Shown here: in pieces, positions 1 through 48,844 of the stretch
How the letters are laid out: each line of letters starts with the position of its first letter
How positions within the stretch are numbered: position 1 is the stretch's first letter
Source: Solirubrobacteraceae bacterium
GTDB taxonomy: Bacteria; Actinomycetota; Thermoleophilia; Solirubrobacterales; Solirubrobacteraceae
Length of the DNA: 48,844 nt
Direction: 5' to 3'
NCBI GenBank assembly: GCA_031177685.1
Contig: JAPSGI010000020.1
Coordinates: forward strand, 1 to 48,844
Notes under the pieces: model-generated
What the model saw: only the letters and a program-made list of their open reading frames with translations
Database searches by the model: none
Told to the model about the DNA's origin: nothing
Program-made: the position numbers and the translations under genes

Positions 1-165
1 GGCGGCGGCCGTGGCGGCGGCGGCGGTCGCGGCGGCGGCGGCGGTGGCGGTCGCGGCGGCGGTGGCGGCGGCGGCGGTGGCCGTGGTGGCGGCGGTGGCC
101 GTGGCGGCGGCGGCGGGCCGCGCGGTGGCGGCGGTGGCCCGCGTCCCGGTGGAGGCGGTCGCTGA
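1..165 (+). CDS. rpsC: 30S ribosomal protein S3, C-terminal end only
   Basis: Only the last 54 codons are in the window. They read as Gly except for eight Arg and three Pro, spaced as RGGGGG-type units, and end in TGA at 163-165. The identity comes from position: the next gene is rplP, and rpsC precedes rplP in the S10 operon. Typical S3 proteins end soon after the KH and C-terminal domains, so this RGG-like tail is an extension. The stop overlaps the rplP start (TGATG). The DNA is a near-pure GGC/GGT repeat and could slip in replication or sequencing. Confidence 0.85.
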
Positions 166-581
166 TGCTCTCCCCCAAGCGCGTAAAGCACCGCAAGCAG
201 CACCGCGGCCGCATGGCCGGGAACTCGCGCGGCCAGACCAACGTGCAGTTCGGCGACTACGGGCTGAAGGCCCTCGAGCGCGGCTGGATCACCAACCGCC
301 AGATCGAGGCTGCCCGCATCGCAATGACCCGCAAGATCAAGCGCGGCGGCAAGGTGTGGATCAACCTCTACCCCGACAAGCCCTTCACGCAGAAGCCCGC
401 CGAGACCCGCATGGGCTCCGGCAAGGGCAACCCCGAGGGATGGGTGGCCGTGGTCAAGCCCGGCCGCGTGATGTTCGAGCTGGCCGGCGTGCCCGAGGAG
501 CTGGCGCGTGAGGCGATGCGCCTGGCCGGACACAAGCTGCCCGTGAAGACCAAGTTCGTGGCGCGGGAGGGTCAGTACTGA
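165..581 (+). CDS. rplP: 50S ribosomal protein L16
   Basis: The protein is 138 aa, the usual L16 length, and starts [17 protein letters not shown] with the typical basic N-terminus. It contains the conserved [18 protein letters not shown] stretch near residues 85-102. L16 binds 23S rRNA near the A site and peptidyl-transferase centre of the large subunit. The ATG at 165 shares a base with the rpsC stop, and the TGA at 579-581 shares a base with the next start, so translation of the three genes is probably coupled. Confidence 0.97.
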
Positions 582-799
582 TGACCCGCCCGGGCGAGGT
601 TCGCGAGATGACCGACGACATGCTTGTCGAGCACATCCGCACGGCGCGGCAGGAGCTGTTCGGCCTGCGCTTCCGGCACGCGACCGGCGAGCTGGAGAAC
701 ACCGCCGGGCTGAGCAACGCCAAGCGCGAGCTGGCCCGCGCCCTCACCATCGCGCGCGAGCGCGGAATCGACCTCGATCGAGAGCTGAGCAAGAGCTGA
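581..799 (+). CDS. rpmC: 50S ribosomal protein L29
   Basis: A 72-aa helical protein with the L29 signature ([20 protein letters not shown], then [16 protein letters not shown]). L29 lies at the exit of the polypeptide tunnel, next to L23, where targeting factors dock. Length and place between rplP and rpsQ fit exactly. Both ends overlap neighbours by one base (TGATG). Confidence 0.96.
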
Positions 800-1401
800 T
801 GGCCGAAGAAGAGAAGAACGAGACCGAAGAGACGCCGGACGCGCCGGAAGAGGCCGCGCCCGAGACCGAGGCCGAAGCTCCGGCCGAGGCGGAGGCCGCT
901 CCGGCGCCTGCGGAAGAGCCCGCCGAGCCCGCGGAGGTCCTGTCGCCCAAGGAGGCCCGCAAGCGCGGCCGCTCGCGCCACCGCGAGGCCGGTCCCGAGC
1001 GCAGCCCCGAGGAGCGCCAGGCCGCCCGGCGGGCCGAGCGCGCGGAGAAGGCGCAGCAGCGCCGGCGCTACCGCGTGCGCGCCCGCGAGAAGGCCAAGGC
1101 ACGCCGGGCCGCCGAGCCGGCGACCGAGGCGGCGCCGCCCGTCGAGCGTCCGCACGGCCGTCCCAAGGTCCGTCAGGGCGTCGTGGTGTCCAACCGCGCC
1201 GACAAGACGATCACCGTGCGCGTCGACGTCGCCCGGCGCCACCGGCGCTACGGCAAGGTCATCCGCAGCTCGTCCACGCTGCACGCGCACGACGAGGCCA
1301 ACGACGCCAACATCGGCGACACCGTCCGCGTGATCGAGAGCCGCCCGCTCTCGCGCCTCAAGCGCTGGCGGCTGGTCGAGGTCCTGGAGCGCGCGAAGTG
1401 A
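799..1401 (+). CDS. rpsQ: 30S ribosomal protein S17 with a long charged N-terminal extension
   Basis: The S17 core, an OB-fold primary 16S rRNA binder, occupies about residues 124-200 ([20 protein letters not shown] onward). Ahead of it are about 120 extra residues: an acidic Glu/Ala/Pro-rich block (1-49), then an Arg/Ala/Glu-rich basic helical block (51-104) and a linker. Ordinary S17 is about 85-110 aa, while this one is 200. The ATG at 799 overlaps the rpmC stop as at neighbouring junctions, and the frame stays open with the same codon bias, so the extension appears to be translated. The end overlaps rplN (GTGA). Confidence 0.95.
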
Positions 1402-1766
1402 TCCAGAACGAGACGCGCCTGCGGGTGGCCGACAACACCGGCGCTCGCGAGATCCTGTGCATCCGCGTACGCGGCGGCTCGCGCCGGCGCTACGCGGGCG
1501 TGGGCGACGTCATCGTGGCCACGGTCAAGCAGGCCAACCCGCAGGGGTCGGTCAAGAAGGGCGAGGTCGTGACGGCGGTCGTGGTGCGCACGCGCAAGGA
1601 GTTCGGGCGCGACGACGGCACCTACATCGCCTTCGACGAGAACGCGGCCGTGCTCATCGACGCCCAGAACAACCCGCGCGGCACCCGGATCTTCGGCCCG
1701 GTGGCGCGCGAGCTGCGTGAGCGAAACTTCATGAAGATCGTCTCCCTGGCTCCCGAGGTGCTGTAG
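1398..1766 (+). CDS. rplN: 50S ribosomal protein L14
   Basis: The protein is 122 aa, the exact family length. It begins [20 protein letters not shown] and contains the conserved [20 protein letters not shown] segment. L14 contacts S12/h14 at the subunit interface. The start is GTG at 1398, overlapping the rpsQ stop by four bases (GTGA), a junction repeated elsewhere in the window. Confidence 0.97.
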
Positions 1767-1770
1767 AGCG

Positions 1771-2115
1771 ATGGCCAAGACACCCAAGATCCGCAAGGAC
1801 GACACCGTGATCGTGATCGGCGGCAAGGACCGCGGCAAGACCGGCCGCGTCCTGCGCGTCGATCCGAAAAAGCAGAAGGTGTTCGTCGAGGGCCTGAACA
1901 TCGTCAAGCGCCACGTCCGCCCCCAGCAGGTGCAGGGCGCCCAGCGCGCCGAGCAGGTCGGCGGCGTGGTCGAGAAGGAGGGCCCGATCCACGTGTCCAA
2001 CGTGGCCCTCCTGGACCCCCAGGCGCAGGACAAGCCCACGCGCGTGGGCATCGAGCGCGACGAGCACGGCAACCGCCGCCGCGTCGCCCGGCGCAGCGGG
2101 GCGAGGATCGACTGA
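1771..2115 (+). CDS. rplX: 50S ribosomal protein L24
   Basis: A 114-aa protein with the KOW motif at its N-terminus ([20 protein letters not shown]) and the [11 protein letters not shown] segment after it. L24 starts large-subunit assembly by binding the 5' end of 23S rRNA. The ATG at 1771 lies four bases after the rplN stop, and the TGA shares a base with the rplE ATG at 2115. Confidence 0.97.
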
Positions 2116-2888
2116 TGGCCGCCCGCCTCAAGGAGCGCTACGAGCAGGAGATCCGCCCCCAGCTGGTCGAGCGGTTCGGCTACACGACGCCGATGCAGGC
2201 CCCGCGGATCGAGAAGATCACGCTCAACATGGGCGTCGGCGACGCCAAGCAGGACTCCAACATGCTGGAGGCCGCGACCGAGCAGCTCGCGACGATCGCC
2301 GGGCAGAAGCCCAACGTGCGGCGCGCGCGCAAGTCGATCGCGTCGTTCAAGCTGCGCGAGGGGATGCCCGTGGGGGTCTCCTGCACGCTGCGGCGCGACC
2401 GGGCCTACGAGTTCCTGGACCGCCTGATGTCCGTGGCGATCCCGCGGATCCGCGACTTCCGCGGGCTCAGCGCGCGCTCGTTCGACGGGCGCGGCAACTA
2501 CACGATGGGCGTGCGCGAGCAGATCATCTTCCCGGAGATCGACTACGACGCGATCGACCAGGTCCGCGGCCTGGACGTCACGATCACGACGTCCGCACGC
2601 AGCGACGAGGAGGCCTTCGCCCTGCTCGAGGCGTTCGGCATGCCATTCTCCCGGGAGGGACGTCCCGGCGGGCCGAGTCCCGAGGAGATCGCCGCGGCCG
2701 AGGAGGAGCGGCGCAAGGAGGAGGCCCGCGTGCGGGCCGAGGCCGAGCAGGCCGCGCTCGAGCAGCTCAAGGAGGAGAACCCGGAGGCCTACGCCAAGCC
2801 CGAGCCGGAGACCTCCGGCGAGGAGGGCGAGGCCGCCGCGGCCAGCGAAGAGGAACCCACACCCGAAGAGAGACAGGTAGAGGAGTAG
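2115..2888 (+). CDS. rplE: 50S ribosomal protein L5 with an acidic C-terminal extension
   Basis: Residues 1-180 are a complete L5, including [20 protein letters not shown], the [19 protein letters not shown] segment and the end of the fold at [10 protein letters not shown]5 binds 5S rRNA in the central protuberance. About 77 extra residues follow, very rich in Glu and Ala with a helical [20 protein letters not shown] section, to a total of 257 aa against the usual 180-190. The stop is directly followed by rpsN. The extension has no recognisable domain. Confidence 0.95.
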
Positions 2889-3074
2889 ATGGCCAAGACT
2901 TCACAGCGCGTCCGTCAGCGGCGCGAGCCCAAGTTCAAGACGCGCGGCTACTCGCGCTGCCGCCGCTGCGGCCGCGCGCGCGCCGTGTACCGGAAGTTCG
3001 GCGTGTGCCGGATCTGCCTGCGCGAGCTCGCGCACGAGGGCTACATCCCGGGGATGACGAAGAGCTCCTGGTAA
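2889..3074 (+). CDS. rpsN: 30S ribosomal protein S14, zinc-binding (type Z)
   Basis: The protein is 61 aa, the length of the short zinc form of S14. Two CxxC pairs (CRRC and CRIC, about 15 residues apart) form a zinc ribbon, and the C-terminus (GMTKSSW) is typical. S14 helps build the head of the small subunit. A Shine-Dalgarno GAGGAG lies just before the ATG at 2889, inside the end of rplE. Confidence 0.97.
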
Positions 3075-3078
3075 CCGC

Positions 3079-3486
3079 ATGTCGCTGACCGATCCCACCG
3101 CCGACTTCCTGACCCGCATCCGCAACGGGCTGCAGGCGCAGCACGACGCCATCGAGGCGCCCGCGTCGAGCCTGGCCAAGGAGGTCGCGCGGATCCTCAA
3201 GGAGCAGGGCTACATCGAGAGCTTCGAAGTCCGTCCGCCCGAGCCGCGGCGCGCGGGCGAGCGCGTTCGCGTGGGCCTGCGCTACGGCGACGACCGCAAG
3301 CCGGTCATCTCCGGGCTGCGCCGCGTCTCGCGCCCCGGCCGGCGCACGTACGTCGATGCGCGCCACATCCCCAAGGTCCAGGGCGGGATGGGCACCACGA
3401 TCATCTCCACGTCGCAGGGCGTGATGACCGGGCACGACGCCCGCCGCAAGGGCATCGGCGGCGAGGTCGTGGCGGAGGTCTGGTAG
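3079..3486 (+). CDS. rpsH: 30S ribosomal protein S8
   Basis: A 135-aa protein with the S8 N-terminus ([19 protein letters not shown]) and the conserved C-terminal [20 protein letters not shown] segment. S8 is a primary 16S rRNA binder and, in E. coli, the repressor of the spc operon. I did not find a mimic of its rRNA site here. It starts four bases after rpsN and ends four bases before rplF. Confidence 0.97.
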
Positions 3487-3490
3487 CGCG

Positions 3491-4024
3491 ATGTCCCGGA
3501 TCGGCAAGCAGCCCATCCCCGTGCCCAGCGGCGTGACCGTCGCGATCGAGCCGGGCGTCGTGCGGGTCAACGGCCCCAAGGGCGAGCTGTCCGAGCGCAT
3601 CCACCGCGACATCGCGGTGGCGCAGGACGGCGACCAGGTGGTCGTGACGCGTCCGACCGACCGCGGCGAGCATCGCGCCCTGCACGGGCTGACGCGCTCG
3701 CTGGTGGCCAACATGGTCACCGGCGTCACCGACGGCTACCAGAAGGTCCTGGAGATCCAGGGCGTCGGCTACCGCGCCGTGAAGAAGGGCAACGACCTCG
3801 AGCTGTCGCTGGGCTATTCCCATCCCGTGCCGGTCAAGGCGCCCGCCGGGATCGAGTTCGAGGTGCCCCAGCCCACCCGCGTGATCGTGCGCGGCATCTC
3901 CAAGCAGCTGGTCGGCGAGGTGGCCGCGAACATCCGCAAGCAGCGTCCGCCGGAGCCCTACAAGGGCAAGGGCATCCGCTATGAGGGCGAGTACGTGGCC
4001 CGGAAGGTGGGGAAGAGGGCGTGA
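3491..4024 (+). CDS. rplF: 50S ribosomal protein L6
   Basis: The protein is 177 aa, normal for L6, starting [20 protein letters not shown] and ending with the conserved [20 protein letters not shown] region. L6 sits near the sarcin-ricin loop, where translational GTPases bind. Its stop overlaps the rplR GTG start by four bases (GTGA). Confidence 0.97.
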
Positions 4025-4374
4025 GCGTCAAGACCAAGCCCCAGCAGCGCCTGCGCCGCCGCCGGCGCGTGCGCGCCAAGGTGCGCGGCACGGCCACGCG
4101 GCCCCGTCTCTCCGTGTTCCGCTCCAACCGCGGCGTGTCCGCGCAGCTGATCGACGACGACGCCGGACGCACGCTGGCCGCCGTCGCCTGGACCGAGGAG
4201 GCGCTCAAGGGCCTGGGCCGCATGGAGCAGGCCACCCGCGCCGGCGCCCTGCTGGCCGAGCGCGCCAAGGCGGCCGGCATCGAGCGCGCCGTCTTCGACC
4301 GCGGCGGTTACCGCTACCACGGCCGCGTCAAGGCCCTCGCCGAGGGCGCTCGCGAGGGCGGGTTGGCCCTGTGA
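4021..4374 (+). CDS. rplR: 50S ribosomal protein L18
   Basis: A 117-aa basic protein with the L18 motif [20 protein letters not shown] and the C-terminal [21 protein letters not shown]18 binds 5S rRNA together with L5. The start is GTG at 4021, in a GTGA overlap with rplF. A 28-base gap follows before rpsE, the widest in this part of the operon apart from map-rpmJ, and it holds a possible internal promoter. Confidence 0.96.
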
Positions 4375-4388
4375 GACACCCGAGCAGC

Positions 4389-4394
4389 TACCCT
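4389..4394 (+). promoter_or_regulatory. possible internal -10 box for rpsE
   Basis: The hexamer TACCCT (TANNNT form) lies eight bases before the rpsE ATG, the spacing seen at many other genes of this window. Transcription from it would give an rpsE message with almost no leader. No clear -35 is visible and operon read-through is also expected. Confidence 0.35.
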
Positions 4395-4402
4395 CATCCG
4401 CC

Positions 4403-4956
<554 letters not shown>

Positions 4957-4960
<4 letters not shown>

Positions 4961-5133
4961 GCAAGGTCAAGGTCACCCAGCGCCGCTCGCGCAACGGCGC
5001 CAACCCACGCCAGCGCGACACGCTGCGCTCGCTCGGCCTGCGCCGGATCAACCACACCGTCGAGCACGAGGACACCCCGCAGCTGCGCGGGATGCTCCAC
5101 GCCGTGCGCCACCTGGTGGAAGTCCATGACTGA
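4957..5133 (+). CDS. rpmD: 50S ribosomal protein L30
   Basis: A 58-aa ORF starting [20 protein letters not shown] and containing the L30 pattern [20 protein letters not shown]. Bacterial L30 is about 60 aa. It starts in an ATGA overlap with rpsE and its last eight bases overlap rplO in another frame. The gene is short and easily missed, but its place between rpsE and rplO is the standard spc order. Confidence 0.95.
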
Positions 5134-5611
5134 GCGCGTCGGCCTGAACAACCTCAAGCCGCCCAAGGGCTCGCGCAAGCCGCGCAAGCGCGTCGGCCGC
5201 GGCGAGGGCTCGGGGACCGGCAAGACCGCCGGCCGGGGTCAGAAGGGCGCCGGCTCGCGCTCGGGCGCGCGCAAGCGCGTGGACTTCGAGGGCGGGCAGA
5301 ACCCGATTCACATGCGGATGCGCAAGCTGCGCGGCCCGCACATGAAGAAGTCCATGCCGTTCGAGCCGTTCCGCACGCACAGCCAGCCGGTCAACCTGTC
5401 CGACCTGCAGGAGCGCTTCGACGACGGCGCCGAGGTCACGCCGGAGGGCCTGCGCGCCAAGGGACTGGCCAAGCGCCGCGAAGTCCCGGTCAAGATCCTC
5501 GCACGGGGCGAGCTCTCCAAGCCGCTCACCGTCCACGCCCACGGCTTCAGCGCCGCGGCGCGCGAGCGCATCGAGGCGGCGGGCGGGACCTGCCGGGTGC
5601 TCGAGCCGTAG
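5126..5611 (+). CDS. rplO: 50S ribosomal protein L15
   Basis: A 161-aa protein beginning [20 protein letters not shown] with the Gly/Lys-rich L15 N-terminal arm (GRGEGSGTGKTAGRGQKGAG). The globular part ends in the usual helix near HGFSAAARERIEAAGGT. L15 binds 23S rRNA late in assembly. The ATG at 5126 lies within the last codons of rpmD. Confidence 0.97.
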   Translation: MTERVGLNNLKPPKGSRKPRKRVGRGEGSGTGKTAGRGQKGAGSRSGARKRVDFEGGQNPIHMRMRKLRGPHMKKSMPFEPFRTHSQPVNLSDLQERFDDGAEVTPEGLRAKGLAKRREVPVKILARGELSKPLTVHAHGFSAAARERIEAAGGTCRVLEP

Positions 5612-5629
5612 GGAAGGAAGCGAGCGGCC

Positions 5630-6901
5630 GTGCTGCGCACGATCTCCAGCGCCTTCACCGTTCCCGAGATTCGGCGCAAGCTCGCCTTCACGGCGGCGAT
5701 GCTCGCCCTCTACCGCCTGGGCTCGCACATCCCCGTGCCCGGGATCGACACCCAGGCCGTCGAGGACATCCAGCAGAACTTCTCCGGGTCCAACATCCTG
5801 GGGTTCCTCAACCTGTTCTCGGGCGGAGGGCTCCAGCGGGTTGCGATCTTCGCGCTGGGGATCATGCCCTACATCACGGCCTCGATCATCCTGCAGCTGA
5901 TGACCGTGGTGGTGCCCACGCTGGAGAAGCTCCAGAAGGAGGGCGAGGTCGGCCAGGCGCGCATCACCCAGTACACCCGCTACCTGACGGTCGGCCTGGC
6001 GCTCGGCCAGTCCATCGGCTACGTCTTCCTCTTCCGCTCCTTCGGCCAGAGCGCGGGCAGCCCGGTTGTGGAGAATTTCAACGGGCCGACGGTCTTCATG
6101 ATCGTCATCTCGCTGACGGCTGGCACCGTGCTGCTGATGTGGCTGGGCGAGCTGATCACCCAGCGCGGGATCGGGAACGGGATCTCGCTGATGATCTTCG
6201 CCTCGATCGCCGCGGGCATCCCCAACGGCGTGCAGGCGTGGTGGACGAGTCCCGACCCGGTCTTCAAGGTGATGATGCCCTTCATCGCCCTGGCCATCAT
6301 CGCGGCGATCGTCTTCGTCCAGGAGGGCCAGCGGCGGATCCCGATCCAGTACGCCAAGCGCGTGATCGGCCGGCGCATGTCGGGCGGCGGCCAGACCTAC
6401 CTGCCGCTGCGCGTGAACATGGCGGGCGTGATCCCCGTCATCTTCGCCGCGTCGATCATGGCCTTCCCGCCCACGGTCGGCCAGCTCATCAACTCGCCGT
6501 GGGCGCGCGACGTCGCCGCGTTCTTCGGCCCCAACGGCTGGGCCTACATCGTGGGCGAGACGATCTTCATCATCCTCTTCACGTACTTCTACACCGCGGT
6601 CACGTTCAACCCGGTCGACCAGGCGGACAACCTCAAGAAGTACGGGGGCTTCATACCCGGGGTGAGACCCGGACGGCCGACGGCCGAGTTCCTGGACCGG
6701 ATCCTGGCGCGCCTGACGTTCCCGGGCGCCCTGTTCCTGGCCTCGGTGGCTGCGCTGCCGACGATCCTGATCAACCAGACCAGCGCCAACTTCTTCTTCG
6801 GCGGGACCTCCATCCTCATCGTGATCGGCGTTGCGCTGGACACGATGAAGCAGCTGGAGGCCCAGCTGATGATGCGCAACTACGAGGGCTTCCTGAAGTA
6901 G
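5630..6901 (+). CDS. secY: Protein translocase channel subunit SecY
   Basis: A 423-aa integral membrane protein and the pore of the Sec translocon. About ten hydrophobic segments are visible. Family motifs include RLGSHIPVPGID near residue 30, the GGGLQRVAIFALGIMPYITA stretch at the plug/TM2 region, and GIGNGISLMIFASI near TM4-5. The start is GTG at 5630 with a strong Shine-Dalgarno GGAAGGAAG at about 5612-5620. Its TAG stop lies inside a TAGGCT hexamer ten bases before adk. Confidence 0.97.
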   Translation: MLRTISSAFTVPEIRRKLAFTAAMLALYRLGSHIPVPGIDTQAVEDIQQNFSGSNILGFLNLFSGGGLQRVAIFALGIMPYITASIILQLMTVVVPTLEKLQKEGEVGQARITQYTRYLTVGLALGQSIGYVFLFRSFGQSAGSPVVENFNGPTVFMIVISLTAGTVLLMWLGELITQRGIGNGISLMIFASIAAGIPNGVQAWWTSPDPVFKVMMPFIALAIIAAIVFVQEGQRRIPIQYAKRVIGRRMSGGGQTYLPLRVNMAGVIPVIFAASIMAFPPTVGQLINSPWARDVAAFFGPNGWAYIVGETIFIILFTYFYTAVTFNPVDQADNLKKYGGFIPGVRPGRPTAEFLDRILARLTFPGALFLASVAALPTILINQTSANFFFGGTSILIVIGVALDTMKQLEAQLMMRNYEGFLK

Positions 6902-6914
6902 GCTCCGACCGGCT

Positions 6915-7592
6915 GTGTCGGAGCTGAACCTGATCCTGCTGGGCCCACCCGGAGCGGGGAAGGGAACCCAGGCGCAACGGCTGATCGACGACTTCCGCCT
7001 GCCCTACGTCGCCACCGGCGAGATGCTGCGCACGGCGGTGCGCGAGGGCACGCCGCTGGGCCACGAGGCGGCCAAGTACATGAACAACGGGGACCTCGTG
7101 CCCGACGAGGTCATCATCGGGGTGACCGTGGAGCGCCTGCAGCAGGGCGACACCGCCGACGGGTTCATCCTCGACGGCTTCCCACGGACGGTGGACCAGG
7201 CCAAGGCGCTGGACGCGGAGCTGCAGCGGGTGGGGCGCACGCTGACGGCCGCGCTGCTCATCGACACCCCCGACGAGGAGGTCGTCCGCCGCATCTCCGG
7301 TCGCCGCCAGTGCGTCAAGAACGAGCAGCACGTCTACCACGTCGAGTTCGACCCGCCCAAGCACGAGGGCGTGTGCGACCAGGACGGCGCGCGGCTGGTC
7401 CAGCGCGACGACGACAAGCCCGACACCGTCCGCCACAGGCTCGACGTCTACCACGACCAGACCGAGCCGGTGATCGGGTACTACGACGACCGGGGGGTGC
7501 TGCGCCGCTTCGACGGCACGCGCAGCCCCACCGAGGTGCACGATCACATCCGCGCCACGCTGGCGACGCTGAGGCTCGAGGAATCGCTGTGA
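6915..7592 (+). CDS. adk: Adenylate kinase
   Basis: A 225-aa nucleotide kinase (ATP + AMP to 2 ADP). The P-loop GPPGAGKGTQ is at residues 9-18, the AMP site includes ATGEMLR, and the LID carries RRDD-type residues (QRDDDKPDTVRHRLDVY). The LID resembles the zinc-binding form but keeps only the first and third Cys and the Asp; the second Cys of the CxxC pair is replaced in CVKNEQH, so zinc binding is uncertain. GTG start at 6915. It overlaps map by four bases (GTGA). Confidence 0.96.
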   Translation: MSELNLILLGPPGAGKGTQAQRLIDDFRLPYVATGEMLRTAVREGTPLGHEAAKYMNNGDLVPDEVIIGVTVERLQQGDTADGFILDGFPRTVDQAKALDAELQRVGRTLTAALLIDTPDEEVVRRISGRRQCVKNEQHVYHVEFDPPKHEGVCDQDGARLVQRDDDKPDTVRHRLDVYHDQTEPVIGYYDDRGVLRRFDGTRSPTEVHDHIRATLATLRLEESL

Positions 7593-8362
7593 TCAACATC
7601 AAGACCCCCGAGGAGATCGAGCGCATGGCCGCCGCCGGCGCGATCCTCGTCAAGACGCTCGCGCTGCTGGCGAACCGGATCCGCCCGGGGGTCACGACCG
7701 GCGATCTGGACGCCGCCGCGGAGAAGTTCATCCGCTCCCAGAACGCCGAACCGGCGTTCAAGGGCTACCGCGGCTTCCCCGGCTCGATCTGCGCCTCGCC
7801 CAACTCCATGGTGGTCCACGGGATCCCCGGCCGCTACAAGCTCTCCCGCGGCGACATCCTGTCCGTCGACGTCGGGGTGGTGCACGACGGGTGGGTCGCC
7901 GACGCCGCCCGCACCTTCGCCGTGGGCGCGGTCTCGCCGATCGCGACCCGGCTGCTGCGGGCCACCGAGGGCGCGCTGTTCGCCGCGGTGGAGCAGTGCC
8001 GCCCCGGCAACCGGCTGGGCGACGTGTCCCATGCCGTGCAGAGCCACGTCGAGGAGGAGGGCTTCTCGGTGGTCCGCTCGCTCGTGGGCCACGGCATCGG
8101 GCGCGACATGCACGAGGACCCGCAGATCCCCAACTTCGGCGAGCCGGGCCGCGGGCCGGAGCTGCAGGAGGGGATGGTGCTGGCGGTCGAGCCGATGGTC
8201 ACCGCCGGGCGCCACGCCGTGCGCATGGGGGACGACCATTGGGCGATCTACTCGCAGGACGGCTCGCTGGCCGCGCACTTCGAGTTCACGGTCGCGATCA
8301 CCGCGGAGGGGCCGCGGATTCTCACCCCCTGGCACGAGGCCGCGGACCGAGCCGCGGCGTAG
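7589..8362 (+). CDS. map: Methionine aminopeptidase, type I
   Basis: A 257-aa pita-bread metallo-peptidase that removes the initiator Met. The five metal ligands fall in the expected places: DVGVVHDGWVADAARTF (two Asp), GHGIGRDMHEDP (His), LAVEPMV (Glu) and HFEFTVAIT (Glu). The start is the GTG at 7589 inside the adk stop (GTGA), giving MINIKTPEEIERMAAAGAIL, the normal N-terminus. A longer open frame upstream is only a shadow of adk. Confidence 0.96.
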   Translation: MINIKTPEEIERMAAAGAILVKTLALLANRIRPGVTTGDLDAAAEKFIRSQNAEPAFKGYRGFPGSICASPNSMVVHGIPGRYKLSRGDILSVDVGVVHDGWVADAARTFAVGAVSPIATRLLRATEGALFAAVEQCRPGNRLGDVSHAVQSHVEEEGFSVVRSLVGHGIGRDMHEDPQIPNFGEPGRGPELQEGMVLAVEPMVTAGRHAVRMGDDHWAIYSQDGSLAAHFEFTVAITAEGPRILTPWHEAADRAAA

Positions 8363-8367
8363 CCCTT

Positions 8368-8376
8368 TGCTACTAT
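8368..8376 (+). promoter_or_regulatory. extended -10 promoter for the rpmJ-rpoA operon
   Basis: TGCTACTAT combines the extended -10 TGN with a TANNNT hexamer, an unusually AT-rich patch in this DNA, six bases after the map stop. No good -35 is present, as expected for extended -10 promoters. A start near 8383 would give a leader of about 107 nt before rpmJ. Confidence 0.6.
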
Positions 8377-8379
8377 GCC

Positions 8380-8476
8380 GGGTCGCGCTCCCCGGGGCGA
8401 TTTCTTTGCTGCAAGCAGTTTCCGCGACCTGGTAGCGGCCCGCCGAAACGGAGGCCAGAGCCGTGTCGCCGGACCC
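8380..8476 (+). promoter_or_regulatory. structured 5' leader before rpmJ, possible ribosomal-protein autoregulatory element
   Basis: GGTCGCG (8381-8387) pairs with CGCGACC (8423-8429), enclosing a CCCCGGGG palindrome. GGCC (8437-8440) pairs with GGCC (8453-8456) around an inner CCG-AAA-CGG hairpin. GGGTC (8380-8384) can instead pair with GACCC (8472-8476), close to the Shine-Dalgarno AAGGAG at 8481-8486. The competing pairings suggest a switch. In E. coli S4 controls this operon through a leader pseudoknot; a similar role here is only inference. Confidence 0.4.
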
Positions 8477-8489
8477 ATCGAAGGAGATC

Positions 8490-8603
8490 ATGAAGGTACG
8501 GCCCTCTGTTAAGCCGATGTGCGAGAAGTGCAAGATCATCCGCCGCCACGGCGCCGTGCTCGTGATCTGCCAGAACCCCCGTCACAAGCAGCGGCAGGGC
8601 TAA
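8490..8603 (+). CDS. rpmJ: 50S ribosomal protein L36
   Basis: A 37-aa protein, [20 protein letters not shown] then [17 protein letters not shown], the full length of bacterial L36 with its zinc ligands Cys11, Cys14, Cys27 and His32. An AAGGAG Shine-Dalgarno lies just before the ATG. It opens the second part of the cluster. infA, usually its upstream neighbour, is absent. Confidence 0.97.
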
Positions 8604-8984
8604 GTGGCGCGCATCGCGGGAGTCAACATCCCCCTGAACAAGCGCGTCGAGATCGGCCTGACGTACGTGTACGGCATCGGTCGCTCGACGAGCAACAAGA
8701 TCCTCGCCGACGTCGGCATCGAGCCGGACCGCAAGGTCCGCGACCTGACCGACGACGAGGTCGTCAACCTGCGCAACGCCGTCGAGGCGGTGCCGGTCGA
8801 GGGCGACCTGCGGCGCGAGCGCTCCCAGAGCGTCAAGCGGCTGATGGAGATCGGCTGCTACCGCGGCCTGCGCCACCGGCGCGGCCTGCCCGTGCGCGGC
8901 CAGCGCACCAAGACCAACGCCCGCACCCGCAAGGGCCCGCGCCGCATGCAGGTGGCCGGCAAGAAGAAGGCGGGCAAGAAGTAA
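8604..8984 (+). CDS. rpsM: 30S ribosomal protein S13
   Basis: A 126-aa protein starting [20 protein letters not shown], with the helix-two-turn-helix part, the [20 protein letters not shown] motif and a Lys-rich tail that contacts P-site tRNA. The start is GTG at 8604, directly after the rpmJ stop. The TAA shares a base with the rpsK ATG. Confidence 0.97.
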
Positions 8985-9379
8985 TGCCCGCGCCTCGACG
9001 ACCTCGCTCCGGCCGCCGCAAGGCTCGCAAGAACATCGCGGTGGGTCAGGCTCACATCAAGACGTCCTTCAACAACACCATCGTCACGCTGACCGACCGC
9101 GAGGGCGCGGTGATCGCGTGGGAGTCCGCCGGCGGCGCCGGGTTCAAGGGCTCGCGCAAGTCGACGCCGTTCGCCGCGCAGGTGACGGCCGACGCGGCGG
9201 CGCGCAAGGGCATGGAGCACGGGCTGCAGAAGGTGGACGTCTACGTCAAGGGGCCCGGCTCGGGCCGCGAGACCGCGATCCGCTCGCTGCAGGCGGCGGG
9301 ACTCGAGGTCACCTCGGTCCGCGACGTCACCCCGCAGGCCCACAACGGCTGCCGCCCCCGCAAGCGGAGGCGCGTCTGA
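8984..9379 (+). CDS. rpsK: 30S ribosomal protein S11
   Basis: A 131-aa protein with all S11 landmarks: [58 protein letters not shown] and the C-terminal [19 protein letters not shown]11 lines the mRNA path at the platform. The ATG at 8984 is chosen because it overlaps the rpsM stop and gives the normal basic N-terminus [17 protein letters not shown]. Confidence 0.97.
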
Positions 9380-9999
9380 TGGCCCGCGACACCGGACCCC
9401 AGTGCAAGCAGTGCCGCCGCGAGGGCCAGAAGCTGTTCCTCAAGGGCGAGCGCTGCCTGACCGACAAGTGCGGCGTCGAGCGCCGCTCCTACCCGCCGGG
9501 CGATCACGGGCGCGGCCGGCAGAAGCAGAGCGAGTACCGCGTCCAGCTGCGCGAGAAGCAGAAGGCGCGGCGCTACTACGGCGTGCAGGAGAAGCAGTTC
9601 CGGATCTACTACGCCAAGGCCAGCCGGCAGGCGGGCATCACCGGCGAGAACCTGCTCACGCTGCTGGAGTGCCGCCTGGACAACATCCTGGTGCGTCTCG
9701 GCTTCGCCGCCTCACGCCGCCAGGCGCGGCAGATGATCGGCCACGGGCACTGGACCGTGAACGGCCGTCGCGTCGACATCCCCAGCTATCAGGTGCGGCC
9801 CGGCGACGTGATCGCCGTGAAGGCAGGGACGCCCGCCGAGCCCGTCATCCGGGACGCCACGGAGCTGACCGGGCAGATCCCGGCCTGGCTCCAGGCCGAC
9901 CACGACGGCCTCACGGCGAAGATGCTGCGCAAGCCCGAGCGCAAGGAGATCGCCGCGCCGGTGCAGGAGCAGCTCATCGTCGAGCTGTACTCGAAGTAA
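9379..9999 (+). CDS. rpsD: 30S ribosomal protein S4
   Basis: A 206-aa S4 of the zinc type: four Cys in the N-terminal 40 residues (CKQC, then C and C in ERCLTDKCG) and the S4 RNA-binding domain around LLECRLDNILVRLGFAASRR. S4 nucleates 16S rRNA folding and in enterobacteria represses the alpha operon. The ATG shares a base with the rpsK stop. Confidence 0.97.
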   Translation: MARDTGPQCKQCRREGQKLFLKGERCLTDKCGVERRSYPPGDHGRGRQKQSEYRVQLREKQKARRYYGVQEKQFRIYYAKASRQAGITGENLLTLLECRLDNILVRLGFAASRRQARQMIGHGHWTVNGRRVDIPSYQVRPGDVIAVKAGTPAEPVIRDATELTGQIPAWLQADHDGLTAKMLRKPERKEIAAPVQEQLIVELYSK

Positions 10000-10052
10000 G
10001 CGGCCGAGCCATTCCGGCCGCCCCTCCACCACCAACCCCGAGGACCCCCTGA

Positions 10053-11027
10053 ATGCTTGACTTCCAGATCCCCCGGATCACCGCCGAGAACGTCGAGGAG
10101 AACCGCGGCTCGTTCACGATCGAGCCGCTGGACCGCGGCTTCGGCTACACCTTCGGCAACTCGCTGCGCCGCGTGCTGCTCTCGTCGCTGGGCGGCGCGG
10201 CCGTCACGAGCGTTCGCATCGAAGGCGTGGCCCACGAGTTCTCGACGATCAAGGGCGTCAAGGAAGACGTGACCGACATCGTGCTCAACCTCAAGGGCGT
10301 GGTGTGCCGGATGCACACGGACGCCAGCGAGGTGGAGGCTCCGCTCGTCGTCACCGGCCCGGGCGAGGTCACCGCGAAGGACATCGACCTGCCCGCCGGC
10401 GTGGAGATCCTCAACCCGCAGGCCCCGATCGCCACGCTGGAGAAGAAGACCAAGCTCGAGCTCTACATCACGATCGGCCGCGGCCGCGGCTACACGCCGG
10501 CCGAGGAGAACAAGTCGCCCGACCAGCCGATCGGCGTGATCCCGATCGACTCGATCTTCTCGCCGGTGCGCCGCGTCGCCTACGAGGTCGACCAGGCGCG
10601 TGTCGGCCAGCGGACCGACTACGACAAGCTCACGCTGGACATCGAGACCGACGGCTCCAAGGATCCGCAGGAGGCCCTGCGCGAGGCCGCGGAGATCCTG
10701 ATCTCGCACCTGGCGATCTTCACCGACGAGGACCGCATCGAGGAGCTGCGCGGCGCCATGCCGGGCGTCCTCGACGGCGGCGCCGGCCAGCCCGGCGTGC
10801 CGGCGGCGGCGCGTCCGGCCAGCGGCATGGACGACATCCTCATCGAGGAGCTCGAGCTGGGCGTGCGGTCGTACAACTGCCTCAAGCGGGCGGGCATCCA
10901 GACCGTCGGCGACCTCGTCTCCAAGAGCGAGGGCGAGCTCGCGGCGATCCCCAACTTCGGCAAGAAGTCGATCGACGAGGTCGTGGAGACGCTCCACGCG
11001 CGGGGGCTGGACCTCCGCGACGACTAG
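10053..11027 (+). CDS. rpoA: DNA-directed RNA polymerase subunit alpha
   Basis: A 324-aa protein with a complete N-terminal assembly domain (residues 1 to about 230; [20 protein letters not shown] is the dimer helix) and a C-terminal domain from about 250 ([20 protein letters not shown] ... [14 protein letters not shown]) that binds UP elements and activators. The linker is Gly/Ala/Pro-rich. A GAGGA sequence lies eight bases before the ATG. The 53-base spacer after rpsD holds no visible hairpin terminator. Confidence 0.98.
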
Positions 11028-11041
11028 GATCACCGGCGGCC

Positions 11042-11391
11042 ATGCGCCACCAGAAGACACGGCACAAGCTCTCGCGGTCGGCCTCGCACCGCAAGGCGCT
11101 GCTGCGCAACCTCTGCAAGGAGATCATCGACCACGAGCGCATCCGGACCACCGAGGCCAAGGCCAAGGCGGTCAAGCCCGAGGTCGAGAAGCTCATCACG
11201 CTGGCCAAGCGCGGCGACCTGCACGCGCGCCGCCAGGCGCTGTCGACGCTGGGCCAGGACAAGTTCGTCGTGCACAAGCTGTTCGAGGAGGTCGCGCCGC
11301 GCTACGCCGACCGCCCGGGCGGCTACACCCGCATCCTCAAGCTGGGCCCTCGGCGCTCTGACAGCACCGAGATGGTCTACCTCGAGCTGGT

Positions 11392-11395
<4 letters not shown>
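11042..11395 (+). CDS. rplQ: 50S ribosomal protein L17
   Basis: A 117-aa protein starting [20 protein letters not shown] and ending [21 protein letters not shown]17 lies at the tunnel exit beside L22 and L32. The ATG at 11042 lacks a Shine-Dalgarno; a TAGGAT hexamer at 11025-11030, eleven bases upstream and overlapping the rpoA stop, may be an internal -10. The TGA overlaps the proposed CTG start of truA. Confidence 0.97.
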
Positions 11396-16147
<4,752 letters not shown>

Positions 16148-16207
16148 TGTTGGAGGAACACCTAGCAGAGCCCGCAGTCGCGGTGCCGTCTTTACCGAAC
16201 GCATCCG

Positions 16208-16213
16208 TACAAT
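16208..16213 (+). promoter_or_regulatory. -10 box TACAAT for the patatin gene
   Basis: TACAAT matches the sigma-70 consensus at five of six positions and ends ten bases before the ATG at 16224, leaving a leader of only about three to four bases. No -35 at the usual distance. Confidence 0.5.
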
Positions 16214-16223
16214 CCGCATCTCT

Positions 16224-17483
16224 ATGGGCAAGGTCGTCAAGCTCGACGCCCAGGGCCAGGGCCAGGGCCGCGGCGCTCGGCGCCGGCGCCGGTCGAAGAC
16301 CGCCCTGGTGCTCGGCGGCGGGGGCTTCACGGGCGGCGTCTACGAGATCGGCGCCCTGCGCGCGCTCGACCTGCTCTCGGTCAACCGGACGGTCAACCAG
16401 TTCGACGTGTACGTCGGCACGAGCGCCGGGTCGTTCGTGGCCGCCCTGTCGGCGAACGGGATCACGCCCGAGGAGATGATGCGCGTCGTCAACCGGCAGG
16501 TGCCGACGCCGTTTCGCGACGTCAACCTCGACCAGCTGCTGCGGCCCAACTACGCCGAGTTCGCCGCCAGCGCGCTGCGCCTGCCCTTCCGCGCGGTGGG
16601 CCTCGCCCGCACGCTGCTGGGCCTCGTGGGGCCGCACTTCTCGGCGGTGGACGTGGTCACGGGGCTGGCGGAGATCCTGCCCTCGGGGCTGTACTCCGGC
16701 TCGGGCGTCGAGGAGTACGTGCGCAACGTCCTGTCCGACCCCGAGCGCAGCGACGACTTCCGCCTGCTGCGCAACGAGCTCTACCTGGCGGCCACCGACC
16801 TGGACACCTGCGAGCGCATCGTGTTCGGCGCGGAGGGCTGGGACGACGTCCCGATCTCCTCGGCCGTGCGGGCCTCCACGGCGCTGCCCATGGTCTACAA
16901 GCCCGTGGAGATCAAGGGCCGCGAGCTGGTGGACGGCGGGATCGTGTCGACGACCAACGTCGACATCGCCGTCGAGGCCGGAGCCAAGTTCGTCGTGGTG
17001 ATCAACCCATTGGTCCCCTACGTCAACGACTTCAAGAAAAAGATCCCGACGATCACCGGCTCCAAGGTCCGCCGCGTCTCGGACATGGGGTTCCCGCAGA
17101 TCGGCTACCAGACGTTCAAGCTGCTGGCCTACCAGCGCCTCCACGAGCTCTCGCGCCAGTGGGCCGACCGCTACCCGGGCGTGGACATCGTCCTGATCGA
17201 GCCCGAGCCCAACGACGAGCTGATGTTCCAGACGAGCATCCTGAACTTCTCCTCGCGCGTGGACATCGCCCGCCACGGGTTCCAGTCGGTCACGCTCAAG
17301 CTCGCCGAGGACTACGAGCACTTCCGCGAGGTCTGCGAGCGCCACGGCATCGAGATCTCCGCCACGCGCGTGCGCAAGGTCGTCAAGCACTTCGCCGCCG
17401 AGGAGGAGCGCACCCGCGCGTGGCGCAAGATCCTCGAGCAGACCACCGGCGCCCTGCTGCGCCAGTCGGCCGAGGAAACCTAA
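16224..17483 (+). CDS. Patatin-like phospholipase
   Basis: A 419-aa acyl hydrolase. The oxyanion loop GGGGFTGG is at residues 31-38, the nucleophile elbow GTSAG at 65-69 (Ser67) and the catalytic-dyad Asp237 in LVDGGIVST. The N-terminal 25 residues are Gly/Gln/Arg-rich and there is no signal peptide, so it is probably cytoplasmic or membrane-peripheral. Substrates are likely phospholipids or acylglycerols, but the family is broad. The longer upstream frame runs against dacB; the ATG at 16224 fits the TACAAT box. It overlaps the convergent aminotransferase by four bases. Confidence 0.9.
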   Translation: MGKVVKLDAQGQGQGRGARRRRRSKTALVLGGGGFTGGVYEIGALRALDLLSVNRTVNQFDVYVGTSAGSFVAALSANGITPEEMMRVVNRQVPTPFRDVNLDQLLRPNYAEFAASALRLPFRAVGLARTLLGLVGPHFSAVDVVTGLAEILPSGLYSGSGVEEYVRNVLSDPERSDDFRLLRNELYLAATDLDTCERIVFGAEGWDDVPISSAVRASTALPMVYKPVEIKGRELVDGGIVSTTNVDIAVEAGAKFVVVINPLVPYVNDFKKKIPTITGSKVRRVSDMGFPQIGYQTFKLLAYQRLHELSRQWADRYPGVDIVLIEPEPNDELMFQTSILNFSSRVDIARHGFQSVTLKLAEDYEHFREVCERHGIEISATRVRKVVKHFAAEEERTRAWRKILEQTTGALLRQSAEET

Positions 17484-18583
17484 GCCGTCGCCTTGCGCAG
17501 GGCGTCCAGGAGCCGGTCGGTGGCCGGCGGGGACTGGACGGTGGCGCGGACGTGGTCGGGCTCGCCCCACTCGGTGCCCGGGTGGACGATGACCGCGCTG
17601 CGGCGCAGGCGCTCGCTGAGCTCGCCGTCGGCCAGGCCGGGGGCTCGCAGCCAGACCACGTTGGCCTGGGACCGGGTGGCGTCCACCGGCAGCTCGGCCA
17701 GCGCGGCGAGGAGCCGGGCGCGCTCGGCCGCGACGGTGGCGCGCCGGTGCTCTACCTGGCGCCCGAGCTTGCGCACCGCCTCCAGCGCGCCGGCCTGCGC
17801 GAGATCGCTGACGCCCAGCGGCGGCGCGAGCTGCTCGAGCAGCGGCTCGGAGCCCGGCCCGCCCAGCACGTAGCCGCAGCGCATGCCGGCCAGGCCGTAG
17901 GCCTTGGAGAACGTGCGGAAGACCAGCAGGCGCGGGAAGTCGTCGAGCAGCTCCAGCGACGCGCCGGGCGGCTCGGCCTCCACGAAGTCGACCAGCGCCT
18001 CGTCGAGCAGCACCGTAACGTGGTCGGGCAGGCGCTCGAGCAGCCGGCGCAGCTCGGCCACCGGCAGGTAGGCGCCGTTGGGGTCGTTGGGGTTGCACAC
18101 CGCGACGATGCGGGTCCGCTCCCCGACGGCGGCGAACAGGCGATCGGCGTCGTGCCCGGGGACCGGGACGGCACGCCCTCCCGCCGCCCGGGCCATCAGC
18201 GGGTACAGCGGATACGACGGCCACGACGTGACCAGCTCGTCGCCGGGCCCCAGGAGCAGGCGCGCCGCGACGCGCAGCAGGGTGGAGGCGCCGTTGCCCA
18301 CGGCGACGCGCTCGGGCTCCAGCCCGTGGCGGCGCCCCAGCTCGCGGCGCAGCTCCAGCGCCAGCGGGTCCGACGCGCGGTTGATCCCGCGCCGCGCCGC
18401 GAAGGTGATGGCCGAGACCACGTCGGGATGGGGCAGCTCGTGCCACGTCGTCGCCGACAGGTCGAGCGGGTCGATGCGCGCCAGGGCGCGGCGCCGGCGC
18501 TCCTCGGAGCGCTTGCGCAGCTCGGCGCTGACCTCCTCGTCGGAGAGCCCCTCGAACTGGCGGTAGTAGTCGAGCAGCCCCAC
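17480..18583 (-). CDS. PLP-dependent aminotransferase, class I/II (HisC-like)
   Basis: A 367-aa fold-type I aminotransferase. Landmarks are the NPNDPNG loop at 164-170, the DE of LLDEALVDF and the PLP lysine Lys227 in FRTFSKAYGLAGMRCGY. This pattern is closest to histidinol-phosphate or related aminotransferases (L-threonine-phosphate decarboxylase is an alternative). No other his or cob genes are nearby, so the substrate is open. GTG start at 18583, three bases after the upstream membrane-protein stop; it is the last gene of a four-gene minus-strand set. Confidence 0.88.
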   Translation of the reverse strand: MGLLDYYRQFEGLSDEEVSAELRKRSEERRRRALARIDPLDLSATTWHELPHPDVVSAITFAARRGINRASDPLALELRRELGRRHGLEPERVAVGNGASTLLRVAARLLLGPGDELVTSWPSYPLYPLMARAAGGRAVPVPGHDADRLFAAVGERTRIVAVCNPNDPNGAYLPVAELRRLLERLPDHVTVLLDEALVDFVEAEPPGASLELLDDFPRLLVFRTFSKAYGLAGMRCGYVLGGPGSEPLLEQLAPPLGVSDLAQAGALEAVRKLGRQVEHRRATVAAERARLLAALAELPVDATRSQANVVWLRAPGLADGELSERLRRSAVIVHPGTEWGEPDHVRATVQSPPATDRLLDALRKATA

Positions 18584-18586
18584 GGG

Positions 18587-19066
18587 CTACTCCGACTGCG
18601 CCGGTCCCAGCGAGGAGCCCGGGCCCTCGATCAAGAACAGCCACGCGAAGAAGGCGATGCCCCCGATCACGGCGGTGATCGCGAACACGCGCCCGACCGT
18701 GCCCTGCCGCTGGTCGACCCCGCTGGCGCGCCGGGCCAGGATCCACAGCAGGTCGATCCGCCGCATCGCCACCAGGCCCAGGAGCAGGCTGAACAGCAGC
18801 CCGACGAAGGCGACGACGATGCCCAGGAACGTGCTGCCTGTCGAGTAGTCGACCTGGGAGCCGACCCACAGCCATCCCAGTGGGAGCGGCCCCCAGAACA
18901 GCAGGTTGACCGCCACCATGAGCGCCAGCAGGCCGGCCGCGATCCCGCGGTCCAGCCGCTGGCGCGCCGCGCCCTTGAACTGGGGCAGGGCGCGGTACTT
19001 GACGGGCCGCGTGCCCGGACGGCGCCCGACGAAGAGGCCGCCTGTGTCGGTCGGATCGGTCTTCAG
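18587..19066 (-). CDS. Predicted membrane protein, proposed CTG start
   Basis: Not a family I can name. Read from CTG at 19066 it is 159 aa: a cytoplasmic, basic N-terminus (GLFVGRRPGTRPVKYRALPQ), then three or four hydrophobic segments and a short acidic tail. The only ATG is at 18919, inside the first hydrophobic segment, and would give 110 aa that begin mid-helix. The frame is open back to the acyl-CoA synthetase stop, and CTG is its second codon, so I prefer the long form. It lies tightly between the synthetase and the aminotransferase. Confidence 0.7.
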   Translation of the reverse strand: MKTDPTDTGGLFVGRRPGTRPVKYRALPQFKGAARQRLDRGIAAGLLALMVAVNLLFWGPLPLGWLWVGSQVDYSTGSTFLGIVVAFVGLLFSLLLGLVAMRRIDLLWILARRASGVDQRQGTVGRVFAITAVIGGIAFFAWLFLIEGPGSSLGPAQSE

Positions 19067-19069
19067 GGC

Positions 19070-20887
19070 TCAGCTCTCGTACAAAGCGTCGAAGACGTCC
19101 TGGTACTTCTCGTTGACCACGTTGCGCTTGACCTTCAGCGTCGGGGTCAGCTCGCCGGTCTCCTGCGAGAGGTCGTGGTCGAGGATGTGGAACTTCTTGA
19201 CCTGCTCGACCTGGGCGTAGCGCGAGTTGACCTCGTCCACGACCTTGGCGATCAGCTCGCGGACCTTGGGGTGCTCGTGCAGCTTGCCCGGGTCGGCCTC
19301 GTCGCCCTCCAGGCCCAGCTCCGCCGCCAGCGCCGGCGCCTCCTCCTGGTCGAGCGTGATCAGCACGACCGGGTAGGGACGGCGGTCGCCGTGCATCACG
19401 GCCTGGGAGATCCAGCGGTTCTGCTTGAGATCGTTCTCGATCAGCGCGGGCGTGATGTTCTTGCCGCCCGCGGTGATGATGATGTCCTTCTTGCGTCCGA
19501 CGATCGACACGTAGCCGTCCTCGTCGATCTGGCCGAGGTCGCCCGTGTGCAGCCACCCGTCCTCGATCGTGCCGAAGCTCTTCTCGGCGTCCTTGTAGTA
19601 GCCCTTGAAGATGTTCGCGCCGCGGATCAGCAGCTCACCGTCCTGCGCGATCTTGCACTCCACGCCCGGCAGCGGCTTGCCCACCGTGCCGAACTTGTGC
19701 TCCTCGATCGTGGAGTACGTGGCCACGGTCGCGGTCTCGGTCATCCCGTAGCCCTCGAGCACCGGCACGCCGGCGGCGTAGAAGAACTCCAGGATCTCCG
19801 GGGCGATGGGAGCGGCGCCCGTGACCGCCTGGCGCACGTTGCCGCCGAAGATCGCGCGGACGTTCTTGAACACCTGCTCGTCCAGGCCGTCGAAGCGCTC
19901 CTGCAGCTCGGGCGGCACCGGCTGCCCGTGCACCTGCGCGTCGCGCACCTTCACGCCCAGCTCGACCATGCCGCGGAACTGCTCCTCGGACATGTTCTGC
20001 TTGATCGCCGAGGTGGCCAGCGTGTAGATCTTCTCGAAGATCCGGGGCACCGACGGGAGGTAGGTCGGCTTGACCTCGGAGAGCTCCGGCACGATCTGCT
20101 TGGGGTCGCCGCCGAAGTAGGCGATCGTGCCGCCGGAGTCGATCCAGATGAGCTGGATCAGCAGCGCGAAGGCGTGCGCGAGGGGCAGGAACAGGTAGGC
20201 GGTGTCGCCCTCCTCGAACAGGCCCAGGCTCTCGCACATGTCCAGCACGCTGCGGTAGTTGCCGTGGCTGAGCACGCAGCCCTTCGGCGGGCCGGTGGTG
20301 CCGGACGTGTAGATGAACGTGAAGGCGTCGTCGGGACCGACGGCGGCCGTGCGCTCGCGCAGCCGCTCGACCTCGACCTCGCGCCCGCGGGCGCGCACGT
20401 CGTCGAGCGAGACGGCGTCGGCCACGTCGCCCTCGGGATCGATCGCCACGATCGTCTGCAGGTTCGGCAGGCGCTCGCGGACCGCCACGATCTTGGCCAC
20501 CTGCTCCGCGTTCTCGCAGATCACCGCGCGCGCCTCGGAGTTGCCCGCCACCCACTCGCACTCGTCCGGAGAATTGGTCGGGTACACGGGGACCACCGTT
20601 CCGCCCGCGGTGGAGATCGCGAAGTCGACGTACGTCCATTCCGGGCGCGTCGAGCACAGGATGCAGACGCGGTCGCCGTGTTCGATCCCCAGCGCGATCA
20701 GGCCGCGGGCGATCTCCGACACGACCTCGCCGACCTCGGCGTACGTGACGTCCTTCCATTCGCCGTCGACCTTGTGGCGCACGGCGACGCTTCCCGCGTA
20801 CTTCTCCGCCGCCAGCGGCAGCAGATCGGCGATCGTCTTCGAGTTCGTCGACGGCGTGGCGCCGGCGGCGGTGGTGGTGGCCTCCAT
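19070..20887 (-). CDS. Long-chain acyl-CoA synthetase (AMP-forming)
   Basis: A 605-aa ANL-superfamily enzyme that activates fatty acids with ATP and CoA. The P-loop-like FIYTSGTTGPPKGCVLSHGN motif lies near residue 190, GYGMTETATVATYS near 380 and the C-terminal hinge GDLGQIDEDGYVSIVGRKKD near 455. The length and the long C-terminal part fit the FadD15 type. ATG at 20887 follows a strong Shine-Dalgarno GGAGGAG, which is the right arm of a ten-base inverted repeat. It sits after a small HTH gene and before a membrane protein. Confidence 0.94.
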   Translation of the reverse strand: MEATTTAAGATPSTNSKTIADLLPLAAEKYAGSVAVRHKVDGEWKDVTYAEVGEVVSEIARGLIALGIEHGDRVCILCSTRPEWTYVDFAISTAGGTVVPVYPTNSPDECEWVAGNSEARAVICENAEQVAKIVAVRERLPNLQTIVAIDPEGDVADAVSLDDVRARGREVEVERLRERTAAVGPDDAFTFIYTSGTTGPPKGCVLSHGNYRSVLDMCESLGLFEEGDTAYLFLPLAHAFALLIQLIWIDSGGTIAYFGGDPKQIVPELSEVKPTYLPSVPRIFEKIYTLATSAIKQNMSEEQFRGMVELGVKVRDAQVHGQPVPPELQERFDGLDEQVFKNVRAIFGGNVRQAVTGAAPIAPEILEFFYAAGVPVLEGYGMTETATVATYSTIEEHKFGTVGKPLPGVECKIAQDGELLIRGANIFKGYYKDAEKSFGTIEDGWLHTGDLGQIDEDGYVSIVGRKKDIIITAGGKNITPALIENDLKQNRWISQAVMHGDRRPYPVVLITLDQEEAPALAAELGLEGDEADPGKLHEHPKVRELIAKVVDEVNSRYAQVEQVKKFHILDHDLSQETGELTPTLKVKRNVVNEKYQDVFDALYES

Positions 20888-20888
20888 G

Positions 20889-20918
20889 TCTCTCCTCCTG
20901 ATACGAGCGGAGGAGAGA
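20889..20918 (-). promoter_or_regulatory. inverted repeat that can sequester the acyl-CoA synthetase Shine-Dalgarno
   Basis: On the minus strand TCTCTCCTCC (20918-20909) and GGAGGAGAGA (20898-20889) are perfect ten-base complements with a ten-base loop, ending two bases before the ATG. The right arm is the Shine-Dalgarno. A TAGACT -10-like hexamer (20923-20918) overlaps the left arm: transcripts starting from it near 20911 would lack most of the blocking arm, while read-through from the HTH gene would contain it. It could also be a protein operator. Confidence 0.5.
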
Positions 20919-20931
20919 GTCTAGTGCGCGG

Positions 20932-21114
20932 CTACGCGCTGGCGGGCTGCTGCCGGGCGTGCTCGGCGGCCTGGCGGAGACTGGAGAGGAAGAGGGTCTT
21001 GTCGATTCGGCCTTCGAAGATCGGGACGCCCATCTCCATGCACTTCTCGATCACGTCGCGGCGGTCGAGTCCGGCCTCGCGTGCGAGCTCTGTGGGCGTC
21101 AGGTGAATCGCCAT
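20932..21114 (-). CDS. Small MerR/excisionase-like helix-turn-helix protein
   Basis: A 60-aa protein. LTPTELAREAGLDRRDVIEK followed by a short strand-like MGVPIFEGRIDKTLFLSSLR resembles the winged HTH of MerR/Xis-like regulators, seen by pattern only. The ATG at 21114 has a strong GAGGAGG Shine-Dalgarno; a GTG at 21183 in the same frame would add 23 unlikely residues and would lie in the promoter -35. It is the first gene of the set with acyl-CoA synthetase and may regulate it. Function unproven. Confidence 0.7.
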   Translation of the reverse strand: MAIHLTPTELAREAGLDRRDVIEKCMEMGVPIFEGRIDKTLFLSSLRQAAEHARQQPASA

Positions 21115-21154
21115 ATGTCGGGACCCCTCCTCGGGAGTTTTTGAGCTGTTTGGA

Positions 21155-21183
21155 GGTATATCGGCTGGTGCGGACGGGCACAA
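21155..21183 (-). promoter_or_regulatory. promoter of the HTH / acyl-CoA synthetase set
   Basis: On the minus strand TTGTGC (21183-21178) and TATACC (21160-21155) are 17 bases apart. The predicted start lies near 21148, giving a leader of about 33 nt with a good Shine-Dalgarno. Confidence 0.5.
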
Positions 21184-21189
21184 GCGGTT

Positions 21190-21206
21190 GTCCGCAAACA
21201 GCGGAC
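21190..21206 (-). terminator. small hairpin after the NIF3 gene
   Basis: GTCCGC-AAACA-GCGGAC is a six-base-pair hairpin two bases beyond the NIF3 stop and directly upstream of the next promoter. There is no T tract, so it may be a weak terminator or an operator. Confidence 0.25.
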
Positions 21207-21208
21207 TC

Positions 21209-21970
21209 CTATACGGGATTGGGTACGTCTACGAACACGTGCCGCACGCCGAAGCGCTCCTCCAGGAGCTCGCCGAGCCGGCGCACGCCGAATGTCTCGG
21301 TCGCGTAGTGGCCGGCGGCGACGAAGTGGATCCCGGCCTCGCGGGCCGTCCCCATGACCGGCTCGCGCGGCTCGCCGGTCAGGAAGGCGTCGAGCCCGGC
21401 CTCGATGGCCGTCTCCAGGTCCGAGGCTGCGCCCCCCGACACGATGCCGATCGTGCGCACCGGATCCGGACCCGCGTCGAACACCAGCGGCGCGCGCTGT
21501 GTCAAAGCCTCGACGCGCGCGAACAGCTCGGCGGCGGCGATCCCCTCGCCGGGGAAGCGGGCGGCGACGCCGACCGGCGTGCCGCCGTGCTCGGCGAACG
21601 GGCGCGGGTCCTGGGTCCCCAGGCCGCGCGCGATCAGGGCGTTGTTGCCGACCTCGGGGTGCGCGTCGAGCGGGAGGTGATAGGCGGCCAGCGCCATGCC
21701 GGCGCACAGCAGCGTGCGCAGGCGCGCGGCCATGGCCGGTGACAGGGCGCGCGGCGCGCCCTCCCAGAACAGCCCGTGGTGGACCAGGACCAGCTCGGCG
21801 CCCGCGTCGCGCGCGCGTTCGAGCAGCTCGAGGTTGGCGGAGACCCCCGTGGCGAGCGTCTCGACATGCTCGGCGCCGGGCACTTGAAGACCGTTCGGAC
21901 CGTGGTCGTCGAAGCGCGCGGGCTCCAGCAGCGCGTCCAGGTGAGCCAGGATTTCCGCGGTCCGCGCCAG
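21209..21970 (-). CDS. NIF3/DUF34-family metal-binding protein, start uncertain
   Basis: The NIF3 (GTP cyclohydrolase I type 2-like) family binds two metals in a toroid; its biochemical role is debated. Visible are LVLVHHGLFWEG (HH metal site), AYHLPLDAHPEVGNNALIA and, near the end, FVAAGHYATETFGVRRLGE (HxxTE site). From the GTG at 21883 the N-terminal helix AEILAHLDALLEPARFDDHG and the GLQV strand are lost, although both are encoded upstream in frame without ATG, GTG or TTG. I therefore extend to CTG at 21970 (253 aa). It is divergent from the sigma-factor gene. Confidence 0.82.
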   Translation of the reverse strand: MARTAEILAHLDALLEPARFDDHGPNGLQVPGAEHVETLATGVSANLELLERARDAGAELVLVHHGLFWEGAPRALSPAMAARLRTLLCAGMALAAYHLPLDAHPEVGNNALIARGLGTQDPRPFAEHGGTPVGVAARFPGEGIAAAELFARVEALTQRAPLVFDAGPDPVRTIGIVSGGAASDLETAIEAGLDAFLTGEPREPVMGTAREAGIHFVAAGHYATETFGVRRLGELLEERFGVRHVFVDVPNPV

Positions 21971-21973
21971 AGC

Positions 21974-22001
21974 TTGACGTGCCTTTGACGAACGGTAATG
22001 T
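21974..22001 (+). promoter_or_regulatory. promoter of the first ECF sigma-fusion gene
   Basis: TTGACG (21974-21979, five of six consensus bases) is followed after 16 bases by TAATGT (21996-22001). The start would be near 22008, giving a 55-nt leader. On the other strand TACCGT (21997-21992) may serve the NIF3 gene, so the divergent promoters overlap. Confidence 0.55.
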
Positions 22002-22062
22002 TGTCCTCACCGGTCGCTCGGGGAAGGCGACCGGCCAGGGGGGAGTCCGGAGACTAGGGGAA

Positions 22063-23508
22063 ATGAGCGGGAGCGCAGTTGCGGCCGCCGTGGGTGCGGG
22101 CGACGACATGGAGTTGGTCACCGCCGTCCGGCACGGCGACGATCGCGCGTTCGAGGAGCTCTACGCCCGCTACCACCCCAGGGTGAGCGCGTACGTGCGC
22201 GGCATGGTCAAGGACCACGCGCGCGCCGAGGACGTCACCCAGGACGTCTTCTTCTCCGCCCTGCGACGCATGCGCCAGACCGCGCGGCCGATCGCCTTCC
22301 GGCCATGGATCTACGAGATCGCGCGCAACGCCTGCATCGACGCCTACCGGCGCAGCAGCCGCGCCGAGGAGCTCTCCTACGACGCCGACGGCGGCCTGGC
22401 CCGCGCCGACTCCATGCGCCTGGTCAGCTGGCGCCCCGGCCCCGACGACGCGATCGAGCGCAAGCAGCAGCTCGACGACCTCTGCGGGGCGTTCGGCGGT
22501 CTCTCGCAGACGCACCACCAGATCCTCGTGCTGCGCGAGCTGGAGGGCCTGTCCTACCGCGAGATCGGCGACCGGCTGGGCATGAGCCGGGCCGCCGTGG
22601 AGAGCACGCTGTTCCGCGCGCGCCGCCGGCTGACCGAGGAGTACGACGAGCTGGTCAGCGGGCGCCGCTGCACGCGCGTCCAGGCGGTCCTGGCGGCCGC
22701 CGCCGAGGGGATGCTCGGCACGCGCGACCGCCGCAAGCTCGCCCGCCACCTCTCGACCTGCCAGGCCTGCCGGCGCCGGGCCCACCACCTCGGCGTGGAG
22801 CTCGGCGAGCGGCCCTCGCTCGCCGCGCGGATCGCCGGCTGGTTTCCGTTCCCGGTCCTGCTGTCGCGCGGCGGCGAGGCGTCCGCCGGCCTGAGCACGG
22901 GCGCCGAGCCGGTGGCCGCCGCCTGGGGCAAAGCGGTCGTGGCCGTGGCGGCCCTGGCGGTCGCGGGCGCCGGGGCGGGCGCCGTCTCGCAGACCGGCGT
23001 GCCCGCGCCGCGGCTGGCGGACGTGCCGGTGCTCGGGGCGCTCGCCGGCGAGGAGTCACCGCGCGCGCACCAGCCGATCTCCGCGCCGCCCGGAAGCCCG
23101 GGCTCGCTGCTGGCGAGCCCGGACGCGCTGGCGGCAGACCGCGTCTTCGACGGCGCGCGGGGCTCCGCGGGCAAGTCGCGCACGTCCGGCACGGCCAGGC
23201 GCGACGCGCAGTCCGCGCCGCCGGGCCAGGGTGCCACCGCCACGGGCATCTCCTCGTCCGCCTTGCCGGACGGCGCGCCGCGGGTCGCCGTGCCCGAGGT
23301 GGCCGGCGCGGGCACCCCTCCGCCCGCGGCGGCCGCGGGCGGCGACGCCGCCTCACCGGTGGCCGACGGCGCGAAGAGCGCGCTGCCCGCCGCCAACCCG
23401 CCGCTGCCCGCCGGCGACCCGGCTCCGGCGCCCGCCGCGGTGTCCGCGGCACCGCCGGTCGCCGCGGCCGCGGCCGCCGCGGTCGTTCCGCCGCCCGCGA
23501 CTGGCTGA
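22063..23508 (+). CDS. ECF sigma factor fused to a zinc anti-sigma module and a transmembrane segment
   Basis: A 481-aa protein. Sigma region 2 is at about 24-100 (DRAFEELYARYHPRVSAYVR, DVTQDVFFSALRRM, PWIYEIARNACIDAYRR). Region 4 is at about 135-190 (LRELEGLSYREIGDRLGMSR). A ZAS-type zinc motif follows: Cys203, then His229, Cys233, Cys236 (HLSTCQAC). One hydrophobic segment at about 291-308 leads to about 170 Ala/Pro/Gly-rich residues. The layout suggests a sigma factor held at the membrane by its own anti-sigma domain. ATG at 22063; the longer upstream frame is rejected. A second gene with the same plan is at 27269-28717. Confidence 0.9.
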   Translation: MSGSAVAAAVGAGDDMELVTAVRHGDDRAFEELYARYHPRVSAYVRGMVKDHARAEDVTQDVFFSALRRMRQTARPIAFRPWIYEIARNACIDAYRRSSRAEELSYDADGGLARADSMRLVSWRPGPDDAIERKQQLDDLCGAFGGLSQTHHQILVLRELEGLSYREIGDRLGMSRAAVESTLFRARRRLTEEYDELVSGRRCTRVQAVLAAAAEGMLGTRDRRKLARHLSTCQACRRRAHHLGVELGERPSLAARIAGWFPFPVLLSRGGEASAGLSTGAEPVAAAWGKAVVAVAALAVAGAGAGAVSQTGVPAPRLADVPVLGALAGEESPRAHQPISAPPGSPGSLLASPDALAADRVFDGARGSAGKSRTSGTARRDAQSAPPGQGATATGISSSALPDGAPRVAVPEVAGAGTPPPAAAAGGDAASPVADGAKSALPAANPPLPAGDPAPAPAAVSAAPPVAAAAAAAVVPPPATG

Positions 23509-23556
23509 TCGGCCGAAGCGGGTTTCCGCATATCCCCGGGCGGGGTACTCGCCGGG

Positions 23557-23943
23557 GTGATGCGAAAGGCGCACGACGTCGGCAGCGATCCGCAGACCCC
23601 GACCTTCGCCGAGGTGGTCCGCCGCGCGGTGGAGGTCTGCGACCACAAGGACGCCGGCGACGGCCTGACGCTGCTGCTGGAGACCTTCGAGGACCGCGAC
23701 CAGCCGATCTCCGCGGTCGCCGAGGTCCAGCGCGAGCTGGCCGAGGCGGCGGGCCGCGTCGACCCGCAGGGCGACGACCCCGCCCTGGTCATGGCCCAGG
23801 CCGTCGCCACCTACCTGGCTTACCGCCGCACCGAGCTGCGCCGCGATCCCGAGGACCTCATGCGCCGCGCCGCCCAGGCCGAGTTCGACGGCCACCCGCC
23901 CGAGCCCGTCGCCGGGTGGCTGGCGAGCCGCGGCGTCCGGTGA
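23557..23943 (+). CDS. Hypothetical protein, mostly helical
   Basis: I do not recognise this 128-aa protein. It is acidic and helical (FAEVVRRAVEVCDHKDAGDG ... PEDLMRRAAQAEFDGHPPEP) with no signal peptide or membrane segment. It starts with GTG-ATG, so 23560 is an alternative. It follows the sigma-fusion gene by 48 bases on the same strand and may share its transcript. Codon bias is like that of its neighbours. Confidence 0.65.
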   Translation: MMRKAHDVGSDPQTPTFAEVVRRAVEVCDHKDAGDGLTLLLETFEDRDQPISAVAEVQRELAEAAGRVDPQGDDPALVMAQAVATYLAYRRTELRRDPEDLMRRAAQAEFDGHPPEPVAGWLASRGVR

Positions 23944-23968
23944 ACACCGACGGTCCCGGCCCCGATCA

Positions 23969-24445
23969 TCAGTCGTCGCCGTAACCCGCTTCGGCGCGCT
24001 TCCGGCGCGCGCTTCGCTCGCGGGCCTCGATGCCGTCGATGCGCCGCAGGACATTGCGCATCTGGTTCTCCGTGGGCGAGGCGGACTGCCAGGCGCCGTA
24101 GTCGAGCCCGAACCGGGACAGGAGCACGGAGGCCTCTTCCGTGAGATCGAGACGGCCGTTTCGCTCTTGGGTGCGCGACAGGGCGTGCAAGCCGAGGTCC
24201 GGGTCGTCGTCCGGCATGGCGTCGACGAAGTTCGCGAGCGTGCGCAGGGCAATCGCCGCCCGCGAATTCTGCCGGTGGGCGTCCGCATCGTCGCGGAACT
24301 CCTCCGCCTTGCGGCGGCGCCATCCTGCCGAGGCTCGAATCGTCTCGACGAGCAGGCGACGCTGGTCGGCGGCGGATCGCTTCTCCTGCACGACGCGCAG
24401 TCTTGCAGCGCCGGACGCATTGACAGCTGCCCTTAGGCTGAGCAT
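23969..24445 (-). CDS. Hypothetical helical, charged protein
   Basis: A 158-aa protein I cannot assign. It has an Arg/Lys/Glu-rich middle (ASAGWRRRKAEEFRDDADAH), a DLGLHALSRTQERNGRLDLT segment and a basic C-terminus. Start choice is open: ATG at 24445 or GTG at 24391 (140 aa). The frame continues upstream only as a shadow of the SDR gene. The local GC content is lower than that of neighbours, which may mark an acquired gene. Confidence 0.55.
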   Translation of the reverse strand: MLSLRAAVNASGAARLRVVQEKRSAADQRRLLVETIRASAGWRRRKAEEFRDDADAHRQNSRAAIALRTLANFVDAMPDDDPDLGLHALSRTQERNGRLDLTEEASVLLSRFGLDYGAWQSASPTENQMRNVLRRIDGIEARERSARRKRAEAGYGDD

Positions 24446-24472
24446 CAGGGCCCTGAGATCGAGGAGGTTGAG

Positions 24473-25237
24473 GTGCTGCTCGAGAGCAAGAACGCCGTGA
24501 TCTACGGAGGCGGCGGGTCGATCGGTGGCGCCGTCGCGCGCGCGTTCGCCCGCGAGGGCGCGCGGGTGTTCCTCGTCGGCCGCACACCGGCGAGACTGGA
24601 GAGCGTGGCCGAGGCGATTCGCTCCGCGGGGGGCACGGCCGAGACGGCGCAGCTCGATGCGCTCGACGAGCGCGCGGTCGACGAGCACGCCGATGCCGTG
24701 GTGGCGCAGGCTGGCGCCATCGACGTCTCCTTCAACCTGATCACCCACCCGCACACCCACGGCGTCCCGCTCGCCGAGATGGCGGTCGACGACTTCATGG
24801 CGCCGGTGCAGACGGCCGCGCGGACGACGTTTCTGACTGCCCGGGCGGCCGCGCGGCACATGATCCCCCGGCGTGCGGGCGTGATCCTCGCGTTCGGCGG
24901 CCCCGGCGACCGCAGCGGCCCGCCGCGCGACTACTACCTGGGAGGCACGCAGGTCGCCTTCGACGCGATCGAGACGATCCGGCGGCAGCTGGCGGTCGAG
25001 CTGGGACCGCACGGAATCCGCGTCGTCACGCTCGCGAGCGGAGGCGTGCCCGAGTCGCTGCCCGAGGGGTTCGAGGGCCGCGAGAAGATCGTGGGGATGA
25101 TCGAGGGACAGACGCTGCTCGGGCGCGCGGCGACGCTCGAGGACGTCGGCAACGCGGCCGCCTTCGCCGCCTCGGACTGGGCCCGCGCCATGACCGCGGC
25201 GATCGTGAACGTCAGCTGCGGCGCGCTGGTCGACTGA
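24473..25237 (+). CDS. SDR-like protein lacking the usual catalytic residues
   Basis: A 254-aa Rossmann protein of the short-chain dehydrogenase superfamily. The dinucleotide loop is YGGGGSIGGAVARAF (residues 11-25) rather than TGxxxGIG. The catalytic Ser position reads LAFGG and the YxxxK site reads YYLGGT (154-159), so neither the Ser nor the Lys is present. It may bind NAD(P) without normal SDR chemistry, or be an atypical enoyl-reductase-like relative. The start is GTG at 24473 with GAGGAGG six bases upstream. It ends five bases before tRNA-Pro on the opposite strand. Confidence 0.8.
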   Translation: MLLESKNAVIYGGGGSIGGAVARAFAREGARVFLVGRTPARLESVAEAIRSAGGTAETAQLDALDERAVDEHADAVVAQAGAIDVSFNLITHPHTHGVPLAEMAVDDFMAPVQTAARTTFLTARAAARHMIPRRAGVILAFGGPGDRSGPPRDYYLGGTQVAFDAIETIRRQLAVELGPHGIRVVTLASGGVPESLPEGFEGREKIVGMIEGQTLLGRAATLEDVGNAAAFAASDWARAMTAAIVNVSCGALVD

Positions 25238-25242
25238 ATCAA

Positions 25243-25316
25243 TCGGGGCGCCCGGATTTGAACCGGGGACCTCACCGACCCGAACGGTGCGCGCTACCAG
25301 GCTGCGCCACGCCCCG
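25243..25316 (-). tRNA. tRNA-Pro, anticodon CGG
   Basis: A 74-nt cloverleaf. The acceptor CGGGGCG pairs with CGCCCCG, the discriminator is A, the anticodon stem is CACCG/CGGTG around loop TTCGGGT (anticodon CGG, 25282-25280), and the T arm is CCCGG-TTCAAAT-CCGGG. The 3' CCA is not encoded. CGG reads CCG, a favoured Pro codon in this DNA. Confidence 0.95.
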
Positions 25317-25325
25317 AGGAGGGTG

Positions 25326-25331
25326 AGTATA
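25326..25331 (-). promoter_or_regulatory. -10 box of tRNA-Pro
   Basis: TATACT on the minus strand (five of six consensus) ends nine bases before the mature tRNA 5' end. A clear -35 is not seen at 16-18 bases; TTGCGC lies 21 bases upstream. Confidence 0.5.
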
Positions 25332-25388
25332 GGGTGCCTCGGGCGGGCGCCCGCGCAACCCCGGCGGCGCCCCGGTGTTGTCCGGTCG

Positions 25389-26519
25389 ATGCCCTTTCGC
25401 CTCGCGATCCTGCTCGCCGTGCTGGCCGCGGCGCTCGCGCTCCCGGTGCCCGCGGTGGCGGGGGGCGGCCTCGCGCTGCAGCGCGTCGGCGGATTCGACC
25501 AGCCCGTCCACGTCACCTCGCCGCCCGGTGACGAGCGGCGGCTGTTCGTCACCGAGCAGGAGGGGCGCATCCGCGTGGTGCGCGACGGGCGCACGCTGCC
25601 GCGCGCGTTCCTGGACCTGCGCGACCGCGTCGGGTGCTGCGGCGAGCGGGGGCTGTTCTCGGTCGCCTTCCCGCCGGACTACGCGGCCAGCGGGCGCTTC
25701 TACGTCTCCTACACCGACCGCTCGGGCAACTCGCGCATCGAGGAGTTCCGCCGCGCGACGGCCGACCGGGCGAACCCGCTCACGCGCCGGCTCGTGCTGT
25801 TCCAGCGCCAGCCCGAGGCCAACCACAACGGCGGCCTGATCGCCTTCGGACCGGACGGGCTGCTGTACGCCGGGTTCGGCGACGGCGGCGGCGCGTTCGA
25901 CCAGCACGGGCGGCGCGGCAACGGCCAGAACCTCGACACGCTGCTGGGCAAGCTGCTGCGGATCGACCCGCGCCGCAGCGGGCGGCGGCGCTACCGCGTG
26001 CCGCGCGACAACCCGTTCGTCGGGCGCCGGGGGCGCGACGAGATCTGGGCCTACGGCCTGCGCAACCCGTGGCGCTGGTCGTTCGACCGCCGCACGGGCG
26101 ACCTGATCGTGGGCGACGTGGGCCAGAACCGCTTCGAGGAGGTGACCTTCGTGCCGCGCGCGCGTGCGCGGGGCGCCAACTTCGGCTGGCGGGCGTGGGA
26201 GGGGCGGCGGCGCAACACGCGCGAGCGCGCGCCGCGGGCGCTGTTCCCGCAGATCACCTACGCGACCGGATCGGGCTGTGCGGTGACCGGCGGCTACGTG
26301 GTGCGCGATCCGCGCCTGACCGGGTGGCAGGGCCGCTACCTGTACGCGGACTACTGCCGCGGCGACGTCCTCTCGGCGCGGCTGTCGGTGCGCGGCGCGA
26401 CCCTGCGGCGCTCCACCGGGCTGCGGACGAGCGAGCTGGCGTCCTTCGGCGAGGACGCGCTCGGGCGCATCTACGTCGTGTCGCGCAGCGGCCCGGTGTA
26501 CCGGATCGTGTCCCGCTGA
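25389..26519 (+). CDS. Secreted PQQ-dependent glucose/sorbosone dehydrogenase-family protein
   Basis: A 376-aa beta-propeller of the GSDH family. A signal peptide is clear (MPFRLAILLAVLAAALALPV, cut near AVAGG). Family segments are VTEQEGRIRVVRDG, GERGLFSVAFPPDY, NHNGGLIAFGPDGLLYAGFG, DEIWAYGLRNPWRWSFD and DVGQNRFEEV. Such proteins oxidise aldose sugars, although many members have unknown substrates. The ATG at 25389 is chosen for the signal peptide; the frame upstream crosses the tRNA and is not coding. The MBL gene follows after 21 bases. Confidence 0.9.
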   Translation: MPFRLAILLAVLAAALALPVPAVAGGGLALQRVGGFDQPVHVTSPPGDERRLFVTEQEGRIRVVRDGRTLPRAFLDLRDRVGCCGERGLFSVAFPPDYAASGRFYVSYTDRSGNSRIEEFRRATADRANPLTRRLVLFQRQPEANHNGGLIAFGPDGLLYAGFGDGGGAFDQHGRRGNGQNLDTLLGKLLRIDPRRSGRRRYRVPRDNPFVGRRGRDEIWAYGLRNPWRWSFDRRTGDLIVGDVGQNRFEEVTFVPRARARGANFGWRAWEGRRRNTRERAPRALFPQITYATGSGCAVTGGYVVRDPRLTGWQGRYLYADYCRGDVLSARLSVRGATLRRSTGLRTSELASFGEDALGRIYVVSRSGPVYRIVSR

Positions 26520-26527
26520 CGGCGCGG

Positions 26528-26533
26528 TAGCGT
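26528..26533 (+). promoter_or_regulatory. -10 box for a leaderless MBL message
   Basis: TAGCGT ends seven bases before the ATG at 26541, the same geometry as at surE, bioA and others. No Shine-Dalgarno is present. Confidence 0.45.
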
Positions 26534-26540
26534 CCGTGCG

Positions 26541-27272
26541 ATGTCCGACGAGCTGCTCGCCCGTCACGGCGTCGCGCTCGTGCGCGCGCGCAATCCCGGA
26601 CCGTTCACGCTCGAGGGGAGCAACACCTGGGTCGTCGGGCGCGATCCCGCCTGGGTCGTGGACCCGGGCCCGGACCGCGCGGACCACGCGCGCGCGGTGG
26701 CGGACGAGGTGGGCCGGCGCGGAGGGCTGGGCGGGGTGGCGCTGACGCACGGCCACGGCGACCACGCGGGCGGCCTGTCCGCGCTGCTGGAGCTGGCCGG
26801 GGCGGCGCCGGTCGGCGCCCTGGAGGCCGGCGACACCGAGCTGCGCGACGGCGATCGGTTCGGGCCGTTCGTCGCGGTGGCGACGCCCGGCCACTCCCCC
26901 GACCACCTCGCCTTCGTGGCCGGCGCGGTCTGCTTCACCGGCGACGCCGTGCTCGGGCACGGCAGCGTGTTCGTGACCGCCGCGCTCGCCGGCTACCTGG
27001 ATGCGCTGCGCCGGCTGCGCGGCCTGCCGCTCGCGATCCTGTGCCCCGGACACGGCCCCGTCGTCGCCGACCCCGCGGCCAAGCTCGACGAGTACGTCGC
27101 GCACCGCCTGGAGCGCGAGCGTTGGCTGCTCGAGGCGCTGGCGCGGGGGCTCGAGGACGAGGACGACCTGCTCGACGCGGTCTGGGACGACGCCCCGCCA
27201 GCCCTGCGCGGCGCCGCGGCGATCACGCTGCGCGCCCACCTGCAGAAGCTGCGCGAGGAGGGACGGCTCTAG
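26541..27272 (+). CDS. Metallo-beta-lactamase-fold hydrolase (LACTB2-like)
   Basis: A 243-aa enzyme with the metal motif THGHGDHAGG (HxHxDH) near residue 70, TPGHSPDHLAFV (third metal His), FTGDAVLGHGS (bridging Asp) and CPGHGPVV (last His). A C-terminal winged-helix-like tail (AAAITLRAHLQKLREEGRL) is typical of LACTB2-type RNases and thioesterase relatives. Substrate unknown. The stop TAG overlaps the convergent sigma-fusion stop (CTAG). Confidence 0.92.
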   Translation: MSDELLARHGVALVRARNPGPFTLEGSNTWVVGRDPAWVVDPGPDRADHARAVADEVGRRGGLGGVALTHGHGDHAGGLSALLELAGAAPVGALEAGDTELRDGDRFGPFVAVATPGHSPDHLAFVAGAVCFTGDAVLGHGSVFVTAALAGYLDALRRLRGLPLAILCPGHGPVVADPAAKLDEYVAHRLERERWLLEALARGLEDEDDLLDAVWDDAPPALRGAAAITLRAHLQKLREEGRL

Positions 27273-28717
27273 CGGGGCTGGGTGGTGGAGCTGGTGCTGC
27301 CGCTCGACCCGGAGCCGGTGCTCGATCCGCTGGGAGCGGTGGAGCCCGAAGAGGTGCCGCTGGGGCGTTCCCCGCCGGTCGTGGTGCCGGTTCGCGTGGA
27401 GTCCAGCGGCGTGCTCACCGGCGGGACCAGGGTGTCGCGCGCCGGCGTGGCCGCCGGCGCCGGCGCCGGCGCGGGAGCCTCGTCGGGCGCCGCGAGGCCG
27501 CCGCTGCCGGCGGTGAACTCGTCGTCGCCGACGGCGGCATGGTCGCCGGCCGCGGGGGCGGTGGTCGCGGCGCCGTCCTTCGCGTCCACCGGCGTGACGG
27601 CCGGCGCGGGCGGAGTGAGCTTGACCGGAGCGTCCACCGCGTGCGACGCGGAGTCGCGCACCCCGACCGCCTTGACGGCCGGGACCGCCGCCGGCGCGGA
27701 CCTCGCGGTGGCCGCGGGCGGCGAGCCGTGCTCGACGATCGACTGCTCCACCTTCACGGCGCCGCCGCCGGCCACCACCACGGCGGAGACGACGGCCGCG
27801 ACCTTGGTGGCGCTGAGCGCCGCCGCGCCCGTGCCGGCGATCGTGCCGCCCGCTGCCGCGCCGCCGCCCGCGGCCATGCCGCCGCCGGCCGCCGCGCCGC
27901 CCGCGCCACCGCCGCCGAGCCCCAGCTTGGCGAGCAGCCCGAGCAGCCCCACCGGTGCCGGGGTCAGCGCCGCGAAGGAGCGCTGCATGTGGCGCAGATC
28001 GCTGCGGTACTGGCGGCAGCCGGCGCAGTCGCGCAGGTGCCGGCGCGCACGCCCCGTCGCCCGCACTCCGCGCCCGTGGGCCAGCGAGAGGTCGTGGCGT
28101 ATCTCGCGGCAGTCGACCTCGCGCGCGTCCGCCGCCTCGACCAGGCCCATCCGGGCCCGCACGAGCAGCGACTTGACGGCGGGCACGGTCACTTCGAGCG
28201 CCTCGGCCAGGTCGACGTAGGACAGGCCCTCCATCTCGCGCATCAACAGCACGGAGCGCTGCTGTTCGGGCAGCCGGCGCACGTCGGCGATCAATCGCTT
28301 GAGGTCCTCGCGGCGCTCGGCCTCGACGAGCGGGTCCGACAGCGGCGCGCGCGAGACGTCGAACACGTCGGCGACGGGCGGCAGCGGCCGGCGCAGCTGA
28401 TCGATGCAGCGGTTGTGCGCGACGCGGTACAGCCAGGCCTTCAGCGCGATCGGGCGGTCGGAGGCGCGCAGCGCCCCGTACGCGCGGACGAACACGTCCT
28501 GCAGCGCATCCTCGGCGTCCTGCCGCGAACCCGACAGCATCTGGCGCGCGTAGGAGAACAGCCGCTGGCTGTAGCGGTCGTGGATGACGCGGAACGCCTC
28601 GTCGTTGCCCGCCCGGAAGAGGGCGACCAGCTGATCGTCGGAGCGCAGCCGCAGGAGCGGCGCACTCAGCGAGATGCGCGCCAGCCCGACGGGGGCTTGG
28701 AGGGCTGAAGCTTCCAC
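27269..28717 (-). CDS. Second ECF sigma factor fused to a zinc anti-sigma module and a transmembrane segment
   Basis: A 482-aa protein from the GTG at 28717. Sigma region 2 is DDQLVALFRAGNDEAFRVIH ... ALKAWLYRVAHNRCIDQLRR, and region 4 is LMREMEGLSYVDLAEALEVT. The zinc motif is Cys203, His227, Cys231, Cys234 (HLRDCAGC). A Gly/Ala-rich stretch precedes one hydrophobic segment (KVAAVVSAVVVAGGGAV, about 305-321), and then comes a Pro/Thr/Ser-rich tail to the end. The plan and length match the gene at 22063. An in-frame ATG at 28783 is possible, but AAGG before the GTG and a TAGAGT box favour 28717. Confidence 0.9.
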   Translation of the reverse strand: MEASALQAPVGLARISLSAPLLRLRSDDQLVALFRAGNDEAFRVIHDRYSQRLFSYARQMLSGSRQDAEDALQDVFVRAYGALRASDRPIALKAWLYRVAHNRCIDQLRRPLPPVADVFDVSRAPLSDPLVEAERREDLKRLIADVRRLPEQQRSVLLMREMEGLSYVDLAEALEVTVPAVKSLLVRARMGLVEAADAREVDCREIRHDLSLAHGRGVRATGRARRHLRDCAGCRQYRSDLRHMQRSFAALTPAPVGLLGLLAKLGLGGGGAGGAAAGGGMAAGGGAAAGGTIAGTGAAALSATKVAAVVSAVVVAGGGAVKVEQSIVEHGSPPAATARSAPAAVPAVKAVGVRDSASHAVDAPVKLTPPAPAVTPVDAKDGAATTAPAAGDHAAVGDDEFTAGSGGLAAPDEAPAPAPAPAATPARDTLVPPVSTPLDSTRTGTTTGGERPSGTSSGSTAPSGSSTGSGSSGSTSSTTQPR

Positions 28718-28737
28718 CGCGAACCTTGGCTCCACGA

Positions 28738-28743
28738 ACTCTA
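28738..28743 (-). promoter_or_regulatory. -10 box of the second sigma-fusion gene
   Basis: TAGAGT on the minus strand predicts a start near 28731 and a leader of about 14 nt containing AAGG before the GTG at 28717. Confidence 0.35.
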
Positions 28744-28791
28744 ACCGCTGGCTCGGCCGGAAGTCGCGAAATTCGGGCATCATCGCGCCGC

Positions 28792-30636
28792 ATGGCGTTC
28801 CCGGCCATCGCGGACTACGCGTTCCTCTCCGATTGCCACACCGGCGCGCTCGTCGCCCCCGACGGGACGATCGAGTGGCTGTGCGTGCCGCGCTTCGACG
28901 CGCCGTCGCTGTTCGCGATGGCGCTGGACCGCGGCGGCGGCGGATTTCGCCTCGGCCCCTACGGCGAGAGCCATCCCGTGGGCCGCCGCTACGAGCCCGG
29001 CACCATGATCCTGGAGACGACCTGGATGACGCCGCACGGCTGGGCCGAGGTGCACGACGCGCTGACGATCGGGCCGTGGCACGAGGGGGACCTCGGCGAG
29101 GCCCACCACACCCGCCCGCCCACCGACCACGAGGCCGACCACCTCCTGGTTCGCACGATGACGTGCATCCAGGGCGAGGTGATGGTCGAGATGGTGTGCG
29201 AGCCGATGTTCGACTACGCCCGCCGCGAGGCGACGTGGACCGAAGCCCACCACGAGGCGCCGGCCGCGCTGGACGCCACCGACGGGACCACCACCATACG
29301 TCTGCTCAGCGACCTGCGGATGGGGATCGAGGGCAGCCGCGTGCGCGCCCGCCACAAGCTGCGCGAGGGGGAGACCTGCTACGTCGCGCTGTCATGGACC
29401 GAGGAGCTGGGCGGCCCGGCCACCGCCGCGCAGGCGGTCGAGCACCTCGAGCGCACCGGGCACTTCTGGCGCTCCTGGCTGGAGTCCGGCGACTTCAAGG
29501 ACCACCGCTGGGCGGCCCACCTCCAGCGCTCCGCGCTGACGCTGAAGGGGCTGACCTACGCACCCACCGGCGCGCTGGTCGCCGCGCTGACCACGTCGCT
29601 GCCCGAGACGCCCGGCGGCGAGCGCAACTGGGACTACCGCTACTCCTGGATGCGCGACGCCACCTTCACGCTGTGGGCGCTGCACGCGCTCGGCCTGGAC
29701 TGGGAGGCCGACGACTTCATGCAGTACGTGGCCGACCTCGACCGCAACCAGGACGGCTCGCTGCAGATCATGTACGGCATCGACGGCGAGCGCGACCTGA
29801 CGGAGACGACGCTCGACCACCTCTCCGGCTACGAGGGCGCGCGGCCGGTGCGGATCGGCAACGGCGCCTTCGACCAGCGCCAGAACGACGTCTACGGCGC
29901 GGTGCTGGACTCGGTGTACCTGCACACGAAGGCCAGCGGCTACATCCCGCAGAACCTGTGGCCGGTGCTGTGCGACCAGGCCGAGGCGGCGGCGCTGGCC
30001 TGGCGCGAGCCCGACCAGGGCATCTGGGAGGCGCGCGGCGAGCCGCGCCACTACACGTCCTCCAAGCTGATGTGCTGGGTGGCGATGGACCGCGCCGCCC
30101 GGCTGGCGCAGGTCCGCGGGGAGACGGACCTGGCCGCGCGCTGGGCCGAGGTGGCGTCCGACGTCCGCGCGGACGTCCTGGACAACGCCGTCAGCGACCG
30201 CGGCGTGTTTCGCCAGCACTACGAGACCGACGCGCTGGACGCCTCCACGCTGCTGGTCCCGCTCACCCGGTTCTTGCCGGCCGACGACGAGCGGGTGCGC
30301 GCGACCGTGCTGGCGATCGCCGACGAGCTGACCGACCAGGGGCTGGTGCTGCGCTACCGCACGGACGAGACCGACGACGGGCTGCACGGCGAGGAGGGGA
30401 CGTTTTTGATCTGCTCGTTCTGGCTCGTGTCGGCGCTGTCGGAGATCGGCGAGCGCGCGCGGGCCGCCGCCCTGTGCGAGCGATTGCTGAACCTCGCCTC
30501 ACCGCTGCTGCTCTACGCTGAGGAGCTCGACGCGGCCAGTGGCCGCCACCTCGGCAACTTCCCCCAGGCGTTCACCCATCTAGCCCTCATCAACGCCGTC
30601 CTGCACGTGATCGCCGACGAGCGCCGCGAGGAGTGA
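28792..30636 (+). CDS. Glycoside hydrolase family 15 protein (glucoamylase/trehalase type)
   Basis: A 614-aa (alpha/alpha)6-barrel enzyme. The N-terminal GH15 signature is AIADYAFLSDCHTGALVAPD with GTIEWLCVPRFDAPSLFA. The catalytic domain holds NWDYRYSWMRDATFTLWALH near residue 285, and EEGTFLICSFWLVSALSEIG carries the probable base Glu. It has no signal peptide, so it acts in the cytoplasm on trehalose, maltodextrin or glycogen ends. ATG at 28792; the longer frame upstream is not supported. It overlaps the next gene (GTGA). Confidence 0.94.
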   Translation: MAFPAIADYAFLSDCHTGALVAPDGTIEWLCVPRFDAPSLFAMALDRGGGGFRLGPYGESHPVGRRYEPGTMILETTWMTPHGWAEVHDALTIGPWHEGDLGEAHHTRPPTDHEADHLLVRTMTCIQGEVMVEMVCEPMFDYARREATWTEAHHEAPAALDATDGTTTIRLLSDLRMGIEGSRVRARHKLREGETCYVALSWTEELGGPATAAQAVEHLERTGHFWRSWLESGDFKDHRWAAHLQRSALTLKGLTYAPTGALVAALTTSLPETPGGERNWDYRYSWMRDATFTLWALHALGLDWEADDFMQYVADLDRNQDGSLQIMYGIDGERDLTETTLDHLSGYEGARPVRIGNGAFDQRQNDVYGAVLDSVYLHTKASGYIPQNLWPVLCDQAEAAALAWREPDQGIWEARGEPRHYTSSKLMCWVAMDRAARLAQVRGETDLAARWAEVASDVRADVLDNAVSDRGVFRQHYETDALDASTLLVPLTRFLPADDERVRATVLAIADELTDQGLVLRYRTDETDDGLHGEEGTFLICSFWLVSALSEIGERARAAALCERLLNLASPLLLYAEELDAASGRHLGNFPQAFTHLALINAVLHVIADERREE

Positions 30637-32207
30637 GGCTCGCCGGGCTCGCGGCCGCGGCGCTGGCCGCGGCGCTGCTCGGCGGCGCCGCCTCCGCCCA
30701 GGGCCCGGCCGCCGACGTCGCGTCGCTCGCCGTCGTCGTGGACGGGCAGCCGCGCGCGCTGATCGCCCTGCTGCGCGCCGACGGGACGGGGCGGAGCACC
30801 CTGGTCGGGGCCGGCGTGCGCCACGTCGGCCAGCCGGCCTGGTCCCCGGATGGCCAGGCGCTCGCCTTCGTCCGTACCCGCGGAGCCCCGGGGGGGTCGT
30901 CCGAGACTTCCAAGGTGCACGTCGTGAACGCCGACGGGACCGGCGAGCGCCGGCTGACCGCCGGCCGCCACGACGCGCAACCCGCCTGGTCGCCGGACGG
31001 CCGGCGCGTGGCCTTCGTGGCGTCGCGCCGGAGCCTGGGTGCGTCGATCATGGTCGTGAACGCCGACGGGAGCGGGCGTACGCGCCTGACCGCCGGCTCC
31101 TGGGACCGCGATCCCGCCTGGTCGCCCGACGGCACGCGACTCGCCTTCACGCGCGGCGATCGCCGCGGGCTGCGGGTGTGGGCCATGAACGCGGACGGGT
31201 CAGCGCCGCGCCCGCTCGCACGCGGCACGTCGCCCTCCTGGTCGCCCGACGGGACGCGGATCGCCTTCGCCAGCGACCGCGACGGCTTCGGGCAGACGTG
31301 CTACCACGACTGCACGCCCAACCACGAGCTCTACGTCATGCGCTCCGACGGCTCCGCCGAGACGCGGATCACGCGCGACCGTGGCGACGACGTCGGCCCG
31401 AGCTGGTCGCCCGACGGCACGCGGATCGCCTTCGACAGCGACCGCAACTACCCCGACGCCAACCGCTTCGACGTCTACCTGGCGAACCCGGACGGCGGGT
31501 GCGTCACCCGCGTCACGAACTCCTCGCCCGGGACGGGCGGCGCGGCGTGGCGGCCGGGGTCCGGGCCGGCGCCGGCCGGCCCCTGCGGCGGTGACGCGCC
31601 CGGCGCGACGGTCCCCGTCGTGGACGTCGACCCGCGACGATTGTCGCCCGGCTCGCTGTTCCTGGGCAAGTCGTTCCGCGGCATGCTGCTCAGCCACGTG
31701 GACGGAGGGTTCTCGGTCTACGACGACTGCGCGCTCGCGCGCCCGCGCGGGTGCCTCGGCCAGGTTCAGCTGCAGAACTGGTCGATCTGCCGGCGGCAGC
31801 CGCTCATGTACGGCGGCGGGCCCAACATCCCGGGCGGGCCGGCCCTCGTACCGCGGTACTCCTGGCGGCGCGGAGCGCTGCTCGCGCAGCACCTCGGCGG
31901 CTCGCACACCGACGTCCACACCGGATCGTCCACCGTGGCCGTCTTCCCGCCGCGCAGCGGACCGGTGCACTCGATCGTCGACGCCCTGCGGCCCGTGGGG
32001 GGACAGGCCGGCGCACCGCTCCCGCCGCCCGGGTTCCCGGTCCGCGTGCTGCGGCAGGTGCGCGAGGCACAGGCCGCGCACCGGCGGCTGGGCACCGTGC
32101 GCCGGGTGCAGCGCGCGCTCGGGCTCACGCGCGAGCGGGTCCTGCAGCGCCTCGCGCTGGGCCGCGCGCTGCGCGGGCACCGCCTGGGGCCGCCGGCGCG
32201 CTGCTAG
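30633..32207 (+). CDS. Secreted TolB-like beta-propeller protein with an unknown C-terminal domain
   Basis: A 524-aa protein. A signal peptide (MRLAGLAAAALAAALLGGAA, SAQ cleavage) is followed by PD40/WD40-like blades, with five clear WSPDG units plus a degenerate AAWRPGSG, at about residues 40-325. The last 190 residues (GSLFLGKSFRGMLLSHVDGG, several Cys) match nothing I know. It starts in a GTGA overlap with GH15, so it is translated with it. A sensor or binding role outside the membrane is inference. The stop overlaps the convergent gene (CTAG). Confidence 0.85.
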   Translation: MRLAGLAAAALAAALLGGAASAQGPAADVASLAVVVDGQPRALIALLRADGTGRSTLVGAGVRHVGQPAWSPDGQALAFVRTRGAPGGSSETSKVHVVNADGTGERRLTAGRHDAQPAWSPDGRRVAFVASRRSLGASIMVVNADGSGRTRLTAGSWDRDPAWSPDGTRLAFTRGDRRGLRVWAMNADGSAPRPLARGTSPSWSPDGTRIAFASDRDGFGQTCYHDCTPNHELYVMRSDGSAETRITRDRGDDVGPSWSPDGTRIAFDSDRNYPDANRFDVYLANPDGGCVTRVTNSSPGTGGAAWRPGSGPAPAGPCGGDAPGATVPVVDVDPRRLSPGSLFLGKSFRGMLLSHVDGGFSVYDDCALARPRGCLGQVQLQNWSICRRQPLMYGGGPNIPGGPALVPRYSWRRGALLAQHLGGSHTDVHTGSSTVAVFPPRSGPVHSIVDALRPVGGQAGAPLPPPGFPVRVLRQVREAQAAHRRLGTVRRVQRALGLTRERVLQRLALGRALRGHRLGPPARC

Positions 32208-33427
32208 GTCGTGGAGTCCGGCAGGTGGCGGCCGACGTGGCCGACGATGACCGAGCGGGGGATGTGGTCGTCGCCCGGGTGCAGGACGAGGTAGACGCGG
32301 GCGATGGCGCCGGCCCCCTGGCCGGAGCCGATCCGCAGGTGCGGCCCCAGCTCCCAGGTACGCCCCTCGTACGTGAACGAGTACTCCTTGCCGTAGCGCG
32401 TACGGGTGCGCTCGGAGATACCGCCGCGCCAGTTCATGCCCAGCCGGAACGCCAGGTCGGAGACCTTCTCGCCCATGTCTCCCGACACGTAGCGCGCGGC
32501 CAGCTCGTCGAGGCGCTCGAGGTTCTCGAGGACCAGGCCGGGCCGCGCGAACGGCGAGTCCTCGGCGCTCTCGAAGGCGCGCGGGGCGAAGCGCAGATGC
32601 CCCAGCCGGCGGGCCGCGCGCTCGACCGCCTCCAGCACCGTGGCGGGCTCCGGCGCGGCTTCCTCTTCGTGCGCGACCTCCGCCTCGTCGCCCACCCGGC
32701 CCAGGGCGCGCCGCAGCTCCGCGATCTCGCGGTCGCGCTCGGCCAGGCGATCGTCGGCCGCGTGCAGCTGGTCGGTCAGCGCGTCGGCGAAGCGCTCGGC
32801 CGCCGCCAGCTCCTCGCGCAGCTCCGCGATCCGCGCTTCGGCGTCCTCGCTGGCGGGAGCCGCCACCGGCTGGGCGGGCGCCGCGGCGGCCCCCCGCTCG
32901 GCCGCCTCGGCGCGCCGCTCGGCCCGCTCGGCGCGCGCCTGCTCCGCGGTCAGCGCGTCCTGGGCGCTGCGCTGCTTCTCCTTGGCCTTCTCGGTCTGGC
33001 GGCGCAGCTCGCGCAGCCGGTCCTCCAGCCGCTCGCGCTCCGCCCGCAGCTTGTTCGCCTCGCGGCGCGTGGCCTGGCGCTCCGCGCGCAGCTCGTGGCG
33101 CTCGGCCAGGAACTTCTCGTAGTCCTCGTCCGCCGCGTCCAGCGCGCGCAGGTAGTAGGAGTCGTAGAGGCCGGTGAGCTCCCACAGGTTCTCCCAGCTG
33201 CCGAAGACCTCGACGACGTCGCGCGTGGAGGGATAGCCGTCGCGGCCGTCCCACACCTCGTCGTAGGGCGCCTCCCCGTACAGGACCGTCCAGCGGTAGG
33301 TCTCCAGCAGGATCCACGTCGCGCGGCCGCTGTCGTCCTCGGCGACGATGCGCTCCAGTTCGAAGGGCTCGGGAGCGACCGGTTCGTCGGGCTCCTCGGG
33401 TTCCTGGCGTTCGTCGGACTCGGCCAC
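32204..33427 (-). CDS. Coiled-coil protein with a homing-endonuclease-associated-repeat-like N-terminus
   Basis: A 407-aa protein. Residues about 55-90 (DGYPSTRDVVEVFGSWENLW) resemble the HNH-associated repeat pattern (P-S-x-R-x-V...FGSW). Residues about 100-260 are an Arg/Glu/Ala heptad coiled coil. A globular C-terminus of about 130 residues (LVLENLERLDELAARYVSGD ... IPRSVIVGHVGRHLPDSTT) is unknown to me. No signal peptide. It follows the hexapeptide-transferase gene by three bases, so it is in the same minus-strand set. Confidence 0.8.
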   Translation of the reverse strand: MAESDERQEPEEPDEPVAPEPFELERIVAEDDSGRATWILLETYRWTVLYGEAPYDEVWDGRDGYPSTRDVVEVFGSWENLWELTGLYDSYYLRALDAADEDYEKFLAERHELRAERQATRREANKLRAERERLEDRLRELRRQTEKAKEKQRSAQDALTAEQARAERAERRAEAAERGAAAAPAQPVAAPASEDAEARIAELREELAAAERFADALTDQLHAADDRLAERDREIAELRRALGRVGDEAEVAHEEEAAPEPATVLEAVERAARRLGHLRFAPRAFESAEDSPFARPGLVLENLERLDELAARYVSGDMGEKVSDLAFRLGMNWRGGISERTRTRYGKEYSFTYEGRTWELGPHLRIGSGQGAGAIARVYLVLHPGDDHIPRSVIVGHVGRHLPDSTT

Positions 33428-33430
33428 GGC

Positions 33431-34114
33431 TCAGCGCCAGCGCTCGAGGAGCTCCTCCGCGCCGACCTCGCGCACCACGCGCGCCGGCGAGCCCATGACG
33501 ACCGTGCGCGCCGGCACGTCCGCCTCCACGACGGCGCCGGCCGCGACGAACGCCTCCTCGCCCACGTCGACGGCGCCCACGATCACCGCGCCGCCCCCCA
33601 CGCGGCAGGCGCGGCCCAGCGTCGCGCCCCGCGGCTCGTCGCCCGTCGCCGTCACGCCGGGACCCAGGAAGGCGTCGTCCTCGACCGACGTCCCGGCGGC
33701 GAGCCACACGTTGGTCTGGATCCGCACGCGGTCGCCCACGCGCACGCCGCGCGACAGCGTGCTCCCGCGCCCCACGACGGTGTCCCGGCCGACCTCGGCG
33801 CCCTCGCGCAGAAGCGACTGGTCGCCGACGATCGCGCCCGCCCCGACGTGCACGCCGGCGTATACGACGGCATGCGCGCACACCGCCGAGCCCGCCTCCA
33901 GGACCACCGCGCCCCAGTCGTGCGTGCCGTCCGCCCCGGGTAGGCGCGCCGGCTGCAGCCCGAGGACGGCGGCGTCCTGCACCGCACAGCCCGGGCCGAT
34001 CGTGACCCGGTCGTGGAGCACGACGTGAGCGCCGAGCGACGCGTCCGCCGCGACGTCCACGCGCGCGCCCACGAAGAGCCCCGGCGCCCGGTCGTCCGCG
34101 CGCAGCGCTCCCAT
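33431..34114 (-). CDS. Left-handed beta-helix acyltransferase (hexapeptide repeat)
   Basis: A 227-aa protein built of [LIV]-G-x4 hexapeptides (VGARVDVAADASLGAHVVLH, VGAGAIVGDQSLLREGAEVG, VGGGAVIVGAVDVGEEAFVA) and ending with the usual MGSPARVVREV. LpxA/LpxD-like acyl- or sugar-N-acetyltransferases share this end. The acceptor is unknown; the neighbouring epimerase suggests a sugar-nucleotide pathway. The ATG at 34114 shares a base with the epimerase stop (TGATG). Confidence 0.88.
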   Translation of the reverse strand: MGALRADDRAPGLFVGARVDVAADASLGAHVVLHDRVTIGPGCAVQDAAVLGLQPARLPGADGTHDWGAVVLEAGSAVCAHAVVYAGVHVGAGAIVGDQSLLREGAEVGRDTVVGRGSTLSRGVRVGDRVRIQTNVWLAAGTSVEDDAFLGPGVTATGDEPRGATLGRACRVGGGAVIVGAVDVGEEAFVAAGAVVEADVPARTVVMGSPARVVREVGAEELLERWR

Positions 34115-35163
34115 CAGTCCAAAAGACCTTCCTCGCGCGCCGCCCGCACGGTCTCGTGCAGCGTCTCGTGCGCGTCGTGCTTGGGGCGCCAGCCCAGCTC
34201 GCGGCGCGCCTTGGACGCGTCCATCAGCGTCGGGACGCGGGCCGCCTGGATCCAGTCGGCCTCGGGGGGGAGGAAGGGAAGGCGGGCGGCGAGCTTGGCG
34301 GTGGCGTCCACCGCGAGCTCGGGCACCGGGATCGAGTACCAGCCCAGCGCGGCCGCCAGGTCGGACACGGTCAGGACGCCGTCGGCGGCGAGGTTGTAGA
34401 CGCCAGGCTTGCCGCGGCCCAGGACCGCCGCGCGCAGCGCCGTCGCGACGTCGTCGGCGTGCACCAGCTGGAAGGGCATGCCGGGGTCGGGCAGGACGGG
34501 GCGCAGGATCGGCATCACGTCGAGCAGTCGCCGGACCGCGCCTGGGAGCTTCTCGGACAGCGAGACGTACGGCAGGCTCTCGATCAGGATCAGCGCGTCG
34601 GGCCCGGCGACGATGCAGGGCCGGAAGACGTAGGCCTCGGTGCGCCCGCCGGCCGACGCGAGCACGTCGTCGAGCAGGCCCTCCAGCTCGGCCTTCTGGG
34701 CCGAGTAGTAGAAGCCGTCGGTCCCGCGCGGCGGCACGTCCTCGGTGAAGCGCTCCGGGCGCCCGTCGGCGTGGAAGCCGTAGGCGGCCACCGACGAGGC
34801 GTAGACCAGCCGCTTGACCTTGCGCGCCGCGGCCGCCGCCTCGAACACGTTGCGCGAGCCCTTCAGGTTGACCTCGCGCGTCTCGCGCTGGCCGCCGAAG
34901 ATCACGAAGGCCAGGTGGACGACGACGTCGGCGCCCCTCACGAGGTCCTCCACGGCCGCGCGGTCGAGCACGTCGCCCTGGCGGTACTCCGTCTTGCGCC
35001 AGCCGTGTGCCGCGGGGTCGAACGGGCGCCGCGCCATGCCCAGGACCTTCCCCACCGAGCGCGAACGCTCCAGCGCCCCCACGAACGCCTTGCCGATGTC
35101 GCCCGTGGGACCCGTGACCGCGACCGTGAGCCGCTCCGCCGTGCGCTTGGCCGGCGGCGTCAT
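34114..35163 (-). CDS. NAD(P)-dependent epimerase/dehydratase (extended SDR)
   Basis: A 349-aa protein with the nucleotide motif TGPTGDIGKAF (GxxGxxG) at the N-terminus and the catalytic YSAQK (YxxxK) with an upstream YASSVAAYG Ser. The C-terminal part (VYNLAADGVLTVSDLAAALG, SKARRELGWRPKHD) is typical of nucleotide-sugar epimerases. ATG at 35163 forms an ATGA overlap with the upstream gene. Exact substrate unknown. Confidence 0.92.
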   Translation of the reverse strand: MTPPAKRTAERLTVAVTGPTGDIGKAFVGALERSRSVGKVLGMARRPFDPAAHGWRKTEYRQGDVLDRAAVEDLVRGADVVVHLAFVIFGGQRETREVNLKGSRNVFEAAAAARKVKRLVYASSVAAYGFHADGRPERFTEDVPPRGTDGFYYSAQKAELEGLLDDVLASAGGRTEAYVFRPCIVAGPDALILIESLPYVSLSEKLPGAVRRLLDVMPILRPVLPDPGMPFQLVHADDVATALRAAVLGRGKPGVYNLAADGVLTVSDLAAALGWYSIPVPELAVDATAKLAARLPFLPPEADWIQAARVPTLMDASKARRELGWRPKHDAHETLHETVRAAREEGLLD

Positions 35164-36119
35164 CGTCGGGCCATCACGCGCTTGGCCGTCCGCCGGAAGC
35201 GCCGGATCTTGGCCAGGTTGAGCCGGTAGCGGGCCAGCGTCGAGGAGGGCGGCAGCTCGAAGCCCCCGATCAGGCGGTGCGGGACCAGCGTCCATCCGCC
35301 GCCCTCCTCGATCAGGTCGCCGCGAACCTGGAAGTTGCGCTGCCAGGTGAAGCCCTCGTCGTGGTCGTGGGCGGTCACGCAGGCCAGGCCGGAGAGCATC
35401 GGCGCGCCGACCGGCACCGCGCCGATGCGCACCCGGTGCGCCTCTCGGTCCACGGAGATCGGCACGCGGGCCGAGAACGGGAAGCCGTCGGGCGCCACGA
35501 AGCTCAGGACCGCCGTGGGGTAGCGCGCGCCCAGCTCGTCCATCCGCGCGTCCCACGCCTCGGCGCCGCCCTCCGGCCCCGGCGGCGGCGCCTCGGGCTC
35601 CTCGACGTGCCCCGACCGCACCTCCTCGAGGTGCGTGCCGTGCAACGCCGGCTCGGCGCCGATGTCCCCCCTCGGCCAGACGAAGACCCGCTCCGGCCGG
35701 ACGTACACGTACAGGCGCGCGTAGTACCAGAGGAAGAAGCGCTTCAGGAATTCGGGCGGCGCGAGCTCCTTGGACGCCGGGAGCTTCTCGCCGGACTCCC
35801 GCTCGTAGCGCCGGTGGTTGGCGTCGAAGTCGGCGTCGTCGACCTTGGCGGTCCCCTGCACGAGGACCATCGGCGGGTCCGCCAGACCACTGCCGGTGGG
35901 GTCGGAGAACAGCAGTGCGACGCGGGGATTGCGCCGGGCGTCGAGCGCCTTCTTCGGGTAACCGGCGCCCGTGGTCACGTCGATCGCTCCCGCGCCGCGG
36001 CGGTAGTACGGCGTGACCGGCCAGGTGATCGGATGCCCCTCGGCGTCGATCGTCGTGTACTCGGTCGTGATGAACCGGGCGAAGACGTCCTGGACGTCGT
36101 CGGGCAGCGACGCGGTCAC
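35160..36119 (-). CDS. Pyridoxamine 5'-phosphate oxidase-family (FMN split-barrel) protein
   Basis: A 319-aa protein with a split-barrel N-domain (HPITWPVTPYYRRGAGAIDV, NPRVALLFSDPTGSGLADPP) and a second related half from about residue 180 (ARYPTAVLSFVAPDGFPFSA). It may bind FMN, F420 or heme as other members do. GTG start at 36119; a TAGGCT box six bases upstream, overlapping the NUDIX stop, suggests a leaderless message. No Shine-Dalgarno seen. It heads the set 36119-32204. Confidence 0.88.
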   Translation of the reverse strand: MTASLPDDVQDVFARFITTEYTTIDAEGHPITWPVTPYYRRGAGAIDVTTGAGYPKKALDARRNPRVALLFSDPTGSGLADPPMVLVQGTAKVDDADFDANHRRYERESGEKLPASKELAPPEFLKRFFLWYYARLYVYVRPERVFVWPRGDIGAEPALHGTHLEEVRSGHVEEPEAPPPGPEGGAEAWDARMDELGARYPTAVLSFVAPDGFPFSARVPISVDREAHRVRIGAVPVGAPMLSGLACVTAHDHDEGFTWQRNFQVRGDLIEEGGGWTLVPHRLIGGFELPPSSTLARYRLNLAKIRRFRRTAKRVMARR

Positions 36120-36125
36120 GGCGAA

Positions 36126-36131
36126 AGCCTA
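36126..36131 (-). promoter_or_regulatory. -10 box for a leaderless PNPOx-like gene
   Basis: TAGGCT on the minus strand, six bases before the GTG at 36119. The TAG is also the stop of the NUDIX gene. Confidence 0.4.
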
Positions 36132-36767
36132 GTCGTAGCCGGGCTCGCCGGGCAGGACGATCCGGGCCGTCTCTCCGGAAACGAGCACGCGCGGCTCCAC
36201 GGGCCGCACGTCGCGTCCGCGCGCGTGCGCGAGCAGCGCGTCGGCGCTGGGAAAGCGCCCGAGCTGCTCGAGGTGCTTGATCGTGGGGAAGACGAGCAGG
36301 ATCTCCCCGCGCTCGTGCGCCGTGAGCGCTTCGGCGGGCGCGTACCAGCGGGCGTCCACCGTCTCCTCCCCGTCCGGCGCCGGCTCGACGCCGTCGGGCG
36401 CAGGCGCGAGGTAGAACCAGGTGTCGAAGCGGACGCGGACCTCCTTGGGCGTGATCCAGCGCGAGAACGCGACGAGCCCGGCGGGGTCGTCCAGCGCGAC
36501 GCTCGCCTCCTCGCGCAGTTCGCGCAGCGCCGCGACGCGGTGGGCCGCGTCGTCGCGTCCCTCGCTGGCGTCCACCGCCCCGCCCGGGAACACCCACGCG
36601 CCTCCCATGAAGCGCGCGGCGGGGTTGCGCTTGACCAGCAGCACCTCCAGCGCGTCCGCGCCGCCGCGCAGCAGGATCACGCACGCCGCCTGACGGGGTG
36701 CGGTCGGCTCGCCGGGGTTGTACTGCTCCCCGCTGGCCTCCAGGTCCTCCCGGCCGACCTCGGTCAC
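36129..36767 (-). CDS. NUDIX hydrolase
   Basis: A 212-aa protein with a Nudix box spread over [20 protein letters not shown] and RELREEASV, so it has the GX..REUXEEXGU core with a longer loop than the classic 23 residues, as in CoA- or ADP-ribose-type members. It hydrolyses a nucleoside diphosphate linked to an unknown group. GTG at 36767 is favoured by a TAGCTT box seven bases upstream; a TTG at 36776 is the alternative (215 aa). It is divergent from rubredoxin. Confidence 0.9.
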
Positions 36768-36774
36768 GGGGCCC

Positions 36775-36784
36775 AAGCTACAGT
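36775..36784. promoter_or_regulatory. two overlapping divergent -10 boxes (NUDIX / rubredoxin)
   Basis: AAGCTACAGT contains TAGCTT on the minus strand (36780-36775, seven bases before GTG 36767) and TACAGT on the plus strand (36779-36784, nine bases before ATG 36794). The two hexamers share two base pairs, so polymerase cannot use both at once. Confidence 0.5.
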
Positions 36785-36793
36785 TCCGCGCCG

Positions 36794-36970
36794 ATGAGCG
36801 ACGCCATGCAGCAGTGGATGTGCACGTCCTGCGGATTCATCTACGACCCCGCGGAGGGCGACCCGGACGGCGGCATCCCGCCGGGCACCTCGTTCGACGA
36901 CATCCCGGACGACTGGTTCTGTCCGGTCTGCGGCGCCCGCAAGGCGGACTTCGAACCGTACGACGCCTGA
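36794..36970 (+). CDS. Rubredoxin
   Basis: A 58-aa one-iron electron carrier. The two CxxC pairs ([18 protein letters not shown] and [10 protein letters not shown]) ligate one Fe, with the conserved aromatic residues between. The ATG at 36794 gives the usual length; the longer open frame upstream is part of the NUDIX shadow. Redox partner not in the window. A TACAGT box nine bases upstream suggests a leaderless message. Confidence 0.95.
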
Positions 36971-37072
36971 GGGCGGCTGACGGCGTCCTCGGGATCGGGC
37001 CGTGCGAAGCACTGTCCCAACCCTCGCGTCCTGGTCAGCCCCCCTCGGGACGACGTACGGTGCGCGGCGACC

Positions 37073-38401
37073 TTAGGCGGCGGTGCGCCATGCGGGCGGC
37101 GCGCTCGTCGAGCACACGGGCGCGGCGCCGGTGGCCTCGGCGATCGCCTCGGCGACGATCTCCACCAGCCGGCGCAGCTCGGCCTCCGAGATCGACAGCG
37201 GCGGCATCAGCACCACGACGTCGCCCAGCGGGCGCACGATCGCGCCGCGCCGGCGCGCCGCCAGCGCGACCTGGTGTCCCATGCGCGCGTCGAGCGGGAA
37301 GTCGGCGAGCGCGATGCCGGTCATGAACCCGCGGCGGCGCACCTCGGCGACGGTCTCCAGCGGCTCCACCCAGCGCGCCAGCCACGTGCCGAGGACCTCG
37401 ATCTTGGCCTGCAGGCGCAGGATCGTCTGCTCGCGCTCGAACACGTCCAGCGAGGCCAGCGCCGCCGCGCAGGCCAGCGGGTTGCCCGTGTACGTGTGGC
37501 CGTGGAAGAAGGTGCGGAACTCCTCGAAGCGCCCGAGGAAGCCCTCGTACACGCGCTCGGTGGTGAGCGTGGCGGCGAGTGGGAGGTAGCCGCCGGTCAC
37601 GCCCTTCGCCAGGCACAGGAAGTCGGGGGAGACGTCCTCGTGCTCGCAGGCGAACATGCGCCCGGTGCGTCCGAAGCCGGTGGCCACCTCGTCGCAGATC
37701 AGGAACACGCCGTGGCGGTCGCACAGCTCGCGCACCTGGCGCAGGTAGCCCTCGGGATGGACGAGCATGCCGGCCGCGCCCTGCACGAGTGGCTCCACGA
37801 TCACGGCGGCCACGCGGTCGCCGTGCTCGCGCAGCAGCGCGTCCATGTGCGCGATGTCGCCCGGCTCGGCCTGCCAGGAGTCGAAGAGCAGCGGGCGGTA
37901 GATCGAGTGGAACAGCTCGATCCCGCCCACCGAGACCGAGCCGACCGTGTCCCCGTGGTAGGCGCCGCGCAGCGAGACGAAGCCGGTGCGCTGCGGCTGG
38001 CCGGCGTGGGCCCACCACTGGAAGGCCATCTTCAGCGCGACCTCCGCGGCGGTGGACCCGTTGTCGGAGTAGAAGACGCGCGCCAGGCCATCGGGTGCGA
38101 CGTCCAGCAGGCGGCGCGCCAGCTCGATCGCCGGGCGGTGGGTGAGCCCGAGCATGGTCGTGTGCGCGACGCGGTCGAGCTGGTGGCGGACCGCGGCGTC
38201 GATCGCGTGATGGCCGTGGCCGTGGACGTTGCACCACAGCGACGAGACGCCGTCGATGTACGCGCGACCCTCGACGTCGTACAGCGTGGTGCCCTGCGCG
38301 CGCTCCACGACCACCGGCTCCTCGTCCTCCCAGCCCTGCTGCTGCGTGAACGGGTGCCACAGCACCTCCCGGTCCAGAGCGGCCAACTGGGCGGTCGTCA
38401 C
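37073..38401 (-). CDS. bioA: Adenosylmethionine-8-amino-7-oxononanoate aminotransferase
   Basis: A 442-aa class III aminotransferase of biotin synthesis that makes 7,8-diaminopelargonate using S-adenosylmethionine. Characteristic are LWHPFTQQ at the N-terminus, DGVSSLWCNVHGH, YSDNGSTAAEVALKMAFQWW, RGAYHGDT, the Asp-bearing CDEVATGFGRTG and the PLP Lys in CLAKGVTGGYLPL. No other bio genes are present in the window. GTG at 38401 has TACCTT seven bases upstream; the TTG at 38410 is the alternative. Confidence 0.95.
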   Translation of the reverse strand: MTTAQLAALDREVLWHPFTQQQGWEDEEPVVVERAQGTTLYDVEGRAYIDGVSSLWCNVHGHGHHAIDAAVRHQLDRVAHTTMLGLTHRPAIELARRLLDVAPDGLARVFYSDNGSTAAEVALKMAFQWWAHAGQPQRTGFVSLRGAYHGDTVGSVSVGGIELFHSIYRPLLFDSWQAEPGDIAHMDALLREHGDRVAAVIVEPLVQGAAGMLVHPEGYLRQVRELCDRHGVFLICDEVATGFGRTGRMFACEHEDVSPDFLCLAKGVTGGYLPLAATLTTERVYEGFLGRFEEFRTFFHGHTYTGNPLACAAALASLDVFEREQTILRLQAKIEVLGTWLARWVEPLETVAEVRRRGFMTGIALADFPLDARMGHQVALAARRRGAIVRPLGDVVVLMPPLSISEAELRRLVEIVAEAIAEATGAAPVCSTSAPPAWRTAA

Positions 38402-38408
38402 GGCCGGC

Positions 38409-38414
38409 AAGGTA
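38409..38414 (-). promoter_or_regulatory. -10 box for leaderless bioA
   Basis: TACCTT on the minus strand ends seven bases before GTG 38401. Only about 50 bp separate it from the divergent gene, whose own TATCCT box is at 38437. Confidence 0.45.
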
Positions 38415-38436
38415 GTGCCGGCGGCGGACGTGACCG

Positions 38437-38442
38437 TATCCT
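38437..38442 (+). promoter_or_regulatory. -10 box for the spermidine-synthase-like gene
   Basis: TATCCT ends nine bases before the ATG at 38452, leaving a leader of two or three bases. Confidence 0.45.
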
Positions 38443-38451
38443 CGTCCGCCC

Positions 38452-39951
38452 ATGCGCCGCCGCCCGCCCATCGAGGTCATCGTGTTCGTGGTCGGCGCGT
38501 CCAGTCTCGGCGCCGAGATCGCGGCCGCGAGGCTGCTGGCGCCGTACTTCGGCGCCTCCACGATCGTGTGGGCGAACACGATCGCCACCGTCCTGGTCGC
38601 GCTGTCCATCGGCTACTGGATCGGCGGCCGGCTGGCGGCGCGCAACCCGACCCCCCGCGGCATGTCGGGGCTCGTCCTGGGCGCCGCGGTCCTGCTCGCG
38701 GTCGTGCCGTTCGCGGCCGGCCCCTTCCTGCGCACGTCGGTGAAGGCCTTCGACGCGCTGTCCGCCGGTGCCTTCTTCGGCTCGCTGTTCGGCGTGCTGG
38801 TCCTCGTCGCCGTCCCGGTGATCCTGCTCGGCGCCGTCGCGCCCTACGCGATCCGGCTGCGCGTGCGCACGGTGGAGGAGTCCGGCGCGGTGGCGGGGCG
38901 CCTGTACGCGATCTCGACGGTCGGCTCGCTGGTCGGCGTCTTCCTCTCCGCGCTGGCGATGATCCCCTTCCTGGGGACGCGACGCACCTTCCTCGCCTTC
39001 GCGCTGGCGCTCGCGGTGGTGGGTGCGCTGGGCCTGCGCCGGCGCTACGTCCTGGCGCCGCTGGCGGTCGCGCTGCTGATCGCGGTCCCGGTGGGAACCG
39101 TCAAGGGCCAGGACGGGCGCGTGATCTGGGAGCGCGAGACGACCTACCAGTACGCGCGCGTGACCGAGGACGCGGAAGGCGAGCGCAACCTCGAGCTCAA
39201 CGAGGGCCAGGCCGTGCACTCGGTGTACCGCCCGGACACGGTGCTGACCGACGGAGTGTGGGACGGCTACCTCGTGCTGCCCTTCGCCGCGCGGCGCGAC
39301 CCGCCGCGCCGCGTCGCCATCCTCGGCAACGCGGCCGGCACCACCGCGCGCGCCTACGAGCGGTTCTTCCCGCGCGCGCGCATCGACGGCGTGGAGATCG
39401 ACGGCGACTTGACGGAGGTCGGGCGCGAGCTGTTCGGGATGGACAACCCGCGGCTGCGCACGCACACCGCCGACGCGCGGCCGTGGCTCGCCGAGCAGGA
39501 CGACGGGCGTTTCGACGCGATCTTCGTCGACGCCTACCGCCAGCCCTACATCCCCTTCTACCTGGCCACGCGGGAGTTCTTCGAACTGGCCCGCGAGAAG
39601 CTCGCACCGGGCGGCGTGGTGGTCGTCAACGCCGGGCACCCGGAGGGCTCCGACGACCTAGAGGAGGTGCTGAGCGCGACGATGCGCGAGGCGTTCCCGA
39701 CCGTGCTGCGCGACCCGATCGAGGACACCAACACGCTGCTGCTCGCCACCGCGGCGAGCGGGGCGGGCCCGGCGCGCCTGCGCGCCGCCGTTCCGCGGCT
39801 GCCGCCCGAGCTGCGCCCGCTCGCCGAGGAGTCGGCGGCCCGGCTCGCGCCCTCCCTGCGCGGCGGTCGCGTCTACACCGACGACCGCGCGCCGGTGGAG
39901 TGGCTCATCGACACCTCCATCGTCGAGTACGCCGCCGGAGGCGGCGAATAG
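38452..39951 (+). CDS. Membrane-fused spermidine synthase-like protein
   Basis: A 499-aa protein. The N-terminal half has about six to seven membrane segments (VIVFVVGASSLGAEIAAARL ... LVALSIGYWIGGRLAARNPT). The C-terminal half from about 220 is a Rossmann aminopropyl/methyl-transferase domain (RRVAILGNAAGTTARAYERF, IDGVEIDGDLTEVGRELFGM, DAIFVDAYRQPYIPFYLAT). Such fusions are common in Actinobacteria. Whether they make polyamines is not settled; the usual catalytic DD(Y) segment is changed to FVDAYRQPY, which weakens that. Confidence 0.9.
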   Translation: MRRRPPIEVIVFVVGASSLGAEIAAARLLAPYFGASTIVWANTIATVLVALSIGYWIGGRLAARNPTPRGMSGLVLGAAVLLAVVPFAAGPFLRTSVKAFDALSAGAFFGSLFGVLVLVAVPVILLGAVAPYAIRLRVRTVEESGAVAGRLYAISTVGSLVGVFLSALAMIPFLGTRRTFLAFALALAVVGALGLRRRYVLAPLAVALLIAVPVGTVKGQDGRVIWERETTYQYARVTEDAEGERNLELNEGQAVHSVYRPDTVLTDGVWDGYLVLPFAARRDPPRRVAILGNAAGTTARAYERFFPRARIDGVEIDGDLTEVGRELFGMDNPRLRTHTADARPWLAEQDDGRFDAIFVDAYRQPYIPFYLATREFFELAREKLAPGGVVVVNAGHPEGSDDLEEVLSATMREAFPTVLRDPIEDTNTLLLATAASGAGPARLRAAVPRLPPELRPLAEESAARLAPSLRGGRVYTDDRAPVEWLIDTSIVEYAAGGGE

Positions 39952-39967
39952 CCCAGTCGCGGGTCTG

Positions 39968-40474
39968 TCAGGCCGCGAGCTCGGCCTCGATGAAGCGGGT
40001 GCCGCTGCCGGCGATCACGTGCTCGAGGTCGCGGGCGATCGAGGCGATCAGCCGCTGGACCGGCGCGTTGTCGGCCAGGGTGGTGGCGGTGAAGCGGCGG
40101 ATCCCGCGGGCGCGGGCCTCGTCGACCAGCAGGCGGGCCAGCGCGCGGCCGGCGCCGTGTCCCTGGTAGCGGTCGCCGACGACGATCGCGAACTCCGCCG
40201 TGTCCGGGCGCTCGCGGTCGCGGATGAAGCGCGCGACGCCCACGATGTGCGAGGGGTTCTCCGCCTCGACCGCGATCAGGGCGACGTGGTCGGCGCCGTC
40301 GACCTCGGTGAGGTAGCGCAGCTCGCCGGCGGTGAAGCGGGGCTTGGGGGACAGGAAGCGCCGGTACTGGCTCTCCGGGGACAGCAGGCGCAGCCCGTTG
40401 ACGAGGAGCGGCTTGTCGCCCGGCTCGATGGGCCGGACGACCATCTTCAGGCCGCTCTCCAAGGCAACGTTCAC
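39968..40474 (-). CDS. GNAT-family N-acetyltransferase
   Basis: A 168-aa protein with the acetyl-CoA loop VVGDRYQGHGAGRALARLLV (Q/RxxGxG/A) and the preceding strand DTAEFAIVV. The N-terminus (VRPIEPGDKPLLVNGLRLLS, SPESQYRRFL) resembles GNAT domains of Pat-type protein acetyltransferases, here without a cyclic-nucleotide domain. GTG start at 40474, with TAGGTT six bases upstream. Confidence 0.9.
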   Translation of the reverse strand: MNVALESGLKMVVRPIEPGDKPLLVNGLRLLSPESQYRRFLSPKPRFTAGELRYLTEVDGADHVALIAVEAENPSHIVGVARFIRDRERPDTAEFAIVVGDRYQGHGAGRALARLLVDEARARGIRRFTATTLADNAPVQRLIASIARDLEHVIAGSGTRFIEAELAA

Positions 40475-40480
40475 ATTTGC

Positions 40481-40486
40481 AACCTA
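40481..40486 (-). promoter_or_regulatory. -10 box for the GNAT gene
   Basis: TAGGTT on the minus strand, six bases before the GTG at 40474. No Shine-Dalgarno. Confidence 0.4.
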
Positions 40487-40529
40487 CGCCCGCCGGGCGG
40501 CCCGCACTGTGGGCCGTGTCACAGCCGGC

Positions 40530-41867
<1,338 letters not shown>

Positions 41868-41923
41868 GGGGTTCGTTCTCCTCGCCTGATGGGCCACGTG
41901 TACCCCCATTCTGCCGAAACGAA

Positions 41924-41949
41924 GGGGGGCGGCCCGCAGGCCGCCCCCC
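41924..41949 (-). terminator. intrinsic terminator after the 41970-42827 gene
   Basis: A perfect 11-bp stem (GGGGGGCGGCC / GGCCGCCCCCC) with a four-base loop. On the minus strand it is followed by TTCGTTT. It lies 20 bases beyond the upstream gene's stop and before the citrate synthase leader. Confidence 0.75.
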
Positions 41950-41969
41950 TGTCCGGCTTTCGGTGCGTC

Positions 41970-42827
41970 CTAGAAGCTGGCGTCGTTGGCCATCTTCACC
42001 GGCTCGACGAACAGCGTGCGCTTGCCGACGGCGGCCGCCGCCATGGGCGAGTCGCCGCTGTTGTCCTGGTTGTCGGCGTCGCGCAGGCTCGAGGCCAGGC
42101 GCGCGTGCACCTCGATCAGGACGATGCCCTTGCCGTTGCCCTGGTAGTTGCTGTCGTACACCGATCCCACGTTGAGCGCGGCCCAGTTGAACCCGTTGGC
42201 CTCGCGCGTGCGGTTGTAGGAGCGGATGACGATGTCGTCCTCCTCGTCCTCGTCGGCGGTCGGCGCACCCTGAGGCGCGGGGACCGTCGTCGTCTCGATG
42301 TTCTCGGTCTTCATCCGCGTCGCGCGGTTGCAGAAGACCACACGGCCCTGCTGCTCGGCTTGATCGGCGGGATCGACCGTGCCACCGGGCAGCAGGGTCG
42401 GGTTGGCCGCGGGCGGCCCCTCCTCGTCGAGGCTGACCGGCACGACCTTGCCGTCGATCGTCACCCAGACCTCGACGCGCGCCTTGGACTCGGCGTCGTC
42501 GTCGCCGAACGTCGCGGTGTTGGTCCACAGCGCGCACTCGCTGGTGACGGAGATCCGCAGGTCGCTCGGGTGCGAGAACTTGCCCCGGCCCTGGGCGAGG
42601 ATCACCTCGTCGGACCGCTCGGTGATCCTCTCGGTCGCCGTCGCCGGACCCGGCGACGTATGCATGAACTCGACCTTGGACGCCGAGACCCAGACCTTGT
42701 TGGCCGGCGTGTGCGTGGCCTGGGCCGCGTCACGGTTGGCGAAGTACAGCGCGACGACCAGAGCGGTGATCGCCACGCCGAGCGCGATCAGCGCGATCCG
42801 GCGCACGCGCGGCAGCGAGATGTCCAT
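41970..42827 (-). CDS. Membrane-anchored hypothetical protein
   Basis: A 285-aa protein of unknown family. After MDISLPRVRR comes one hydrophobic segment (IALIALGVAITALVVALYFA), then an outer domain of about 255 residues with two Cys, an acidic linker (ADEDEEDD) and a Gly/Asn-rich part. It lacks a lipobox. GGGGAGGAG lies just before the ATG. A terminator follows it and an inverted repeat lies upstream, so it is a single regulated unit. Confidence 0.75.
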   Translation of the reverse strand: MDISLPRVRRIALIALGVAITALVVALYFANRDAAQATHTPANKVWVSASKVEFMHTSPGPATATERITERSDEVILAQGRGKFSHPSDLRISVTSECALWTNTATFGDDDAESKARVEVWVTIDGKVVPVSLDEEGPPAANPTLLPGGTVDPADQAEQQGRVVFCNRATRMKTENIETTTVPAPQGAPTADEDEEDDIVIRSYNRTREANGFNWAALNVGSVYDSNYQGNGKGIVLIEVHARLASSLRDADNQDNSGDSPMAAAAVGKRTLFVEPVKMANDASF

Positions 42828-42861
42828 GAAGCTCCTCCCCTGAGTGACAGATGCGCGCTTT

Positions 42862-42885
42862 CGAATAAACGTCCTCGTTCATTCG
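42862..42885. promoter_or_regulatory. inverted repeat, candidate TetR-type operator
   Basis: CGAATAAACG-TCCT-CGTTCATTCG is a ten-base inverted repeat with one mismatch, 34 bases upstream of the ATG at 42827. The arms are AT-rich in GC-rich DNA, and GAATGAACG/CGTTTATTC half-sites resemble TetR-family operators. No repressor gene is adjacent. The rest of 42886-42935 shows nothing clear. Confidence 0.45.
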
Positions 42886-42935
42886 GAGCGCTGCCGCTAA
42901 CAACTCGCGAGAGCTCGGTTTCGTAACGCCGACTT

Positions 42936-43271
42936 CTAGCGCCGCTTCCAGCCGCCGCCGAAGAAGCGGCCCAGCCGGCCGGCGCGCGGATTGGCCTGGA
43001 ACTCGGGCGCGGCGGGCTCGTAGCGGGGCAGCTCCGCGGCCTGCGCGGCGTCGATCGACAGCGTCACGAGCCCGTCCGTGATGCGCCTGACCTCGGGCGC
43101 GTCCACGAACAACTCGCCGCGGTCCGTGCGCATCACGATGCCGTCGAAGATGTGCTCGCGCTCGTTCTCCAGCACGCGTTCCGTCGTGCCCAGCTCCGCG
43201 CCGTCCGCGGACTCGACCGGCGTGCCGCGCCGCAGCAGCTTGTAGGAGATCGCCGGGCCGCCGTCCGTCAC
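42936..43271 (-). CDS. PRC-barrel-like small protein
   Basis: A 111-aa protein. The segment YKLLRRGTPVESADGAELGT to VMRTDRGELFVDAPEVRRIT looks like a PRC-barrel beta domain, a fold of RimM and photosynthetic reaction-centre H proteins. The C-terminus is Gly/Arg-rich. GTG at 43271 overlaps the dcd stop (GTGA), so it is translated after dcd. Function unknown. Confidence 0.7.
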   Translation of the reverse strand: MTDGGPAISYKLLRRGTPVESADGAELGTTERVLENEREHIFDGIVMRTDRGELFVDAPEVRRITDGLVTLSIDAAQAAELPRYEPAAPEFQANPRAGRLGRFFGGGWKRR

Positions 43272-44812
43272 TGCCCGTACCGGCTCGCGGTCGCGTCGAC
43301 CTGGCCCTGGTAGTGGCTGCCCAGCTCCGCGTGGCCGTACGGCCGCTCGGCCGGCGCGTCCAGCGTCATGAACGACAGCTGCGCGATCGGGAGCTTGTGG
43401 TAGAGGCGGATCGGCACGCGCGTCAAGTTCGCCAGCTCCAGCGTCAGCGTCCCCTTCCACCCGGGATCGCAGAACCCGGCGGTGGCGTGGACGATGAGCC
43501 CGAGCCGGCCCAGCGAGCTGTTGTGGGTGGGGATGAAGGAGCGGGTCACCAGGAACACGCCGCGCGGCGAGGCGACCTGGATGCAGCGGACGGGGACGCT
43601 CTCGACCGGTTCGACGCCAACGACCCCACGGCTGAGATTGAAACGGCCGCCCGTCTTCTGGCGCTCCAGCTTGCGTGACAGCCGGAAGACCGGCCGGTCG
43701 GGCGTGAAGCACACCTCCCACTTGGGGCCGCAGTCCTTGCCGTTCCACCACGCGGTCTTCCTCGCCACCCTGGGCTTGAAGCCGAGGCTTGCGATCAGCT
43801 CGCGGTACTGGTCAGCCAGCCGCAGGCTCGTGGTGGTCAGCTCGCAGCGTCCGAGCTTGTCGACGTAGCCGTCGGTGTCCATGAGTCCGGCCAGCAGAGC
43901 CTGCCGCTGCGTCACGCTCGCCTGCATGTACTCGCGCGGGATGTGCTTGTTGCCAAGCAGCCGGGCATTGCGCAGCCGGCTCGAGAGCGAGCCATTGCGC
44001 GCATAGCGGCCGGCACTTACCGCGACGCGGCAGCCCTCGCGCTCGAGCTCGCGCAGGATCTGGTCGTCGGCCGAGGTGATCTCCGCCTTGGTGCTCGTGC
44101 CGTCTCCCAGCCAGACACCGAGGACGTACGGCGGGATGGGGAGGTCGCGCTCGGGATAGTGGACGGGCTCCGCCAGCGCGACGTGGTGGTTGTATTCGCG
44201 TCCCGACCTCAGGGTGCGCTCGATGTCGGCTGTGGTGACCACGCGTGGCGGGAGATGACGACTCCGGTCGGTCTTCGTGCGGACCTCCCACTGATGGGAG
44301 AGGTCCGCCACGATCGTCTCTCCGTCCGAGAACGTGAGTTGCCGGCACGGACGTTCGAGCATCGGCTCGGTGGTGGCGAGGACCGTGGTCGGACGGCCGG
44401 CGTGGTCGAACACCTCGTCGCCGACCTCGATCTCACCCATGAGCTTCCAGCCTTCGGGTGTAGGGACATGCGTGTCCAGGGCGAGCGCCTTCCCTTCGAT
44501 TCGGGCGACGATGTCCTCCGGCAGCTCCACCCATTCCTCGGTGCGGCCGAGGGCGAACTCGCCGGGGTGGATGACGAAGGGCTCGTCGCCGCTGACCCGG
44601 ACCTCCTCCGTCAGGTGGGAGGGCGGGTCGCGCAGGTCGATCGCCGAGGCGCGGTGGTTGTGGAAGACGCGGAAGGAGTCGCCGAGGCGCAGGTCCACGC
44701 TGGCAGGCTGCACCAGGGCCGGGTCCCAGGGATCGATCTTGATGCGGCCGGACTCCACCAGCCGGCGGATCGTCCCGTCCGACAGCACCGAGGTGGGCGC
44801 GCGCTCGCTCAT
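43268..44812 (-). CDS. dcd: dCTP deaminase interrupted by an intein
   Basis: A 514-aa precursor. Residues 1-108 and 432-514 join to a 191-aa dCTP deaminase, the normal family length. N-extein landmarks are QPASVDLRLGDSFRVF, HPGEFALGRTEEWVELPEDI and IEGK. The C-extein begins SSLGRLGLIVHATAGFCDPG and ends YQGQVDATASRYGQ, a form seen in bifunctional dUMP-forming enzymes of Actinobacteria. It feeds dUMP to thymidylate synthesis. Residues 109-431 are an intein. ATG at 44812 has no clear Shine-Dalgarno or -10. The PRC-barrel gene overlaps its stop. Confidence 0.95.
   Translation of the reverse strand: MSERAPTSVLSDGTIRRLVESGRIKIDPWDPALVQPASVDLRLGDSFRVFHNHRASAIDLRDPPSHLTEEVRVSGDEPFVIHPGEFALGRTEEWVELPEDIVARIEGKALALDTHVPTPEGWKLMGEIEVGDEVFDHAGRPTTVLATTEPMLERPCRQLTFSDGETIVADLSHQWEVRTKTDRSRHLPPRVVTTADIERTLRSGREYNHHVALAEPVHYPERDLPIPPYVLGVWLGDGTSTKAEITSADDQILRELEREGCRVAVSAGRYARNGSLSSRLRNARLLGNKHIPREYMQASVTQRQALLAGLMDTDGYVDKLGRCELTTTSLRLADQYRELIASLGFKPRVARKTAWWNGKDCGPKWEVCFTPDRPVFRLSRKLERQKTGGRFNLSRGVVGVEPVESVPVRCIQVASPRGVFLVTRSFIPTHNSSLGRLGLIVHATAGFCDPGWKGTLTLELANLTRVPIRLYHKLPIAQLSFMTLDAPAERPYGHAELGSHYQGQVDATASRYGQ
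43520..44488 (-). mobile_element. Class 3-type intein with LAGLIDADG homing endonuclease in dcd
   Basis: 323 residues (109-431 of the precursor). The N-terminus is ALALDTHVPTPEGWKLMGEI (Ala1 instead of Cys/Ser). Block B has His173 and Trp175 in SHQWEV, block F has Cys410 in VRCIQV, and block G is SFIPTHN with Thr429, followed by Ser+1. The Trp/Cys/Thr triad with Ala1 is the known signature of class 3 inteins, in which the block F Cys makes the first attack. LGVWLGDG (Asp237) and LLAGLMDTDG (Asp314) are the two endonuclease motifs, both intact. Confidence 0.93.
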
Positions 44813-44843
44813 TCGCGCGAAGTCTTTCAGGACGCCGCGACGC

Positions 44844-45101
44844 TCAGTGCTCGAGCAGCCGGGCGCGCGCGTGGGTCGTGCGCACGCGCGGGGGCGCGGC
44901 GGGCAGCGGGGCGCCGTGGGGGTCGCGGCCGCGCGGGCGCGGCCGGCGCGGATGGCGGGGATGCGGCCGGTCGTGGATGCCGCCGTCGCCGGGCTGGTCG
45001 GCGGGCTCGGGCTCCTGGCGGATGGCCCACCACACGATCCACAGCAGCGCGGCGATCGGCAGCTTGAGGAACACCATCAAGTAGAGAAACGTCCACTCCA
45101 C
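44844..45101 (-). CDS. Small single-pass membrane protein with a basic His/Arg/Pro-rich tail
   Basis: An 85-aa protein from the GTG at 45101: MEWTFLYLMVFLKLPIAALL, a hydrophobic helix ending WWAIR, then an acidic stretch and a His/Arg/Pro-rich tail. No family recognised. The start is supported by a promoter whose TAGGCT lies seven bases upstream; a longer frame from 45137 begins in the -35. It lies 31 bases upstream of dcd and may be co-transcribed. Confidence 0.6.
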   Translation of the reverse strand: MEWTFLYLMVFLKLPIAALLWIVWWAIRQEPEPADQPGDGGIHDRPHPRHPRRPRPRGRDPHGAPLPAAPPRVRTTHARARLLEH

Positions 45102-45108
45102 GCGGGCT

Positions 45109-45137
45109 AGCCTACCCAGCGTCCGGCGAGCTGTCAC
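45109..45137 (-). promoter_or_regulatory. promoter with -35 and -10 for the small membrane protein and perhaps dcd
   Basis: On the minus strand GTGACA (45137-45132, five of six consensus) and TAGGCT (45114-45109) are 17 bases apart. The GTG start is seven bases beyond, which predicts a leaderless message. Confidence 0.6.
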
Positions 45138-45146
45138 GCGCCACGG

Positions 45147-46058
45147 TCAGGCCGCGCCGGCCAGCCGCGCGCGGGTGTCCGGCCCCGCCACGTCGCCGCG
45201 CTCCAGCGCGCGGCGGCGCCAGCGGACGTAGCCGGGGCCGGTGTTGCGCAGCGCCGCCGGCATTACCAGCGTGGCCGAGCGCGACGCGGCGCACAGGGCG
45301 CGGAACTCCGCGTCCTTCGCACGCGTCCAGTCCAGGTCGAAGCGATCGCGCAGCTGCGCCGGCAGCACTCCCACCGTGGCGAGCGCGCCGAGCCGCGCCA
45401 GGGGCAGGCTCGCCACACGCCAGACGCCTTCGCCCAGCCCCGGGATCGGTGGCGGGGCGGGCCGTGTAAGGGTCTTCAGGACGCCCTGCACGACCTCGTT
45501 GTCCTCCAGGCGCTCGGCGACCATCGCGTCGAAGTAGGCGCGAAACCCGTCCCATGACTCGGGCAGGTCGCCCTCGCGCACGCCCACCAGCCGGCCCACG
45601 TCGCGCCACTGCGCGTAGAAGCGCGCGACGGTGTCGCGGCGCATCGGCCGGCCGAACGCGCGGTGCCCGGCCACGATCGCCTGGGCGAGCGTCGCGTGTA
45701 CCCACGCGTAGGCCTCGGGCTCCAGCGCGTGGTAGCGCGTGCCGTCGGATCGCGCGCCCTTGATGTCGCGGTGCAGCTCGCGCACCCGCCGCCCGGTCTC
45801 GGCGGCCAGTCGCGGCCCGCCGTAGACCATCACGTAGGAGTAGTCCAGCGTGCGCAGCAGGCGGCCCCAGGGGTCCTCGGCGTAGTTGGAGTGCTCGCCC
45901 ACCCCGGCGCCCACCGTGGGGTGGGACACCTGCAGGACGAGCGCGTAGCCCGCGCCGGCCAGTAGCCGCGCGTCGCCCGCGTAGCGCCACAGCGTCGACC
46001 CGGGACGCGGCACGAGGTCCGGCGCCGCGCCGGCGGAGGGAAGCGCGGGATCCCCCAT
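45147..46058 (-). CDS. Oxygenase MpaB-family (DUF2236) protein
   Basis: A 303-aa protein from ATG 46058. The segments WRYAGDARLLAGAGYALVLQ VSHP, HSNYAEDPWGRLLRTLDY and the mid-protein HALEPEAYAWVHATLAQAIV with its His and Trp fit the DUF2236/MpaB/Lcp-like heme-binding family. Most members are uncharacterised; some oxidise isoprenoid chains. The start is chosen because TACCGT lies seven bases upstream; ATG 46067 is the alternative. Confidence 0.87.
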   Translation of the reverse strand: MGDPALPSAGAAPDLVPRPGSTLWRYAGDARLLAGAGYALVLQVSHPTVGAGVGEHSNYAEDPWGRLLRTLDYSYVMVYGGPRLAAETGRRVRELHRDIKGARSDGTRYHALEPEAYAWVHATLAQAIVAGHRAFGRPMRRDTVARFYAQWRDVGRLVGVREGDLPESWDGFRAYFDAMVAERLEDNEVVQGVLKTLTRPAPPPIPGLGEGVWRVASLPLARLGALATVGVLPAQLRDRFDLDWTRAKDAEFRALCAASRSATLVMPAALRNTGPGYVRWRRRALERGDVAGPDTRARLAGAA

Positions 46059-46065
46059 GGCGTTC

Positions 46066-46071
46066 ACGGTA
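46066..46071 (-). promoter_or_regulatory. -10 box for the leaderless MpaB-family gene
   Basis: TACCGT on the minus strand ends seven bases before ATG 46058. It shares the 115-base intergenic region with the divergent MCE promoter. Confidence 0.45.
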
Positions 46072-46118
46072 CGCCACGCGGAGCTCGCGCACCACCCTTT
46101 GCGGGCGCCGGTTCACGC

Positions 46119-46148
46119 TTGGCAGTCGCGACGATCCACCAGTACGTT
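46119..46148 (+). promoter_or_regulatory. promoter of the MCE operon
   Basis: TTGGCA (46119-46124, five of six consensus) and TACGTT (46143-46148) are 18 bases apart. The start would be near 46156, and the leader of about 18 nt includes GGGAGGAAGGGG, a Shine-Dalgarno for the ATG at 46174. Confidence 0.6.
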
Positions 46149-46173
46149 GACCGGGGACCATGGGAGGAAGGGG

Positions 46174-47508
46174 ATGCGGGATCTCACCCCTTCGGGCATC
46201 GTCGTACGGATACTGAGCGCGGCCGCGCTCGCCGTCACGGCGGTGGCCGTGGCGGCGCTGCTGCTGACCGCCGGCGAAGACTACGAGCTGCGGGTGCGCC
46301 TGGACAACGCCGGGCAACTCGTCAACGGCAACCTCGTGAAGGTCGGCGGGCACGAGGTCGGCGAGATCGAGGACATCGAGCTCACCGACCGCAACGAGGC
46401 GCAGCTGCGGGTCCGCATCGACGACCGCGACCTGGCGCCGCTGCACGAGGGCACCACCGCGACCGTGCGCGCGACGTCGCTGTCGGGCGTGGCCAACCGC
46501 TACCTCGCCCTGTCGCCCGGCCCGAACAGCAATCCCGAGATCCCCGACGGCGGGACGATCGAGGCGGTCGACGTGCGGGGCGCCGTCGAGCTGGACGCCG
46601 TGCTCAACACGCTGGACATCGAGACGCGGGCGGCGCTGAGCCGGGCCGTGCGCCAATCGGCGGTCCAGTACTCCGGCGCCGAGCGCGCGGCGAACGCCGG
46701 CCTGGCGCGATTGAACCCGGCGCTGTCCCAGACGGCGCAGACCAGCCGCGAGCTCACGCGCGACACGGAGGCGCTGACGCGTTTCGTGGTCGAGTCGGCG
46801 GCGGTCGCCTCCGCCGTGGCGGGCCGCTCGGCCGACCTGGAGCAGGGCATCGCCAACGCGGCCGCCACGGCCGACGCCGTGGCGGGCGAGGCCGCGTCGC
46901 TGGACGTCGCCTTGCGCGCGGCGCCGCTGGCCCTGCGGCGCTCCAACACCACGCTGGTGGACGTGCGCGCCGCCCTGCGCGAGCTGCGCCCGGCGCTGCG
47001 CGAGGCGCGACCCGTCGCGCCGCGGCTCGCCCGCTTCCTGGAGGAAGCCGAGCCGGTGGCGCGCGATGCGCGGCCGGTGGTGGGCGACCTGCGCGCGCTC
47101 GTGGCCGACCTGCTGCCGGCGCTGCGCGGGCTGCCGGCGCTCGAGCGCTCCGCCGTGCCGGCCGTCAGCGCCGCCGCGCGCGCGCTGGAGGACGCGGCCC
47201 CCATCGTCGCGGCGGCGCGTCCCTACGTGCCCGATCTGGTGGGCGGCCTGCTCAACGGCTTCGGCGGCGTCACCGGCGGCTACTACGACGCCAACGGGCA
47301 CTACGCGCGCATCTCCTTCCAGGGTGGGCCCTACTCGCTCGACCAGTCGGGGTCGCTGGTGCCGGTGCCCCCCTCCGACGGCGGGCTGGCGGGCTACCGC
47401 AAGGGGATCCTGGCCCGCTGCCCCGGCGCCGCGACGCAGCCCGCGCCCGACGGCTCCAACCCGTTCGCCCCGCCCGAGGCGCCATGCCGGCGCGAGGACT
47501 CGCCGTGA
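46174..47508 (+). CDS. MCE/MlaD-family lipid-transport protein
   Basis: A 444-aa protein. An N-terminal anchor (about residues 10-32) is followed by one MlaD domain (ELRVRLDNAGQLVNGNLVKV, GGHEVGEIEDIELTDRNEAQ, SLSGVANRYLALSPGP). Then comes a long Ala/Arg/Leu-rich helical stalk (to about 365) and a short C-terminal domain with GGYYDANGHYARISFQGGPY. MCE proteins form the outer binding part of ABC lipid importers. It overlaps the next MCE gene (GTGA). No YrbE permease gene lies upstream; permease genes, if in this operon, would be downstream of the window. Confidence 0.93.
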   Translation: MRDLTPSGIVVRILSAAALAVTAVAVAALLLTAGEDYELRVRLDNAGQLVNGNLVKVGGHEVGEIEDIELTDRNEAQLRVRIDDRDLAPLHEGTTATVRATSLSGVANRYLALSPGPNSNPEIPDGGTIEAVDVRGAVELDAVLNTLDIETRAALSRAVRQSAVQYSGAERAANAGLARLNPALSQTAQTSRELTRDTEALTRFVVESAAVASAVAGRSADLEQGIANAAATADAVAGEAASLDVALRAAPLALRRSNTTLVDVRAALRELRPALREARPVAPRLARFLEEAEPVARDARPVVGDLRALVADLLPALRGLPALERSAVPAVSAAARALEDAAPIVAAARPYVPDLVGGLLNGFGGVTGGYYDANGHYARISFQGGPYSLDQSGSLVPVPPSDGGLAGYRKGILARCPGAATQPAPDGSNPFAPPEAPCRREDSP

Positions 47509-48842
47509 GACGCCTGGGCGCGCTCGCCGCCGCGCTGGCGGGCCTCGCGGTCGCGCTGGTCGGCGCCGGCGCGGGCGGCGAGGACGGCGGCGCCTACCGC
47601 GTCGACGCCATCTTCGACAACGCCGCGAACCTGATCCCCGGGCAGGACGTGAAGGTGGCGGGCGCGCGCGTGGGCAAGGTCGTGAACGTACGGGTGACGC
47701 CCAACCGCAAGGCGCGCGTGCAGATGGAGGTCGACGAAGGGTTTGCGCCCTTCCGCTCGGACGCCGACTGCACGATCCAGCCGCAGTCGCTGATCGGCGA
47801 GAAGTTCGTCCAGTGCGACCCCGGCACGCCGCGAGGCCGCGAGCTGCAGGGCCGCGATGGCCACGCGCCCACCGTGCCGCTGGCGCGCACGCACTCGCCG
47901 GTGGACCTGGACCTCGTGTTCGGGACGCTGCGCCTGCCGGTGCGCCAGCGCCTCGCGCTGGTGCTCAACGAGCTGGGCACCGGCGTGGCCGGGCGCTCCG
48001 ACGATCTCAACGAGGCGATTCGCCGCGCCAACCCGGCGCTGCAGGAGGCCAACCGCGTGCTGGCCATCCTGGACCGCGACCGCGCGCGGCTGGGACAGCT
48101 CGTCGAGGACTCCGACACGGTGATCGCGCAGCTCGCCGCGCGGCGCGACCGCGTGCCCGAGTTCCTGCGCCGCGCCGCCGCCGTGACCTCCGAGACGGCC
48201 GCGCGGCGCGCGCGCCTGGCCGAGACGGTGCGCCGGCTCCCGCTCGCGCTGGCCGAGTCGCGGCCGTCCCTGCGGCGCCTGCGCGAGCTGGCCGACGCGG
48301 GCACCCCGGTGGCGGCCGACTTGGAGCGCGCCGCGCCGCACGTCGACCGCCTGGTGCGCGACTTCGCGCCGCTGGCGCAGGCCGCCCGTCCCGCGCTCGA
48401 TCGCCTCGGGGAGGCGGCCCGAACGGGGACGCGCGCGGTGCGCGCCGGCCGGCCGGTCGCCGCTCGCCTGCGCGAGTTCGCGCGGGCCGCCCGCCCCACG
48501 GGCGCGCTGGTCGCCCAGCTGTTCGGCTCGCTGCGCGAGCGTGGCGTGGTGGAGGGCCTGCAGACCTTCACCTACTACGCCACGGCCGCCACGTCGCGCT
48601 TCGATGAGGTCTCCCACCTGCTCCCCGCGCACGTCCTCAGCACGGAGTGCCAGGAGCACACGCCGACGCCGCACGCGATCTGCAGCGCGCGCTTCACCGA
48701 CCAGCCGCCGGCGCCCGCGCGCTCCCGGCGGACCGGCAAGCCGCGCGCCCGCGCGCCCGCGCGGGTCCCGCGTGCGCGCACCCCGCGCGCGCCGTCCGGC
48801 GCCCCGGCGCCCGCGGGAGCTGCTGCCTCGGCGATCTCGTAG
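47505..48842 (+). CDS. Second MCE/MlaD-family lipid-transport protein
   Basis: A 445-aa protein with the same plan: anchor or signal segment (RRLGALAAALAGLAVALVGA), an MlaD domain (YRVDAIFDNAANLIPGQDVK, GARVGKVVNVRVTPNRKARV, PQSLIGEKFVQCDPG) and a helical stalk, then a Pro/Ala/Arg-rich C-terminal tail. GTG at 47505 overlaps the upstream stop (GTGA); an in-frame ATG at 47484 would add seven residues. The stop TAG is at 48840-48842, two bases before the window end, so the operon may go on. Confidence 0.92.
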   Translation: MRRLGALAAALAGLAVALVGAGAGGEDGGAYRVDAIFDNAANLIPGQDVKVAGARVGKVVNVRVTPNRKARVQMEVDEGFAPFRSDADCTIQPQSLIGEKFVQCDPGTPRGRELQGRDGHAPTVPLARTHSPVDLDLVFGTLRLPVRQRLALVLNELGTGVAGRSDDLNEAIRRANPALQEANRVLAILDRDRARLGQLVEDSDTVIAQLAARRDRVPEFLRRAAAVTSETAARRARLAETVRRLPLALAESRPSLRRLRELADAGTPVAADLERAAPHVDRLVRDFAPLAQAARPALDRLGEAARTGTRAVRAGRPVAARLREFARAARPTGALVAQLFGSLRERGVVEGLQTFTYYATAATSRFDEVSHLLPAHVLSTECQEHTPTPHAICSARFTDQPPAPARSRRTGKPRARAPARVPRARTPRAPSGAPAPAGAAASAIS

Positions 48843-48844
48843 CG

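What the first reader, a model, noticed from the sequence alone, without database searches (positions are those of the whole stretch)
27269..28717. Second sigma/anti-sigma/TM fusion of the same length and plan 4 kb away
The protein has 482 aa against 481 and its zinc motif begins at the same residue number (Cys203), but its sigma region 4 and outer tail (Pro/Thr/Ser-rich, Gly-rich before the TM) are very different in sequence. Two tethered sigma factors in one 7-kb stretch suggest an expanded family, each with a different sensed signal or wall contact.
Basis: partly seen in the sequence, partly recalled or inferred. Interest (0 to 1): 0.7.

Follow-up and report, generated by a model that had tools for sequence, protein, structure and literature searches.

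The report
Sigma factor fused to its inhibitor
This soil bacterium carries several copies of a gene-switch protein (a sigma factor) joined in one chain to what looks like its own zinc-holding inhibitor and a long featureless tail; the design is known from other actinobacteria, but here it has multiplied, and two of the branches examined have their own private, apparently self-switching promoter.

Summary
On the minus strand at 27269-28717 (GTG start) lies a 482-aa ECF sigma factor with a fused anti-sigma-type zinc domain (C203, H227, C231, C234), a Gly-rich linker, a hydrophobic stretch and a Pro/Thr/Ser tail; the sibling at 22063-23508 has 481 aa and also Cys203. They belong to an expanded family: five zinc-fused copies plus one zinc-less in this genome, and members in all 21 related genomes searched. 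The two window copies are old paralogs, not a recent duplication. The plan is the ECF48/52/53 kind (Streptomyces SCO4117), but sigma phylogeny and the missing carbohydrate-binding domain keep it out of ECF52. Corrections: the 'TM' is only marginally hydrophobic in all 52 members measured, while most fused relatives in other classes have clear TMs; the tail is unconserved even among orthologs and carries no domain, so 'different sensed signal' is unsupported. New: clade-specific ECF promoters lie about 45-55 bp upstream of the start (AAC-N17-GTTA here; GCAACT-N8-GCTACGGTGTC in a second clade), almost absent elsewhere in these genomes, pointing to autoregulation with narrow, separate regulons.

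The parts
27269..28717 (-). ECF sigma / anti-sigma-type zinc domain fusion gene, 482 aa (GTG start, stop included)
   Evidence: orthologs 62-76% identical over residues 1-280 in nine family genomes
28388..28639 (-). sigma region 2 (about residues 27-110)
   Evidence: PF04542, E 3e-16; predicted helices 27-109
28118..28333 (-). sigma region 4 (about residues 129-200)
   Evidence: PF08281, E 4e-13; predicted helices 129-200
27923..28111 (-). anti-sigma-type zinc domain, residues 203-265: C203, H227-x3-C231-x2-C234, four predicted helices
   Evidence: ligands conserved; profile match to separately encoded anti-sigma proteins, hhalign probability 93.4, E 2.5e-7
27806..27922 (-). Gly/Ala-rich linker (about residues 266-304)
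   Evidence: pLDDT under 50
27743..27805 (-). marginally hydrophobic stretch KVAAVVSAVVVAGGGAVKVEQ (residues 305-325), putative weak membrane anchor
   Evidence: position conserved in orthologs; insertion energy +1.6, never under 0 in the family
27272..27742 (-). Pro/Thr/Ser/Ala-rich low-complexity tail without known domain (residues 326-482)
28738..28766 (-). predicted autoregulatory ECF promoter CGACTT-N15-GTTAGAGT, ending 20 nt before the GTG
   Evidence: conserved upstream of orthologs with fixed spacing; rare genome-wide
22063..23508 (+). sibling ZAS-fused sigma gene, 481 aa, member of a different clade

Best explanation
The gene encodes a one-protein ECF signalling unit. An ECF sigma factor (regions 2 and 4) is held inactive by an anti-sigma-type zinc (ZAS, class I) domain fused directly behind region 4. 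Shown: domain anatomy, conserved zinc ligands, homology of the fused domain to separately encoded anti-sigma partners, vertical conservation as an ortholog group, and a conserved ECF-type promoter at its own start. Inferred: (a) the zinc domain inhibits the sigma in cis; (b) the hydrophobic stretch anchors the protein weakly to the membrane with the tail outside; (c) a signal acts on the tail or the zinc domain, and proteolysis or unfolding frees the sigma; (d) the freed sigma drives its own promoter, giving positive feedback, and few other genes. Other paralogs would run in parallel with different -10 elements and so little cross-talk.
For: Sigma domains and PDB matches to sigma-E, AlgU and SigW structures. 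Invariant C203/H227/C231/C234 with four predicted helices. In other genomes of the phylum the family profile runs across a stop codon: sigma positions 23-199 in one ORF and ZAS positions 199-254 in the next, the latter with its own H-x3-C-x2-C (L263, L264, L266, L267, L268, L271); profile-profile match E 2.5e-7. Promoter: AAC-N17-GTTA in 9 of 18 ortholog upstream regions (most others one or two bases off with the same spacing), site score 12 or more of 15 in 8 of 18 against a shuffle maximum of 11. CAACTT-N15-GTTA occurs only 10 times in 21 genomes, 2 of them within 60 bp upstream of this gene's orthologs. For the second clade's promoter all three perfect matches in 21 genomes lie just upstream of that clade's sigma genes. 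Literature precedent: SCO4117 positive autoregulation and proposed excision (PMC5826349), IutY cleaved by Prc/RseP (PMC8999054). Two M50 proteases in the genome, though such proteases are universal.
Against: No direct evidence for inhibition, membrane location or cleavage. The hydrophobic stretch is marginal in all 52 members measured. The AlphaFold model has pTM 0.42, so packing of the zinc domain on the sigma is not resolved. The predicted promoter in this genome has CGACTT in place of CAACTT, and the genome-wide scan found no convincing second target. Two close sisters of this clade lack the whole extension, so the extension is dispensable in some lineages.
Confidence: 0.7

Rival explanations
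1. The anchor has been lost in this lineage: the protein is a soluble sigma/zinc-domain fusion whose zinc domain works as a cytoplasmic redox or metal switch (RsrA/ChrR-like), and the tail is a disordered cytoplasmic extension.
For: Insertion energies all positive in 52 members, median +1.5, while 11 of 15 fused proteins of other classes, including the NPCBM (ECF52-like) ones, are below 0; tail unconserved.
Against: The hydrophobic stretch keeps its place and charged boundaries among orthologs; Pro/Thr/Ser-rich tails of 200-300 residues are typical of wall-spanning segments (general knowledge); the energy scale was recalled and is approximate.
Confidence: 0.25
2. The fused zinc domain is not inhibitory but a structural or activating module, and activity is set only by transcription of the gene.
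For: Sisters without the extension exist, ZAS-less paralogs with tails exist (L094, L131), and a conserved own promoter suggests transcriptional control.
Against: Zinc ligands are conserved across deep divergence and the domain is homologous to adjacent anti-sigma genes elsewhere.
Confidence: 0.12
3. It is a plain member of ECF52 (SCO4117 group).
For: Same order of modules: sigma, ZAS, Gly-rich linker, hydrophobic segment, Pro-rich tail.
Against: No NPCBM or other carbohydrate-binding domain; in the sigma tree the NPCBM proteins L258/L259 sit apart with L260 (100/99), and this family groups with Thermoleophilia sequences (86/79).
Confidence: 0.05

Closest known systems
ECF52 (SCO4117 of Streptomyces coelicolor)
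   Same: Sigma domain, zf-HC2-type zinc domain, hydrophobic segment and Pro-rich tail in one chain; evidence of positive autoregulation published for SCO4117 (PMC5826349)
   Different: No C-terminal carbohydrate-binding domain, weaker hydrophobic segment, different sigma clade, many paralogs per genome instead of one
ECF48 and ECF53 (actinobacterial ECFs with C-terminal ZAS and one or two TM helices; PMC8999054)
   Same: Same plan; a tandem pair that looks ECF48-like (L241) was recovered with the family profile
   Different: L241 has clear TM helices and lies in another sigma clade; group models could not be run here
IutY (ECF243) of Pseudomonas putida
   Same: Sigma and anti-sigma in one protein; the only case where proteolytic release was shown experimentally (PMC8999054)
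   Different: Cell-surface signalling system of another phylum; no sequence comparison made here
Class I (ZAS) anti-sigma factors such as RsiW, RsrA, ChrR
   Same: H-x3-C-x2-C motif with upstream Cys; best though insignificant PDB sequence hit is RsiW (E 0.4)
   Different: Normally a separate protein encoded next to the sigma gene

Membership tests
ECF (group 4) sigma factor | Sigma regions 2 and 4 only | tested here: met
   PF04542 and PF08281 above cut-off, no region 3 found
Class I anti-sigma (ZAS) domain | Upstream C/H and H-x3-C-x2-C zinc motif in a small helical domain | tested here: met
   Ligands conserved; helices 203-265
Class I anti-sigma (ZAS) domain | Homology to separately encoded anti-sigma factors | tested here: met
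   hhalign probability 93.4, E 2.5e-7; split sigma/ZAS gene pairs; zf-HC2 Pfam cut-off itself not reached by the query
Class I anti-sigma (ZAS) domain | Inhibits its sigma factor | not testable with these tools
   Needs a reporter or binding assay
ECF48/52/53-type fusion | Sigma + ZAS + one or two transmembrane helices in one chain | tested here: inconclusive
   Sigma and ZAS met; TM marginal (+1.6; family +0.45 to +2.7)
ECF52 | C-terminal carbohydrate-binding domain | tested here: not met
   No NPCBM in 16 members, present in L258/L259
ECF52 | Sigma domain groups with ECF52 | tested here: not met
   Separate clades; L258/L259 taken as ECF52 by architecture, not by name
ECF48/ECF53 | Match to the published group models | not tested
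   Models not available here

The most novel reading that the evidence does not exclude
A class-wide, lineage-specific expansion of self-inhibited, self-transcribing sigma factors: paralogs share one -35 element (GCAACTT) but have evolved different -10 elements and spacers, so that each copy is an isolated positive-feedback switch with almost no other targets, and the membrane anchor has been weakened or lost.
Probability: 0.3. Interest if true: 0.6.

Novelty: new variant of a known kind. Interest (0 to 1): 0.45.

Why it matters
Fused sigma/anti-sigma proteins are known but hardly studied, with SCO4117 and IutY the main worked cases. Here are many paralogs in one class with conserved, clade-specific promoters, which makes promoter discrimination between sister sigma factors and inhibition within one chain directly testable, and offers self-contained switches for synthetic biology. 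It also shows that the 'membrane-tethered' label does not transfer automatically across the fused ECFs.

Tried and rejected
Recent tandem duplication of the two window genes: rejected, they fall in different supported clades and are 34.5% identical in region 4. The 504-aa start (ATG 28783): rejected, it lies upstream of the conserved promoter and of the conserved GTG start. The 555-aa plus-strand ORF overlapping the gene: treated as a high-GC shadow ORF. A broad regulon from the promoter motif: scans gave the own promoter plus hits resembling a repeated coding motif (CAACTTCGG..GTCGT..; reading as coding is inference) and chance-level hits. Sisters L109/L111 as split sigma/anti-sigma pairs: rejected, no ZAS gene follows them. 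Two searches of relatives with the full-length protein failed on the server and were replaced by a search with residues 1-280. The structure was used only for secondary structure because pTM is 0.42.

Full report
What is there. The reading frame at 27269-28717 is on the minus strand, starts at GTG 28717 and encodes 482 residues. Sigma region 2 and region 4 are found by Pfam; the zinc motif is C203, H227, C231, C234. The sibling at 22063-23508 has 481 residues and also has Cys203. Codon-position GC shows that both the domains and the low-complexity tail are translated. The window belongs to a 3.15-Mb draft genome, and the named orthologs place it in Solirubrobacteraceae/Solirubrobacterales of the Thermoleophilia (for example Conexibacter sp. 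CPCC 206217, 68% identity).

A family. A search of the own genome with the protein gives, besides the query, four ZAS-fused relatives (C13, C17, C27 and the sibling on C16) and one with a tail but no zinc motif (C2). All 21 genomes searched (own plus 20 relatives of the order) have members, with orthologs of 62-76% identity over residues 1-280 in nine genomes of the family; a complete 4.4-Mb genome has 11-13 hits. Over a class-wide sample 97 of 149 genomes match at 1e-30 or better, though at that level some hits are sigma domains only. In a tree of 91 sigma domains the query sits in a 17-row clade (100/97), the sibling in a 7-row clade (100/100), and C13 in a 28-row clade (100/99) that is the most widespread. 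The two window genes are thus old paralogs.

The fused zinc domain is an anti-sigma domain by homology. C203, H227, C231 and C234 are invariant over 29 orthologs and paralogs. AlphaFold2 gives confident helices at 203-251 and a less confident one at 256-265 behind region 4, but the relative placement of the domains is not reliable (pTM 0.42). In other genomes of the phylum the same profile crosses a stop codon: the sigma half lies in one ORF and the zinc half in the next, the second with its own H-x3-C-x2-C and, in L264, L267, L268 and L271, a further hydrophobic segment and C-terminal domain. Profile-profile comparison of the fused and the separate zinc domains gives E 2.5e-7. Sequence search of solved structures with the zinc domain alone gives only RsiW at an insignificant E 0.4.

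The membrane anchor is doubtful. After the zinc domain come a Gly/Ala-rich linker and a conserved stretch of the form K-V-A-A-V-V-x-x-A-A-V-V-G-G-G-A-V. Using a biological insertion scale recalled from memory, all 52 family members measured lie between +0.45 and +2.7 kcal/mol (median +1.5). Of 15 fused proteins of other actinobacterial classes, 11 lie below 0, including the NPCBM-bearing ones (-0.7 and -0.9); a hydrophobic segment of another protein of the same genome scores -3.6. The stretch is often more hydrophobic than shuffles of the tail, so it is probably selected for something, but a stable TM helix is not shown.

No sensor is visible. The tail is unalignable between orthologs, and a Pfam scan of 16 members finds nothing beyond sigma, zinc-finger and helix-turn-helix models and two weak Collagen-repeat matches. 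The idea that each tail senses a different signal has no support here.

A private promoter. Upstream of 18 orthologs a site of the form GCAACTT-N15-GTTAGAGT recurs, mostly 45-55 bp before the start, with fixed spacing in nearly all; AAC-N17-GTTA is the commonest dyad (9 of 18; maximum over 20 shuffled sets 7), and 8 of 18 sites score 12 or more of 15 against a shuffle maximum of 11. In the window it reads CGACTT-N15-GTTAGAGT at 28738-28766 on the minus strand. The strict core site occurs only 10 times in 21 genomes, about the level of its reversed control, and two of the ten are ortholog promoters. The second clade has the same -35 but another -10 and spacing (GCAACT-N8-GCTACGGTGTC; AAC-N15-GTGT in 16 of 28, shuffled maximum 9); its three perfect matches in 21 genomes all lie at that clade's own genes. 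For the sibling's clade and the C27 clade no such site stood out, and for C17 only a weak one. The simplest reading is ECF autoregulation with narrow regulons.

Known kind, new variant. A review lists ECF48, ECF52 and ECF53 as actinobacterial ECFs with a C-terminal ZAS and TM, expected to be released by proteolysis, with IutY as the only proven case (PMC8999054); SCO4117 (ECF52) is the studied member (PMC5826349). Membership of ECF52 is therefore rejected; ECF48/53 membership could not be tested. No paper in the searched library was found that describes this family in Thermoleophilia, which is weak evidence because many papers are not held.

Neighbourhood. A GH15 glycosidase gene (divergent) and an MBL-fold hydrolase gene (convergent) recur within a few kb in many but not all orthologous loci, supporting orthology; whether they are targets is unknown.

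Noticed in passing
G000:C17:17423-33224 (loci L009, L010, L013, L019, L022, L024): A cluster of about five other ECF-like sigma genes within 16 kb next to one ZAS-fused copy, sharing an N-terminal extension and lacking the zinc domain.
   Followed up: no
L244:945-2597: In another actinobacterial genome an ECF sigma factor, zinc motif, clear TM and two PASTA domains are in one reading frame, suggesting direct sensing of peptidoglycan by a sigma factor.
   Followed up: partly
L243:1224-2882: Sigma + zinc motif + TM + BACON_2-like domain in one reading frame.
   Followed up: partly
L131 (G015:C3:190300-199000) and L094 (own C2:68578): Zinc-less sigma-plus-tail paralogs; in L131 three copies in tandem.
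   Followed up: partly
L241:1767-4769: Two tandem sigma-ZAS-TM-Pro-rich genes in a large actinobacterial genome, perhaps ECF48.
   Followed up: partly
L109, L111: Close sisters of this clade that lack the whole C-terminal extension and have no separate anti-sigma gene directly downstream.
   Followed up: yes
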